Of a stretch of 64,000 nt of DNA, positions 1-64,000 are shown piece by piece. The position numbers and the translations under genes are program-made. The stretch comes from Vagococcus fluvialis bH819 (GTDB lineage Bacteria; Bacillota; Bacilli; Lactobacillales; Vagococcaceae): assembly GCF_900163795.1 (NCBI RefSeq), contig NZ_FWFD01000009.1:124001-188000 (forward strand), read 5' to 3'. Position 1 is the first letter of the stretch. Each line of letters begins with the position of its first letter. The notes below the pieces were generated by a model that saw only the letters and a program-made list of their open reading frames with translations, did not search any database and was not told the DNA's origin.

Positions 1-493
1 GTTCTATATTTGTTTGGTTTATCTGGATTCTGCTTTCTAATATTCCACCACTCGACAGAATAACAGTTCTAGAAAAATTATTATTTGACTCACATGTGAG
101 TAATACATGTGAGTGTTGCAACTCTATTTTTGAGAAAAATAAGACTTCTTTTAGAATTTGCTTTCCATACCCTTTTCCTCGATAAAGTTTACTAACAGAA
201 TATGCAATATGACCTCCATTTAGTTGAAGTTGTCCAGTCAACTGATGATTCACACTCGCCACTCCCACTAAGTTATTTAATTCGTCTACTGCCATAAACT
301 GCGTTACTTTTGTTTGATTTTTTAATGGTTTCAATTCTTTTTTTGTCACTTGTTTTCTCCATTTTTTAATATCCGGTGCTGTTGTTAGACCAGAAGAACC
401 GTGAATTAATTCTTTTTCTTGTAAAAATGACTTCTTAAAAATAAAAAGTTGCTGATCTGTAACTTGATCTACCTTAACTAGTTTAATACTCAT
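1..493 (-). CDS. GNAT family N-acetyltransferase (C-terminus cut by window edge)
   Basis: The reading frame is open from the ATG at 493 to the window edge, about 164 codons, so the C-terminal end is missing. The acetyl-CoA binding loop is visible as RGKGYGKQIL around residues 110-120, preceded by a GHIAYSV strand, as in GNAT enzymes that acetylate small molecules or proteins. The last visible stretch (VLLTCESNN, then a SSGGILESR strand) closely resembles the C-terminal end of the other GNAT gene at 38859-39386, so the two are probably the same subfamily. The substrate cannot be told from sequence. It starts 10 bases after the VanZ-like gene and is probably cotranscribed with it. Confidence 0.82.
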   Translation of the reverse strand, partial: MSIKLVKVDQVTDQQLFIFKKSFLQEKELIHGSSGLTTAPDIKKWRKQVTKKELKPLKNQTKVTQFMAVDELNNLVGVASVNHQLTGQLQLNGGHIAYSVSKLYRGKGYGKQILKEVLFFSKIELQHSHVLLTCESNNNFSRTVILSSGGILESRIQINQTNIE

Positions 494-502
494 CTTAATC
501 TC

Positions 503-1099
503 CTAACTCATAAAACTGCAAATTGCGGCAATCAAAACATACATCTTAGGCTCGAAAGAGAAAAAATGGCTTGCTTGAAACAAAGGGATTGGTTTTACTT
601 TTTCTAAAAGCCATTTTGATACAGCTAAGTAAAACAACCATCCAATAACAGCTCCAAAAGTATTAGTGATAAGATCATTTATATCTGTTGCTCTAAATCG
701 TGTAAATAATTGGCTTAACTCAATAAATAGTGATAAGAAGAAGGCATACTTTAAGGTTTCTTTAAATGAGTGATATTTGCTCCACATAAGAGGTAATAAG
801 AATCCTAGAGGAACGAACATAAGGATATTTAAATAATCTGAGTGAAGTATTCCTGTCCCAAATGGGATAAAACTAATATTAGGATCAAAAATATTGCCTT
901 GTACGTTTAGAACTCGCTGCCAATTTGATAAACTTGGAAATCCAATAATTTCTTTTAACATAATCAACAAGTAGAGCATTACTCCATACCCTAAAATATA
1001 ATGATTAATCTCTCGGTAATGCATTATTTTAAATAATCTTTTTTGATGTTTATAATTATAAATGGTTAATATAACAAAAGCTAAGACAAAACTTAACAT
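503..1099 (-). CDS. VanZ-like family membrane protein
   Basis: A 198-residue protein with about five hydrophobic segments. The VanZ-family signature is present: NILMFVPLGFLLP near residue 93, then ELSQLFTRFR and DINDLITNTFGAVIG near residues 127-155. VanZ itself gives low-level teicoplanin resistance in glycopeptide-resistance clusters, but most VanZ-like proteins in Firmicutes are stand-alone membrane proteins of unknown role, and no van genes are nearby. The ATG is preceded by AGGAGG with eight bases of spacing. A GNAT gene follows at once on the same strand. Resistance function is not supported here. Confidence 0.85.
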   Translation of the reverse strand: MLSFVLAFVILTIYNYKHQKRLFKIMHYREINHYILGYGVMLYLLIMLKEIIGFPSLSNWQRVLNVQGNIFDPNISFIPFGTGILHSDYLNILMFVPLGFLLPLMWSKYHSFKETLKYAFFLSLFIELSQLFTRFRATDINDLITNTFGAVIGWLFYLAVSKWLLEKVKPIPLFQASHFFSFEPKMYVLIAAICSFMS

Positions 1100-1192
1100 A
1101 AAAAAACCTCCTTAGACTCTATTATAGCGTAAGGAAGTTCTAATTATTATTGGACTTTAGAACTAATTTATGGTTTACATATTACTAATATA

Positions 1193-1939
1193 TTAAAAAA
1201 AGGATAAGACATCTGACATTGTTAATTTTTCTTTTTCTTGTTGATTAAAATCTTTTTTTATTTTACCTTGTTCTAACACTAATAGACGGTTTCCATATTT
1301 CAAAGCATCTTCCATTCTATGTGTGATCATTAGACAAGTTAAATGATTTTCTTCTATAATATTATTTGTCAAAGTCATCAAATGTTTGGCAGTTTTAGGA
1401 TCTAGTGCGGCTGTATGTTCATCTAACAAGAGTAAGGTTGGTTTTTGTAGTGTCGACATTAACAAGCTTAATGCTTGTCTTTGTCCTCCTGAAAGATCTC
1501 CTGTAGGCGTATCTAAATGATTTTCTAGACCATTACCAATCGTTTTACAAAGATCATGAAACAAAATTTCCTTATTAGCTAACTTTCTTAAAGAAAAGCC
1601 TCGCTTTTTACCTCTCAAACTAGCAATGAGTAAGTTTTCTGAAACAGTCATTCGGGGAGCTGTTCCCAACTTAGGATCTTGAAATACTCGCCCGATAAAT
1701 TTTGCTCGTTTTTCCTCCGAAAGTTGAGTTATAACTGTTTCGTTGATTATTATTTCACCCGAAGTTAAAAATAAATTACCACTAATTGAGTTGAATAGCG
1801 TGGATTTACCTGCTCCGTTTCCACCAAGAATCGTTATAAAATCACCCTGGTTAATTTCTAAATTTAGTTGATCCATAATTCGCATGCCTGAATCAGTTAC
1901 TTTGATACCGTCTTTAATGGTTAGTATGGGTGATCTCAT
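1193..1939 (-). CDS. trpZ: ABC transporter ATP-binding protein, TrpZ-type (putative tryptophan uptake)
   Basis: Cytoplasmic ATPase of a three-gene importer, 248 residues. Walker A GGNGAGKST lies near residues 40-48, the signature LSGGQRQAL near 149, and Walker B LLLLDEH near 168, followed by the H-loop in MITHRM. The start overlaps the end of the permease gene by four bases, which implies translational coupling. The set of ATPase, ten-helix-type permease and BMP-like binding protein matches the streptococcal TrpXYZ system. The tryptophan assignment is strengthened by the Trp-codon leader peptide upstream of the operon. No strong terminator follows the stop codon, so some transcription may continue into the VanZ gene. 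Confidence 0.85.
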   Translation of the reverse strand: MRSPILTIKDGIKVTDSGMRIMDQLNLEINQGDFITILGGNGAGKSTLFNSISGNLFLTSGEIIINETVITQLSEEKRAKFIGRVFQDPKLGTAPRMTVSENLLIASLRGKKRGFSLRKLANKEILFHDLCKTIGNGLENHLDTPTGDLSGGQRQALSLLMSTLQKPTLLLLDEHTAALDPKTAKHLMTLTNNIIEENHLTCLMITHRMEDALKYGNRLLVLEQGKIKKDFNQQEKEKLTMSDVLSFF

Positions 1940-2811
1940 TTAATAACCTCCTTTTTAGGAAAAATTCTATCTTTAATTTGTGGAACCATTAGACATACTG
2001 CTAGAATAAATGATGAATATAACTTCAGATAAGTCGTATCAAATTTTAGTTTGATTACGACTAAAATTAAAAGTTGGTATAAAATACTACCAATGACAAT
2101 CGCAATTAAGCGTTCTGGTAAAGTCAAATTACCAAACAGCAATTCTCCTAAAATAATTGAAGCTAGACCAATAACAATGATTCCCACTCCTTTATTCACA
2201 TCTGCATAACCTTCACTCTGGGCAATTAATGCACCCGAAAGAGCGATAATACCATTCGAAACCATCAAACCTAAAATTTTCATTCGATCTGTATGAATGC
2301 CAAACGATTTGGCCATTGCTTCATTATCTCCTGTGGCAACGTATGCTTGACCTATATTAGTTGTTAGAAAAAAGATAATACCTCCAATTACAACTATTAA
2401 GACAATAAGAGAAATGATAATTTTATCGAAATTAGGTGGTAAATTCAAAAAGTTTAAACTATCAAATATTTTTTTCTGATTTAATAATGAAAGATTTGGT
2501 GATTTCATGATAAATAAAATGACAGAATTTAAACCACTCATCACTAATATTCCTGATAGGATAATCGGTATTTTTCCTTTTGTAAATAATAAACCTGTTG
2601 TAAGACCGGCTAACACTCCAGCTATAATGCCCAATAAAGTCGCTATTATCGGAGATATGCCATGTGTAATTGCAGTGACACAAACAGCGCCACCTAAAGG
2701 AAAACTTCCTTCTGTTGTTAAATCAGGAAAATTAAGAATTCTAAAGGTTAAAAAGATACCTAATCCCAGAACAGCCCATAAAAAACCTTGTGCAATTGTT
2801 GATACAATCAT
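1936..2811 (-). CDS. trpY: ABC transporter permease, TrpY-type (putative tryptophan uptake)
   Basis: A 291-residue polytopic membrane protein with about eight to nine hydrophobic segments, of the branched-chain amino acid permease-like family found beside BMP-type binding proteins. The motif FPDLTTEGSFPLGGA near residue 28 and the GDNEAMAKSFGIHTDRMKI loop near 160-178, which contacts the ATPase, are typical of this subfamily. It lies one base after the binding-protein stop and overlaps the ATPase start by four bases. The family is clear; tryptophan as substrate is an inference from operon type and leader peptide. Confidence 0.85.
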   Translation of the reverse strand: MIVSTIAQGFLWAVLGLGIFLTFRILNFPDLTTEGSFPLGGAVCVTAITHGISPIIATLLGIIAGVLAGLTTGLLFTKGKIPIILSGILVMSGLNSVILFIMKSPNLSLLNQKKIFDSLNFLNLPPNFDKIIISLIVLIVVIGGIIFFLTTNIGQAYVATGDNEAMAKSFGIHTDRMKILGLMVSNGIIALSGALIAQSEGYADVNKGVGIIVIGLASIILGELLFGNLTLPERLIAIVIGSILYQLLILVVIKLKFDTTYLKLYSSFILAVCLMVPQIKDRIFPKKEVIK

Positions 2812-2812
2812 T

Positions 2813-3817
2813 TTATTGTCCTCCTTTAATAATAGCTTTATCTAAAATACTATCTGGAATTGTGATATTTAATAATTGAGCTTGTTTCTTATTCACAACT
2901 GTATCACCTGTATCAAAAGTATAAATAGGTGTATCTTTAGGTTCTTTATTTCCTTTCAAAATATCAACAACCATCTTGCCTGTCTGAACGCCTAATTGAT
3001 GTTGGTTTATACCAACCGTTGCCAATCCACCTTGTTCAACCATTGTATCAACAGAAGGGATAATCGGAATCTTATATTGATTTCCTACATCAACAATTGT
3101 TTGCATGGCATTAGCCATTGTATTATCTGTTGGCAGATAGATAAAGTCGATTTCTTTTGCCATAACTTGCATCATTTGTGGGATCTCATTTGTAGAAGGG
3201 ACTGCATATTTTTTGACATCATACCCTTCTTTTGTGGCAATTTCTGATATTTTATCTACTTGATAAGCTGAGTTATCTTCTGCAGATGAATACAAAACAC
3301 CCATTTTTTTCTTCTCTGGTAAAACCTGATGAACTAAATCTAATTGGGCTTTAATAGGTGATTGATCGCTAACACCTGTAATATTTCCTCCTGGTTTATC
3401 ATTATCTAAGACTAATCCAGCACTTTCAGGATCACTAATTGCTCCTAATACAATGGGAATATCCTTAGTTTGATTAGCGAGTGCCTGTGCAGCTGGTGTA
3501 GCTATTCCTACAAGGACATCTGACTTTTCATTTAACAAATGTTGGCTCATGCTTGTTAACTTACTTTGATCTGCTTGTCCATTTTGGAAAACGATTTTCA
3601 CCGTTTTTCCATCTTCGTATCCTTGTTCTCTCAATTCGTCAATTAAGCCTTGATAAATTTGATCCAATGCCGGATGACTTACAAATTGCAGGATTCCCAC
3701 TACCGGAATATCTGATTTTTTATTCTCAGATTTTAATTTTTGACTATCCATAATAAAGCTAGATATTAAGAAACTGAATAATAAGATAAGTGTGATGTTT
3801 AATTTTTTATTTTTCAT
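2813..3817 (-). CDS. trpX: ABC transporter substrate-binding protein, TrpX-type (putative tryptophan binding)
   Basis: A 334-residue extracellular solute-binding protein of the ABC_sub_bind family (PF04392). The mature domain opens with PVVGILQFVSHPALDQIYQG, and later segments PIVLGAISDPESAG and IPIIPSVDTMVEQGG are family hallmarks. The N-terminal hydrophobic segment (residues 8-22) has no lipobox cysteine, so the protein is probably held by an uncleaved signal anchor or released rather than lipidated. AGGAGG lies ten bases before the ATG. The operon begins about 290 bases upstream with a promoter, leader peptide and two terminators, so expression is probably set by tryptophan supply. Confidence 0.86.
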   Translation of the reverse strand: MKNKKLNITLILLFSFLISSFIMDSQKLKSENKKSDIPVVGILQFVSHPALDQIYQGLIDELREQGYEDGKTVKIVFQNGQADQSKLTSMSQHLLNEKSDVLVGIATPAAQALANQTKDIPIVLGAISDPESAGLVLDNDKPGGNITGVSDQSPIKAQLDLVHQVLPEKKKMGVLYSSAEDNSAYQVDKISEIATKEGYDVKKYAVPSTNEIPQMMQVMAKEIDFIYLPTDNTMANAMQTIVDVGNQYKIPIIPSVDTMVEQGGLATVGINQHQLGVQTGKMVVDILKGNKEPKDTPIYTFDTGDTVVNKKQAQLLNITIPDSILDKAIIKGGQ

Positions 3818-3840
3818 TTTTATATTTCCTCCTTTAGAAT

Positions 3841-3876
3841 AAAAAAAGAGCGATAACCTATTATTGGTTATCGCTC
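3841..3876 (-). terminator. Attenuator terminator 2 (trp leader)
   Basis: An 11-bp perfect stem GAGCGATAACC / GGTTATCGCTC with a 7-base loop and seven T, only 15 bases before the binding-protein ribosome binding site. A CTATTAT segment just upstream (3880-3893 region) can pair with ATAATAG in its loop and right arm, a possible weak antiterminator. Confidence 0.88.
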
Positions 3877-3889
3877 ATCTATCATAATA

Positions 3890-3920
3890 GACAAAACAAA
3901 AACCGCATAATCTATGCGGT
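3890..3920 (-). terminator. Attenuator terminator 1 (trp leader)
   Basis: An 8-bp stem ACCGCATA / TATGCGGT with a 3-base loop, followed by TTTTGTTTTG on the minus strand. Its left arm and loop overlap the proposed antiterminator segment. Confidence 0.75.
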
Positions 3921-4008
3921 ATAATTCATCTTTACCCAACATAGATACATATTTTTAGAATAATTTCTAAAAAGCTGTACCCACGCCAAATGATTAGCCT
4001 AAATACAA

Positions 4009-4080
4009 CTATCTACGCCAAGTTTGCCATGAAAAGCTATTCAATTTAAAATCTGAAAATTTATTTGTTATTTGTTCCAT
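4009..4080 (-). CDS. Trp-containing leader peptide of the trpXYZ-type operon
   Basis: A 23-codon frame, preceded by an AGAGGG ribosome binding site seven bases before the ATG and by a good promoter. It ends SFSWQTWRR then TAG, with Trp codons at positions 18 and 21, close to the stop. No tryptophan occurs earlier. Two terminators follow before the binding-protein gene. Short peptides with codons for the regulated amino acid close to the stop are the hallmark of ribosome-mediated attenuation, so this is read as a sensor of charged tRNA-Trp. The translation is seen directly; the role is inferred from position and RNA pairing. Confidence 0.78.
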   Translation of the reverse strand: MEQITNKFSDFKLNSFSWQTWRR

Positions 4081-4112
4081 GACAATCCCTCTTTCGTTAA
4101 AATAATAAACAT

Positions 4113-4141
4113 ATCTTACCCATAAAAAATATAAAAGTCAA
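4113..4141 (-). promoter_or_regulatory. Promoter of the trpXYZ-type operon
   Basis: On the minus strand a TTGACT -35 box and a TAAGAT -10 box are separated by exactly 17 bases. Transcription would begin about 25 bases before the leader-peptide ATG. The -35 box lies only a few bases after the stop of the upstream unknown gene. Confidence 0.82.
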
Positions 4142-4148
4142 TATATAA

Positions 4149-4781
4149 TTACTCAAATTCAACTTCAGATGTGTGTGTGCCATCGCTAGGATTAGGATTA
4201 AAATCAAGCTCATCTTTCTTTTCAACACGCTTTGGTTTTTTTTGCGGAATTTTAGGATTAATCATTAAGTTTACTTCATCAACTAATTCTGAAGCACCAT
4301 TTTTTAATGTATCAAATGCATATCGTTTTGATTCTTTTCCATTTTCAATCAACAAAAAATTATTTTTTTTGTCTAATTTTAAATTATCAACGCTTTTTTG
4401 ATTACCATAAATCGGTTGATAAATATACACTATTTCTGGAAGTCCTTCGATTGATTTTGCTTCATTAAACATTTTTTCAAGTTCATCGTAACCTTTATTG
4501 TTGGTAGGATTAATAATTCCTAAAACAACAGGTTCTTTACTCGATAGTATTGTATTGATATCAGCGTTTTTAACATTTTTAAATTGTTTGTTTTTAAATG
4601 TGACTTTCGCTACTGACTCTATCTGTCTTTCTCTTATCGTTTCTCTGTATGCCGAAACAAATAAATGACTAATAATAAAAAAAGCTATGACTACAACTAT
4701 TATCGCTATCGTTTTTTTCTTTTTTAATACGGTTAATAATTGTCCCGCTAATCCCTCATTATTCGTAGTCTTTACCTTCAT
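4149..4781 (-). CDS. Membrane-anchored protein of unknown function, possible thioredoxin-like fold without cysteines
   Basis: A 210-residue protein not recognised by name. A short Lys-rich cytoplasmic stretch is followed by one transmembrane helix (about residues 23-45) and a 160-residue extracellular part. The order of strands and helices (VVLGIINP, a helix LEKMFNEA, then IVYIYQP, NNFLLIENGK and a final helix) resembles a thioredoxin-like fold, but there is no CXXC motif and no cysteine at all. The C-terminal tail is rich in Lys, Pro, Asp and Glu. AAGGTGG precedes the ATG. It is divergent from mapZ, and its stop lies immediately before the trp promoter. Confidence 0.7.
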   Translation of the reverse strand: MKVKTTNNEGLAGQLLTVLKKKKTIAIIVVVIAFFIISHLFVSAYRETIRERQIESVAKVTFKNKQFKNVKNADINTILSSKEPVVLGIINPTNNKGYDELEKMFNEAKSIEGLPEIVYIYQPIYGNQKSVDNLKLDKKNNFLLIENGKESKRYAFDTLKNGASELVDEVNLMINPKIPQKKPKRVEKKDELDFNPNPSDGTHTSEVEFE

Positions 4782-4967
4782 TGAATAACCACCTTATTTT
4801 GTTAATAGTCCTATTATAACTTATAATTTTAAGATTGAGAATACCAAGTATCATAAAAACAGTAACTGATCTTGTTAGATATTTAGTTTTCACTATATTT
4901 TTAACTCATAATGGTATATAATAGTTTAATTGAAAAGCTATTTTTAAAGATTAGGAGAGACATTATT

Positions 4968-6569
4968 TTGACAAATGAAATTAAGAAATGCCCTAATTGT
5001 GGTCATCAATTCAAATCTGGAGAAGAGTATTGTCCAAACTGTGACCTTTTTATTCCGATGAATGAACAAAATGAAAATGACGCAACTTTTGACCCTGAAA
5101 AAACACAAACATTTAAAACGTTCAAAGAAACTGAAAATAAGTCTGATGAAAATTTCAGCGAGCCCACGTTTAAGCATCGTGGAAAAACATCAGTAGATAA
5201 CACTTCAGATACTATTGAAGAAGCTGAAACAATCAGCAACCAATCAGAAGAAAAAAAAGAGCCTGAAACAGAGAAAAACCAACCTATTTCTAACGAAAAT
5301 ATCTCTTCTGAAGATACAACTGAGATCGAAGAAACTTTTATTGATAAAGAAGAATCATTAGATATCCATTCTGAAGATCCGTTAGAAGTAAATAATGAAC
5401 CCATCAATGAAATTGAAGTGGTAGTCAGTGATGATAAAGAATCTGTTGAGGTTAAATCTAATAAAGAACAACCTTCTTCTAATAAAAAGAAAACTAAAGC
5501 AATTATTGGATTGTCTGCTACAGTTGTCCTTATCGTAGGAGGCTTAACTTTCTACTCTACACAACAAAAAAAGAATGAAGAAAAAGCGACAACTGAACTT
5601 GTTTCAACGACAGAATTAAATCTTAATTCTCTATATAGTTCGTCTGAACATATCTACCTAAAAAAGAATGTGACACAAGATGACATCAAAAAAGCAAAAG
5701 AATCTTTAGAAAAACTAAAGGGCAAAGAGGATTATGCGGACTTAAAAAAAGAATTCGATACTGTTGAAGAAAAGTTTAATAAGCAAAATGCGATCAACGA
5801 AGTTTTCAAAAAGCCTATTATTGATTCGGATCAATTGGATACAAAAGTTTATGTAAAAAATGCAGATAAACTATCGATGAATAAAATTGCAACTGAAAAA
5901 GATGGCTTTGATATTCTTTATAATAAAGCATTTTCTGAAGCAGAAGAGCAAAAATCTTCATTAACAAAAGCAAATGATAGTTTGTCTATTGTTTATAAAG
6001 AAGATCAAGTGGTCAAAGAAGCTTCAAAAGAGCAATATGATGACGCTGAAAAAGCGATTAAAGCTATCAAAGACCCAGGAGTTAAAAAAGAATTTTCTGA
6101 AAAACTTGATAAAGTAAAAGCTTTCCTAGATGAAAAAGAAAAAGAGAAACAAGCTGAAGCTGAGGCTTTTGCTGCTGAACAAGCAAAAATAGCTCAACAA
6201 GAGCAACAAATTCAAGCAAACCCAAATAACAATAATAACAACAACTCTAGTGGTACGTTTAAAGCAACAGACCCTAATTATAAATGGGGAAATCGTAAAG
6301 ACGGTAATATCAATAATAATGATGATGCTTGGGCTTGGAACCCTGGAATTCAAGAAAAAGTTATTTCCGAAGTTATTAGCCGAGGCTACGTAGCTGAAGG
6401 TGGCTATTATCTTGAACCTGTTTACATTGAAAATGGTGAAGGTTTCTATAACTTATACGCCACTACAAATTCAAAAATATTCCCGAAAAGTAAAGCAGAA
6501 GAATTTCCACTTTATGTCGTAACAATCAATGCTAAGACTGGTTGGTTCAAAGGTAACGGACCAAACTAA
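4968..6569 (+). CDS. mapZ: MapZ-family cell division site-positioning protein with N-terminal zinc ribbon
   Basis: Start chosen at TTG 4968, eight bases after TTAGGAGAG; the upstream in-frame ATG at 4911 has no ribosome binding site and overlaps a TATAAT box. The 533-residue protein has a zinc ribbon near the start (CPNCGHQF, then CPNCD), a long acidic cytoplasmic stretch, one transmembrane helix (about residues 178-196) and an extracellular region: a helical domain, a coiled Lys/Glu/Gln stretch, an Asn-rich linker and a C-terminal domain with DDAWAWNPGIQEKVI and VTINAKTGWFKGN. These match the two extracellular domains of MapZ, which marks the division site and positions FtsZ in streptococci and enterococci. 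A terminator follows. Confidence 0.85.
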   Translation: MTNEIKKCPNCGHQFKSGEEYCPNCDLFIPMNEQNENDATFDPEKTQTFKTFKETENKSDENFSEPTFKHRGKTSVDNTSDTIEEAETISNQSEEKKEPETEKNQPISNENISSEDTTEIEETFIDKEESLDIHSEDPLEVNNEPINEIEVVVSDDKESVEVKSNKEQPSSNKKKTKAIIGLSATVVLIVGGLTFYSTQQKKNEEKATTELVSTTELNLNSLYSSSEHIYLKKNVTQDDIKKAKESLEKLKGKEDYADLKKEFDTVEEKFNKQNAINEVFKKPIIDSDQLDTKVYVKNADKLSMNKIATEKDGFDILYNKAFSEAEEQKSSLTKANDSLSIVYKEDQVVKEASKEQYDDAEKAIKAIKDPGVKKEFSEKLDKVKAFLDEKEKEKQAEAEAFAAEQAKIAQQEQQIQANPNNNNNNNSSGTFKATDPNYKWGNRKDGNINNNDDAWAWNPGIQEKVISEVISRGYVAEGGYYLEPVYIENGEGFYNLYATTNSKIFPKSKAEEFPLYVVTINAKTGWFKGNGPN

Positions 6570-6580
6570 AAGAACTAAAC

Positions 6581-6618
6581 AGGGAAATAACAATTTGGTT
6601 GTTATTTCCCTATTTTTA
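6581..6618 (+). terminator. Terminator after mapZ
   Basis: A 13-bp perfect stem (AGGGAAATAACAA and its complement), a 5-base loop and a T-rich tail, 12 bases after the mapZ stop codon. Confidence 0.9.
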
Positions 6619-6640
6619 TTAAATTTAAAGGAGAAACTAT

Positions 6641-8350
6641 ATGTCATTTGATGGTATATTTACCCACTTAATATCAAAAGAATTAACCCATGAACTTGTT
6701 GGTGGCCGTATTTCAAAAATCCATCAACCTTATGAGAATGAATTGATGTTAGTTATTAGAAATAAAAGTAAAAATCATACATTACTTTTATCAGCTCATC
6801 CTTCCTACTCTCGTGTTCAACTGACTGAAATTAATTATAAAAATCCCTCTACTCCACCTAATTTTTGTATGGTAATGAGAAAATACCTCGAAGGAAGTTT
6901 ACTTGAATCTATTTCTCAAAAAGAAAATGATCGTGTGTTACATTTTTCTTTTTCCAGCAGAAACGAAATTGGAGACTTAGAAAATATCATCCTTACAATC
7001 GAACTTATGGGCCGTCACAGCAATATCATTTTATTCAATCAGTCATCTAACAAAATAATTGATGCTATAAAACATGTTGGTTCGAGTATGAATAGCTATC
7101 GTACAATCTTACCCGGTGCAGACTATATTTCTCCACCTAAACAAGAAAAAATAAATCCTTTTGAAATTCCTTACAATCAATTATTTGAATTAATGAATAC
7201 AGCAGACAATATAGATGCGTCATTTATTCAAAATAATTTCCAAGGCTTTGGTAAAGATACCGCGTCTGAGTTAGCTTATCGAATAAACTTAGATTTAAAA
7301 AATAAATTTAATATTTGGCAAGCCTTTTTTTCTGAATTATCCGAACAGACTAACCCCTGTCTTTACCAATTAGAAGGAAAAGAATTCTTTACCCCTATTC
7401 CCTTCTTATCGATGGAGAATACTTTTGTTTATTATAAGTCACTAAGTCATTTATTAGACGGTTTCTATGAAGGAAAAGCTGAAAGGGACCGCGTTAAGCA
7501 GCAAGCTGGAGAACTTTTTAAAAAAATTAAGAATGATTTAGCTAAAATCAAAAAAAAGGTAAAGAAATTTGATCAAGCTTTAATTGATGCGGATAATGCA
7601 GAAATTTTTAGAATTAAAGGTGAGCTTCTAACAACTTTTTTACACGAAGTACCACGAGGAGCTAAAAAAGTGACCTTATTAAATTATTATAAAGATAATG
7701 AGCCTATTGATATTTCATTAAATGAAGCCCTATCTCCTAATCAAAATGCTCAAAAATACTTCCAACGCTATCAGAAATTAAAAAACAGCGTTAAAATTGT
7801 TAAAGAACAACTTGAAAAAGCTAATTTTGAGCAAATATATTTAGAATCTGTCGCTGATCAACTTGAATTAGCCACACCAAAAGATATCGATTTAATTAGA
7901 GAAGAATTAATTGCCGAAAAATATATTAAAGATCGACAAAGAAAGAAAAAGCAAAAAGTAAAGAAAAGTGAACCTGAAAAATTCATATCTTCAACTGGTT
8001 TGATTATTTCTGTAGGTAAAAATAACCTCCAAAATGATCAATTAACTTTGAAATCAGCTAAAAAAACTGATACGTGGCTACATGCCAAAGACATTCCTGG
8101 TTCCCATGTTATCATTAACAGTAACGATGTGGACGAAGAAACCTTATTAGAAGCAGCTAATCTAGCCGCATATTATTCAAAATATCGGCTATCGGCCCAA
8201 GTTCCTGTAGACTATGTATTAGTGAAACATGTCAAGAAACCAAACGGGGCAAAACCCGGTTATGTTATATATGAGAATCAAAAAACACTGTTTATCACAC
8301 CCAATAAAGAAAAAATTGATAAAGCGTTATTAAATGGAGGACAATTATGA
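6641..8350 (+). CDS. rqcH: Ribosome quality control factor RqcH (NFACT family, fibronectin-binding protein A-like)
   Basis: A 569-residue NFACT protein. Residues about 5-430 form the NFACT-N part, including a Lys-rich coiled coil near 285-340, and residues about 450-545 the NFACT-R part (LHAKDIPGSHVII near 485). The Asp97-Arg98 pair that RqcH needs to add C-terminal alanine tails to stalled chains is present at exactly those positions (KENDRVLHF). RqcH binds obstructed 50S subunits and recruits tRNA-Ala. Homologues were also described as surface adhesins (FbpA, PavA). AAAGGAG precedes the ATG. The stop overlaps the next gene by four bases, so the two are coupled. Confidence 0.93.
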   Translation: MSFDGIFTHLISKELTHELVGGRISKIHQPYENELMLVIRNKSKNHTLLLSAHPSYSRVQLTEINYKNPSTPPNFCMVMRKYLEGSLLESISQKENDRVLHFSFSSRNEIGDLENIILTIELMGRHSNIILFNQSSNKIIDAIKHVGSSMNSYRTILPGADYISPPKQEKINPFEIPYNQLFELMNTADNIDASFIQNNFQGFGKDTASELAYRINLDLKNKFNIWQAFFSELSEQTNPCLYQLEGKEFFTPIPFLSMENTFVYYKSLSHLLDGFYEGKAERDRVKQQAGELFKKIKNDLAKIKKKVKKFDQALIDADNAEIFRIKGELLTTFLHEVPRGAKKVTLLNYYKDNEPIDISLNEALSPNQNAQKYFQRYQKLKNSVKIVKEQLEKANFEQIYLESVADQLELATPKDIDLIREELIAEKYIKDRQRKKKQKVKKSEPEKFISSTGLIISVGKNNLQNDQLTLKSAKKTDTWLHAKDIPGSHVIINSNDVDEETLLEAANLAAYYSKYRLSAQVPVDYVLVKHVKKPNGAKPGYVIYENQKTLFITPNKEKIDKALLNGGQL

Positions 8351-9594
8351 GATTTAGAGAAGCGTTAATAGTTTTTGTTGGAATTAGTATTATGGTATTT
8401 GGATTTAGTTATTTTATCTATCGTTATTTTTTCAAAAAAGATTTAAAAAATTGGAAGCTTAATTGCTTTATGTTAATCGTAGCATTTGCCGGAGTTGCTT
8501 TATTTTTACCTAATACAATAACATATGTAAAAGAGAAAAAAGGATTCGTTAATAATGCAAATGTGCAGTATGTTAGTGGTAAAAAAGTAGTCAGTCATGC
8601 TAATGCTCATGAAAGACTCATCTTACCTACTGCTTATGATACAATTGAAAATACGCATCCATCTGTTATTAGTTTTCCAGAAAAATGGAATGGCTATAAA
8701 TACTGGATGGGAATTACTGCCTACCCTAAAGGCGTTGCTACTTATGAGAACCCACATGTTTTCAAATCTAACGATTTAATTGAATGGATCCCAGACGATA
8801 ACAACCCTTTAGACGAACCTAAGTCAGAAAAATTTAATGGCGAAGTACCATTGCAGTATGATTCTGATACAAATATCATTTATAACAAAGAAGAAAATCG
8901 TTTAGAATTATTTTGGCGTTATGTAGATGATATTTCTGGAGATGTTGTCATTTACCGTATAGATTCTTCTGATGGTAAAACATGGAGCGATAAAAAAGTG
9001 ATCCATAAAGCGAATCGTAAAAAAGGTGATTGGATTTCTCCTGACTTTGTAAAAGATGAAAACGGTTATCAAGTTTGGTATGTTGCTAATGGCTTTAAAA
9101 TTTGGCACCGTACAAGTAAAGATGGCTTAAAATGGACAAAACCAACTGAAGTCAAAATGGCTTATTCTAATGCTGATGGGATGAAACATTGGCATTTAGA
9201 TGTACAAAAAACAGATTTGGGCTATGAAACAGTTGTTTCTGGATTCAAGAGTGATGGGACAATTCAACTCTCTCAACGTCATGTTATGAACGTCTACTAC
9301 TCTAAATCTAAAGATGGTAAAACATGGGACGATTTAACACCTATCATCTTCCCTTCTGGTGATAAACATCAATTCGATGGTAAAGGACTTTATAAGAGTG
9401 CTTTATTAAAAGACAACGGTCAATACTATGTGTTTTATAGTGGTATTGGTTTTGATGATACCCGTGGTGTTGGTTTATCATATGGTAAGGATATCTTTAA
9501 ATTAAAAGGACTTAATTACTCTGATACAACTGATTTATTAAATCCTAATAAGAAATCGTTAACGACAAAAGAGAGCTCTAGCACAGCACCTTAA
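8347..9594 (+). CDS. Membrane-anchored five-bladed beta-propeller-like protein (GH43-like fold), function unknown
   Basis: A 415-residue protein with two N-terminal transmembrane helices (about residues 8-28 and 38-56) and a 340-residue part predicted to lie outside the cell. The latter contains repeated propeller-type strands: a bacterial Asp-box-like SSDGKTWSD near 210, a second SKDGLKWTKP near 258, SKDGKTWDD near 325, and GIGFDDTRGVGLSYG near the end. Such repeats occur in the GH32/43/68 and sialidase superfamilies, but catalytic residues cannot be assigned here. It overlaps rqcH by four bases (ATGA) and is followed by a terminator, so it is made together with RqcH. Glycan binding or hydrolysis is possible but unproven. 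Confidence 0.72.
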   Translation: MRFREALIVFVGISIMVFGFSYFIYRYFFKKDLKNWKLNCFMLIVAFAGVALFLPNTITYVKEKKGFVNNANVQYVSGKKVVSHANAHERLILPTAYDTIENTHPSVISFPEKWNGYKYWMGITAYPKGVATYENPHVFKSNDLIEWIPDDNNPLDEPKSEKFNGEVPLQYDSDTNIIYNKEENRLELFWRYVDDISGDVVIYRIDSSDGKTWSDKKVIHKANRKKGDWISPDFVKDENGYQVWYVANGFKIWHRTSKDGLKWTKPTEVKMAYSNADGMKHWHLDVQKTDLGYETVVSGFKSDGTIQLSQRHVMNVYYSKSKDGKTWDDLTPIIFPSGDKHQFDGKGLYKSALLKDNGQYYVFYSGIGFDDTRGVGLSYGKDIFKLKGLNYSDTTDLLNPNKKSLTTKESSSTAP

Positions 9595-9607
9595 ATGAAA
9601 TTTATCT

Positions 9608-9638
9608 AAGAACACTTACTTTTAAGTGTTCTTTTTTT
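9608..9638 (+). terminator. Terminator after the rqcH operon
   Basis: A 10-bp stem AAGAACACTT / AAGTGTTCTT with a 6-base loop, followed by a run of T. Confidence 0.92.
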
Positions 9639-9699
9639 ATTCAAAATTCACTTAATTTTAATATCTTTATCATTTAAGCTTCTTTTCTTAATATTTTGA

Positions 9700-9728
9700 T
9701 TGTCATACCTTCTCTTAATCATTATGAT
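9700..9728 (+). promoter_or_regulatory. Promoter of the APC permease gene
   Basis: TTGTCA and TATGAT boxes with a 17-base spacer, about 36 bases before the start codon. AAAGGAGTG is the ribosome binding site. Confidence 0.75.
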
Positions 9729-9764
9729 ATTAAAGTAACTAAAATATAAAGGAGTGATTTTAAT

Positions 9765-11213
9765 ATGGATAAATCTAAGCAATTAAGATGGTACAACGTT
9801 GCTATCATTGCTTTCGTTTCTGTATGGGGTCTAGGAAATGTCGTTAATAATTATGCGACACAAGGGCTTTCTGTTATAGTTTCATGGATACTTATCATGG
9901 CACTTTACTTTGTACCATACGCATTAATAGTCGGACAATTAGGTTCAACATTTAAAGACAGCCCTGGTGGTGTTAGTAGCTGGGTTAAGAATACAACAAC
10001 TAAGAAAATTGGTTATTTTGCTGCTTGGACTTATTGGGTCGTGCATATCCCCTACTTAGCACAAAAACCTCAAGGTATTATTATTTCTCTAAGCTGGATC
10101 TTTAAACAAAATGGTAATTTTATTAACACAGCTAGCGCAACAACGATTGCTATGATTTGTTTGGCGATTTTCTTATTCTTTTTATGGATTTCTTCAAAAG
10201 GATTAACCACATTAAAAAGGATTGGTGGCGTTGCAGGAACTGCGATGTTTATCATGTCATTATTATTTATTTTATTAGCAGTATCAGCACCTTCTCTAAC
10301 TGGGGCCTCATTTGCTACACCAGATATGGGAAATATTAAATCTTATATTCCTAAATTTGATTTTGCCTATTTTACAACCATCTCAATGTTAGTTTTCGCA
10401 GTTGGTGGAGCTGAAAAAATCTCTCCTTATGTGAATGAAACAAAAAATGCATCAAAGGAATTTCCTAAAGGAATGCTTGTTTTAGCTATTATGATCGGTG
10501 TTTGTGCGATTTTAGGTTCGTTCTCAATGGGTATGTTATTTGATAGTAACAATGTTCCTAAAGATTTAATGGCTAATGGTGCTTATGAAGCCTTTGGAAA
10601 ATTAGGTGCTTATTACAACGTGGGTAACTTCTTCGTTGTTGTTTACGCAATTGCTCAAATGTTAGCTCAAATTTCAGCTCTTGCCTTTTCTATTGATGCG
10701 CCACTTAAAATTCTTTTAGCTGATTCAGATAAGGAATTTATTCCTGAAAGTTTCTCTAAAGCTAACGCTAAAGGAACGCCAGTTAAAGGCTATATCTTAA
10801 CAGGTATCTTAGTGAGTATTTTAATTATTGTTCCTGGCTTAGGAATTAAAAATATGAACGATAACTATGTTTGGTTACTAAACTTAAACTCAATCGTGAT
10901 GCCACTTCGTTATCTATGGGTATTCTTTGCCTATATGATGATTAATAAAATGCATAAAGAGTTTGATTCTGATTATAAATTCATCAAGAATCCCAAAATT
11001 GGCTATATTGTAGGTTTATGGTGCTTCTTATTTACAGCTTTCGCTTGTATTTTAGGCGCTGTACCTAAGATTCCTTATGCTGAAGACCCTAGAGCTTACA
11101 TTTTCCAATTTATTATGAATATTTTAACTCCAATTATTTTAATTGGTTTAGGAACAATCTTCCCATTCTTTGCAAGAAGAGCTCAAAAAAAGAGTGGTGA
11201 AAAAGGCGTTTAA
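9765..11213 (+). CDS. APC superfamily amino acid permease, glutamate/GABA-antiporter-like (YjeM-type)
   Basis: A 482-residue transporter with about 12 hydrophobic segments. Features of the amino acid-polyamine-organocation superfamily include SPGGVSSWVKN near residue 66, AWTYWVVHIPYLAQKP near 87, and the TM6 stretch MLVFAVGGAEKISPYVNE near 210-228. It most resembles the glutamate:GABA antiporter branch that includes YjeM, but the substrate is uncertain. It is transcribed alone, with its own promoter and terminator. No decarboxylase gene is adjacent, which argues against an acid-resistance pair at this locus. Confidence 0.82.
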   Translation: MDKSKQLRWYNVAIIAFVSVWGLGNVVNNYATQGLSVIVSWILIMALYFVPYALIVGQLGSTFKDSPGGVSSWVKNTTTKKIGYFAAWTYWVVHIPYLAQKPQGIIISLSWIFKQNGNFINTASATTIAMICLAIFLFFLWISSKGLTTLKRIGGVAGTAMFIMSLLFILLAVSAPSLTGASFATPDMGNIKSYIPKFDFAYFTTISMLVFAVGGAEKISPYVNETKNASKEFPKGMLVLAIMIGVCAILGSFSMGMLFDSNNVPKDLMANGAYEAFGKLGAYYNVGNFFVVVYAIAQMLAQISALAFSIDAPLKILLADSDKEFIPESFSKANAKGTPVKGYILTGILVSILIIVPGLGIKNMNDNYVWLLNLNSIVMPLRYLWVFFAYMMINKMHKEFDSDYKFIKNPKIGYIVGLWCFLFTAFACILGAVPKIPYAEDPRAYIFQFIMNILTPIILIGLGTIFPFFARRAQKKSGEKGV

Positions 11214-11277
11214 CTTCAGTTGTCATAGAAGTTGCTAATTTCACCCCGAACTATCAGGGTTTTCGTGAATACACAAA

Positions 11278-11313
11278 AGAGGATGACTTTTATTTAGGTC
11301 ATCCTCTTTTTTT
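11278..11313 (+). terminator. Terminator after the APC permease gene
   Basis: A 10-bp stem AGAGGATGAC / GTCATCCTCT with a 10-base loop and seven T. Confidence 0.93.
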
Positions 11314-11330
11314 GAACACTTATTTTAGAC

Positions 11331-11363
11331 AAAAAAAACACTAGAAACAAGTCTCTAGTGTTT
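11331..11363 (-). terminator. Terminator after the cold-shock gene
   Basis: On the minus strand AACACTAGA and TTCTAGTGTT flank a 7-base loop and are followed by eight T, starting about 12 bases after the stop codon. Confidence 0.92.
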
Positions 11364-11375
11364 TGTAAGCTTTAA

Positions 11376-11576
11376 TTAAGCTTTTTCGATGTTTGTTGCT
11401 TGAAGTCCACGTTGGCCTTCTTCTACGTCAAAAGTAACTTCTTGACCTTCTTCTAAAGTTTTGAATCCTTCACCTTGGATAGCTGAGAAGTGAGCAAATA
11501 CATCTGTTCCGTCCTCTTGAGTGATAAATCCGAATCCTTTTTCTGCGTTAAACCATTTTACTGTACCGTTAGCCAT
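11376..11576 (-). CDS. CspA/CspB-family cold shock protein
   Basis: A 66-residue single cold-shock domain, the usual full length. RNP1 (KGFGFI, residues 13-18) and RNP2 (VFAHF, residues 26-30) bind single-stranded RNA or DNA, and the opening [12 protein letters not shown] is canonical. These proteins act as RNA chaperones in cold or stationary cells. The gene is monocistronic, with its own promoter about 115 bases upstream and a terminator. The long 5' leader contains a segment complementary to the ribosome binding site, described separately. Which paralogue (A, B, C, D) cannot be told from one copy. Confidence 0.96.
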
Positions 11577-11582
11577 GTGCTG

Positions 11583-11643
11583 TTCCTCCTATTGCGCATC
11601 TTTGTACGCGAATTATTGCAATAAATGTGACGCTTAATAGGAG
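11583..11643 (-). promoter_or_regulatory. Cold-shock leader structure pairing with the ribosome binding site
   Basis: In the leader RNA, CTCCTATT (11636-11643) is perfectly complementary to AATAGGAG (11586-11593), which contains the AGGAGG ribosome binding site, and the helix extends by GCG/CGC (11631-11633 with 11594-11596) after a two-base bulge. The enclosed loop is about 34 bases. Cold-shock mRNAs are known to switch structure with temperature and expose the ribosome binding site in the cold; this helix is a candidate for that switch. The pairing is seen; temperature response is inferred. Confidence 0.6.
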
Positions 11644-11698
11644 AATTATATATAAAATAAATATTTTCCTAATCTCGTATCCAATTACTACAATAACT

Positions 11699-11727
11699 AT
11701 TCTATCATATAACATTTAAGACTACAA
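11699..11727 (-). promoter_or_regulatory. Promoter of the cold-shock gene
   Basis: Minus-strand TTGTAG and TAGAAT boxes with a 17-base spacer. The implied 5' leader of about 115 bases is typical of csp genes. Confidence 0.7.
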
Positions 11728-11770
11728 TGGTTTTGTTGCATATATTTAAGCATTTTTTGTTTTAAAATAA

Positions 11771-12400
11771 CTAAATATGAATTTGATCTATCTTAGCAAT
11801 AAAATGCTCTCGACCATAAAAATCTTTGTTCAATAATTCAGGAAATATTTCTTGAAAAAAGTATTTAACTGAAGGCCTATGTGAATAGGCGTGGATAGTT
11901 TGCACAGACTCAATAAACATATCCATATAAACTTCTTCAGGATTACTTTTTACAATTTCTTCAAAAGATTCATAAAGTAAATCAACTTTATCTGCAATTG
12001 CTAAAATTTCTCCCTCCACGCTATCATCCTTACCTTCAAACAAACGTCTCCTATAAATATCTTGGAATTGATTAGGAATTTCTTGCGAAATAAATTCTTC
12101 AGTCATTTTTTCTTCAACAGTTTGAAGCATCCCTCTTAGTTCTTTACTTGCATACTTCACCGGTGTTTTAATATCACCAATAAAACGCTCCGTATAGTCA
12201 TGGTTCAAAGATTTTTCATATAATGATTTCCAATCAATTGACACACCGTTAGCTTCTTCAATATCACCTAGAACTTGAGCAATCGAAGCTACACGATAAG
12301 AATGAGCCGCGACCGTATGTTTTGTATATTTAAAAAAACCTGGTGCTCTTGTGATTTTCTCTAAATTATTTAAGCCTAAAATAAATTCATTTAATCCCAT
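11771..12400 (-). CDS. YfbR-like HD-domain phosphohydrolase (5'-deoxynucleotidase type)
   Basis: Start chosen at ATG 12400, eight bases after AGGGG; a GTG three codons earlier lies too close to that site. The product is 209 residues with the HD-domain metal ligands visible as His33 (AAHSYRVA), the His67-Asp68 pair (LNHDYTE) and a later Asp in ILAIADKVDLLYE. This matches the YfbR-like family, whose E. coli member removes phosphate from deoxynucleoside 5'-monophosphates. The upstream neighbour is the psiE-like gene, 18 bases away, so the two are probably cotranscribed. The exact substrate is not known. Confidence 0.85.
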   Translation of the reverse strand: MGLNEFILGLNNLEKITRAPGFFKYTKHTVAAHSYRVASIAQVLGDIEEANGVSIDWKSLYEKSLNHDYTERFIGDIKTPVKYASKELRGMLQTVEEKMTEEFISQEIPNQFQDIYRRRLFEGKDDSVEGEILAIADKVDLLYESFEEIVKSNPEEVYMDMFIESVQTIHAYSHRPSVKYFFQEIFPELLNKDFYGREHFIAKIDQIHI

Positions 12401-12418
12401 TTTGCTCACCCCTAATTT

Positions 12419-12823
12419 TTATTTTTTATCTTCTATTTTTTTCTTTTTAGCGAGCTCTAGTACATAAAGCACTATAGCTAATACTAACGTTGAAACAGTT
12501 AATAATAGTGTCTGTAATCCATCGTTATGAACAACCAAAAGTTGCCTTAAAATTGCTGTAATACTAATAATCACCAAATATTTTATTGGAATATCATGAG
12601 CATCTTCAATGTATTTAACAATCATTACAATAAATTCAAATAACATAAAGAAAGAAAGAATATAACCCGATATATCTTCCAATGACCTTTGATCATAAGG
12701 AGTCATAATTAAATTAAACGCTCCTATCAAATCTCTGGCCATATAAGCAATAATCAAGAGTGCCAATATAAACAAAAAGACATTAACAATTGAATAAAGT
12801 ATTTTTTCATACGTTTTAAACAT
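12419..12823 (-). CDS. PsiE-like (phosphate-starvation-inducible E family) membrane protein
   Basis: A 134-residue protein with four transmembrane helices and a short charged C-terminus (LAKKKKIEDKK). The segments FMLFEFIVMIVKYIEDAHD and IPIKYLVIISITAILRQLLV match the PsiE family; E. coli psiE is phosphate- and cAMP-controlled but its role is unknown. ATG 12823 is preferred over ATG 12835 because the promoter would place the RNA start at about 12840, leaving only about five bases before the upstream ATG, and GGGG lies six bases before the downstream one. The gene has its own strong promoter and probably includes the downstream HD gene in its transcript. Confidence 0.82.
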   Translation of the reverse strand: MFKTYEKILYSIVNVFLFILALLIIAYMARDLIGAFNLIMTPYDQRSLEDISGYILSFFMLFEFIVMIVKYIEDAHDIPIKYLVIISITAILRQLLVVHNDGLQTLLLTVSTLVLAIVLYVLELAKKKKIEDKK

Positions 12824-12846
12824 AAAAAACCCCATTTCTTTTTAAT

Positions 12847-12876
12847 ATAATAGCTTTTAATTAACAAAGTTGTCAA
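12847..12876 (-). promoter_or_regulatory. Promoter of the psiE-like / HD hydrolase operon
   Basis: Minus-strand consensus TTGACA and TATTAT with an 18-base spacer, just before the psiE-like gene. Confidence 0.8.
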
Positions 12877-12906
12877 TTTTTTTACTTAAAAAGTGGGGAT
12901 ATTTTT

Positions 12907-14760
12907 TTATATTTTATTATGTTTCGACTTTACTAAAAATAAATAGTGTTGTTTTGATACATTCAACTTAGGGATGTCAAACCTTTTTAATATTTCGGAC
13001 ACTGCTATTGCATTTAATTCATCACATTGCCAACTTGTTTCATAATAGTCTTTTTCATAGTCACTGAAATTAAATAAACAAAGACTTTCTTCAGAATCAA
13101 CATAACGATGAATCGCCATCAAATTATTTTTAGTGTTATATAGATAATATATATTACCTTCTGATAAGGAAAGATGACTTTCTCTTAATTTAGTCCAGTT
13201 TTGGACAACTTTTTTAAGGGTTATATTCTGTGAATTCCAAGGATAGAATCTACGGTTATCTGGATCCTTCTCCCCTTCTAGTCCTACTTCATCTCCGTAA
13301 TAGATACAAGGAACACCAGGCACCATAAACAGTAAAGCAAAAGCTAACGCTACCTTCTGATATGACCCACCACACTCTGTATAAATCCGGTCAGTATCAT
13401 GCGTACCAATATTGTTCAACGCATTATAATAAAAGTATTTTGGATAATTTTCCTTTAAAGTAACCATCTCACTGATAACATCACAAACAGGCTTTTGTTC
13501 ATTGATTAAATCTAATATTTGCTCTCTCAAAGGATAGTTCATGACACCATGTAGAACTGGATAAGAAGCATATTCTTTACTTTCGCCATATGCTATTTTA
13601 TTAGAAGCATCTTCCCAGACCTCACCGATTAATACCTGATTCTCTTTTTGATTTAATTTTTCTCTGATCCCTTTTAAAAAGAAATTAGGTAACTCATCTG
13701 CCACATCTAATCGCCAACCATCAATATTATAATCTTCCCATTTAGCTAAAACACTCTCCTGGTCACCATAAATAAATTGTTGAAATGAAGGAATGTGCTT
13801 ATTCACTTCTGGGAGATCGGCAATTCCCCACCAAGATTTATACTCATCTGGAAAATTAAAAAAATTAAACCAACTGAAATATTTGGATTCAGGATTCTGA
13901 TAGGCACCAATATACTTTCCGTATTCTCCAGAATAGTTAAAATAGCGACTATTGCGACCAACATGTGAAAAAACACCATCCAAAATAATATTCATATTAT
14001 TTTCATGTAATGTATTTACAAGATCCCTAAATTCTTCATTTGTCCCAAGAACAGGATCAATATTAAAATAATCATTGGTATCATAACGATGATTACTATT
14101 GGCTTCAAATATAGGATTCAAGTACAGTGCCGTAATTCCCAACTCTTTTAGGTAAGGAATTTTTTCTTTAATCCCTTTTAAGTTACCACCATAAAAATCC
14201 CATCTCTTAATGTCTCCTGTTTCATCTTTAATATAAAAAGGTAGATCTTCTTCACTTCCATAAATCATTGTATTCTTTTTAGGTGAATTTACTTGTTTTT
14301 CTGGATTGCCATTAAAAAAACGATCTGGAAATATTTGATAAAAACAGGCATTACGATACCAACTAGGAGCTTCATCTATTTGAGAATAACTTGTTAGCTG
14401 ATACCAACTAATTTCTGCCTCACTCGTGTACTGATGACCCTGACCACCTGTTTTATTTTTACCATAATATAAATGAAAATGATGCCCCTCTTTATTGATA
14501 GCATGTATTTTGAAGCAATACAAATACAAACCACTACCTTTTTTTACTTGGTAGTGGCACTTGTACTTGTTCTCTTCAAATAATGTCATTGGTAATTCTT
14601 CAATCTCAATGGTTTCTTGTTGTTTTTTTATAACCAAAGAGACAGAGTGAATTATCTCTTTGGAATCAACAAAAATATTAAATTCAACTTTATCATTTGA
14701 TTTAATTGCACCAAAGGGCTGTTTAAACTTAGTTAACCATGAATTATATTGAATGTCCAA
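12907..14760 (-). CDS. GH13 alpha-glucan hydrolase (neopullulanase / cyclomaltodextrinase-like amylase)
   Basis: A 617-residue cytoplasmic enzyme with no signal peptide. Residues about 1-125 look like a CBM34 N-terminal domain, followed by a GH13 (beta/alpha)8 barrel. Region I is DGVFSH (261-266), region II DGWRLDVAD with the nucleophile Asp352, region III LIGEVWED with acid/base Glu380, and region IV GTHD with Asp455. This arrangement fits neopullulanase, maltogenic amylase and cyclomaltodextrinase, which cut alpha-1,4 and some alpha-1,6 bonds. It is the last gene of the glycogen operon, 17 bases after glgP, so it probably trims glycogen or phosphorylase limit dextrins in place of a separate debranching enzyme. 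Confidence 0.9.
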   Translation of the reverse strand: MDIQYNSWLTKFKQPFGAIKSNDKVEFNIFVDSKEIIHSVSLVIKKQQETIEIEELPMTLFEENKYKCHYQVKKGSGLYLYCFKIHAINKEGHHFHLYYGKNKTGGQGHQYTSEAEISWYQLTSYSQIDEAPSWYRNACFYQIFPDRFFNGNPEKQVNSPKKNTMIYGSEEDLPFYIKDETGDIKRWDFYGGNLKGIKEKIPYLKELGITALYLNPIFEANSNHRYDTNDYFNIDPVLGTNEEFRDLVNTLHENNMNIILDGVFSHVGRNSRYFNYSGEYGKYIGAYQNPESKYFSWFNFFNFPDEYKSWWGIADLPEVNKHIPSFQQFIYGDQESVLAKWEDYNIDGWRLDVADELPNFFLKGIREKLNQKENQVLIGEVWEDASNKIAYGESKEYASYPVLHGVMNYPLREQILDLINEQKPVCDVISEMVTLKENYPKYFYYNALNNIGTHDTDRIYTECGGSYQKVALAFALLFMVPGVPCIYYGDEVGLEGEKDPDNRRFYPWNSQNITLKKVVQNWTKLRESHLSLSEGNIYYLYNTKNNLMAIHRYVDSEESLCLFNFSDYEKDYYETSWQCDELNAIAVSEILKRFDIPKLNVSKQHYLFLVKSKHNKI

Positions 14761-14777
14761 AAATGATTTCCCCTCTT

Positions 14778-17180
14778 CTAACCCTTACGAATTGGCTCTA
14801 TTTGCCAAATATCTTCAGAATATTTTCTTACAGTATCATCTGCTGAAAAATGACCAGCATGGGCAATATTATTTAAGCTCATTTTGCCCCATTTTTTAGT
14901 ATCTTTATAACTGGCATCAATCCAAGCCTGTGCATCACAGTAAGACATAAAGTCTCTTAACACAAAGAATTCATCATTATAAGTAATTAGAGAATCAAAA
15001 ATTTCTTGTCCTTCCATACAACAATTCGGAATTGTGCCATCTACAAATGCATTAACAACTCGATTAATGACTGGATTATTATGATAGATATCTGCTGAAT
15101 TATAATTTTGTTCATTGTAATAACGGTATACTTCAGATTCTGTCAACCCAAAAATTGCGATATTCTCTTCACCGACAGCATCTCTAATCTCTATATTAGC
15201 TCCGTCAAGAGTCGCTAAAGTAATGGCACCATTCAACATAAACTTCATGTTTGATGTCCCAGATGCTTCTTTAGATGCTAAAGAGATCTGTTCGCTCACA
15301 TCAGCTGCTGGAATGATTAACTCAGCTAAACTCACATTATAATTTTCTAAAAAGACAACTTTAATTTTATCTTGAATATCAAGATCGTTATTGATTAAAT
15401 TTGCTGTCTCATTGATTAATTTGATTACTGACTTAGCAAAATGATAACTGGGTGCAGCTTTAGCTCCAAACATAAAGACTCTAGGTGTGATATCTAATTC
15501 AGGATTTTCTTTTAAGTCTAAATATAATTTTATAATATGCATCAAATTCATTAACTGACGTTTGTATGCGTGCAGTCGTTTGATTTGAATATCAAAAATA
15601 GCATTAGGTGAAACTGTTACATCATTATGTTCTTTAATATAAGCAGCTAATTTCTTTTTATTTTCAAATTTTGTTTGTTCTAAATCTGAAAGTAATTTAT
15701 TATTGTCCTGATGATTTAATAATAAACGTAAATTAGTTGTATCCTTACGCCATGATTTACCAATATATTCATCTAACGTTTTTGATAGCATTGGATTGCT
15801 TAATTGAGACCAACGTCTTTGAGCAATACCGTTTGTTTTGTTATTAAAACGCTCTGGATAAATGGCATAAAAATCTTTTAGCACAACTGATTTCAAAAGA
15901 TCTGAATGTAATTTTGCAACTCCGTTTACTGAATGAGAACCGATAATAGCCAAATGAGCCATATGAATTTGATCATGACGAATGATACGCGTTCGCTTAA
16001 TTAAGTCATCATCAAAAACACCTTGCCATTCTTCTACATAACGACGGTCAATTTCTTCAATAATTTGGAAGATACGAGGACAAACTTCTTTCATTAATGA
16101 ACTTTGCCATTTTTCTAAAGCCTCAGACATAATCGTATGATTGGTATAACTCATCACTTTTGATGTCACATCCCATGCTTTTTCCCAAGACATGTTTTCT
16201 TCATCCACTAATAAACGCATCAACTCAGCCACACACATAGCTGGATGAGTATCATTGATATGAATGGCGATATATTTATTCATATCAATCATTGGTAATT
16301 TTAACGTCTTATAATAGTTAAAAATACTTTGCATCCCTGCTGATACGAAGAAATATTCTTGTGATAACCTAAAGCGGCGTCCTTGTTCATTAGAATCATC
16401 TGGATACAGAACAGATGTTAAATTCTCTAATTCTTGTCTACCTTCAAAATTTTGAAACTTCGCTTTGTCTTCTTGAGTAACCTCAGCACTCCACAAACGC
16501 ATTGTATTGACTGTGTCATTTTCAAAGCCAGTCATTCCTGTATCATAAGGAATCGCTTTAATTGAATAGCCACCACGATATATCGGTTTTAATTGGCCAT
16601 TAGCTTCTTCAATTAAGTCCACTTTACCACCAAAATGGACATTCACCGCTTTACTTTCACGACGTACTTCCCAAATATTTCCACGGTTAAGCCACTCATC
16701 CGGTAATTCAACTTGATAGCCGTCAACAAAACGTTGCTTAAACAAGCCATATTCATAACGAATACCATTACCATTACCTGGCATCCCAATCGAAGCAAGT
16801 GAGTCCATAAAACATGATGCTAATCGTCCCAAACCACCATTTCCTAATGCCATATCTGGTTCTTCTTGCACTAAATCTTCTAAATCAATTCCTAAATCAC
16901 TCAGTCCTTCTTCTACTACATCAAGAATTCCTAAGTTAAGTAAATTACTTTTCAGCATTCTTCCTGGTAAAAATTCAATTGAAAAATAAAAAACTTGTTT
17001 TTGTTTTTCGGATAAATAGCCCTGTCTCGTATTTTTCCAATTCCCACTATAATGAGAGGTAACTAATTTACCGAGTGTCTCATATAACTCTTTACTTGAT
17101 GCATCTGAGACTGAAAGTGCAAAGCGCTCTTGCAGCCTCTCCTTAAATTCGATTTTAAATTCTTTCTTGGTGAATGTCAT
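14778..17180 (-). CDS. glgP: Glycogen/starch/alpha-glucan phosphorylase
   Basis: An 800-residue GT35 phosphorylase of normal bacterial length that releases glucose 1-phosphate from alpha-1,4-glucan ends. The pyridoxal-phosphate lysine is in the conserved stretch EASGTSNMKFMLNGA near residue 645. NGGLGRLASCFMDSLA near 115 and the substrate motif ETANLINND are also present. It lies between glgA and the GH13 gene within the glycogen operon, 39 bases after glgA, which combines synthesis and breakdown in one transcript. No allosteric phosphorylation segment is expected in bacterial forms. Confidence 0.97.
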   Translation of the reverse strand: MTFTKKEFKIEFKERLQERFALSVSDASSKELYETLGKLVTSHYSGNWKNTRQGYLSEKQKQVFYFSIEFLPGRMLKSNLLNLGILDVVEEGLSDLGIDLEDLVQEEPDMALGNGGLGRLASCFMDSLASIGMPGNGNGIRYEYGLFKQRFVDGYQVELPDEWLNRGNIWEVRRESKAVNVHFGGKVDLIEEANGQLKPIYRGGYSIKAIPYDTGMTGFENDTVNTMRLWSAEVTQEDKAKFQNFEGRQELENLTSVLYPDDSNEQGRRFRLSQEYFFVSAGMQSIFNYYKTLKLPMIDMNKYIAIHINDTHPAMCVAELMRLLVDEENMSWEKAWDVTSKVMSYTNHTIMSEALEKWQSSLMKEVCPRIFQIIEEIDRRYVEEWQGVFDDDLIKRTRIIRHDQIHMAHLAIIGSHSVNGVAKLHSDLLKSVVLKDFYAIYPERFNNKTNGIAQRRWSQLSNPMLSKTLDEYIGKSWRKDTTNLRLLLNHQDNNKLLSDLEQTKFENKKKLAAYIKEHNDVTVSPNAIFDIQIKRLHAYKRQLMNLMHIIKLYLDLKENPELDITPRVFMFGAKAAPSYHFAKSVIKLINETANLINNDLDIQDKIKVVFLENYNVSLAELIIPAADVSEQISLASKEASGTSNMKFMLNGAITLATLDGANIEIRDAVGEENIAIFGLTESEVYRYYNEQNYNSADIYHNNPVINRVVNAFVDGTIPNCCMEGQEIFDSLITYNDEFFVLRDFMSYCDAQAWIDASYKDTKKWGKMSLNNIAHAGHFSADDTVRKYSEDIWQIEPIRKG

Positions 17181-17219
17181 TATATTTTTTATCTACCTTT
17201 CAATACACGAACAAAATAA

Positions 17220-18653
17220 TTAACTATGTAATTCATTGTAAAGTGCTATATATTGTTGTGACGATTGTTTCCAACTAAAATCTTTAGTCATTGCTTGTTT
17301 CATTAGATTGTTAAACATTTCTCGGTCATCATAGTATAAGAATACCGCTTTTTTAATAACATCCATCAAATAATAGGGTTGGAAATTATCAAATCCAAAA
17401 CCAGTTCCTTCACCTGTAATTGGATTCATAGATTGAACACTGTCTCTTAATCCTCCGATTTCATGAACGATTGGTAGAGTACCATATCTCATGGCCATCA
17501 TTTGTGAAAGCCCACACGGTTCAGTGGCAGATGGCATCAGGAATAAATCTGATCCTGCGTAAATTTGCTGAGCCAAAGTTTCATCAAAAGAAATATTAAT
17601 ACTTGTTTTTTCAGGATATTTATAGCCAAAGTACTCAAATTGTTGTTCAAACATTGGGTCACCTGTGCCAAGTAAAACAACTTGTACGTCAAATTGTAAT
17701 AAATTCTCCATCTCTTGTAATAAAATATGGAAGCCTTTTTGATAAGTTAGTCGACTTACCATACCGATCATTGGAACATCTTCTCTAACTGGTAAACCTA
17801 GACGCTCTTGCAAGTCTTTTTTATTTAGTTGTTTAATACCTAAACTATCTACATTGTAATGGTGATTTAAACGCTCATCTGTTTCTGGATTAAAGACATC
17901 ATAATCAATTCCATTTAAAATACCACTCAAATGATGAGATTCCATTCTTAAAATAGGATCTAAACCAAAACCGAATTCTGTCGTTTGGATTTCTCTGGCA
18001 TAACTTGGACTAACTGTTGTAATCTTATTAGCGTACAAGATACCCGCCTTCATAAAATTCAATGCCCCATTAAATTGTAAGGTACCATCGTCAAAACGAT
18101 CGGTTCCGATACCAAATAATTCAGGTAAAAGATCAGGTCCATATTGCCCTTGAAATTCGAGATTATGAATCGTTAGAACTGTTTTTATATGCTGATAAGC
18201 AGAAATCCAGTTATATTTTTCTTTTAACAAAAAAGGAATCATCGCTGTATGATGATCATTGAGATGCATTACATCAGGAACAAAATCAATTTTCTCTAGC
18301 ATTTCAATAATAGCCTGTTGGAAAAAGGCGAATTTTTCGCCATCATCATAATCTCCATAAATATTAGGGCGATCAAAATAATATAAATTATCAATAAAGT
18401 AATAATCGATACCTTCATGATTTAAATATTTAATCCCACAATACTGTTTTCTCCAGCCTACATTGACTGTAAAATTTACAATATCTTGACACTGATCTTT
18501 TAGTTCTTGAGAAATTTTTGAAAAGAAGGGTAAAACCACTCTTACATCTATACCATTTCTTTTTAACTCTTTAGGTAAAGCGCCTGCTACATCGCCCAAT
18601 CCACCAGTTTTAAAAAACGGATTACACTCCGCTGTGCAAAATAAGACTTTCAT
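17220..18653 (-). CDS. glgA: Glycogen synthase (ADP-glucose)
   Basis: A 477-residue GT5 synthase that transfers glucose from ADP-glucose to growing alpha-1,4-glucan. The ADP-glucose-binding KTGGLGDV motif lies at residues 15-22 and the GT-B C-terminal signature EPCGLSQMMAMRYGTLPIV near 378. Length is typical. Its start lies 32 bases inside the end of glgD, which suggests translational coupling to the pyrophosphorylase subunits. It lies upstream of glgP in the operon. Confidence 0.97.
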   Translation of the reverse strand: MKVLFCTAECNPFFKTGGLGDVAGALPKELKRNGIDVRVVLPFFSKISQELKDQCQDIVNFTVNVGWRKQYCGIKYLNHEGIDYYFIDNLYYFDRPNIYGDYDDGEKFAFFQQAIIEMLEKIDFVPDVMHLNDHHTAMIPFLLKEKYNWISAYQHIKTVLTIHNLEFQGQYGPDLLPELFGIGTDRFDDGTLQFNGALNFMKAGILYANKITTVSPSYAREIQTTEFGFGLDPILRMESHHLSGILNGIDYDVFNPETDERLNHHYNVDSLGIKQLNKKDLQERLGLPVREDVPMIGMVSRLTYQKGFHILLQEMENLLQFDVQVVLLGTGDPMFEQQFEYFGYKYPEKTSINISFDETLAQQIYAGSDLFLMPSATEPCGLSQMMAMRYGTLPIVHEIGGLRDSVQSMNPITGEGTGFGFDNFQPYYLMDVIKKAVFLYYDDREMFNNLMKQAMTKDFSWKQSSQQYIALYNELHS

Positions 18654-19803
18654 CTACTTGTTCCTCCATTTGAATAACATCTTCAACAATATGAGCATTT
18701 TTTTTGATAACAATTGGTTTTTCTGATGTACCAATCACTTGTACACCCTCATCTATCACTACATTCTTATCTAAAATAGCGTATCGCACAATAGCATTCT
18801 TTTTGATCGTTGACTTCGCCATGATAATCGAGTTATTAACTTCTGCCTCTTCATTTATTATTGTTCCAGAAGATATTAGCGAGCGTGACACATTACCATA
18901 TATTAAACATCCTGCAGCAATTTGACTGTTACTTACACTACTTGATTTTGAGTAGTAGGTTGGTACTTCATTAATATTTTTCATATAGATTTTTTTACTG
19001 GAATGTAACAATGATAAAAATTTAGTGGATTCAAGCATTTCCATATTGGCATCATAGTATGATTTAATATCAAAAATATTACTTAAGTAGCCTGTATATT
19101 CAAATGCCCACGTTGTTTTTGATTTCATTGCATCTTTTAAAACATCTTCTATCGTCACAATATCTTCATTTGTTCGCCATTTTTTTAATTCTTGAATTAG
19201 CCAATCTGATTTAACGATGCAAATATTCATAAACAGATTATCTAACTCAGTTTCCATATTTTTTGCAGTTGAGATACCTTCCACTTTGCCATTTTTAGAA
19301 ATATCTAAGATAATATCTCCTGCAGCAATCTGATTTTTAGGCATTTTTTTATAAACAACTGTAATGTCCTCACGATGCATTTTATGGACATTTTTTACTT
19401 GACTCAAATCAAGATTGCATAACATTTTATTCCCCATAAAAACAGTGAATTCTGAATCTGATTTTTCGATATATTCAATAACCGAATCATAATAATGATC
19501 ATCCTCAGGCTCACGCTCTTGTAGTCCTTCAAAGAAATGCATGAAATAGCGATTTGGTAAACTACTTAAATTCCATTCCTTACCACCACTAATATGATCA
19601 ATTACGGATTGTGTCATTCCTTGATTAAAAATCATATAAATCGAATGAATGTCCGCATCGATAACATTTGATAAATTAAAATCAATCATTCGGTAAATAC
19701 TATCAAACGGCAATAAAGAAACGGGTCTTCTGGTAGTTAATGGTAGTAAATCATCTATTTTTTTTATATCTGCTAAAATTGCACATGTCTTATTAGTCTT
19801 CAT
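18622..19803 (-). CDS. glgD: Glucose-1-phosphate adenylyltransferase, GlgD subunit
   Basis: A 393-residue paralogue of GlgC. It keeps the nucleotidyltransferase fold and the C-terminal left-handed beta-helix hexapeptides, but the catalytic N-terminal loop [11 protein letters not shown] of GlgC is replaced by [19 protein letters not shown], as is usual for GlgD. In Firmicutes GlgD has little activity alone and boosts GlgC in a mixed tetramer. It overlaps glgC by 11 bases and glgA by 32 bases, giving tight stoichiometric expression. Confidence 0.95.
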
Positions 19804-20935
19804 CGCTACACACTCCTATTATTTCAGCATTTCCTACAACAGCTACTTCTTCTTTTCCTTCAATAACTGCATTGTCACCTACAACAGCATTCTCGCCTAC
19901 AATGGCTTTATAAACGACCGCATTCTTTCCAATTCTAGCACCTGACATAATCACACTGTCGGATACTTTTGCTCCTTCTTGAATTTGAGCATCTGTTGAG
20001 ATGATACTATGATTCACATTTCCTGACACATAACAGCCACTAGAAATTAAAGATTCATTGACACTTGCTTTTTCAGTTAAAAATTGTGGTGGAGACACGC
20101 GATGTCTTGTGGTAATTCGCCAATTACGATCACGTATGTTCAGTTCATTATTAGGATCAATAAACTCCATATTAGCTTCCCATAAAGATTCTACTGTCCC
20201 TACATCCTTCCAATAACCTTTAAAAGCATAAGCATAAACTCGTTCTCCACTGTTTATATATGAAGGAATAACATGTTTACCAAAATCTAACATCTCACCA
20301 TCTTTTTGATGAGTTGTTAGGAAGAATTCTTTTAAATAAGCCCAATTAAAGATATAAATTCCCATTGAAGCTAAATTATTTTTAGGTTCCTCTGGTTTTT
20401 CTTCAAATTCAATCACACGATTATTTTTATCTGTATTCATTATCCCGAATCGTGAAGCTTCTTTATAAGGTACTTCAATAACTGATACCGTAAGAGAGGC
20501 ATTTTTTTCTTTATGAGCTTCTAACATTTTTTCATAATCCATCGTGTAGATATGATCTCCTGATAGAACTAATACATACTCAGGATCCATGCGGTCAATA
20601 TAATCCATATTTTGGAAAATGGCATGCGCCGTTCCTTCAAACCATTTACTACCATCGTTGGCAGAGAATGGTTGTAATATTGTTAAATCTGAATTAATTC
20701 CGTCTAGTCCCCAACTATCCCCGTTACCTAGATGTGAATTTAAAACAAGTGGCTCATATTGTGTAACAACTCCAACATTTGAAATATTTGAATTAATACA
20801 ATTACTCAAAGTGAAATCGATAATTCGATATCTTCCCCCAAAAGGCACTGCTGGTTTAGCATTATTTTGAGTTAATTTTCCAAGTCTAGAGCCTTTACCA
20901 CCTGCTAAAATCATTGCTAACATTTCTTTTTTCAT
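19793..20935 (-). CDS. glgC: Glucose-1-phosphate adenylyltransferase, catalytic GlgC subunit
   Basis: A 380-residue ADP-glucose pyrophosphorylase that makes ADP-glucose from ATP and glucose 1-phosphate, the committed step of glycogen synthesis. The nucleotide loop [12 protein letters not shown] (residues 11-22), [19 protein letters not shown] near 27, and [12 protein letters not shown] near 122 are intact. The C-terminus is a left-handed helix of hexapeptide repeats. It follows glgB by 45 bases and overlaps glgD by 11 bases. Confidence 0.97.
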
Positions 20936-20980
20936 ACTAATCTGATGAAGTCAAACCTTCATCAGCCTCCTCTCGATCAG

Positions 20981-22897
20981 TTATTTTTTTCGAGTCATTT
21001 TAATCTCAGTTGGCTTTAAAATAATAACACCTAATGCGGGGACAATTGTTTTTATGATATGTTCAGACTCTCCACCATTGTTAAAAGTTTCACAATCAAT
21101 ATTGTGACTTTCCCATGTCCCGCCATATTCCTTCATTTCCGTATTCCAGATTTCTGTATATGTTCCTTCAAAAGGAACGCTAATTTGAAAATCAGTTCGC
21201 TCAATTGGTGTCATATTTAGAACAACAACCAAGAAATCTTTTTTCTTTTTGCCTTGCCTAATAAAAGATAAAACCGTTTCATCCCTGTTATCAGCGTCAA
21301 TAATTTCAATTGTTTGAGAACTGTCTTCTAATTCCCATAAAGATGACGATTCTTTGTAAAGTTGATTCAATTCAGAAGTGAAAAATTGCATTTTTTGATT
21401 CATTTCATCTTCTAAATCTGCCCATTCTAAGGATTCATTAAACTTCCATTCAAGAAATTGTCCAAATTCACTTCCCATGAATAATAATTTTTTCCCTGGA
21501 TGTGTCATTAAATAAGTATATAAATTTCTCAGTTGAGCAAATTGTTTGTATCGGTCTCCCCACATTTTATGCATTAAGCTTTTCTTCCCGTGAACGACTT
21601 CATCATGAGATAAAGGTAAGATAAAGCGTTCGTCCAGCATGTACATAAAAGAGAAAGTCATTAAATTAAAATTATCTTTTCTAAAATACGGGTCCATCTC
21701 ATAGAATCGTAAAATATCATTCATCCAACCCATATTCCATTTATAATCAAAACCTAGAGAATCTTCGATACTTCCTGTGATTTTTGTTTCAGATGAGCTT
21801 TCTTCAGCAATCATCAAAACTTCAGGATGCTTATGTTTCATGACAGCATTTAATTTTTTTAAAAAATGACATCCCTCTAAATTACTAGTACCACCTTCAT
21901 GGTTAAGCGTAGATGGTCCATCATCGTAATTTCGATAAATCATGCTAGAAACTGCGTCAACTCGGATACCATCAATATGGAAATGCTCTACCCAATAAAG
22001 AATACTAGAGATTAAAAAGCTTTGGACTTCTGGTTTTCCTAAATCAAAATTAATTGATCCCCAACGAACATTCTTAGCTCGATCTTCTTCTGTGTATTCA
22101 AATTGCGGTGTTCCATCATAATAAGCAAGTGCGTCATCATTCACACAAAAGTGTCCTGGAACCCAGTCAACAATCACTCCAATGTTGTTTAGGTGACATT
22201 CTTCTACAAAATCTTGTAGGTCTTCTGGCGTTCCATAATAAGAACATAAAGCAAAATAACCTGTTAACTGGTATCCCCACGACTGATCTAAAGGATGCTC
22301 CATTAACGGCATAAATTCAACATGAGTATAATTCATCTTTATAAGGTAAGGAATTAAATCATCTTTCAGTTCTTTAAATCCGTATGGCTCTCCATTAGAA
22401 TGGTGTTTAAATGAACTTGCATGTACTTCGTATATGTTTAGCGGTCTCTTATCATGTTTAATGCGTTTATTTCTGCCTCTCCAAAGTCCATCTTTCCATT
22501 TTTTTTCTGTCTCAGTATAAACGACAGCTGCAGTACCTGGTCTTTGTTCAAATTTTTTGGCAAAAGGGTCAATCTTCATGATTTTACGACCATTAAGTTG
22601 TGTAATGTGATATTTATACAAATCCATTTGTTGAGGTGTGTTTGTAGTAATTTCCCAAATACCTGTCTCTTCATCCTTAGACATTAATTCTGTATCTTGC
22701 CAATTATTGAAATCTCCTACCAGAAAAACTTCTAATGCCTGAGGTGCCCAGACTCGAAAAATATAATACACTGTGTCATCTTTAACCATTTGATGAACAC
22801 CTAATACGTCTTGGCTTTTGAAATTTTCACCCGTTAAAAATGATTTCTTTTGACCTTGAGAAATTTCATGAAAAATTGGTAATTCAGTTACTTTCAT
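20981..22897 (-). CDS. glgB: 1,4-alpha-glucan branching enzyme
   Basis: A 638-residue GH13 branching enzyme that makes alpha-1,6 branches in glycogen. A CBM48 domain spans about residues 40-130 ([20 protein letters not shown]), then the catalytic barrel with the nucleophile Asp314 in [14 protein letters not shown], the acid/base region IAEES (363-367) and [12 protein letters not shown] near 445. Length is standard. It is the first gene of the glycogen operon, downstream of an AT-rich 380-base region with degenerate cre-like sites. Confidence 0.97.
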
Positions 22898-23027
22898 AAA
22901 TTAAATCATCACCCTTTCCAATACATTGATACAAACAAATAAAAAGAGTTAATTTATATTGTTTATAGTTATATAATACCACAAAAAAACAACGACAGTT
23001 CTTTATTATTAAAATTTTATTCATTTA

Positions 23028-23041
23028 ATATAGCGTTTACA
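23028..23041 (-). promoter_or_regulatory. Candidate CcpA (cre) site upstream of glgB
   Basis: TGTAAACGCTATAT matches 12 of the 14 positions of the cre consensus, including the central CG. It lies about 50 bases upstream of the likely -10 box. Carbon-catabolite control of the glycogen operon is plausible but inferred. Confidence 0.4.
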
Positions 23042-23151
23042 CTTTTAAGAGTTATTATTCAAAATGTAAATGTTTTTATAATCTAAAATTTGTGAAATGA
23101 ACATATTTATTGAAGTGATATTTTTTAAGACTACTCTTTTTTTGAACTTAA

Positions 23152-23195
23152 TAAAAACAAAAACAAGATAACATTTTTACACGCTACCTTGTTTC
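23152..23195 (-). terminator. Probable terminator of the pyr operon
   Basis: On the minus strand ACAAGGTA and TATCTTGT pair around a loop and are followed by TTTTTGTTTTTATT, about 90 bases after the pyrE stop codon. The loop is large, so strength is uncertain. Confidence 0.6.
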
Positions 23196-23281
23196 AAATT
23201 ATGTTATTTAATATCTTATTAAATTTTAATCATACTAAAAAACAAAGAAATATTAAGTTATCTCCTTGTTAATTAAATATT

Positions 23282-23901
23282 CTATTTATTCCACTCTGCT
23301 GGATTTTCTTTCCACTTCTTAAGTAAAACAGCGTCTGCTTCTGTAATATAGTCTTTTTCTGTAGCAACCTCGATTAATTCACTGTAGTTCGTTAAGGTCA
23401 CAAACGATGTTTTAGCAGTTTCAAAATTTTTGATACCTTTTGGTAATTCATAAGTGAAGATGGCTGCAACACCTAAAACCTTAGCTCCTTCATTTTCAGC
23501 AGCAACACACGCTTCAAGTACGCTTCCTCCCGTTGAGATTAAATCTTCAACAACGACCATTTTTTGACTTTCAGAGATTTGCCCCTCAATCTGGTTCTTT
23601 TTACCATGATCTTTAGCTTTACCACGGATATAAACCATTGGTAAATCTAAAATCTCTGCAACCCATGCTGCGTGAGGGATACCAGCTGTCGCTGTTCCTG
23701 CAATAACTTCAACCTCTGGATATGTTTCTTTGATTTTTTTGGCTAACCCTTGTGCCACGTCACGGCGAACTTTTGGAAAACTCATGGTTAAACGGTTATC
23801 ACAGTAAATCGGGCTTTTCAAACCACTTGCCCATGTAAAAGGATCATTTGGACTAAGTGCCACTGCTTTAATTTCTAATAATTGTTCTGCGATTTGTTTC
23901 A

Positions 23902-23902
<1 letters not shown>
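23282..23902 (-). CDS. pyrE: Orotate phosphoribosyltransferase
   Basis: A 206-residue phosphoribosyltransferase converting orotate and PRPP to orotidine monophosphate. The PRPP-binding signature [13 protein letters not shown] lies at residues 116-128, and the flexible loop [15 protein letters not shown] at 93-107. It is the last gene of the pyrimidine operon and its start overlaps the pyrF stop by one base. A probable terminator follows. Confidence 0.97.
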
Positions 23903-26308
<2,406 letters not shown>

Positions 26309-26332
26309 AATCCCTCTCCTTTATTTATTCTT

Positions 26333-29300
26333 TTATAATGCGATGGCTGAAAAGTTACGATCTTCTAAAACTTTTAAAATCGCATCAGCTGTATCTAATG
26401 AGGTCATTAACGGCACACCGTTTTCAACTGAAACTCGTCTTATTTTAAATCCATCTGATTTTGGCTGTGATTCATTTCCAGTGGTATTAATTACCAGTTG
26501 CGTTTGTCCTAGACGAATCATATCCAAGACATTTACTTGACTATTTTGGTCTAATTTAGAGACAACTTTTACTTCTAAACCGTGACTTCTGAAAAATTCT
26601 CCAGTTCCTTCTGTCGCAACAAGTCCATAGCCAATTTCACTAAATCGCTTGGCTAATTGAAGTGCTTCTTCTTTTGACTCATCAGCGATAGTAAATAAAA
26701 CTGATCCGTAATTCGGTAAATGCATGCCACTTGCTTCAAAAGCTTTATAAAGAGCTTTTTCCAGTGTTTTATCTGTTCCCATCACTTCACCTGTTGATTT
26801 CATCTCAGGTCCAAGTTGAGTATCTACTTCTTGAAGCTTCGCAAATGAAAAGACTGGCGCTTTAACATGAACTAAGTCAGATATTTTATACAAACCATCT
26901 TCATAGCCTAGTTCTGTTAGATCTTGCCCTAAAATACATTTAGTTGCGACTTGCGCCATTGGTATACCAGTAACTTTACTTAAAAACGGTACCGTTCGGC
27001 TAGCTCGTGGGTTAACCTCAATCACATAAACTTCTGAATCTTGGGCGATAAATTGAACGTTCATCATACCTTTACAATTTAATCCTAACGCAAGTTTTTT
27101 TGTATAATCTACAATTTTTCCAATCACTTCTTCCGATAAATTTTGTGGTGGATAAACTGCCATCGAATCTCCTGAATGGACTCCTGCGCGCTCAATATGT
27201 TCCATGATACCTGGTAGTAAGACATTCTCACCGTCGCAGATAGCATCTACTTCACACTCTGTCCCCACTAAATAACGATCAATTAAAACCGGGTGTTCTG
27301 GCGAGGCTTTCACCGCTTCTTTCATGTATCTCTTTAAGTCGCTGGTACTCCAGACAATTTCCATGGCACGTCCACCTAGAACGTAACTCGGCCTAACTAA
27401 AACAGGATATTTAATTCTTTCAGCGATAACGATGGCATCCTCAGTATTAGTCGCTGTTGCCCCTTCTGGTTGCGGAATCCCTAATTCTTTTAATGCTTGT
27501 TCGAATTTATCTCTATTTTCAGCACGGTCCAAGTCTTCGATCGTTGTTCCAATAATCTTAACTCCGTGTTCTGTTAACCCTTCTGCTAAGTTGATTGCTG
27601 TTTGTCCACCAAATTGGACGATGACGCCTTTTGGTTGTTCTAATTCAATGACGTGCATCACATCTTCTAGGGTTAAAGGTTCGAAGTATAACTTGTCTGA
27701 GATGGAAAAATCTGTTGAAACTGTTTCTGGGTTACTATTCATAATAATCGCTTCATACCCGGCATTTTGAATCGCTCTTACTGAATGAACAGTGGCGTAA
27801 TCAAATTCCACACCTTGCCCAATTCTAATTGGTCCTGAGCCTAAAACGATAATCGATTCTTTTTCTGATTTGATACTTTCATTCTCTATTTCATATGTTC
27901 CATAAAAATAAGGTGTTTTAGACGCAAATTCTGCGGCACACGTGTCTACCATTTTGTAAACTGGGAAAATATTTTTTTCTTTTCTTAGGTCATAGACTTC
28001 TTTAATTGACATCTCCCACTTATCCGCAATGTAAACATCTGAAAAACCAAGTTGCTTCGCTTCTTTCAATACTTCGATATTTTGTTTGTTTTCTTTGATT
28101 TGAGTTTCTACTTCAACAATGTGGAGTAATTTATCTAAGAAAAAAACATCTATTTTAGTAAAGTCAGCAACTTCATAAATTGTAAAGCCTCGTCTAATAG
28201 CTTCTGAAACATAGAACAAGCGATCATCTTGAGCGTGAATCATGCCATAGGTAATCTCATCATCTGACAAAGGGGTTAATTCTTCTAGTTCAATGTGATA
28301 GGCTCCAATTTCTAAAGAGCGAACTGCTTTAAGTAGCGACTCTTCAATCGTACGGCCTAATGACATCACTTCTCCAGTTGCTTTCATCTGAGTACTCAGC
28401 TTACGGTTACCTTTTTCAAACTTGTCAAAGGCCCACCTCGGAATTTTGGTTACTACATAATCTAGTGCTGGTTCAAACATTGCATAGGTTGTTTCAGTGA
28501 CTGGATTTTTCACTTCATCTAGTGTTAAACCAACCGCAATTTTTGCAGCAAGTTTTGCTATTGGAATGCCTGTTGCCTTACTTGCTAATGCTGAAGACCG
28601 ACTTACTCGAGGGTTGACCTCAATCACGTAATATTTGTAGCTGTGTGGGTCTAGGGCAAGCTGCACATTACAGCCACCTTCAATTTTTAACGCTTTGATT
28701 ATTTTTAATGACGCATCTCTTAAAAATTGAATTTCCACGTCTGATAGAGTTTGACATGGGGCAAAGACAATCGAATCCCCCGTATGAATCCCAACTGGAT
28801 CAAAGTTTTCCATGTGACAGACCACAATGGCGTTATCATTGGAATCTCGCATCACTTCATATTCAATTTCTTTGTAACCTGCGATACTCTTTTCGATTAA
28901 ACATTGTGTCGCAGGTGAGAGATGTAAGCCGTTTTTAGTAATCTCAATTAACGATTCTTCATCGTCACACATCCCGCCACCTGTTCCGCCTAAAGTAAAA
29001 GCTGGTCGAACAATTAAAGGGTAACCAATTTCTTTTGCAAATTCTAACGCTTCTTCAACTGTTGTAACAATCGCACTCTCTGGAATTGGTTCGCCTAATT
29101 CTTCCATTAATTGTTTAAATAAATCACGATCCTCTGCTTGATCAATCGCGCTTAACTTCGTACCTAAAAGCTCAATATCTAGTTCATCAAGAATCCCACT
29201 TTCGGATAAAGTCATCGCCATGTTTAACCCTGTTTGTCCACCTAAAGTTGGTAAAATTGCATCAGGTCGTTCTTTTCTTAATATTTTTGCTACAAATTCC

Positions 29301-29512
29301 AACGTAATTGGTTCAATATAAACTTTATCCGCAATTTCTTTATCTGTCATAATGGTTGCTGGGTTAGAGTTAATCAGAATAACCTCGTATCCTTCTTCTC
29401 TCAGCGCTAAACAGGCTTGTGTACCTGCATAATCAAACTCGGCAGCTTGTCCGATGATGATTGGACCAGAACCAATCACTAATATTTTTTTAATATCATT
29501 TCTTTTCGGCAT
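26333..29512 (-). CDS. carB: Carbamoyl-phosphate synthase, large subunit
   Basis: A 1059-residue enzyme with two ATP-grasp halves. Each half begins with a matching nucleotide-fold segment ([24 protein letters not shown] at residues 8 on, and [22 protein letters not shown] near 556). A C-terminal MGS-like allosteric domain follows (about residues 930-1059). The enzyme makes carbamoyl phosphate for pyrimidines and, if no paralogue exists, for arginine. The start overlaps the end of carA by 17 bases. Regulation by UMP/UTP-sensing PyrR is shared with the whole operon. Confidence 0.97.
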
Positions 29513-30587
29513 TTTTTATCCCCCAAGTTTCCATTAATTCTACAAATTCATCAAACAATGACACAGCATCATGTGGACCCGGTGCTGCATCTGGATGAAA
29601 TTGAACTGAGAATGATGGGTATTTTTTATGTTTAATTCCTTCAACTGTGCCATCATTTATTTCAATATGCGTTAACATTAACTCTGTTGTATCCAAACTA
29701 TCTCGAGACACCGCATAGCCGTGATTTTGAGAAGTAAAGTAAACTTGGTTCGACGCAATCTCTTTTACTGGATGATTACTTCCACGATGGCCATATTTCA
29801 ATTTAAATGTGTCAGCACCATTTGAAAGACTAAGTAACTGGTGACCTAAGCAAATCCCAAAGATTGGTACTTTACCTTGAATTCCTAAAATCATACTAGA
29901 TGTTTTTAAGACATCTTTAGGATCTCCTGGTCCATTTGATAACATAACACCATCAGGAGCTAACTCTAATATTTGTTCTGCTGTGTAATGGTAAGGGACA
30001 ACGGTTACGCCACACTTTCTAGCCACTAATTCTCTTAAAATACTTTGTTTCATTCCATAGTCAACAACCACTACGTTTTTACCCACTCCCGGAATATGAT
30101 AGGCTTTAGTTGTTGACACTTCATGGACTTGATTATTAGGTAAGACGGTTGCTTTTAATTGATCGTACTCATGATTAATATCGTTTACTACATCAATAAT
30201 ACTTCCTTTAATCGTGCCAGATTCTCTTAATTTTCTAGTTAACGCACGGGTATCAATACCTGAAATCCCCGGTATTTTTTTATTTTTAAGAAACTCATCT
30301 AAAGTCATTTTACTCCGCCAATTTGATGCTACTCTTGCATAATCTTTAACGATAACTCCGTTACATGATGGTTCCATTGATTCAAAGTCATCTCGATTAA
30401 TTCCGTAATTTCCGATTGTTGGGTAAGTAAACATTATCATTTGTCCCTTAAAACTTGGATCAGTCAAAACTTCTTGGTACCCACTCATTCCAGTCGTAAA
30501 AACAACTTCTCCTGTTCCAATTCCTGGTGCACCAAAGCCGACACCTTCAAAATATGTTCCATCTTCTAATATCAACAATCGTTTCAT
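29496..30587 (-). CDS. carA: Carbamoyl-phosphate synthase, small (glutaminase) subunit
   Basis: A 363-residue class I glutamine amidotransferase subunit. The nucleophile is Cys246 in [10 protein letters not shown] and the catalytic His is His331 in [13 protein letters not shown]. The third triad position, Glu in E. coli and B. subtilis, is Asp333 here; this conservative change also occurs, from memory, in other Lactobacillales. It feeds ammonia to CarB through the subunit tunnel. It starts three bases after the pyrC stop and overlaps carB by 17 bases. Confidence 0.96.
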
Positions 30588-30590
30588 TTT

Positions 30591-31871
30591 CTACTCTCCC
30601 CTATGCCAAACTATTTGACCATCTACTAGTGTATATAGTGTTTCTCCTGTGACTTTTTCACCAATAAAAGGTGTATTATTAGATTTTGAAACAAAGTTAT
30701 CTTCTATGGTTAACTTTTTATTTAAGTCAAAAATCGCAATGTCCGCACAACTGCCTATATTTAACGTTCCTGTTTTTAAATTAAATATCTCAGAAGGTGT
30801 TTGGGTCATCCACTTCACTACTTGCGCTAAAGTGAATTTTCCCGTTTGAACAAAGTGTGTATACATTAACTGAAAAGCTGTCTCACTACCAATAATACCA
30901 AAGGGTGAATGAACCATACTTTGATTTTTTTCTTCATGACTATGAGGGGCATGATCTGTTGCGATACAATCAATCGTCCCATCTAGTAAACCATCGATTA
31001 AAGCTTGTTGATCTTCAGTCGCTCTAAGCGGTGGGTTCATTTTGAATCGGCCATTGTCTTCTGTAATATCTGTATCCTTCATAATTAAATGATGAGGACA
31101 AACCTCACAGGTTACATGAACACCATGTTTTTTTGCTTGCCTAATCACTTCAACACTTTCTTTTGTTGAAACGTGACACACATGGTAGTGAACACCTGTC
31201 TCTTTTGCAAGTAATACATCTCTTGCGATTTGAGAGGACTCTGTGGCGCTCATGATACCTGGTAAGCCTAGTTTTTCTGAAATCTGACCTTTGTGCATAA
31301 CCCCACCGAACAAAAGCGATTCATCTTCTGTATGAGCGACAATTGCCATATCAATTTTTGCAGCTTCTTCCATGGCTTGATACATAATACCTGCTGTTTG
31401 AACCCCGACACCGTCATTTGTGAAGGCAAAGGCTTTTGCTTCTTTTAAGGCCTTAAAATCAACTAATTCTTCACTATTTAATTCTTTTGTAATTGGTGCA
31501 TATTGGAGAATCTTAACGTGACTATCTTTTTCAATTCTTCGATTAACATCGTTTAATTTATCTTTCGTGTCTGGGACTGGGTTAAGGTTGGGCATAGCAC
31601 ACACTGTGGTAAATCCACCTTTAGCTGCAGATGCACTTCCTGTTTCAATGGTTTCTTTGTATTCAAATCCTGGTTCTCTAAAGTGGACATGAACATCGAC
31701 TAAACCTGGTGTAATTAAGCCGCCTTCAGCATCTATCACTTGATCAAATTCCAAATCTTCTGTTTCAAGATTTCCAAGCGCCTTAATTTTAGTGCCTTCT
31801 ATCCAAACATCGACTTGGTTCAATTCATTATCTTTTGTCACAATATAACCATTTTTAATTAATGTTTTCAT
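30591..31871 (-). CDS. pyrC: Dihydroorotase
   Basis: Start chosen at ATG 31871, with AGGAGGG directly upstream; the open frame extends eight codons further, into the end of pyrB, without a good start. The 426-residue amidohydrolase is the type I bacterial form. Metal ligands are visible in DVHVHFREPG (His61 and His63) and in ATDHAPHSHEEK near residue 305. It closes carbamoyl aspartate to dihydroorotate. It lies between pyrB and carA in the operon. Confidence 0.96.
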   Translation of the reverse strand: MKTLIKNGYIVTKDNELNQVDVWIEGTKIKALGNLETEDLEFDQVIDAEGGLITPGLVDVHVHFREPGFEYKETIETGSASAAKGGFTTVCAMPNLNPVPDTKDKLNDVNRRIEKDSHVKILQYAPITKELNSEELVDFKALKEAKAFAFTNDGVGVQTAGIMYQAMEEAAKIDMAIVAHTEDESLLFGGVMHKGQISEKLGLPGIMSATESSQIARDVLLAKETGVHYHVCHVSTKESVEVIRQAKKHGVHVTCEVCPHHLIMKDTDITEDNGRFKMNPPLRATEDQQALIDGLLDGTIDCIATDHAPHSHEEKNQSMVHSPFGIIGSETAFQLMYTHFVQTGKFTLAQVVKWMTQTPSEIFNLKTGTLNIGSCADIAIFDLNKKLTIEDNFVSKSNNTPFIGEKVTGETLYTLVDGQIVWHRGE

Positions 31872-31881
31872 GTTTTCCCTC

Positions 31882-32808
31882 CTATGCTTTTCCATGTAAT
31901 ATGGCTTCTAAAATCGCCATTCTCATAAAGACACCATTACTCATTTGTTGTGTAATTCGTGATTGGTATGATTCTACTAATTCATCTGCTAGCTCAACAT
32001 CTCTATTAACTGGTGCCGGATGCATGATAATTGCTTTAGCTTTCATTTGTTGGGCACGTTCATTTGTTAAGCCGTAATCACGGTGATAATTCTCTTTTGA
32101 AAAAGCATGACCTTCTTCGTGACGTTCATGTTGTACTCTTAACATCATCATCACATCAACTTTTTTGATTGCTTCATCAATTGTGATAAACTCGCCGTAT
32201 GCTTCGTATTGCTTGTTGTACCATTCATCTGGACCACAGAAGAAAAGATTAGCACCTAGTCTTTTTAACATTTTCATATTAGAGTTAGCAACTCTTGAAT
32301 GGGTTAAATCCCCACAAATCGCAATTTCTAAATTCTCAAATTCACCAAATTCTTCATAAATAGTCAATAAATCAAGTAAACATTGTGTTGGATGATTACC
32401 ACTCCCATCTCCTCCGTTTATGATTGAAGTAGTTATCGTTTTACTTTCTATTAATTCATTGTAATAATTCTCTTCACCGTGTCTAATGACACAGGCATGA
32501 ACACCGATAGCTGACATCGTCAACACTGTATCATAAAGAGATTCTCCTTTTGAAACAGAGCTAGTTTTAGCATCAAATTCAATAACATCAATTCCTAATT
32601 TCTTTTCAGCTACTTCAAAACTCTTATGAGTTCTCGTGCTGTTTTCGAAAAATAAATTCGCTGTGAAAAATTGTTGTTCATTTAGCTGTGACCTATCACC
32701 TTGTTTAAACTGCTGAGCTCTTTGAATTAAGCCCATGACTTCCTGATCACTCAATGATTCCGCTGTTAAAAGATGTTTTAAACTAATTTTTTCCGATGTC
32801 ACTATCAT
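31882..32808 (-). CDS. pyrB: Aspartate carbamoyltransferase, catalytic subunit
   Basis: A 308-residue transcarbamoylase joining carbamoyl phosphate and aspartate. The carbamoyl-phosphate motif STRTHKSF begins at Ser57, and the loop [16 protein letters not shown] near 135 and the HPAPVNR segment near 264 are intact. No regulatory pyrI gene is present, as expected in Firmicutes. It lies 34 bases after pyrP, with no attenuator between them. Confidence 0.97.
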
Positions 32809-32842
32809 GTACGTTCCTCCTATTGATTAAGTTAAATTTTAT

Positions 32843-34135
32843 TTATTCCGTTTCACTTTTAGCTTGTTGAGGTAGTACCACGTTCATTATGATTCCGAAT
32901 AAAGTTGCCAAAGCCATACCTGAGACTGCTACTGTACCTGCTTGGAAAGTTAAGCCACCAATTCCGATAACTAAGATGACTGAAGCAATAAGCAAATTGC
33001 GTTTTTGGTTAAAATCAATGTTGTTATCAATTAGTATTTTCAACCCACTTGAAGCAATAACTCCGAACAAGATAAAGCTGATTCCGGCGATAACTGGCCC
33101 AGGGATACTTTGGATGATGGCTGTTAATTTTCCAACAAATCCTAAGATCATCGCTAATGTGGCTGCTCCTCCGATAACAAAGACACTGTGAACTCGTGTA
33201 ATTGCTAACACGCCGATGTTTTCTCCGTAACTCGTTACAGGAGGTCCACCTACAAGACCTGCAACAATTTGCGCTAACCCATCACCCATTAGAGTTTTGT
33301 GTAAGCCTGGATTTTCATAGAAATTACGTTTGGTTAATTTATTAAGAACCATCAAGTGACCAACGTGCTCCGTCATGGTGACAAAAGCGATAGGTGCCAT
33401 AGTGACAATCGCTGTTATATATAATTTAGGTGAGTAAGTAACAAATGGTACTTGGAAGTTTGGTACTGCAAACCAAGCCGCATCTTTAATCGGTTGAACA
33501 TCAACGATTCCGAAAATTAAAGCAACGATATAGCCAGAAACAATTCCTAGTAAAATCGGTATTAGCCCTAAGAAACCTTTTAAATACATGTTAAAGATAA
33601 TTGTTAAAACTAAAGTAATAAGTGCCACTGCAATGTATTTCACATTATAAAGTTGTTCTGGTGTTCCTAAATTTTCAAACATGGCTTGATTGGCGGCATT
33701 CGCTGCTAAGCCAAGTCCGATTACCATGACAACTGGTCCAACAACAATCGGTGGTAACAAGCGGTCAAGCCAAGCTGAACCCGCCTTTTTAACAATCATG
33801 GAAACAATCAAGTAAACCATTCCCGTTGTTAAAGCTCCTAGCGCAATGGCTGGGTAACCTGCATCTTTCATTAACATCTGCATGGCAGCAATAAAAGCAA
33901 AGCTACTTCCTAGATATGCTGGGATTTTTCCTTTTGTTACAAAAAGATAAACTAACGTTCCTAACCCTGAACTGAAAAGGGCAATTCCTGGATTAATGCC
34001 AACTAAGATGGGGACTAAGACCGTTGCCCCAAACATGGTGAAGAGATGCTGCAAACTAAGACCTAACCACTTTATTCCGCTTGGTTTATCATGTATATCT
34101 AAAACCACATCTGGATTTCTAAATTCTTTATTCAT
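32843..34135 (-). CDS. pyrP: Uracil permease (NCS2 family)
   Basis: A 430-residue nucleobase:cation symporter with about 12 to 14 hydrophobic segments. The NCS2 motifs are seen in TEHVGHLMVLN near residue 255 and in GDGLAQIVAGLVGGPPVTSYGENIG near 284. It imports uracil for salvage. It lies behind the second PyrR attenuator, so it and all downstream genes should respond to uridine nucleotides. Confidence 0.95.
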   Translation of the reverse strand: MNKEFRNPDVVLDIHDKPSGIKWLGLSLQHLFTMFGATVLVPILVGINPGIALFSSGLGTLVYLFVTKGKIPAYLGSSFAFIAAMQMLMKDAGYPAIALGALTTGMVYLIVSMIVKKAGSAWLDRLLPPIVVGPVVMVIGLGLAANAANQAMFENLGTPEQLYNVKYIAVALITLVLTIIFNMYLKGFLGLIPILLGIVSGYIVALIFGIVDVQPIKDAAWFAVPNFQVPFVTYSPKLYITAIVTMAPIAFVTMTEHVGHLMVLNKLTKRNFYENPGLHKTLMGDGLAQIVAGLVGGPPVTSYGENIGVLAITRVHSVFVIGGAATLAMILGFVGKLTAIIQSIPGPVIAGISFILFGVIASSGLKILIDNNIDFNQKRNLLIASVILVIGIGGLTFQAGTVAVSGMALATLFGIIMNVVLPQQAKSETE

Positions 34136-34156
34136 TCTTATCTTCTCCTTTTGTAT

Positions 34157-34275
34157 AAAAAAAGCCTCGTATCTAAATTAGAAACGAGGCGTACGAAAAC
34201 AGACATCGACAATAAAAGAATAGATTTATCCCTATATAGCTATCTGCTTCGCTTTTCCTAGTCTCTCTGGACTTG
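34157..34275 (-). promoter_or_regulatory. PyrR-binding attenuator between pyrR and pyrP
   Basis: The minus strand carries the PyrR anti-antiterminator loop sequence AGTCCAGAGAGACT (34260-34273). About 70 bases further on is a terminator with GCCTCGT and ACGAGGC arms extended by inner pairs, and seven T (34157-34190). The arrangement matches the known PyrR mechanism, in which PyrR with UMP stabilises the binding loop and lets the terminator form. Confidence 0.92.
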
Positions 34276-34285
34276 ATTAAAAAGC

Positions 34286-34825
<540 letters not shown>

Positions 34826-34851
34826 TTAGCTTCCTCCTAAAAAAATCCAAT

Positions 34852-34990
34852 AAAAAAACTCTTATCCGTGAAAGAATAAGAGGGAATTTGTCTACTTAAA
34901 TTAATTAACCCACTTCAAGGTACAACATACCCTAGTATTGGTTAACTTAATTCCTTCTTAGCCTCTCTGGACTACTCTTAAAGGACTTCT
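34852..34990 (-). promoter_or_regulatory. PyrR-binding attenuator in the pyrR leader
   Basis: The minus strand carries the canonical PyrR loop AGTCCAGAGAGGC (34961-34973), followed by the antiterminator region and a terminator with arms CTCTTAT / ATAAGAG and seven T (34852-34882), shortly before the pyrR ribosome binding site. This is the operon-proximal copy of the attenuator seen again before pyrP. Confidence 0.93.
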
Positions 34991-35007
34991 ATTTATTTAT
35001 TAAAATC

Positions 35008-35036
35008 ATCTTACCTTAAAATTAATAACTAATCAA
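35008..35036 (-). promoter_or_regulatory. Promoter of the pyr operon
   Basis: Minus-strand TTGATT and TAAGAT boxes with a 17-base spacer. The -35 box overlaps the last codons of rluD. Transcription would begin about 28 bases before the PyrR loop, so the pyr operon has its own start apart from rluD. Confidence 0.72.
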
Positions 35037-35937
35037 TGTTTTTGCGCAATTCTTCCAAAGTTTCTACAAAAATTTCTGGTAATTCACTATCAAAAGTCAT
35101 CATTTCATGGGTTGTTGGATGTTCAAAGCCTAACGTTCTAGCATGTAAGAACTGACCATTACCTTTTAATGTTTTTTTAGGTCCGTATAAAGGATCCCCT
35201 GCTATTTGGAAGCCAATATAATCCATATGAACACGAATTTGATGTGTTCTACCCGTTTCTAGTTGGCATTCAACTAAAGTAAATTTACCAAATCGTTCTA
35301 ATACTTCAAAGTGAGTCACAGCTGGTTTTCCATCTTTAACGACAGCTTGTTTTTGACGATTTTCTTTACTACGACCGATTGGCGCATTGATTGATCCTTT
35401 TTCGTGAGGAATCACACCATGAACTAAGGCCACATATTTTCTTAACGCTTTTCTTTCTTTTAATTGTTCTGCTAAGAAGAGATGAGACTCATCATTTTTA
35501 GCGACCATCAGTAACCCAGAGGTATCTTTATCAATACGGTGAACAATCCCTGGTCTAATCACATCATTAATCGTTGACAACTTATCACTGTGATTCATTA
35601 ACGCATTAACAAGCGTTCCATCAGGATGCCCCATTGAGGGATGAACAACCATTCCTTGGGGTTTGTTAATCACCATTACTTGGTCATCTTCAAAAACAAT
35701 ATCTAAAGGAATATCTTGAGCAATTGCTTCAATTACTTGAGGCTCTGGACGATCAATAATAATCTCGTCATTTTCTTTAACCTTATAGTTCGCTCTGGTA
35801 ATTTCTTTATTTACTGTTACATGTTCACCTTTTAACCATGCTTGAATTTGTGATCTTGAAAATTGTTTGAAGGCTTCTGTTAAAACCTTATCCAATCTTC
35901 CTTTTTCATCTTTAATTGTGTACTTTAATAATTCCAT
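35029..35937 (-). CDS. rluD: 23S rRNA pseudouridine synthase, RluD family
   Basis: A 302-residue RluA/RluD-type synthase. An S4-like RNA-binding domain spans about residues 13-75 and the catalytic domain follows, with the nucleophile Asp136 in HRIDKDTSGLLM and the RTHQIRVHMDYIG motif near 230. It modifies large-subunit rRNA. Location just upstream of pyrR is common in Firmicutes. Which uridines are modified cannot be told from sequence alone. Confidence 0.93.
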   Translation of the reverse strand: MELLKYTIKDEKGRLDKVLTEAFKQFSRSQIQAWLKGEHVTVNKEITRANYKVKENDEIIIDRPEPQVIEAIAQDIPLDIVFEDDQVMVINKPQGMVVHPSMGHPDGTLVNALMNHSDKLSTINDVIRPGIVHRIDKDTSGLLMVAKNDESHLFLAEQLKERKALRKYVALVHGVIPHEKGSINAPIGRSKENRQKQAVVKDGKPAVTHFEVLERFGKFTLVECQLETGRTHQIRVHMDYIGFQIAGDPLYGPKKTLKGNGQFLHARTLGFEHPTTHEMMTFDSELPEIFVETLEELRKNID

Positions 35938-35989
35938 TTATTCGCTCCTTAAATCTAAGTCCTACCTATTCTATCACAGTTTTGTGTGA

Positions 35990-36023
35990 AAAAGAAAAAA
36001 GAACCTAACATTTTGCTAGATTC
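35990..36023 (-). terminator. Terminator after the thioredoxin-like gene pair
   Basis: On the minus strand GAATCTAGC and GTTAGGTTC form a nine-pair stem with some G-U pairs, followed by TTTTTTCTTTTT. The left arm overlaps the stop codon of the upstream gene. Confidence 0.8.
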
Positions 36024-36379
36024 TACTCTTTTGAATCAAAAACTCCAACGACACTACCATCTTTTTGTTTAGATGCAACTTTTAAAAATAGTTTTTCATC
36101 CGAGTACTTATCTACCTTATAACTACCATCTTCTTGTTTTAAAGTATCTAATTGATCAAATGATTCAAAATTTTCTAGGTACTTATATTTTTTGGCAATT
36201 TCTTGGGTTTCTTTATCTAATTTTTCAAATTCTTTTTGATTTATTTCATCTACCGTAATTTTTCCTGTGTCAACTGCGACTGCATCCGGCTTTTGAGTTC
36301 GCATGTATTCATTATAAACAAAGTAACCTCCACCAGCTAATATGACAACAAATACTAAAATTGAAAAAAATTTCTTCAT
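36023..36379 (-). CDS. Small single-pass membrane or secreted protein of unknown function
   Basis: A 118-residue protein not recognised. One hydrophobic helix (about residues 4-23) is followed by a 90-residue hydrophilic, probably extracellular part with a helical stretch (EINQKEFEKLDKETQEI). There is no lipobox cysteine. It lies two bases after the thioredoxin-like gene and ends in a terminator, so the two form a two-gene operon, and a shared role with the thioredoxin-like protein is likely but unproven. Confidence 0.72.
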   Translation of the reverse strand: MKKFFSILVFVVILAGGGYFVYNEYMRTQKPDAVAVDTGKITVDEINQKEFEKLDKETQEIAKKYKYLENFESFDQLDTLKQEDGSYKVDKYSDEKLFLKVASKQKDGSVVGVFDSKE

Positions 36380-36381
36380 TC

Positions 36382-36741
36382 TTACACCCTCTCGATTAAT
36401 TTCGCTGCTTCCGTTCCCTCAACGATTTTTTTTACATCACTATATAATTCTTGAATTGGAATAAATCGAGCTTTTCTCATATATTCTTTTCCCTCAACAA
36501 ACAATAAGATAACCGGTGCTGTCATAACAGAAAATTCACCTGAAACTTTAGGGATTTCTACTGCGTCTACTTCAATAAACACCACAGTTTTTCTAAATTC
36601 TTTAAGTTTACTTTCAACTTGAGGTTTTAGCCCATGACAAACACTACAATTTGGTTGGCTAAAATAAACAAATACTAATTCATTCGTTAAAATATTATTT
36701 TTTAATTCTTCAATAGTTTTAATTTTTTTTAAACACTTCAT
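36382..36741 (-). CDS. Thioredoxin family protein with CSVC active site
   Basis: A 119-residue single-domain thioredoxin-like protein without signal peptide. The redox motif is CSVC (Cys32 and Cys35) in YFSQPNCSVCHGLKP, followed by the cis-Pro segment MTAPVILLF. It resembles YtpP- or BrcD-type thioredoxin-like proteins rather than classical TrxA (CGPC). ATG 36741 is used; a GTG one codon earlier lies inside the AAGGGG ribosome binding site. A promoter lies so close that the 5' leader is only about 12 bases. Confidence 0.85.
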   Translation of the reverse strand: MKCLKKIKTIEELKNNILTNELVFVYFSQPNCSVCHGLKPQVESKLKEFRKTVVFIEVDAVEIPKVSGEFSVMTAPVILLFVEGKEYMRKARFIPIQELYSDVKKIVEGTEAAKLIERV

Positions 36742-36759
36742 CACCCCTTGTATACAACA

Positions 36760-36788
36760 ATTATATAAAACGAATGATGTTATGCCAA
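36760..36788 (-). promoter_or_regulatory. Promoter of the thioredoxin-like operon
   Basis: Minus-strand TTGGCA and TATAAT boxes with a 17-base spacer, giving a very short 5' leader. Confidence 0.82.
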
Positions 36789-36801
36789 ACTATATGTTTT
36801 A

Positions 36802-37761
36802 TTATAGCACACCATGATATTTTTTGAAGTCTTGAATTAGGTTTTGATGCTCTAACCATTCAATTATAATACAAGAAACAATAAACATCAGCTCTTGTCG
36901 ATCTAAAGAATTGCCTTGTATATTTTCGATTAATTCAGTGCGGATTTTTAAAAGAGAAGGAATTTGTTTTTCTGATGATAATCGCACCATATTGAAGCTG
37001 TATTGATCCTTGTTAATAGCTATATAGCCCATTTCAAATAAAGTTTCCATAAAGATATCATTTTTTTGAACCCATAATTCTTTTCCTTTTTCTAAGCGAC
37101 GTAATTTTCTTTCACAGTAATTTAAAAAATATTCTTGGTTCACGTCACCGATCTTATTTCTAATTCTGACAAAAGAATCTAGCGACTCATTGTGACTCAT
37201 TTTTAAATAATTAAAAAAATCAACAAAATTATTGGAATAATAAGGTACATATCTTCCCATTGAAATATATCTGGCTTTTTTTACTTGGACTTCCGTGTAT
37301 CTAGTAGGCAATCTCAACCACTTTTTAGCTTGATCGCTTTGCTCGTAAACTGTTATTTTTGATGAATATTGATCCTTAAACAATTCATATAAAATAATCA
37401 AGAAACGCTCTTCAACAGGTAATAATTTCACTTCCTCATTAAATTGCGATATAAAAGAAATTTTTTCGTTATTTAAATAATTTATTGTCTGCTCATTAAG
37501 CATTTTTTGTTTTTCTTTTGAAACAAAGACTCCAGAAAACGAGTATTTTCCATGATACCTTTCTACAAAATCAGAATCAATTAAATTATCGATCAATCGA
37601 TCAAAATCAGTTGTTTCAGATACATTTTTTTTAATATCTCGTAAAGTCACTTCTTGATTTTGTTGTTCTATTAAATAGGTAATCACTTGATTAAAGATAG
37701 GCTTTTCAGTTAGTTTTTGTTTTTCTGGATTGAATATATTATTACTTATTTTAACAATCAT
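36802..37761 (-). CDS. Protein of unknown function downstream of ppaC
   Basis: A 319-residue soluble protein with no transmembrane segment or signal. Start chosen at ATG 37761, nine bases after AAAGGTG; a GTG four codons upstream is part of that site. The N-terminal 90 residues look like a winged-helix unit (IFNQVITYLIEQQNQEVTLRDI, then DFDRLIDNLIDSDFVERYHGKYSF). A helical region rich in Arg, Lys and Tyr follows (YTEVQVKKARYISMGRYVPYY). The position after ppaC recalls the DUF1803 genes of streptococci, but identity to that family is not certain. A DNA- or RNA-related role is speculative. Confidence 0.65.
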   Translation of the reverse strand: MIVKISNNIFNPEKQKLTEKPIFNQVITYLIEQQNQEVTLRDIKKNVSETTDFDRLIDNLIDSDFVERYHGKYSFSGVFVSKEKQKMLNEQTINYLNNEKISFISQFNEEVKLLPVEERFLIILYELFKDQYSSKITVYEQSDQAKKWLRLPTRYTEVQVKKARYISMGRYVPYYSNNFVDFFNYLKMSHNESLDSFVRIRNKIGDVNQEYFLNYCERKLRRLEKGKELWVQKNDIFMETLFEMGYIAINKDQYSFNMVRLSSEKQIPSLLKIRTELIENIQGNSLDRQELMFIVSCIIIEWLEHQNLIQDFKKYHGVL

Positions 37762-37778
37762 AACAAGGAACACCTTTC

Positions 37779-37825
37779 AAAAAAAGACCAAAACAAAAGT
37801 TATAAAATCTCTTGTTTTGATCTTT
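37779..37825 (-). terminator. Terminator after ppaC
   Basis: On the minus strand a long stem of AAAGATCAAAACAA with TTTGTTTTGGTCTTT (G-U pair included) is followed by seven T. The right side runs into the ribosome binding region of the next gene. Confidence 0.85.
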
Positions 37826-37832
37826 TACTTTT

Positions 37833-38759
37833 TTAGTTAAATGCGTTTGTTAATGGTGGAACGACTTGTTTTTTACGTGATACGACACCATTCAATACTG
37901 CTTGATTGTTTACCAATTTAACTCCAAAAGCAGATTCAACTTTGTCTTTAGGTTCTCCAACTACAAGAACGACTGAGTCACTTTCTAAGATGTTTGTAAT
38001 AACTAAAACAAACATGTCAAAACTATTTAATTCATTTTGTTTGGCCATTTCAATTTCCAATTCTGATTGACGAGATAATACATCGTTCACATCAACAGTG
38101 TTAACTTGACCAATCCGTAAGTTTTTGCCACCCATTGGGAATGATTTAGCGTCAGCATCAATTAATTGCAATGCTGTTTTATCTGATAAGTTAGTTCCAG
38201 CTTTTAACATATCTAAGCCATAAACGTTCACATCAACGTCAGCAATCTCAGCTAATTCTTTAGCTGCTTTCACGTCTTCTTCTGTACATGTTGGTGATTT
38301 AAATAGCAATGAATCTGAAACGATTGCAGAAAGCATTAATCCAGCAATGTTTTTAGGAATCTCAATACCATGTTCTTTGTATAATTTTAAGATGATTGTG
38401 TTGGTACAACCAACTGGCTCGCCTCGGTAGTATAAAGGATTGGCTGTTTCAAAGTTTGCTATTCTGTGGTGATCCACAACAGCTAAAACGTCTAATTCTT
38501 TAATATCAGAAACACTTTGTTGTGCTTCATTGTGGTCGACTAACATGACACTATCCACTTCATTTTTAGCTGTTTCAATCACACGAGGCGCTTCAACATT
38601 AAAGTAGTTAAGTGCATATGATGTTTCTTCATTGGGTGTGCCTAATGCAACGGCTTCGGCTTCTAGCCCTAATTTATTTTGTAAGTAAGCATAAGAAATA
38701 GCAGATGTAATTGCATCTGTATCTGGGTTTTGATGTCCGAAAACTAATACTTTTGACAT
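37833..38759 (-). CDS. ppaC: Manganese-dependent inorganic pyrophosphatase (family II)
   Basis: Start chosen at ATG 38759, after GGAGG; the longer open frame upstream covers the promoter. The 308-residue DHH-family enzyme hydrolyses pyrophosphate to phosphate. Metal ligands are visible as His9, Asp13 and Asp15 (GHQNPDTDA), Asp75 (VDHNE) and the DHH triad Asp96-His97-His98. The C-terminal DHHA2 domain ends with [10 protein letters not shown], the substrate-binding motif. An extended -10 promoter (TGCTATAAT) lies about 35 bases upstream, and a terminator follows. Confidence 0.97.
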
Positions 38760-38858
38760 AATTTTAATTCCTCCAATATCGATATCTTGCTCCTCATTAT
38801 AGCATAAATCCAAAATATCTTAATAGGTTTATGAAAGAAAATTTAGATAATCACAGAC

Positions 38859-39386
38859 TTAATTATTTTCAATCCAGTATCTTCTAACCCAAACTTTGTC
38901 TTCTTCAATATATACTTTATTCTCTAAGACACCACCGTTATTTTCAATCACACTAGCTGAACCTAGATTATCATCATCACATGTCAATAACACTGGATCA
39001 ATATGATACGTTTTAGCAAGTTTCAATCCTTCTTTCAACATCAGGCTGCCATAACCTTTTCGCCTTTCAGAAGGTGCAACCGAATAACCAATATAGCCAC
39101 CTATTTTAGTTAAATAGTCATTTAATTCTAGTCTTAAATTTAATAATCCTAAAACCTTTTTGCTGTCATTATTCACCAACATATACTCAATACATGGAAC
39201 AAAATTTTTATTAGGTATTGTTTCTTTATTTTCTGATAATTTTAAATACTCCAGCCAGCCATTAATCGTTTCGAATTCAGCAAGTAGACTTGATCCATGT
39301 ACGAACTCCGAAAATTCAACCTGATATGCTAAAATTCCCTTTTCAAAATCCATACTCGGTTTTATTAAACTAATATTTTCTACCAT
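38859..39386 (-). CDS. GNAT family N-acetyltransferase
   Basis: A 175-residue single-domain acetyltransferase. The acetyl-CoA loop is SERRKGYGSLMLKEGL near residues 107-122, after IGGYIGYSVAP, and the C-terminal part reads VLLTCDDDNLGSASVIENNGG. ATG 39386 is used (a TTG one codon earlier is the alternative). It is a close relative of the truncated GNAT gene at the left window edge. Its AGGAGG site lies in the right arm of a large hairpin that looks like the ykkD terminator, so read-through transcripts may be poorly translated. The substrate is unknown. Confidence 0.88.
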   Translation of the reverse strand: MVENISLIKPSMDFEKGILAYQVEFSEFVHGSSLLAEFETINGWLEYLKLSENKETIPNKNFVPCIEYMLVNNDSKKVLGLLNLRLELNDYLTKIGGYIGYSVAPSERRKGYGSLMLKEGLKLAKTYHIDPVLLTCDDDNLGSASVIENNGGVLENKVYIEEDKVWVRRYWIENN

Positions 39387-39390
39387 CAAA

Positions 39391-39442
39391 AAACGCCTCC
39401 TAGTTTTCCTATTATCATACCATAGGAAAACTAAAAGGACGT
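39391..39442 (-). terminator. Hairpin terminator after ykkD that includes the ribosome binding site of the next gene
   Basis: On the minus strand TAGTTTTCCTAT and ATAGGAAAACTA form a perfect 12-bp stem around a 9-base loop, extended outward by AACG/CGTT and other pairs and followed by six T. The right arm contains the AGGAGG of the GNAT gene, so the structure both ends ykkCD transcripts and hides that site. Confidence 0.75.
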
Positions 39443-39448
39443 TGCCAA

Positions 39449-39763
39449 CTAACTAATTAATTTTAATCCAACTGCTGCAAACAAAATTAAGCCGATAAAG
39501 AAAAGACGTTTAGGGTCCTTAGGCTCTTTGTAGAAAATAATTCCTAAAATAGCCCCTCCAGAAGCCCCGATTCCGGTCCATACCGCATAAGCCGTACTCA
39601 TCGGCAAACTTTCAATTGAATAAGAAAGAAGGATGAAACTTAAGCCAAACATCGCAATTAATTTAGCCAAGTTTTTCTTTGATTTTTCTGTCACATACTG
39701 ATTAATACTATTAACACCCAGCATTTCAAAAACTCCTGCGAATACTAAACTAATCCAAGCCAT
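39449..39763 (-). CDS. ykkD: Paired small multidrug resistance (SMR) exporter subunit, YkkD-like (guanidinium export)
   Basis: Start chosen at ATG 39763, eight bases after GTGAGG; the frame is open further upstream inside ykkC. The 104-residue protein has four transmembrane helices and the SMR signature TAYAVWTGIGASGGAILG. It lacks the typical GLKYT segment of single-gene Gdx exporters (GVNSINQY instead), as expected for one half of a heterodimer. With YkkC it should export guanidinium or related cations, consistent with the guanidine-I riboswitch upstream. Confidence 0.9.
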   Translation of the reverse strand: MAWISLVFAGVFEMLGVNSINQYVTEKSKKNLAKLIAMFGLSFILLSYSIESLPMSTAYAVWTGIGASGGAILGIIFYKEPKDPKRLFFIGLILFAAVGLKLIS

Positions 39764-39764
39764 A

Positions 39765-40103
39765 CTATTTTGCCTCACTTTCTTTTTTATCGTCAGATGA
39801 TAATTTTAACCCCATCACTCCGATTAATAAAATAACTAAAAATACAACTGTCATTATATTGACTGGTTGCTTAAAGACAAAAGCATCCATTAAAATAGTT
39901 CCTGTTGTTCCAAGTCCAACGAATACTGCATAGACAGTTCCTACTGGTAATTTTTCCCCTGCTTTAATCATTAAATAAAAACTCACCATAATTGCGATGA
40001 TCGTTCCTCCCCATTCTAATGGGTTTGATGCGTGTTTTAGACCTACAACCCACATCACCTCAAAAACTGCTGCAACTAAAATTAAAAACCAACTACGATT
40101 CAT
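39765..40103 (-). CDS. ykkC: Paired SMR exporter subunit, YkkC-like (guanidinium export)
   Basis: A 112-residue protein with four transmembrane helices. The conserved Glu of the SMR family is in VAAVFEVMWVVGLKHAS (Glu15), and GTVYAVFVGLGTTGTILMD is the family signature. The hydrophilic tail DDKKESEAK is unusual for single-gene SMR proteins and common in paired ones. It is the first gene after a guanidine-I riboswitch, so it is probably induced by guanidinium. The stop is one base before the ykkD start. Confidence 0.92.
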   Translation of the reverse strand: MNRSWFLILVAAVFEVMWVVGLKHASNPLEWGGTIIAIMVSFYLMIKAGEKLPVGTVYAVFVGLGTTGTILMDAFVFKQPVNIMTVVFLVILLIGVMGLKLSSDDKKESEAK

Positions 40104-40132
40104 ACCAATCTCTCCTTATAATTTAAAATTTA

Positions 40133-40252
40133 CACAAAAAAGCCTGAGAAATAAAAATCTCCCAGGCTTTTATCCTTCCGTGTACGTAGGATTGATTACC
40201 TACGGGCTTACTCTCGGTCCAGACTAATCAAATGATTACGGAACCCTAGTAA
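40133..40252 (-). promoter_or_regulatory. Guanidine-I (ykkC) riboswitch with terminator
   Basis: The minus strand holds the conserved motifs of the guanidine-I class in order: CTAGGGTTCCG, then TCTGGACCGAGAG, then ACACGGAAGGATAAAAGCC, followed by GGGAGA. The final GCC and GGGAGA segments also form a terminator with AGCCTGGGAGA against TCTCAGGCT and six T (40135-40168). Free guanidinium is known to stabilise the aptamer and prevent termination. Aptamer and exporter type agree. Confidence 0.93.
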
Positions 40253-40277
40253 GTACTTTTACTATTAGTATCATTAG

Positions 40278-40305
40278 ATTATAGCAACTCAATTATAAAA
40301 GTCAA
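40278..40305 (-). promoter_or_regulatory. Promoter of the guanidine riboswitch-ykkCD unit
   Basis: Minus-strand TTGACT and TATAAT boxes with a 16-base spacer, immediately after the pflA stop codon. Confidence 0.85.
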
Positions 40306-41067
40306 CTATCTCGTTTGATATTTCGTATAATCTTGAATATGTAAAATATCTTGTGCATTCTTCACGCGTTCTTGAGTAGGTGGATCGATTCCTTCTAAAG
40401 GATACGTTAAACCTAACTCTTCCCATTTATAGCGTCCCATTGTATGATAAGGTAAAATTTCAACTTTATCTACATTGTTCAATGTTTTGATAAAAGCATC
40501 TAAACGAACTAAATACTCATCATAGTCACTTCTAAAAGGAACTAAGACATGTCTAATCCAAACTGGTTTGTTAATATCAGATAAATGTTTTGCCATTTCT
40601 AAAATATTATCATTCGGATTTTTTGTCAATTTTTTATGTTGTTCATTATCAATATGTTTAATATCAAATAATAATAAATCTGTATATTTCATTAGTTCAT
40701 CAAACTGACTAATAAATGGTTCTTCATAAGTAAACGGTCGGCCACAGGTATCAATAGTTGTATGAATGCCATGAGCTTTGGCTTTTTTAAATAAATCAGT
40801 GATAAATTCTGGCTGTAAAAGTGGTTCGCCACCGCTAATCGTGATGCCACCTTTTTCGCCCCAATAACTCTTATAACGCAAAGCTTCTTCTAAAATTTCA
40901 TCAGTTGTCACTTCACGTCCACCATTGATCTTCCATGTGTCCGGATTATGACAAAACTCGCATCTCATGCGACATCCCTGCATAAATACGATAAAACGAA
41001 CTCCTGGTCCATCTACAGTTCCAAAATTTTCAGTTGAGTGAATTCTTCCAGTAACTTTTTCTGTCAT
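40306..41067 (-). CDS. pflA: Pyruvate formate-lyase-activating enzyme (radical SAM)
   Basis: A 253-residue radical SAM activase. The iron-sulfur CX3CX2C motif is Cys32, Cys36 and Cys39 (QGCRMRCEFCHNPDTW). It generates the glycyl radical on PflB under anaerobic conditions. It lies about 70 bases after pflB on the same strand, with a hairpin between them, so it can be transcribed at a lower level than pflB. Length is normal. Confidence 0.96.
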   Translation of the reverse strand: MTEKVTGRIHSTENFGTVDGPGVRFIVFMQGCRMRCEFCHNPDTWKINGGREVTTDEILEEALRYKSYWGEKGGITISGGEPLLQPEFITDLFKKAKAHGIHTTIDTCGRPFTYEEPFISQFDELMKYTDLLLFDIKHIDNEQHKKLTKNPNDNILEMAKHLSDINKPVWIRHVLVPFRSDYDEYLVRLDAFIKTLNNVDKVEILPYHTMGRYKWEELGLTYPLEGIDPPTQERVKNAQDILHIQDYTKYQTR

Positions 41068-41091
41068 AACTTTCCATCCCTTATTTTAAAA

Positions 41092-41125
41092 GAGGCGACC
41101 GAAGTCTTCAGCCGCCTCTTCATTA
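41092..41125 (-). terminator. Hairpin between pflB and pflA (partial terminator)
   Basis: On the minus strand GAGGCG and CGCCTC close a stem extended inward by GCTGAA/TTCGGT pairs and followed by TTTTAAAA. The weak U-tract suggests partial termination, which would keep pflA below pflB. Confidence 0.7.
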
Positions 41126-41136
41126 TTTATTTTTTA

Positions 41137-43383
41137 TTACATTTTTTCATGAGCAGTTCTTGAAATAACATCTGCTTGTTGTTCTGGAGAAAGGTCGCGG
41201 AATTTAACGGCATAACCAGATACACGAATTGTTAAGTTTGGATATTTTTCAGGATGCGCTTGAGCATCTAATAACAAATCAGTTGTAAATACGTTAACGT
41301 TTAAGTGGTAACCACCATTGTCAAAGTATCCGTCCATAACATTACGTAAGTTGTTAACGCGAGTTGCGTCATCTTTACCTAAACCGTTAGGATTGATTGT
41401 TTGAGTATTTGAAATACCATCTTGAGCGTTAGTATATTCTAATTTAGCTGTCGAGTTTAATGATGCTAATAAGCCATTTTTCTCACCTAAGAATTTACCA
41501 TCTTGGTAACTTGGGTTAGCTCCTGGAGCAAGTGGTTTACCTGCACGACGTCCGTCAGGTGTATTACCTGTCGCTTTACCATAAACAACGTTAGAAGTAA
41601 TTGTTAAAAGTGACGTTGTTGGTGTTGAATTACGGTAAGTATGTTGACGTTTAATTTGAGTCATGAAATATTCTAGAATCCAGTTAGCCATTGCATCTGC
41701 TTCAGCATTGTCATTTCCATAAGTTGGGAATTCATTTTGAGGCACATAATCAACTGCTAAACCATCTTCATCACGGATTACTTTGACGTTACCGTGTTTA
41801 ATTGCCATAACACTATCAGTTGCATGAGAGATACCAGCAATACCTGTAGCGAATGTACGTTTTAATTCAGATTCCATAAACGCCAATTGTGGCGCTTCAT
41901 AAGCATATTTATCATGCATGAAATGAATCACATTTAATGTATTAACATATAATTCTGCTAACCAATCCATGATATCTTTATAACGTTCCATGAATTCATT
42001 ATAATCTAATGTTTCACCTGTCATTGGACGGTATTTAGGTCCAACTTGAGCTTTTGTTTTTTCATCCACACCACCATTGATAGCGTAAAGAACAGCTTTA
42101 GCTAAGTTAGCACGAGCACCAAAGAATTGCATATCTTTACCCATTACAGTTGCAGATACACAACAAGCAATGGCACAATCATCTGATCCCCAGTTAGCTC
42201 TTAATAAATCATCATTTTCAAATTGGATTGAAGAACTTTCTTTTGCAATATGTGAAGCAAATGTTCTGAATCCTTCTGGTAAATGAGATGAATATAAAAC
42301 TGTTAAGTTTGGTTCTGGAGATGGTCCCATATTTACTAATGTATGTAAGATACGGAAATCATTTTTAGTTACTAATGAACGTCCGTCAACCCCCATACCA
42401 GCGATTGATAAAGTAGCCCAAATTGGATAGCCAGAGAATAATTGGTTATATTCTGGTGTACGAGCAAATTTAACCATACGTAATTTCATGATTAAATGAT
42501 CAATCATTTCTTGAGCTTCGTTTTCAGTAATAACACCATTTTCTAAATCACGTTGGATGTAGATATCTAAGAAGGCAGAAACACGTCCAATTGACATTGC
42601 TGCACCGTTTTGTGATTTAATAGCTGATAAGTAACCAAAATAAGTCCACTGGATTGCTTCTTGAGCATTTTTAGCTGGAACTGAAATATCAAAGCCATAA
42701 TAAGTTGCCATTTCTTTAATAGAATTTAAAGCTCTTACTTGTTCAGCAATTTCTTCTCTTAAACGGATAACGTCATCAGTCATTACTTTGTTACCAGTAT
42801 TGGCTTGGTCTTCTTTTTTCTTAGCGATTAAAAAGTCAATTCCGTATAAAGCTAGACGACGGTAATCACCGATAATACGTCCACGTCCGTATGCATCTGG
42901 AAGTCCAGTAATAATTTTATTTTTACGAGCTGCTCTCATTTCAGGAGTGTATGCGTCAAAGACACCTTGGTTATGTGTTTTTCTCCAATCAGAGAAAATT
43001 TTTGTCATTTCTTCATCAGTTTCGTAACCGTTAGAAACTAAAGCATTGTTTGCCATGTTAATACCACCATAAGGCATAAACGCTTGTTTCAATGGCACAT
43101 CCGTTTGTAAACCAACAATTTTTTCTTCTTCTTTAATCAAATAACCAGGTTCATGTGAAGTAATTGTAGCAGGAATATTACTATCCATGTCGTACACACC
43201 ATTTTTTTCATGTTGTACTTCGAATAATTCTTGTAATTTTTCCCATAATTTTTCAGTACTTTCAGCAGCTGGCTCTAAGAAACTGTCATCACCTTTGTAC
43301 TCAGAGTAGTTTTTTTGAATAAAATCTCTAACATCCACGCTTGTACGCCATTTGTCGCCTTTAAATCCATCCCAATGTCCCAT
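41137..43383 (-). CDS. pflB: Formate C-acetyltransferase (pyruvate formate-lyase)
   Basis: Start chosen at ATG 43383, after AGGAGG; the upstream in-frame extension covers the promoter. The 748-residue glycyl-radical enzyme splits pyruvate with CoA to acetyl-CoA and formate in anaerobic mixed-acid fermentation. The catalytic cysteines are Cys407-Cys408 ([13 protein letters not shown]) and the radical Gly723 lies in [10 protein letters not shown] near the C-terminus. The 5' region contains a promoter and several short inverted repeats. It is followed by a hairpin and pflA. Confidence 0.97.
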
Positions 43384-43692
43384 TATTGAGAGCCTCCTTA
43401 AAATTGTTGTTTTTAATTTTTTATTTCGTTTATGTTTTACATGCTCAGTATAACACAAAAACACCTCAATGCAAGTGTTATAGTGAAAAAAAGGGTTAAT
43501 TTTTATTTTTTATTAAAAATTAACTCTGAAAAGCATTGTTATAAGCTTTTATACAAATTAACTCTTGTTAAAACTGTATCAATTCAATCTGTTTCTGTAC
43601 TATAACAGAAAGATAAAACCTCCTTTCTGACATATAACAGAAGTGATTATTATTATTTTTTCACTAACTATTCATGCTTAAGTGCTTTAATT
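43384..43692 (-). promoter_or_regulatory. pflB upstream control region
   Basis: A minus-strand promoter with TTGCAT and TATACT boxes and a 16-base spacer lies at 43447-43474. Further upstream are two copies of a TATAACAGAA element (near 43602 and 43635), each facing a TTTCTG half-site, and an imperfect palindrome TTGTTATAAGC / TTTATACAA near 43540. These could be operators for oxygen, redox or carbon control of pfl, but none fits the Rex or CcpA consensus well. No gene is seen in this stretch. Confidence 0.6.
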
Positions 43693-43738
43693 AAAAAAAC
43701 TACGAAACACAAAAATATTCTTGTGTTTCGTAGTTTTT
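43693..43738 (-). terminator. Terminator after parC (bidirectional structure)
   Basis: An 18-bp stem (AAAAACTACGAAACACAA and its complement) with an 8-base loop. T-rich tails are present on both strands, so it ends parC transcripts on the minus strand. Confidence 0.92.
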
Positions 43739-43751
43739 AAAATTTAATTGA

Positions 43752-46193
43752 TTATTCAATAATTTGTGTTGTCACTTCGATTACGCCACCATCAACTTTT
43801 TCATCATTAACAAATGAACCGTTAGACTGACGATCATTAATCGCTAAATCCTTATAGTTAATCGCATAAACAGCGTTCGATTCTGTTTGTACTTGTATTA
43901 TTTGATCTTTTTTATTTTTAATAACAGCAAACACACGATGTGGGTTACTTTTCAGTTCACGAAGCACCATCAACCCTCGTTTTGCTCGACCAAGTTTACT
44001 CAACTCATTTACTTTCATTCGTTTTACTGAACCACGTTGAGTTACTAACGTAATAGTACATGTTTCATTCTTCTCTAAAATAAGACCATTCACAACATAA
44101 TCTTGATCTTTTAGGTTAATCGCTTTAACTCCTGAAGCTTTTGCACCAACTACAGGAACTTCTTCTAAATCATAATATAATCCAAACGCTAAATGGGTCA
44201 CTAATAAAATATCTTTACTTTGAGTCCCATCAATTAATTCAACAGCTATCACTTCGTCTGTGTCCGTTTTTAATTTCATTCCTAATGTCGGACGACTCTT
44301 ATAGGTTCGCCAAATGTTAAACTCACTCATGCTAGTCCGTTTAATCATACCTTCTTTTGTCACAAAAACAAATTGAAGATTCTCTCCGATTTCAGCATAA
44401 GGGAAAACGGCTATTATTTTTTCAGTCGCTTCAAGAGATGTGATCGTTAACGAGAAATGCTCCCCAACGTCTTTCCACTTTTTATCTGATAATTCATGAA
44501 CTTGACGATAAATCATGTTTCCTTTGTTAGTCACGATTAAAAGATGGTGATGCGTATTAAGCTGTCCGCTAAAAACTAAGTTGTCTGTTTCCTTCATCTC
44601 AATTTGGTCCTCTTTAGAAGCGCTAAACGACCTTAGACTACTGCGTTTAACATAGCCTTCTTTTGTAATACTCACCATTACTTCTTCTTGCGGAATTAAA
44701 ACAGCCGTTTCAATCGTAATTTCTTGAATTTCTTCTTCTAGTTTAGTCATTCTTGGCGATTGATATTGCTTTTTAACTGCTCTTAATTCTGTTTTCATCA
44801 CATTTAGAAGTTCTTTTTCATTATTTAAAATCAGCATCAATTTTTCAATTAATTCAGCTAACTCTTTATTTTCTTTTTCTAATGCTGTGATATCCGTATT
44901 AGTTAAGCGGTAAAGTTGTAATGACACAATTGCTTCTGCTTGCTCTTCTGTAAAGGCATATGAAGCAACTAAATTCATTTTCGCATCTTTTTTATCTTTA
45001 CTACCACGAATCGTTGCTATCACTTGATCCAAAATTGATAAAGCTTTGATCAAACCACTAACAATATGTTGTCGGTTTTTTGCTTTTTTAAGATCAAACT
45101 CACTACGTTTTCTAATAACTGTTTTTCTATGACTAATATAAGCACCTAAAATGGCTTGTAGTCCTACTTGTTCAGGACGCAAGTTATTAATTGCCACCAT
45201 ATTAAAATTATAATTAATTTGTAAATCAGTATTCTTAAATAAGAAGTTTAGCACAGCATTTGCATCGACTTCTTTTTTTAATTCAACAACAATTCTAAGT
45301 CCTGTCCGATCACTTTCATCCCGAACTTCTGAAATTCCTTCTAAACGACGATTCAAACGTAATTCATCCATTTTTTTTACTAAAACAGCTTTATTCACTT
45401 CATAAGGAATCTCAGTAATAACAATTTGTTCACGACCAGCTTTTAGTGGTTCAATTGCTGTTTTAGAACGTAGGTTTACTTTTCCTTTACCCGTTTCATA
45501 AGCTTTTTTCAATTCTTTTTTCCCTTGCAAAATACCACCTGTCGGAAAATCTGGGCCTGGAATAAATTCCATTAATTTATCTAAAGAGGCATTAGGATGG
45601 TCGATTAAATAAACTGCTCCATCAATAACTTCAGCAAGGTTATGTGTTGGTATTTCTGTAGCGTAACCAGCTGAGATACCTGTTGAACCATTAACTAAAA
45701 GATTCGGATATTTTGCTGGCAAAACAGTGGGTTCTTTTTCTGTATCATCAAAGTTCCAGACAAAATCGACTGTTTCTTTTTCGATATCAGTTAATAATTC
45801 TCCGCTTAATTCTGAAAGTCTAGCTTCAGTATAACGCATGGCAGCAGGTGGATCGCCGTCCATACTACCGTTATTCCCATGCATTTCTATTAAAGGATTG
45901 CGCAATTTCCAATCCTGACTCATTCGGACCATTGCTTCATAAATACTACTGTCACCATGAGGATGGTAATTCCCCATAATATTCCCTACAGATTTTGCTG
46001 ATTTACGAAATGCTTTTTCATATGTGTTACCATCTTTATTCATTGAATATAAAATACGGCGTTGCACCGGTTTCAATCCATCTCGAATGTCAGGTAGAGC
46101 TCTATCTTGAATAATGTATTTTGAATATCGTCCAAAACGATCACCCATAATCTCTTCTAGAGTTAACTTTTGAATTCCGTGTCCTTCACTCAT
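43752..46193 (-). CDS. parC: DNA topoisomerase IV subunit A
   Basis: An 813-residue type IIA topoisomerase subunit. The active-site tyrosine is Tyr121 in [11 protein letters not shown]. The quinolone-resistance region reads [12 protein letters not shown], with Ser82 and Glu86 at the positions equivalent to E. coli Ser80 and Glu84, so the common resistance substitutions are absent. The C-terminal half carries beta-pinwheel repeats. With ParE it unlinks daughter chromosomes. It follows parE by 22 bases. Confidence 0.96.
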
Positions 46194-46215
46194 TTATCAT
46201 ATCTCTCCTTCATTT

Positions 46216-48237
<2,022 letters not shown>

Positions 48238-48328
48238 TTACATCATTTAAATAGATACTAAAAATATCTAATCACTTCTTTATATAGTACGTCAAAATGA
48301 TTTTAAGATAAAGTAAATTTTTTAGAAC

Positions 48329-48355
48329 AAAAAAAAACAACTTGATGACAAGTTG
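48329..48355 (-). terminator. Terminator upstream of parE
   Basis: On the minus strand CAACTTG and CAAGTTG form a 7-bp stem with a 4-base loop, followed by nine T. It lies about 100 bases before parE and about 40 bases after a good promoter, so it ends either a very short RNA or a parE leader. Confidence 0.82.
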
Positions 48356-48385
48356 GCTTCACCTTTTCATTTCGTCTACTTTTCT

Positions 48386-48414
48386 ATTCTATAATAAATT
48401 TTGAAAAGTTGCAA
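48386..48414 (-). promoter_or_regulatory. Promoter of a short RNA upstream of parE
   Basis: Minus-strand TTGCAA and TAGAAT boxes with a 17-base spacer. A terminator follows within about 50 bases of the expected start. Confidence 0.65.
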
Positions 48415-48548
48415 AGCTTTGAAAGAGAATTTTAATTTAAAATACTTTAACGTAGCCCATCAAATATCCATTTTAGCTAAAAAAGGCTTTCCTACTTTCA
48501 TTTTTAAGTGTATATTTAACTGAGTAGTTATTAAGAAAGGGTGGTCAT

Positions 48549-49748
48549 ATGCACCAAGAAAAGAAACCCGTTAATTTAAATGTTTTATTAGGTTCCTTAT
48601 TTTTAGGATATTTCATGGTATATATCGATAAACTATCTGTTGGTATTTCGATTGTTTCTATCAGTAAAGATTTACCAATGTCAGAAAGTACCAAAGGACT
48701 TATTTTAAGTGCTTTTTTTATTGGTTATGCTTTAATGCAAGTTCCAATGAGCTTTGCAATCAATCGTTTCGGAGCTAGAGCTGTCGTTATTACATCAGTA
48801 ATACTAATCGGTATGTTTGATTTAATTTTTGGAATGAGTCAAAGTATCCAAATGCTTTTAGCTGTTCGCTTACTTACAGGTATGTTTGCTCATTCTGGTT
48901 ATGCTTCTTCTTCTAGTAAAGAAGTCATCGATAATTTTCCAGTCGAAAAAAGAACGTTTGCAAAAGGAATCTTGATTTCATCATCTGGGGTTGCAGGTGT
49001 TTTAGGTCCTATCCTTCTATCTCCAATCATCGAAGTGAAGGGTTGGCGATTTGCTTATAGTATTTTAACGATCGTTTCTCTTATTATAGCTTTGATTATT
49101 TCATTTTCAATTCCTAAAAAGGATAAAAAGGGGCTAATTGATCATACAATAAAAGAAAGTGTTTCTATCTTCACCGTTTGGAAGAACCCTACTATTTGGT
49201 TTTTATTTATGGCTGCATTTTTTATTAACAATCTTCTGTACGGCTTAAATAACTGGTTACCGACTTTCTTAACTTCTTATCGAGGTGTCACTTTAACACA
49301 ATCTGGAATGATTAGTTCAGCAGTAGGCGTCTTTGCATTAACCGGTGCGATTGTCGGTGGCTATATTGTCAGTAAATTTTTTCAGCATAAAGACAAACTA
49401 GTTATCATTGTAACCTCTATCATTGGTTCGATCTTAGCATTTATTGCTTATTTTGTTCATAAACCCTTTTTATTTATTTTCGTACTTGGGTTTGCAACGT
49501 TATTTTTGACCATTGGTTTTGTTACATTAATGGCAATTCCAATGAAAATGTTCGAAGGTGCTCAGTTTGCTCCTAGTTATTCGACTATCGCAACTGGCGG
49601 TATAATAGGTGGTGCTGTCGCACAGCTTGCTATCGGTTTTTTAGTTGAACGGAGTGAGACTTTTTTAACTGCATTTATTTATTTTCTATGCCTTGGTCTA
49701 TTAACATCTGTTAGTTTAATTTTTGTTAAAATTGACTTTAAACACTAA
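48549..49748 (+). CDS. Major facilitator superfamily transporter (ACS-like)
   Basis: A 399-residue transporter with 12 hydrophobic segments. The MFS loop 2-3 motif is seen as MSFAINRFGARAVV near residue 75, and the N-terminal YIDKLSVGISIVSISKDL recalls the anion:cation symporter branch (hexuronate, phthalate or organic-anion carriers). The substrate is unknown. It stands alone on the plus strand, with AAAGGGTGG before the ATG, and is followed after 38 bases by a pentapeptide-repeat gene that could share its transcript. Confidence 0.83.
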   Translation: MHQEKKPVNLNVLLGSLFLGYFMVYIDKLSVGISIVSISKDLPMSESTKGLILSAFFIGYALMQVPMSFAINRFGARAVVITSVILIGMFDLIFGMSQSIQMLLAVRLLTGMFAHSGYASSSSKEVIDNFPVEKRTFAKGILISSSGVAGVLGPILLSPIIEVKGWRFAYSILTIVSLIIALIISFSIPKKDKKGLIDHTIKESVSIFTVWKNPTIWFLFMAAFFINNLLYGLNNWLPTFLTSYRGVTLTQSGMISSAVGVFALTGAIVGGYIVSKFFQHKDKLVIIVTSIIGSILAFIAYFVHKPFLFIFVLGFATLFLTIGFVTLMAIPMKMFEGAQFAPSYSTIATGGIIGGAVAQLAIGFLVERSETFLTAFIYFLCLGLLTSVSLIFVKIDFKH

Positions 49749-49786
49749 GTTAATATATCAATAATACTCAAATGGAGGAAAAAATA

Positions 49787-50374
49787 ATGTCTAACTTTAT
49801 TAACCAACAATTAACTAATAAAGATTTTTCCAACGAAAATTTGTCATATTTTGATTTTTCTAATACAATTTGTTGTTCTTGTGATTTTTCCAGTACTAAT
49901 TTAAAAGGCGCTATTTTTTTGGGAGCTACCTTAAATAATTGCTGTTTTAACCATGCAAATGTTGATCAAACAAACTTTAGACACTCTTTAATTGTAGATT
50001 GTCAATTAGATAACTTAAAAAACAAAGAAAAGGCTTTTTATCTAAATTTATCCTGTCCAGAAACTGGCGCATTTATTGCCTACAAACAATGCATGGATTT
50101 TAGAATGGTTCAATTACTCATTCCATCAGACGCCAAACGTTCTTCAGCAACAAATAATACGTGTCGTTGTGATAAAGCAAAAGTATTAAGTATTAAAAAT
50201 ATTGATTACACTCAGACTTATGATGATGCACAATCTCTAGTTGATGAAAATTTTATTTACCATCAAGGTGAATGGATTTATTCTGACTATTTTTGCGATA
50301 ATCGCTGGATTGATTCAACTTATGGTATTCACTTTTATATGACGCGAGAAGAAGCAATAGATTATTTAAAATAA
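49787..50374 (+). CDS. Pentapeptide-repeat protein with C-terminal DUF5758-like domain
   Basis: Start chosen at ATG 49787, eight bases after GGAGGAAAA; a more upstream in-frame ATG is part of that site. Of 195 residues, the first 75 are A/C-(N/D)-(L/F)-type pentapeptide repeats (FSNENLSYFDFSNT, then STNLKGAIFLGATLNN). The rest contains DAKRSSATNNTCRCDKAKVL, which matches the DUF5758-type domain as I recall it, then a Trp/Tyr-rich end (GEWIYSDYFCDNRW). The protein is cytoplasmic and rich in cysteine. Too few repeats are present for a gyrase-protecting Qnr-like helix. Function unknown. Confidence 0.75.
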   Translation: MSNFINQQLTNKDFSNENLSYFDFSNTICCSCDFSSTNLKGAIFLGATLNNCCFNHANVDQTNFRHSLIVDCQLDNLKNKEKAFYLNLSCPETGAFIAYKQCMDFRMVQLLIPSDAKRSSATNNTCRCDKAKVLSIKNIDYTQTYDDAQSLVDENFIYHQGEWIYSDYFCDNRWIDSTYGIHFYMTREEAIDYLK

Positions 50375-50379
50375 GTGTT

Positions 50380-50423
50380 AAAAGGGATTGAAACCGACTA
50401 TTTTGTCAATTTCAATCCCTTTT
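50380..50423. terminator. Bidirectional terminator between the pentapeptide gene and the nucleotidase gene
   Basis: A 14-bp perfect stem (AAAAGGGATTGAAA and its complement) with a 16-base loop between two convergent genes. Both strands end in T-rich sequence. Confidence 0.88.
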
Positions 50424-50430
50424 AATAATA

Positions 50431-51975
50431 TTACTTTTTTAATTTTATATTGGTTGGTTGAGTCGCTTTTATTTGTGGGTATTTTTGCAAATAATCTGAT
50501 ATCAGTTCAGTCATATCAATTGTTATTTCTCTCACAATTTTATCAGGTCCAAACATAAAATAGTCCCCACCACCAACTGCGCGATATTGATTCATCACTA
50601 CTTCTAAACGATCATCATTTTTCACTTCTTGGCCATTGTAACATAATTGTGTTACACGGCTGCCTTTTTCTTTTGTGATATCAAAACAATAATCAATTCC
50701 ACTATAAAGATCATAGTTGTAATGCTCAACTTTAGGCTCTAAAAACTCTTTACTTACACATAATTGATTCTCTTGATCCAAATCAAAGTAGCTTGCACAT
50801 CTTTCTAAAGCCTCTTTCAAGTCCGCTCCAGAAATATTTAAAACAGCGACAGTATTTGGGTAAATATAGTTCGTTACAATATCACGCATGCTAATGCTTT
50901 CACCAAAACCAGTGCCATTATTATCAAATAATGCAGTACCTGAGATGTCGACTCCAGTCACTTCTTTTTGGACATCTTGGATGAATTCAATATACGGATG
51001 ACTATGTATTCTGACGTCCATCGGATCTGTAATTATCATATTACCACTTACCGATCCTTGTGGTTCATCCAGCCAATTCTCGACTTGATCTAATAATGGT
51101 AAAAAATGAGTATGCAATTCTTTATTTTCAGTGACTTGTTCCATTTCGATTAAAGAGGCTTTTGAATGAGTGACTTGTCGACTCGTCGCATCATAGTTTA
51201 GATCGACACGAGCTAAATATCGGCCTTTATCTCCTGGTTGTGTCACCGGACAAGTTCCTTCATTTAACGTAATTACACGGTGCTGATGTCCTGTTAATAA
51301 AACATCAATCCCTTCAACTTCATGAAGAAGTGCGTAACCTTCATTCTCACCTGTTAGAACTTCTGTGGGTTCTCCTGTTTCTAAATCACGTTCAAATCCT
51401 CCATGATAACTAACAACTATAACATCTGCTTCTTCTCTTAATTTAGGAACAAACTCTTTAGCCGTTTCTAAAGCTGATTTAAAGATTAAACCTTCAACTG
51501 TTTTTGGTTGTTCCCAGTTAGGAATATATTGCGTAGTTAATCCTAAAATCGCTATTTTTACTCCTTCACGCTCAGTAATAATATAAGGACAATTGGTTAA
51601 AAATTCACCATTATCCTTTAAAATATTCGCACAAATAATTGGATAGTTTAATTTATTAATAGTATTTTCTAAAAACTCTAATCCGTAATTAAATTCATGG
51701 TTGCCTAAAACACCACAATCATAACCCATCTCATTCATAACATCAGCCATAGAGCCTTTTTCAGGGTTTTTAGCTAAAAAATAACTTAATGGTGAACCTT
51801 GCAAGAAATCCCCATTATCAATCTTTAATAATGATCCTTCAACTGAATTCTCAATTGTTAGCATTTTTTCTTTAACTTTTGTTAAGCCGAAAGCCAAAGA
51901 TTGTTCTCTTTTTCTAAAATCTGTTGGATATAAGTAACCATGAGTGTCACTTGTTGATAATATTGTTAACTTCAT
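50431..51975 (-). CDS. Metallophosphatase / 5'-nucleotidase family protein (UshA/CpdB-like), cytosolic
   Basis: A 514-residue two-domain enzyme. The N-terminal calcineurin-like metallophosphatase domain shows all metal motifs: STSDTHGY (Asp10, His12), LKIDNGDFLQG, LGNHEFNYG, SYHGGFE and LLTGHQHR. The C-terminal 5'-nucleotidase substrate domain follows (FDNNGTGFGESI, MNQYRAVGGGDYFMF). Related enzymes are secreted, but this one begins directly with the catalytic domain and has no signal peptide. It closes the PhnDCEE operon, 11 bases after the second permease gene, so it probably releases phosphate from an imported ester. Confidence 0.88.
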   Translation of the reverse strand: MKLTILSTSDTHGYLYPTDFRKREQSLAFGLTKVKEKMLTIENSVEGSLLKIDNGDFLQGSPLSYFLAKNPEKGSMADVMNEMGYDCGVLGNHEFNYGLEFLENTINKLNYPIICANILKDNGEFLTNCPYIITEREGVKIAILGLTTQYIPNWEQPKTVEGLIFKSALETAKEFVPKLREEADVIVVSYHGGFERDLETGEPTEVLTGENEGYALLHEVEGIDVLLTGHQHRVITLNEGTCPVTQPGDKGRYLARVDLNYDATSRQVTHSKASLIEMEQVTENKELHTHFLPLLDQVENWLDEPQGSVSGNMIITDPMDVRIHSHPYIEFIQDVQKEVTGVDISGTALFDNNGTGFGESISMRDIVTNYIYPNTVAVLNISGADLKEALERCASYFDLDQENQLCVSKEFLEPKVEHYNYDLYSGIDYCFDITKEKGSRVTQLCYNGQEVKNDDRLEVVMNQYRAVGGGDYFMFGPDKIVREITIDMTELISDYLQKYPQIKATQPTNIKLKK

Positions 51976-51986
51976 TGAACTCTCCC

Positions 51987-52796
51987 TTATCCATTAACTA
52001 ATTTATTTCTTAATTTGTTAGAAACAACCTCAACAATTAAGATAAGAATGATTAAACCGATTAAAATTGAGCCTACTTGATTCCAACGATATGAGTTCAT
52101 CGCAAAAATAAGTGGAGAACCAATCCCACCAGCTCCTACTAAACCTAAAATAGTGGCATCCCTTAAATTCATATCAAAACGATAGATTGTTATTGATGAA
52201 AAGTTAGCAATTAATTGAGGAATAATGCCAAAACGAATCTTTTCAAATGTTGTACATCCCATTGAATCCATTGCTTCAAGAACACCATGATCAATATCTT
52301 CAATGATGTCTACATATAGTTTTGAGACCATTCCAATTGATGTTAGCGACATCGTCATAGCGCCTGCAAATGGTCCTGGTCCTGTCACACGAACAAACAT
52401 TAATCCGTAAACTAATGCCGGAACTGTTCTAATCACAATAACTAAAAATCTCATGACTAAGTAAACTGGTTTTGGAACAATACTTGGTGCCATTAAAAAA
52501 GCGACTGGAATCGAAAGAATAGCTCCAAAAATAGTTCCTATAAATGCAATACAAATTGTTTCAAATAATAAGTAAAAAACACCTTGATTAGTAAAATTCC
52601 ATAGTAAGTCCATATCGGGTGTTAAAATCCCTTGAATAATCTTACTTGCTATTTTCCAACCGCCTTCATCTACTGCGTTAAATTGAATCGCAGAAAGCGA
52701 CCAAATAAAAGAACCAACAATAATCGTTGTCAACAGTAAATACTGCATTTTTTTAGAAGGTTCTTGTCTTAATTTTGCTTCTATTGCTTGATTCAT
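51987..52796 (-). CDS. phnE: Phosphonate-type ABC transporter permease (second PhnE)
   Basis: Start chosen at ATG 52796 after AAGGAG; an ATG five codons earlier is part of that site. The 269-residue protein has about six transmembrane helices and the permease-ATPase contact motif SMGCTTFEKIRFGIIPQ near residue 175, plus the family end segment ATILGLVGAGGIGSPL. Two unlike PhnE copies usually form the channel heterodimer. It lies between the first permease gene and the nucleotidase gene. Confidence 0.9.
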   Translation of the reverse strand: MNQAIEAKLRQEPSKKMQYLLLTTIIVGSFIWSLSAIQFNAVDEGGWKIASKIIQGILTPDMDLLWNFTNQGVFYLLFETICIAFIGTIFGAILSIPVAFLMAPSIVPKPVYLVMRFLVIVIRTVPALVYGLMFVRVTGPGPFAGAMTMSLTSIGMVSKLYVDIIEDIDHGVLEAMDSMGCTTFEKIRFGIIPQLIANFSSITIYRFDMNLRDATILGLVGAGGIGSPLIFAMNSYRWNQVGSILIGLIILILIVEVVSNKLRNKLVNG

Positions 52797-52811
52797 TATG
52801 TTCTCCTTCAT

Positions 52812-53624
52812 CTATTGTAACTTTTTACGTGCGTATTCACTGATTGTTTCAATAATAGCAACTGTTATTACTAAAACGACTAATATAGTTCCTACATTCG
52901 CATATTCGCGCCAACCTAATTGTTCATTTAAAATAATACCTAATCCACCAGCTCCAACATAACCTAAAATTGAAGCATATCTTAAATTACCTTCAAAATT
53001 AAAAAGAGTCGTTGATAAAAAAGTAGGTAAAATTTCTGGTACCACTGCATAGCGGAAAGCTTGGAAACGTGTCATACCTAATGATTCCAAGGCTTCAAAA
53101 GTTGACATATCTAGTGATTCAATTTGCTCATAGGTTAGTTTTCCAACATAAGCTACAGTGAAAATAAAGATAGCTAAAGTTCCTGCCATTGTACCTAGAC
53201 CAAAAATAAAAGTGGCAATAAGAGCAGTCACAATTGTTGGTAACGTTCGTAAGATACTAAATAATAGCTTAAAAAAACCTGTAATCATTCGATTATGTAC
53301 AATATTTGATGAAGCTAACAACGCTAAGGGGATTGAAACAATTGCTCCAACTAGTGAACCTAATAAAGACATTTTAATCGTATCAAAAAGCGGTGCCCAA
53401 ACTCGATCTAAAAATGATAAATCTGGCGGAAACATTCCTTTCAAAATAACAAAAAATTGCTCTCCACGAGTAATAAGTGCATAAAAATCAAATTTAGTTA
53501 CTTTCATTGCAATAACAGTAAAAACAAAAAGAATTAAAACTACAAATGGTGTGATTGATGGCTTTTCGATCACCGTTTTTCCATTGCTTAAAGTAATGGT
53601 TTTTCCTTTCAATAGTGTTTTCAT
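52812..53624 (-). CDS. phnE: Phosphonate-type ABC transporter permease (first PhnE)
   Basis: A 270-residue permease with about six transmembrane helices. The EAA-like motif is SLGMTRFQAFRYAVVPEILP near residue 182, and the end segment RYASILGYVGAGGLGIIL mirrors the second copy. It lies two bases after phnC, and its stop lies one base before the first ATG of the next frame. It forms the membrane channel with the second PhnE. Confidence 0.91.
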   Translation of the reverse strand: MKTLLKGKTITLSNGKTVIEKPSITPFVVLILFVFTVIAMKVTKFDFYALITRGEQFFVILKGMFPPDLSFLDRVWAPLFDTIKMSLLGSLVGAIVSIPLALLASSNIVHNRMITGFFKLLFSILRTLPTIVTALIATFIFGLGTMAGTLAIFIFTVAYVGKLTYEQIESLDMSTFEALESLGMTRFQAFRYAVVPEILPTFLSTTLFNFEGNLRYASILGYVGAGGLGIILNEQLGWREYANVGTILVVLVITVAIIETISEYARKKLQ

Positions 53625-53626
53625 GT

Positions 53627-54379
53627 TTATTTACCTTCCTGTTCATCTTTCAAGTAAATTTTATCTAACACGTCTTGTGTAACTTTATCTGAGGGACCAT
53701 CATAAACAATTTCACCTTTACGAATACCAATCACACGATCAGCGTATTCTAAAGCTAAGTCCACATGATGAATGTTGATTAAAACAGAAATATTTAGATC
53801 TTGATTAATTCGTTTAAAATCGTCCATAACAACTTTTGCTGTCACAGGATCAAGTGCTGCGACTGGCTCGTCAGCTAAAATAACTTCTGGTTTTTTTGCT
53901 AATGTTCGTGCTAATGCTACACGTTGTTGTTGGCCACCTGATAGTTGATCCACACGAATATACGCTTTATCTAAAATGCCAACATTGTCTAAACTTTCTA
54001 AAGCAGTAATTTTTGCCTCTTCTGGGAAAACCCCTAATAATCTTCTCCACCAAGATAATTCAGGTACCGCTGAAATTAAAACATTTTTTAAAACTGAGGC
54101 ACGTGTAATCAAGTTGAACGATTGGAAAATCATTCCAATGGTTTTTCTGAAATCACGTACTTCTTTTCCCTTAATATTTTTAACATCTGTTCCATTCACC
54201 ATTAAAGTACCATCTGTAATATCGTGCATCCGATTAATGCAACGAATTAATGTTGATTTTCCAGCACCTGATAAACCAATAATAGCAACAAACTCACCTT
54301 GCTCAATTTCTAAATTAATGTCTTTTAGTCCAACATATCCATTCGGGTATTTCTTTTGGACATTATCAAATTTAATCAT
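53627..54379 (-). CDS. phnC: Phosphonate-type ABC transporter ATP-binding protein
   Basis: A 250-residue ATPase with Walker A GLSGAGKST near residue 35, signature LSGGQQQRVALAR near 145 and Walker B VILADEPVAALDP near 165. The insert VLISAVPELSWWRRLLGVFPE between Walker A and the signature is typical of PhnC. It follows phnD after a terminator-like hairpin and precedes both permease genes closely. Confidence 0.93.
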   Translation of the reverse strand: MIKFDNVQKKYPNGYVGLKDINLEIEQGEFVAIIGLSGAGKSTLIRCINRMHDITDGTLMVNGTDVKNIKGKEVRDFRKTIGMIFQSFNLITRASVLKNVLISAVPELSWWRRLLGVFPEEAKITALESLDNVGILDKAYIRVDQLSGGQQQRVALARTLAKKPEVILADEPVAALDPVTAKVVMDDFKRINQDLNISVLINIHHVDLALEYADRVIGIRKGEIVYDGPSDKVTQDVLDKIYLKDEQEGK

Positions 54380-54393
54380 AATATTCCTTTCTT

Positions 54394-54434
54394 AAAAATA
54401 AACTGTCGCTATTTTTACATAGCCACAGTTTATT
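54394..54434 (-). terminator. Hairpin between phnD and phnC (partial terminator)
   Basis: On the minus strand AATAAACTGT and ACAGTTTATT form a perfect 10-bp outer stem with inner CTAT/ATAG pairs, followed by TTTTT. It would reduce expression of phnC and the permeases relative to the binding protein. Confidence 0.78.
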
Positions 54435-54456
54435 CATCTCTATCAAAAAGAGGCAT

Positions 54457-55506
54457 TTATTTTTTAGTTGATTCTTGAATCATCTTTTGAGCTTTACGTT
54501 CATTGTCGTAATCTTTAGATGTTGATTCTTTATAACCTTCATGACTGTAAATCTCGATAACTTTTTTACCTTCTTCAGTTTTTCCGATATTGATAAATGC
54601 TTTTTGTAAAGCTTTTTTCAAATCATCATCCATCACCTTAGAATTTTTACTAACAGAAATTGTATCATTATAAATAGCTGGTGTTACGCCAATAACGTTG
54701 GTTTCATCCCAGATACCTTTTTCACGGTTATATTCTTTTGTCCAATTCTTTTCAAAATCACGACGAGCATCTGCATAAGCTAATACAACATCAACTTGAC
54801 CTGATGCCAAACGAGCAAAGGCACTACCGTAAGAATCAGATTGAACGATATTTTTTAACTCAGATAAGTTTTTGTCAAAGTTTTCTTTCATCCATAAACT
54901 CGGGTAAATATAACCAGCTGGTGAAGAAGAACTCATTACACTCCAAGAAGCCCCATTAACATCTTCCCAAGATAATTCTTTTCCTTCATTAACTTTTTTA
55001 GCTAATGCTTGTCCTTTTGATGAAGGCCCAGCAATCATAAGCGCACGATATGATTCAGCTTGCTTATCTGTTGGTTTTGTTGGCTTATTATCATTCCAAT
55101 CTTTTGCTTTATCAGAATCAATTGAAAGACCTGCACGAGTTGCAGTTAATAGTACTTCAGCACCATCATCATATAATACATATGTTCCACCTGGTATAAA
55201 TCCAACATCTAATGTTCCAGATGATAACGACTCACCCACAGCTTCAAAGTTGGTACCTACTGTAATATCGATGTTCTTAACGTCATATCCTTCTTTTTTC
55301 AACTCTTCTTGTAGCAAGTTTTTTAAAGGATCTGTAGCAGAAACAATTTCTTCTGGGTCACGTGAAGGAACGAATCCAACTGATAATTTATCAATTGACT
55401 TTGAACCATCTGAATTTTTTTTGTCTCCATCTGATTTCCCACCACATGCAGTCAACGTTACAACCAATGCTAAAACGCCAGCATACTTAAATACCTTCTT
55501 AAACAA
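54457..55506 (-). CDS. phnD: Phosphonate/phosphate-type ABC transporter substrate-binding lipoprotein (PhnD)
   Basis: A 349-residue binding protein with a lipoprotein signal (LVVTLTACGG, lipidated Cys21). The mature part carries PhnD-type segments: SVGFVPSRDPEEIV near residue 42, VGFIPGGTYVLY near 101, and SSSSPAGYIYPSLWM near 192. Start is a TTG eight bases after AGGGGG. The ligand may be a phosphonate, phosphite or phosphate ester; no C-P lyase or phosphonatase genes are adjacent. It is the first gene of the operon, followed by a hairpin before phnC. Confidence 0.92.
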   Translation of the reverse strand: MFKKVFKYAGVLALVVTLTACGGKSDGDKKNSDGSKSIDKLSVGFVPSRDPEEIVSATDPLKNLLQEELKKEGYDVKNIDITVGTNFEAVGESLSSGTLDVGFIPGGTYVLYDDGAEVLLTATRAGLSIDSDKAKDWNDNKPTKPTDKQAESYRALMIAGPSSKGQALAKKVNEGKELSWEDVNGASWSVMSSSSPAGYIYPSLWMKENFDKNLSELKNIVQSDSYGSAFARLASGQVDVVLAYADARRDFEKNWTKEYNREKGIWDETNVIGVTPAIYNDTISVSKNSKVMDDDLKKALQKAFINIGKTEEGKKVIEIYSHEGYKESTSKDYDNERKAQKMIQESTKK

Positions 55507-55750
55507 TAATATTTCCCCCTAAAAAGCTTTATTATGTACATTTTGTACTGCATTGAGTATATCATCAGTTATTCTATAATTCTATGAATTACATGATTTA
55601 AACCTATATTTTACATTTATAATACCTATTATTTATTCTTTATAACAATTAAACGGATTTCCCTAAACTTTAACTCATTTAACATTCATTTTTTTAATTA
55701 AAATGCCATTTTATTTTGTAAGACTTTGGTCTGATTTCATCAGATACCTG

Positions 55751-55779
55751 TTGACACCTTATACATCGTCTCGTATAGT
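55751..55779 (+). promoter_or_regulatory. Promoter of the padR operon
   Basis: Consensus TTGACA and TATAGT boxes with a 17-base spacer, about 26 bases before the padR start codon. Confidence 0.88.
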
Positions 55780-55790
55780 ATAAGGTGTCA
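55752..55790 (+). promoter_or_regulatory. Operator-like inverted repeat over the padR promoter
   Basis: Perfect 13-base arms TGACACCTTATAC and GTATAAGGTGTCA flank a 13-base centre. The repeat covers the -35 box, the spacer and the -10 box. Inside it a smaller TATAC/GTATA palindrome is centred on the spacer. Position and symmetry suggest that PadR represses its own operon; an RNA hairpin is an alternative reading but would start before the transcript. Confidence 0.75.
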
Positions 55791-55804
55791 GGAGGGATAA
55801 TGTT

Positions 55805-56119
55805 TTGGATATACAATTACGTCGTGGTTTACTTGATTACTGTGTATTAGCTGTTCTTAAAGAAGCCGACTCATATGGATACATGATTATCAAAAAAATG
55901 ACCCCCATTTTAGAAATATCTGAATCAACTCTTTATCCTATTTTAAAAAGATTAGAAACTAATTCTTTCGTCTCTTCCTATTCAGTTGAGCATAATGGGA
56001 GGTTAAGAAAATATTACAAAATAACGACTAAAGGGATTCAAAAACTCATTTCATTTAACGATGAATGGTCTGAAATTGAAAAAGTATATTACTATATAAA
56101 AGGAGCTAACGAAGGATGA
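55805..56119 (+). CDS. PadR family transcriptional regulator
   Basis: A 104-residue winged-helix protein. Start is TTG, eight bases after GGAGGG. Family features are RRGLLDYCVLAVLKEADSYGY (residues 6-26), the recognition helix SESTLYPILKRLE near 38-50 and the wing GRLRKYYKITTKG near 64-76. PadR proteins usually repress membrane-stress or export operons. It overlaps the next gene by four bases and lies behind a palindrome-covered promoter, indicating autoregulation. The inducing signal is unknown. Confidence 0.92.
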   Translation: MDIQLRRGLLDYCVLAVLKEADSYGYMIIKKMTPILEISESTLYPILKRLETNSFVSSYSVEHNGRLRKYYKITTKGIQKLISFNDEWSEIEKVYYYIKGANEG

Positions 56120-56697
56120 CACAAAATCAATTTATTACTACATTAAGACGTGAACTACTGAAAAGAAATGTTCTCGATACAGAAACACACATCAATTATT
56201 ATCAAGAAATCATTGCAGATTACATTGAAGATGGCTTTACAGAGGAATCAGCTGTTGCTAAAATTGGTGCAATAGATGATATTGTAGCCACTATTACTAA
56301 AGAAAAAAATCAACCCATCGACGTTATACATAAAAATTCAAAAAGTCCTTTAATTTGGACCTTATTAATTATTGGTTCACCGCTATGGTTATCAATTTTA
56401 TTATCTATTATTTTATTGATTGCTTCAGGTATTATTATTTTATGGTGTCTCCCTTTAACATTAGGTTCTTTAAGTTTTGCTTTTTTACTTACAGGTATCG
56501 TGAGTTTAGTGGGGGCGACTTTTAATAGCGGCATTTACTATGTCGTGACACAATTAGGAGTTGGTATCTTCACAGCTGGATTAGGCTTACTTTTATTACT
56601 TGGAACAACCTACTCTTCTCAAGTTATTTTTTCATTAACCAAAAAATTAAGTACTCCATTAACTAGAATTTTTAGGCAGAAAGGAAGGCTATTCTAA
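56116..56697 (+). CDS. DUF1700 / HAAS domain membrane protein
   Basis: A 193-residue protein with an N-terminal helical HAAS-type unit (RRELLKRNV, then YYQEIIADYIEDGFTEESAVAKIG, residues 10-55) and about four transmembrane helices (residues 76 to 178). This pair (PadR then DUF1700) is a common Firmicutes module thought to link a membrane sensor to the repressor. It overlaps padR by four bases, and its stop shares a base with the next start. Confidence 0.87.
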   Translation: MTQNQFITTLRRELLKRNVLDTETHINYYQEIIADYIEDGFTEESAVAKIGAIDDIVATITKEKNQPIDVIHKNSKSPLIWTLLIIGSPLWLSILLSIILLIASGIIILWCLPLTLGSLSFAFLLTGIVSLVGATFNSGIYYVVTQLGVGIFTAGLGLLLLLGTTYSSQVIFSLTKKLSTPLTRIFRQKGRLF

Positions 56698-56867
56698 TGA
56701 AATATTCCAAAGAATTTAGTAAAAAAATTGTTTTAATTAGTGTGGGAATGATGATTACTGGTTTTGTGGTTACTGCTTTAGGTTTTTCTATGTCTGGAGC
56801 AAATTACAAAAAATATCAAACTGACGATAAAAAATGGTATCAAGTTATTTCAATTTTAAAAAATTAA
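56697..56867 (+). CDS. Small single-pass membrane protein (56 residues)
   Basis: A 56-codon frame that starts within the stop of the DUF1700 gene (TAATG), after AAGGAAGG. It has one hydrophobic segment (about residues 11-31: IVLISVGMMITGFVVTALGF) and a polar tail with KKYQTDDKKWYQV. The tight coupling, ribosome binding site and membrane helix support a real gene. In related operons a longer DUF4097 protein often occupies this place, so this could be a shortened relative or a separate small protein. Confidence 0.7.
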   Translation: MKYSKEFSKKIVLISVGMMITGFVVTALGFSMSGANYKKYQTDDKKWYQVISILKN

Positions 56868-56917
56868 TTACACATAAATTTGCTATATTATCTTCTGACT
56901 TTCTCTTATTAATTCTA

Positions 56918-56946
56918 TTGTCGCAATAAACCTTTCGTGGTAAAAT
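56918..56946 (+). promoter_or_regulatory. Promoter of plsY
   Basis: TTGTCG and TAAAAT boxes with a 17-base spacer, about 25 bases before the plsY start. Confidence 0.65.
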
Positions 56947-56970
56947 TACTTTTAACCTAAGGAGGTTTTT

Positions 56971-57606
56971 TTGTTGAAAGAAGTATTATTTTTAGTGATT
57001 GCTTATCTTTTAGGGTCACTACAATCTGGGGTTTGGATTGGTCAACTATTTTATAAAAAAGATATTAGAAATTTTGGCAGCGGAAATACAGGAACAACTA
57101 ACACATTTCGAGTTTTAGGGAAAAAAGCTGGAACTATTGTTTTATTCATGGATATTTTAAAAGGAACATTAGCCACTTCTCTTCCTATTATTTTTAACTT
57201 ACCACTTAACCCTTTATGGTTTGGTGTAGCTGCGATATTAGGTCATACATTCCCTATTTTCGGTAAATTCAAAGGTGGAAAAGCCGTAGCTACGAGTGCT
57301 GGAATGTTACTTGCATATAGCCCTTTGTTTTTTGTTTATTCGGCTAGTATTTTTATTATTCTACTATATTTGACAAGTATGGTTAGTTTAACAAGTATGC
57401 TCAGTGCTTTACTTATCGCAACCTCAACTGTTTTACTACCCATATTTTTCCCTGCTATCTTACAACAACAAGATTGGCTACTCACAATTTTAGCTGCCTC
57501 GATTACATTATTTATAATCATAAGACATCGAGATAATATTAAAAGAATAAAAAATGGTACCGAAAGTCGTGTACCTTTCGGATTAAACAAATCAGAAAAA
57601 AAATAA
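56971..57606 (+). CDS. plsY: Acyl-phosphate:glycerol-3-phosphate acyltransferase
   Basis: A 211-residue integral membrane enzyme that makes lysophosphatidate from acyl phosphate. The conserved loops are [25 protein letters not shown] (residues 15 on), the [21 protein letters not shown] segment near 91 and the C-terminal [14 protein letters not shown]. Start is one of two adjacent TTG codons after AAGGAGG. It is transcribed alone, with its own promoter and terminator. In Firmicutes plsY often lies near parE, here some 9 kb away. Confidence 0.95.
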
Positions 57607-57628
57607 GAGCCCAGGCTCTTTTTTTTAT
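57605..57628 (+). terminator. Terminator after plsY
   Basis: A short GC-rich stem AAGAGC / GCTCTT with a 4-base loop and eight T, starting at the stop codon. Confidence 0.88.
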
Positions 57629-57715
57629 TTCATTCTTTCTCATAATAATAAGGAATCAGTCTTATTTTTTTCTGCTGATATTGGTATAATGAAAGGTATA
57701 AAGGAGGTTGTACAA

Positions 57716-60480
57716 ATGAATAAGCAATGGGTTAAGTTAATATGCGTTGGTGCTTTATTAAGTTTAAGTTCTGTCAATACTCTAGCTACAGCTAGTGCAT
57801 CTACAACAAACAGTACAATAACAGATATCACAAAATCAACATCAGAATTCGAAAATTCAAGTTCAGAGATTAGCAATACTGCTAGTGTTAATCAAAGTAC
57901 AAATAGTAGTACAAGCGAGGAAACACTCAAAAAATCATTAGAAGAAACAACTTTATCTCCTAAAAAACACGGTATTTTATTAAAAGAAAGCAATTCATAT
58001 TTCGAATCAGCTGAGGATTTAGAAAATAATAAAAATCCGAAAGATTCTCAAATACTCAGTAATCTAATACTTGAGCTAAGCAAAGAAATAGAAACATCAA
58101 CAAAGGAAGTCTATTATTATTTCGAGGCATCTAATGGTGTGACAGGTTTTATTAATCAAACGGATATCCAAAGAACTGAAACAAATCAATATGCCACTAT
58201 TCCAAACTCCACTTCATCAACAATTATTTTTAAAGATATAAAATTAACTGAAACAATTGATCCAGTTTTAATACAACAAAAAACTTTCAAAATACAAGAA
58301 GAAATTACAGTTAAAGAGACAACTTATTTATCTATCTTTAATTCTAAAGACGAACTTATCGGTTTTGTTAATAAATCAGAGGTTTCACTTTCTGAAACTC
58401 CTCAAGGTAGCTATCAGCCACTTGAAAAATACATAAATATCACTAATAACAATCAAGATATTTACCAAAATTTTAATTTTGATAAAAAAATAACACTTCA
58501 AATTTTTTAAATAAAACTCTTTTTGCTAAAGGTATCTACTATCATTACAATGGAGAAAATTACCTCTCAGTTTTTGATCAAAATCAGAAATGGGTTGGTT
58601 ATATCAAAGAAAAAGATACCCTTAAATCTGATGGTAAACAAGGTAATTACGTTTCATACGGTAAATACATAACTCTAACAAAAAAAAATTATGATTTGTG
58701 GAATAATTTTAATTGGACACCTAAATCTAAATCTGATAAACATATGAAACAAACTTTGCTTGCTAAGGGAATTTATAATAATTTTAACGGGGAGCGATAC
58801 CTTTCTGTTTATAATAACGAAAATCGCTGGCTTGGCTATATCAATGAAAAAGCAACTTCTTTAGCTGATGGACAACAGGGAACATATCACTCATATGACA
58901 AGTATATTACGATTAAAAGTAAAAATTATGATTTATGGAATAGTTTTTCATGGAATCAACGAGGTCATAGTTCTACATACTACGGTAATACTTACAAAGC
59001 TCGAGGCATTTATTATCACTTTAACGGTAATAAATATCTAAGTGTTTATGATAATAAAGGTAAATGGATGGGTTACCTTAACGAAACAGGAGCAAGTGTT
59101 AAAAATTCTCCTGAAGGATCTTACCAAAAATTCAACAAATACGTTTCTATAACAACAAGTAATTACGATCTCTGGCAAAATTTTAATTGGAAAAAGAAAA
59201 ATACTACAGGTAACTACCGTAATCAAACGACATATGCAAAAGGAATGTATAAACATTACAATGGTAGCACATACTATTCACTTTTTAATAACAAAAATCA
59301 ATGGTTAGGTTATGTAAATAAGAATGGTGTCTCACTTGCAGAAGGACCACAAGGCATTTATCACTCTCTTTGGGAAGACACTACTTTTTCATATAGCAAT
59401 TATTCTGTCTGGCGTGATTTCAATTGGAGTAAGCAAAATACAACGGACACTGTGAAAGGCAAAACTTTAACAGCTCGAGGTATTTATTATCATTATAACG
59501 GCTCAAGCTATTACACCATCTACAATAAAAATAAATGGATTGGTTATATTAATACAGATGCTGCTCAAAATTATGATATGAATAAACTGATTCCTAATAC
59601 AGAAAGTTTACTGGCAGTCCACCAAATAGTTTGTCAAAAAATATTAGACACATCTTCAAAACCAAGTAATATTATTGATAAGGTTTTAAACATGTCGGTA
59701 ATTAGCCGGAGTCAGATAAAATTTAAAGATAATCATTTTGTTGTATCATTAAAAGGACGTGGACTTGGTGTTGAAGAAGTTAAATTAACACCTAAAGAAA
59801 TTGCTCCTGCTGTCAACTATCACCTTTTACCTGAAAAACAAATAAAAGGAGCTATTCCTAAACTTAATAAAAATAAAAAATACGTTGCGTTGACTTTTGA
59901 TGATGGGCCAAATCCCATAACAACTCCACAACTCTTAAATATTTTAAAATCTAAAAATGTCAAAGCTAGCTTTTTTATGGTTGGTAATGGGGTCAATGCT
60001 TATCCAAACGTCGCAAAAAGAGTTAGTAACGAAGGACATCAAATTGGAAGCCACAGTTATTCTCATCCACAATTAACAAGTTTATCGAGCTCTCAAGTTC
60101 AAAGTCAAATGCGTCAAACAGATAAAGCTATTTATTACGCTACAGGTAAGTTACCTAAAACTTTCAGACCACCTTATGGAGCTATCAACTACAATGTTTC
60201 AACTCTAGTTTCTAAACCTGCTATCATGTGGAGTATTGATACTCGAGATTGGGAATCTCGAAACCCATACATGATTAACAGCGTAGTAAATAATAATATT
60301 CATAATGGTGCTATCATTCTTTTACATGATATCCATCAACCTTCAGTCAACTCAGTTTCTGAAATGATTGATAACTTACGACGAAAAGGTTATACTTTCG
60401 TAACAATTGATGAACTTTATGAAATGCAAGAAAGACCCCTACACGGTTACTATAGCCAAACAAATAGTATTAAATATTAA
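57716..60480 (+). pseudogene. Secreted GW-repeat polysaccharide deacetylase (peptidoglycan deacetylase-like), frameshifted
   Basis: Two frames form one broken gene. ATG 57716 follows AAAGGAGG and starts a signal peptide (cleavage near ASA), then a Ser/Thr-rich stretch and about seven GW/SH3-like modules of roughly 80 residues (KGIYYHYNG, YLSVYDNKGKW, GYINE). The first frame stops at 58510. The second frame continues without a stop from just after the A7 tract and ends in a NodB deacetylase domain with all motifs: TFDDGPN, SHSYSH, RPPYG, SIDTRDW and LLHDIH. Adding one A at 58484-58490 rejoins the module exactly. The intact 920-residue enzyme would bind teichoic acids through GW modules and deacetylate peptidoglycan. 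Phase variation, recent loss or a sequencing error are all possible. Confidence 0.85.
58484..58490 (+). repeat. Seven-A tract at the frameshift of the GW-repeat deacetylase gene
   Basis: The tract follows GAT and precedes TAACAC. With eight A the frame reads FDKKNNTSNFLNKTLFAKG, which aligns with FNWKKKNTTGNYRNQTTYAKG of a downstream module. With seven A the ribosome reaches a stop 20 bases later. Such tracts can gain or lose one base by slipped-strand mispairing. Confidence 0.8.
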
Positions 60481-60485
60481 ATTAA

Positions 60486-60523
60486 AAACAACAGGCTGCC
60501 TCAAATGCTAGCCTGTTGTTTTT
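60486..60523 (+). terminator. Terminator after the deacetylase gene
   Basis: A 12-bp stem AAACAACAGGCT / AGCCTGTTGTTT with a 12-base loop and a T-rich tail. Confidence 0.9.
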
Positions 60524-60626
60524 AGTTTAAATGTTTTTATCTGGAGATAAAATATTTTTTCTCTTCTCTATTACTTTTCACAACCGCTTTAGGTTTACAT
60601 AACATTTTTATAAGATTCATCTGAAT

Positions 60627-60666
60627 ATAAAAAAACTGTAGACCCCATGGTTAGTCTACAGTTTTT
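60627..60666 (-). terminator. Terminator after rpmF
   Basis: On the minus strand a 13-bp stem AAAAACTGTAGAC / GTCTACAGTTTTT with a 10-base loop and a T-rich tail, about 20 bases after the rpmF stop codon. Confidence 0.92.
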
Positions 60667-60685
60667 ACATTTTCACAAAAATGTT

Positions 60686-60865
60686 TTATGCTTCTTTTGT
60701 CATAACGTTTTTTCCATCATAATGACCACAAGAAGGACATACATGATGACTTTTTCTCATTTCGCCACAGTTTGAACAAGCTGTTAAACCTGGGGCTGAC
60801 AATTTGTAATGAGTACGACGTCTTGCTTTTTTAGCTTTTGACGTTTTTCTAGCTGGTACTGCCAT
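60686..60865 (-). CDS. rpmF: 50S ribosomal protein L32
   Basis: A 59-residue ribosomal protein beginning [18 protein letters not shown], which is canonical for bL32. It is the zinc-binding form, with four cysteines in two pairs (CSNCGEMRK and [12 protein letters not shown]). AGGGAGGTG precedes the ATG. It follows yceD, the usual bacterial arrangement, with a weak hairpin and T-run (about 60886-60912) in the 59-base gap that could adjust expression. A strong terminator follows. Confidence 0.97.
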
Positions 60866-60924
60866 AGTTGTTACACCTCCCTAAACAATAAAAAACGTGT
60901 TATAAAAACACATATATTCCAATC

Positions 60925-61491
60925 TTACTCATCATCTTTTGTTACAAGTAACTCAGATAGTTTTGCAAGACGAGGATCAATCTTAGTTTCTGAATCTATA
61001 CTTTCCGCAAAAGCGATGTCTTCTTCAGATAAAACTTGCCAAAAATCTCCTTTTGGAAGTTCTAATGTGCTTTGTTCCTCTTCAGCAGTTAAAACCTGTA
61101 ATGGTAGGTTAAGCAATATATAATCCTCTACTGCCTCAGTTAAATCAATCAAATCTTTTTCTAAAGGTATGATTAATTCTTTTTCCTCATCACTTATATC
61201 TTTTAATGCTTCAATCTGAGAATCTGTCATATATTCCTCATCAATTACTAAAGACAACGGAACTTCTACAGGTTCTAATGAACGAGATGAAGGTAAAGTA
61301 ATCACAGTCTCTACTGTAAAATGAGCGAGATAACCTAATTTATCTACTTGAATAAATCCTTCAACTAAAACAGCTTCCAAATCTAAGATAAATGGTTCTC
61401 TTGTTTGTAAAGATTCTTTTAGATTTAATGCTTCTTTAAAATCCACTTGACTATTCTTGAATTTGTTTAATTCAGCCAATGCCCACTTCAT
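60925..61491 (-). CDS. yceD: YceD/DUF177 family protein (large ribosomal RNA accumulation)
   Basis: A 188-residue acidic cytoplasmic protein of the DUF177 family. It begins KWALAELNKFKNSQVDFKE and ends with DPRLAKLSELL, the conserved C-terminal segment. Plant and E. coli members are needed for normal 23S rRNA levels. It lies directly upstream of rpmF, as in most bacteria, behind a near-consensus promoter. AAGGGGTG is its ribosome binding site. Confidence 0.93.
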   Translation of the reverse strand: MKWALAELNKFKNSQVDFKEALNLKESLQTREPFILDLEAVLVEGFIQVDKLGYLAHFTVETVITLPSSRSLEPVEVPLSLVIDEEYMTDSQIEALKDISDEEKELIIPLEKDLIDLTEAVEDYILLNLPLQVLTAEEEQSTLELPKGDFWQVLSEEDIAFAESIDSETKIDPRLAKLSELLVTKDDE

Positions 61492-61518
61492 TCAATCACC
61501 CCTTAAGCAACAAAAATA

Positions 61519-61547
61519 ATTATACTAGTCCGCAATCCCTTTGTCAA
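61519..61547 (-). promoter_or_regulatory. Promoter of yceD-rpmF
   Basis: Minus-strand perfect consensus TTGACA and TATAAT boxes with a 17-base spacer, about 28 bases before the yceD start. Such strength fits a ribosomal protein operon. Confidence 0.93.
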
Positions 61548-61578
61548 TCAGTTTCACCTTGTTTTCAGCAAACTTTTC

Positions 61579-62511
61579 CTACTCGGTTATCCGTCTATTT
61601 TCACCAATCATATTGATCTCTTTTGTTAGATATCTCACACGTTCCATAATTCTTTTAGCTTTCAACGGCTCCTCTTCTCCACGTTGTGTAACACGTAAAT
61701 GCTCTTCTTCTAGTTGCTTCATATTGAAATTAGAAGAAAAGAATGTTGGCAGTTGTTCTTGCATCCGGTACTGTAAAATTACTCCTAAAATATCATCTCG
61801 TATCCAGCTACTCATTGAATCTGCTCCGATATCATCTATCATTAATACCTGAGCTTTTTTAACCATATCTAGTTTTTCACCCACAGTATCTTTTTGAATT
61901 GACTGCTTCATTTCCACAGCAAAAGTCGGAAAGTGTACTAACGTAGTTTGAAAACCTTTCTCCGCTAACGTATTGGCAACAGCCCCTAAAAGATACGTTT
62001 TTCCCACGCCAAACGTTCCTTGAAGGTACAATCCTTGATGGAATGACTTTGGTGAATCTTCAAAATTATTAATAAATTTAATCGCTTCTAAAAAGGCTTC
62101 TTTACGTTCTAAGTCAATTTCAAAATAATCCATCCTAGCATCTCTAATGTCTTTTGGCATATCCATTGCTTTCACTCTGTTTCTAATTACCGCTTGCTCT
62201 TTTTGTTTAATTAAACTTTCTGTTGGTACATAAGTCACGTCTATGAAATGAAAATTCATAAATAGACGCGGTTCATAGCCGGGCGCAATCATTGTAGCAT
62301 CTTTCAATTCGAATTTCTTTTTTTCTTGAACGAATTCATACAATTTCGCATAGCTTTTTACAATATCATCATCCGTTAATTTTTCACGATTATCTTGGAT
62401 AAATGTTTGAACATCTGGATCATTCATAACATCTTCCATTAATTGATCTAGTTTCCCTGTAAAATTTTTAGCTTTTAATGCTTTATCAATTCCTTTTCCA
62501 ATATTTTCCAT
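61579..62511 (-). CDS. dnaI: Primosomal protein DnaI (helicase loader)
   Basis: A 310-residue AAA+ ATPase that loads the replicative helicase DnaC. The N-terminal 100 residues are the helicase-interacting part; Walker A GTFGVGKT is at residues 165-172 and Walker B VLMIDDIGAD near 226. The arginine finger region is near SSNFNMKQLEEE. Its start shares one base with the dnaB stop. A 32-base gap to the yceD promoter follows its stop, with no clear terminator. Confidence 0.95.
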   Translation of the reverse strand: MENIGKGIDKALKAKNFTGKLDQLMEDVMNDPDVQTFIQDNREKLTDDDIVKSYAKLYEFVQEKKKFELKDATMIAPGYEPRLFMNFHFIDVTYVPTESLIKQKEQAVIRNRVKAMDMPKDIRDARMDYFEIDLERKEAFLEAIKFINNFEDSPKSFHQGLYLQGTFGVGKTYLLGAVANTLAEKGFQTTLVHFPTFAVEMKQSIQKDTVGEKLDMVKKAQVLMIDDIGADSMSSWIRDDILGVILQYRMQEQLPTFFSSNFNMKQLEEEHLRVTQRGEEEPLKAKRIMERVRYLTKEINMIGENRRITE

Positions 62512-63929
62512 TAATTGTCACCTTCTTTTGGCTTATTCGTTAATTTTTTTAGTTGCTCTTGAAAAAATGCTTCTTCATCTTTAGAAAGTGGTGTATTTTT
62601 TTTATTATTTTCTTCTCTTGCCCAATCTGGTAACGTTTCTTTTCTTTGATTTTGATTGATATATGTTGTTTTCTTTTTTTGTTTTGGTTTTTCTCTTTCT
62701 CTCTGAAGATTTTGCACTTGCTTCACTGCATCTTCCGGTGAAAAAATTTTCTTCTGTGCCCAGTCATTAGCAATTGACATAACTAAGCTTTGAACAATAG
62801 AAGGCTTTCCCTGAACAACAAGTGTATAATGGATAATTACATTTATTACTGCATCAGGCAAACCTGACTGAGTTTTCAAATTTTCAATTGTTTGACTCTC
62901 ACTAAAACTTACAAAGCCGCCCTTTTGTTTTTTTATAGCTTTTAAAAAAACAAGAGGAGGAATTGTTTCACATGAGTTGATCACTGCAATTTCTTGATCT
63001 GTAAAACCGGTTAAACGTAACGAATTTTTTCTGAGTTGTTCTTTTTCAGTTTCTGTCAAAGAGCGCTTAACAGTATCTTTTTGATTATTTTGAACAGTTT
63101 CTTGTTTTTTTCTACTGTGATACCCTTTATAGACAGACTGCTTAAAGTCCTTTTCAATCACTCGATTGCTAACATAATCAACTGATTGTTTAATATAATC
63201 GAACATTTCAAGTTCGTTAATACCGTAGAGTTGATGGAACAATTCAATCGTTCTTTTTAATTCAACTTCTATTTGATTTTGTTCAATATGCAAATTTTCA
63301 ATTAAACTATTAAAAAAAAGCCAATCAAATGATTTGGTAATTATGTTAAGTTCTTCCACTTTTACTTTAGGCGTCACAACTTCTTTAATTTTGATTAATT
63401 CTTCTTCTTTATTCTTTAATCTTGAAGAAACAGAATTAAAGACATCTGTAAAAGATTTAGTCACCTCAATATAATCTCCCATATCCTCCGTAGAATAATC
63501 AAATAAATGGCCTAATTCCTCTGCCTTTTGATATCCTACTTTCTCGATTAATAAAAGTGAAAGTATGTCATCATGTAAAAAGACACTTGGTTCTAACGGT
63601 GGTTGGATAATGTAAATAAAATGACTTTCATTGTCTAATTTTTTGACAAAACTTTTTAACAAGCCAACTGCTTCTAATTTTTCTCGAGCTAAATAAAAAT
63701 TAGGAATTCCAATATCTAATTGATTCAACAAAACACTATGTTGCTGATTTTTTTGATTTTTCCCGATTTTATCCTCTACCAGTAATGCATTAATTAATGA
63801 CCAACCATCCATACCGATAATTGGTTGATATAACATGCTTAAAACGACATAATCCGTTTCAGAAATATATTGTGCTTTCTTTACAGAAAACTTATCTTTT
63901 GGTTTTAATTTTGACCATGCTTCGTTCAC
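62511..63929 (-). CDS. dnaB: Replication initiation and membrane attachment protein DnaB
   Basis: A 472-residue Firmicutes DnaB, the membrane-associated helicase loader, unrelated to E. coli DnaB helicase. It has an N-terminal winged-helix region (YVVLSMLYQPIIGMDGWSL near residue 27) and DnaB/DnaD DDBH2-type helical domains (near 300-420). The end is charged (REKPKQKKKTTYINQ). Start is a GTG with GAGAG about 12 bases upstream. It is followed by dnaI with a one-base overlap and preceded by the end of nrdR, the usual order. Confidence 0.92.
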   Translation of the reverse strand: MNEAWSKLKPKDKFSVKKAQYISETDYVVLSMLYQPIIGMDGWSLINALLVEDKIGKNQKNQQHSVLLNQLDIGIPNFYLAREKLEAVGLLKSFVKKLDNESHFIYIIQPPLEPSVFLHDDILSLLLIEKVGYQKAEELGHLFDYSTEDMGDYIEVTKSFTDVFNSVSSRLKNKEEELIKIKEVVTPKVKVEELNIITKSFDWLFFNSLIENLHIEQNQIEVELKRTIELFHQLYGINELEMFDYIKQSVDYVSNRVIEKDFKQSVYKGYHSRKKQETVQNNQKDTVKRSLTETEKEQLRKNSLRLTGFTDQEIAVINSCETIPPLVFLKAIKKQKGGFVSFSESQTIENLKTQSGLPDAVINVIIHYTLVVQGKPSIVQSLVMSIANDWAQKKIFSPEDAVKQVQNLQREREKPKQKKKTTYINQNQRKETLPDWAREENNKKNTPLSKDEEAFFQEQLKKLTNKPKEGDN

Positions 63930-63948
63930 TGGTATCGCTCACTCTCTT

Positions 63949-64000
63949 TTATTTGTTTTCCTTATCAATCACTTCTTGTAGTTCTTCAAGGAAAACGCTC
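63949..64000 (-). CDS. nrdR: C-terminal end of NrdR-like transcriptional repressor (cut by window edge)
   Basis: Only the last 16 codons are visible: SVFLEELQEVIDKENK and a TAA stop. The FLEEL helix is typical of the NrdR C-terminus, and nrdR is the usual gene upstream of dnaB-dnaI in Firmicutes. NrdR is a zinc and ATP-cone repressor of ribonucleotide reductase genes. The call depends mainly on gene order. Confidence 0.6.
   Translation of the reverse strand, partial: SVFLEELQEVIDKENK

Follow-up and report, generated by a model that had tools for sequence, protein, structure and literature searches.

The window, i.e. the whole 64,000-nucleotide stretch of Vagococcus fluvialis DNA analysed here, contains a trpXYZ operon on its minus strand, and the question raised by this locus is how the leader ahead of trpX controls it. 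The textbook mechanisms for aromatic amino-acid genes in Lactobacillales-type bacteria are T-boxes and TRAP, and ribosome-mediated attenuation is a long-known principle. An earlier note on this DNA had proposed a Trp leader-peptide attenuator before a TrpXYZ-type transporter, and this is still the best reading: TrpX scores over its family cut-off, the leader ending WQxWRR with its stop codon is found in 14 of 14 genomes of the genus and no T-box match is found at the locus. Judging from sequence comparison and folding, we consider it about 90% probable that the trpX leader is a ribosome-mediated transcription attenuator which senses charged tRNA-Trp.

A T-box as the regulator of the trpX locus was rejected for lack of a match to RF00230: cmscan finds none at 3800–4200 even at E-values up to 5, and none is over the gathering cut-off anywhere in the window. 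Elsewhere in the window's genome there are 19 T-box matches, 11 of which are over the cut-off. Tandem T-boxes (L021 and L024) are found at G000:C14:186172-186688 of the same genome.

The trpXYZ leader of the window

The leader interval lies between a hypothetical gene that ends at 4149 and trpX (3817). On the minus strand, to which all leader coordinates refer, positions 4141–3841 contain a promoter, a Shine–Dalgarno (SD) sequence, a 23-codon ORF and two terminators, all ahead of trpXYZ. The promoter (TTGACT-17-TAAGAT, 4141–4113), already named in the earlier note, is among eight promoter-like sites found at 3700–4300 (3.8 in shuffles), so the scan alone is no proof of it and conservation weighs more: TTGAC and a loose -10 box (T[AT]NNNT) at like spacing are present in 14 of 14 genus genomes. 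The SD sequence of the leader peptide, GAGGGA (4091–4086), was read from the sequence. The peptide itself, MEQITNKFSDFKLNSFSWQTWRR*, is encoded at 4080–4009, based on ORF reading, comparison of loci and conservation in the genus; as had been claimed, its 23 codons include Trp codons at 18 (4029–4027) and 21 (4020–4018).

Segment 1 (4023–4010) is the 3′ end of the leader ORF and its partner is segment 3 (3947–3934), according to folding, partner swaps and covariation. Segment 1b (4009–4000) sits at and after the stop codon and has segment 2 (3983–3974) as its partner, based on folding, swaps, masked folding and covariation. Segment 2 (about 3987–3974) corresponds to the left arm of P1 in the Rfam trpB motif, as seen from the Rfam alignment, swaps, masked folding and covariation. 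Segments 2 and 3 lie on either side of a small apical hairpin found by folding (3973–3952). Segment 3 (3949–3934) is the putative antiterminator strand, for which folding, swaps, masked folding and covariation identify segments 1, 2 and 4 as competitors; these three are near-copies of one sequence and all rivals for segment 3. The terminator scan places terminator 1 at 3920–3902 (segment 4, 3920–3910; segment 5, 3909–3902), with a U-rich tail at 3901–3892. Terminator 2 (3876–3848; U-tract, 3847–3841) was identified by the same scan and by the partner-swap test. The relay strand (3904–3894) comprises GGUU (3904–3901) and UUGUUU (3899–3894); its partner, based on the partner-swap test and folding, is the 5′ arm of terminator 2 (GAGCGAUAACC, 3876–3866), which the swap test identifies as the relay target. 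Two terminators compare with a mean of 0.4 in shuffles of 3700–4300, and the 270-nt leader folds with a z-score of −8.2, 0 of 200 shuffles being equally good. Both pairings listed in the earlier note (4017–4010 with 3947–3940, and 3946–3940 with 3916–3910) are present, as are its tandem terminators, whereas segment 1b, segment 2 and the pairing of the 3′ side of terminator 1 (3904–3894) with the 5′ arm of terminator 2 (3876–3866) had been overlooked.

Concerning the operon, trpX (3817–2813, minus strand) encodes a tryptophan ABC transporter substrate-binding protein (NF041285, 467.5 bits against a cut-off of 390; PF04392). The ABC permease gene trpY (2811–1936, minus strand) has only weak matches to sugar-type permeases and is named by position and resemblance; trpZ (1939–1193, minus strand), an ABC ATPase gene with generic ATPase matches, is named by position. 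TrpB is absent from the window's genome at the family cut-off (best score 29.8 bits vs 392), and import is therefore probably the main source of tryptophan. Upstream of the leader, 4781–4149 (minus strand) encodes a protein without an NCBIfam match that has, by eye, a hydrophobic N-terminal stretch. The protein of the divergent gene at 4911–6569 (plus strand), also judged by eye, starts with a zinc-ribbon-like CPNCG and contains a single hydrophobic stretch. The window also contains a Guanidine-I riboswitch (40157–40260) and two PyrR binding sites (34850–34988 and 34155–34288), all on the minus strand and over the Rfam cut-offs.

Leader peptides and the RF04312 motif

A trpX match is found in 14 of 14 genomes of Vagococcus. 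The SD-led leaders of these genomes end in WQTWRR (11 genomes), WQAWRR, WQIWRR or WQPWRR (one genome each), and that of the window ends in SWQTWRR. At the locus, cmscan gives one relevant weak match, to RF04312 ('trpB ncRNA motif'): it spans the full length of the model (1–107) and scores 40.4 bits, below the gathering cut-off of 59 bits. The trpX leaders of some congeners are over this cut-off (G006, 62.8; G012, 62.9; G008, 62.6 bits). The window leader has the RF04312 architecture of a P1 hairpin and an intrinsic terminator, with the antiterminator in the right side of P1.

RF04312 matches are found in 160 of 295 genomes of the window's order at E 0.001, with 52 over the cut-off. Our set of 138 loci consists of the top scores among the matches listed for these genomes and the loci of the genus; a few matches at contig ends or overlapping genus loci were left out. 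The leader of each locus is the ORF with the best SD sequence, chosen blind to Trp. An SD-led ATG ORF is present in 136 of the 138 loci, with at least one Trp codon in 133 and at least two in 88, so the Trp codons noted earlier are kept in relatives as they are in 14 of 14 genus genomes. One locus (L137, G009:C1:1950945), whose picked ORF lacks Trp and which by eye adjoins a tRNA-like sequence, is counted as a miss in the 133 of 138 and was dropped from the remaining tests. A leader ORF is then found in 135 of 137 loci (14.0 in dinucleotide shuffles), and Trp lies within the last nine leader residues in 130 of 137 (1.6 in shuffles, at most 4). The C-terminal variants are WNSWRR, WRNWRR, WQSR, WQSH and WQGQ. 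The locus thus combines a short, predicted-translated ORF, a ribosome-binding site and codons of the regulated amino acid with mutually exclusive antiterminator and terminator structures 3′ of the ORF, the covariation of 3:4 being weak.

Looking at the DNA pattern for WxxWRR, at least 118 stretches were found in the genomes scanned, 80 of them listed by name. An SD-led short ORF accompanies 43 of the 118 and about 39 were judged real, including leaders of Enterococcus, Vagococcus, Gemella, Ruoffia and Streptococcus hyovaginalis; the remaining stretches look like chance matches. Phylum-wide, RF04312 has matches in 5 of 398 genomes: one outside the window's order (L170) looks real, and L171 and L173 are apparent chance matches to terminators. 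The leader of the top-scoring RF04312 match (L040, G072:C1:26859) ends in SWQSR and is followed by an apparent group II intron with a maturase (by resemblance) and by no amino-acid gene. Two Trp leaders (L043 and L069) have no long ORF starting within the downstream reach searched, where their close relative L047 has trpB; they are possibly orphan leaders left after the loss of trpB.

Apparent exchange of the sensing codons

Two of the 138 RF04312 loci have Tyr/Phe codons in place of Trp: L165 precedes aroE and L145 a TrpX paralogue under the TrpX cut-off (319 vs 390). In the order, 158 of 395 genomes contain the codon pattern for YFSYFR (reversed pattern, 26). Among 30 Tyr/Phe pattern loci, 27 resemble leaders, and 23 of these have an SD sequence of at least four letters; L207, L218 and L219 are chance matches to the pattern. 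The downstream genes encode TrpX paralogues, AroE, DAHP synthase, prephenate dehydratase (pheA) and transporters, representatives being named by family search and the rest by resemblance.

Tyr/Phe loci also match RF02863 ('sRNA_2410'), 15 of 16 at E 0.01 or better and 7 of 16 over the cut-off. Within Vagococcus, the family is found in 13 of 14 genomes, six over the cut-off. All 16 RF02863 loci of the genus have Phe/Tyr codons near the end of the leader (FYFSYYR, YYFSYFR); 13 are located before aroE-like genes and three before a TrpX paralogue. The window's genome has such a Tyr/Phe version, MNKNNIRLTSQLNNFYFSYYR, before an aroE-like gene (L355, G000:C11:242060-242211; RF02863, 45.0 bits against a cut-off of 61), and cmscan finds no RF02863 match at the trpX locus itself (3800–4200). 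The source of RF02863 is probably the 195-nt RNA of E. faecium filed by Sinel et al. (2017) as a stand-alone Enterococcus sRNA gene (PMC5593968), judging from name and length; the words 'leader' and 'attenuat-' are absent from the main text of that paper.

In a second order, that of genome G651, RF04312 is matched in 23 of 117 genomes, none over the cut-off. All 38 loci have an SD-led leader, whose last nine residues are in every case free of Trp. Seven HHH leaders each precede hisS/hisZ-type genes, seven LLL leaders each precede one cluster of NSS transporters, four Phe leaders precede an ABC permease, two Tyr leaders precede BrnQ-type carriers and 17 Phe/Tyr leaders precede another NSS cluster; one leader has no readable gene. 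Codon class tracks the protein cluster. Of 179 within-cluster pairs, 99 share a class, whereas permutation gives 41.6 and none of 5000 permutations reaches the observed number. This count is inflated by close relatives and based on 37 of the 38 loci, as L388 has no long downstream ORF in reach. Two leaders unclassified in this test are Phe-type by eye (FFNNHFR). To judge from these comparisons, the window leader belongs to a shared scaffold, in which the sensing codons (Trp, Tyr/Phe, Phe, Leu or His) appear to change along with the controlled gene.

Competing segments and ribosome position

The pairing of each segment with its own and with swapped partners was compared in a set of 62 loci filtered to below 80% similarity, which includes two Tyr/Phe loci and was drawn from the 135 of 137 loci in which terminator 1 was found. 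Own partners gain 3.2 kcal/mol for 2:3 (above the swap median in 51 of 62 loci), 4.1 for 1b:2 (53 of 62), 3.2 for 1:3 (57 of 62) and 1.5 for 3:4 (45 of 62). In the same 62 loci the control pairings are null, both for 1 with 4 (P 0.59) and for 1b with 4 (P 0.07, in the opposite direction). In a MAFFT alignment of 60 loci, compensatory changes exceed those of all 300 column shuffles for 2:3, 1b:2, 1:3 and terminator 1, with 1b:2 understated because 1b lies inside the coding part in some genera. The covariation of 3:4 is not significant in these 60 loci, the observed double changes being reached by 28 and 17 of 300 shuffles. When one strand is slid by 1–3 columns, every helix drops from a share of paired cells of 0.77–0.95 to one of at most 0.55; double changes then reach up to 45 vs 48 for 1:3 slid by 3, though with far fewer pairs, and 3:4 slid by 3 has more of them (36 vs 22–23). 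Covariation in relatives, which the earlier note had put forward as a check, is thus seen for 1:3 and terminator 1, whereas the antiterminator 3:4 appears conserved rather than covarying.

Ribosome position was modelled by masked folding, in which the nucleotides under the ribosome, with an assumed footprint, are barred from pairing. The mean probability of 3:4 in 60 loci is 0.34 with the ribosome at the last Trp codon, 0.32 at the first, 0.14 at the stop codon and 0.19 without a ribosome (last Trp vs stop, P 1e-9). The effect is moderate, the probability of 3:4 exceeding 0.5 in 35% of loci when the ribosome is stalled. For the window, the model predicts 1b:2 and 3:4 with a stalled ribosome and 2:3 with the ribosome at the stop codon; the probability of 3:4 in equilibrium folding is 0.87 and 0.32, respectively, and 0.80 in the untranslated leader. 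As this last value is already high, the rule that no translation means termination is not predicted here. The earlier note had also warned that a ribosome at the stop codon would mask segment 1. This concern is answered by segment 1b, which a ribosome at that place would also cover, so that segment 2 is freed for segment 3.

The second terminator

A second terminator is found at most 60 nt away in 52 of the 62 loci, and the other 10 have no acceptable tandem terminator. Four or more U were a condition for accepting a second terminator, and its U-count therefore reflects the selection; some calls of either terminator are weak or misplaced by eye (L095, L113, L116, L120 and L136), and terminator 1 is misplaced in L387 and L391 of the second order. 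In the 52 loci, the 3′ arm and tail of terminator 1 pair with the 5′ arm and loop of terminator 2 (T1R:T2L) at a mean of −12.3 kcal/mol, 4.5 better than swaps, and the own pairing is above the swap median in 50 of 52. The mirror control (T1L:T2R) gains only 0.8 (P 0.07; 52 loci). The value of T1R:T2L at the window locus is −9.0 kcal/mol. Keeping segment 4 unpaired raises the probability that a T2-left nucleotide has its partner in T1-right, from 0.21 to 0.57 overall and from 0.39 to 0.65 for the window, so a folded hairpin 1 lets terminator 2 fold and an unfolded one hinders it.

As the T1L:T2R control is not significant, duplication of terminator 1 was discarded as a complete explanation of terminator 2 for the window's order. 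In the order of G651, a tandem terminator 2 pairs with T1R in 27 of 38 loci (−14.3 vs −5.2 kcal/mol shuffled); T1L:T2R also reaches −10.7 there, terminator 2 resembles a copy of terminator 1, and it may be one in that order.

Tyr/Phe loci of the window's order outside Vagococcus differ from those within the genus. In the former, the 6 nt that follow the first hairpin contain fewer than four U in 23 of 28 loci (L208 left out), or in 11 of 14 after removal of loci at least 80% alike, so that only terminator 2 looks able to terminate there. T1R:T2L of the 28 loci is −10.3, compared with −4.9 for shuffled T2L and −6.6 for T1L:T2R; the 28 contain near-duplicates, which inflates the P value of their test. 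Within Vagococcus, 13 of the 15 first hairpins measured have at least four U and only two lack a U-rich tail (L357 was not recognised). To judge by these tails, the relay looks obligatory only for part of the Tyr/Phe class, namely in the order outside Vagococcus.

A real attenuator followed by an ordinary, unswitched back-up terminator is the alternative that survives best, although we hold it to be rather unlikely. Spare terminators are common to many operons, 13 of the 15 Tyr/Phe first hairpins of Vagococcus have a U-rich tail of their own, and in the order of G651 the second terminator resembles a copy of the first, all of which agrees with a simple back-up. A strong unswitched terminator would, however, block the operon. 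In 50 of 52 loci the own T1R:T2L pairing is better than swaps, and for T1L:T2R no significant difference from swaps is seen; the missing U-rich tail in 23 of 28 Tyr/Phe loci elsewhere in the order also argues against it. From the swap and folding tests it is likely that terminator 2 is relayed by the freed right arm of terminator 1. What the earlier note had said of two terminators therefore stands as regards their presence but not their independence, as terminator 2 is apparently switched by terminator 1.

Proposed mechanism

When tryptophan is low, the ribosome would stall at Trp-18 or Trp-21 and cover segment 1. Pairing of 1b with 2 would leave segment 3 free to pair with segment 4, the left arm of terminator 1, which would then fail; its right arm and U-rich tail would pair with the left arm of terminator 2, which would fail as well, and trpXYZ would be transcribed. 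When tryptophan is high, the ribosome at the stop codon would cover 1b and segment 2 would take segment 3; terminator 1 would fold with its right arm locked, and terminator 2 would be free to catch read-through. Comparison of loci supports the peptide, its Trp codons and the pairings 1:3, 1b:2, 2:3 and terminator 1 right arm with terminator 2 left arm; from these we infer the stalling, the direction of the response and termination itself.

The 2024 proposal of the trpB motif would instead make the leader a metabolite riboswitch, whose RNA would bind a ligand resembling an amino acid, the ORF upstream being incidental. This is the published class assignment (PMC11109978), and the strong covariation of P1 and terminator 1 agrees with it, but 136 of 138 loci have an SD-led leader and one constant scaffold carries different leader codons depending on the gene downstream; the source paper, in its available text, does not itself rule out a classic attenuator. 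Because nearly all loci read have a leader, and one whose codons are swapped, we regard a riboswitch as very improbable. Slightly less probable still is TnaC-like arrest, in which a conserved nascent peptide would stall the ribosome on free Trp: the C-terminal WQxWRR is strongly conserved in many genera, but the Tyr/Phe, Leu and His versions lack it, and this reading is disfavoured because the Gln and the last residues vary, following the pairing with segment 3.

Comparison with known systems

For the proposed attenuator sensing charged tRNA-Trp, the closest model is the trp attenuator of E. coli, in which a stalled ribosome on a leader peptide with Trp codons chooses between antiterminator and terminator. 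The Trp leader is shared, as this choice would be. Unlike in E. coli, there are more competing segments, with three near-copies (1, 2 and 4) vying for segment 3, the second terminator is apparently relayed, and one scaffold is reused for several amino acids. The sensing principle is thus known, while the scaffold family and the two-terminator logic are probably new. There is a good chance that a single Firmicutes scaffold constitutes a codon-exchangeable attenuator module, retargeted by its stall codons and with a domino switch of terminator 2, of which RF04312 and RF02863 are pieces.

Such a module would have several consequences. It would say concretely what the orphan trpB motif RNA senses, the reported Enterococcus sRNA family would become a terminated leader, and ribosome-mediated attenuation of aromatic amino-acid genes would spread widely into Lactobacillales-type bacteria. 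Leader codons would predict the cargo of uncharacterised transporters, i.e. Tyr/Phe for TrpX paralogues and Leu or Phe/Tyr for NSS transporters, and the relay would explain how one sensor governs two serial terminators.

The trpB motif was described by Narunsky et al. (2024), who regard it as a strong riboswitch candidate and count more than 900 representatives; it is located before trpB and amino-acid-type ABC transporters, and Fusobacteria are named among its carriers (PMC11109978). The window leader agrees with it in sequence, genomic place, P1, terminator and the antiterminator in the right side of P1; it differs in its leader peptide and second terminator, neither of which is described in the available text of that publication. 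Likewise, the Tyr/Phe loci match the model of RF02863, but what was filed as an sRNA (main text of PMC5593968) is here a terminated leader of aroE-type and transporter operons. Leader-peptide attenuators for His (PMC2965389, PMC9413887) and an attenuator peptide for Leu in S. aureus (PMC5794164) have been described in Firmicutes; these share leader peptides with regulatory codons and, in the accessible parts of these papers, are not linked to RF04312 or to a shared scaffold. In a literature search mainly of open-access papers, neither a leader peptide with Trp or Tyr/Phe codons for trpB motif RNA nor a terminator relay was found described.

Concerning the operon itself, trpXYZ of Streptococcus suis is reported to be under T-box control (PMC9382623). 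The operon, the signal (uncharged tRNA-Trp) and the use of transcription antitermination are alike, but the S. suis T-box, as described there, binds the tRNA directly, whereas the window locus has no T-box match. If the attenuator reading is true, the module would be the leader-peptide counterpart of the T-box.
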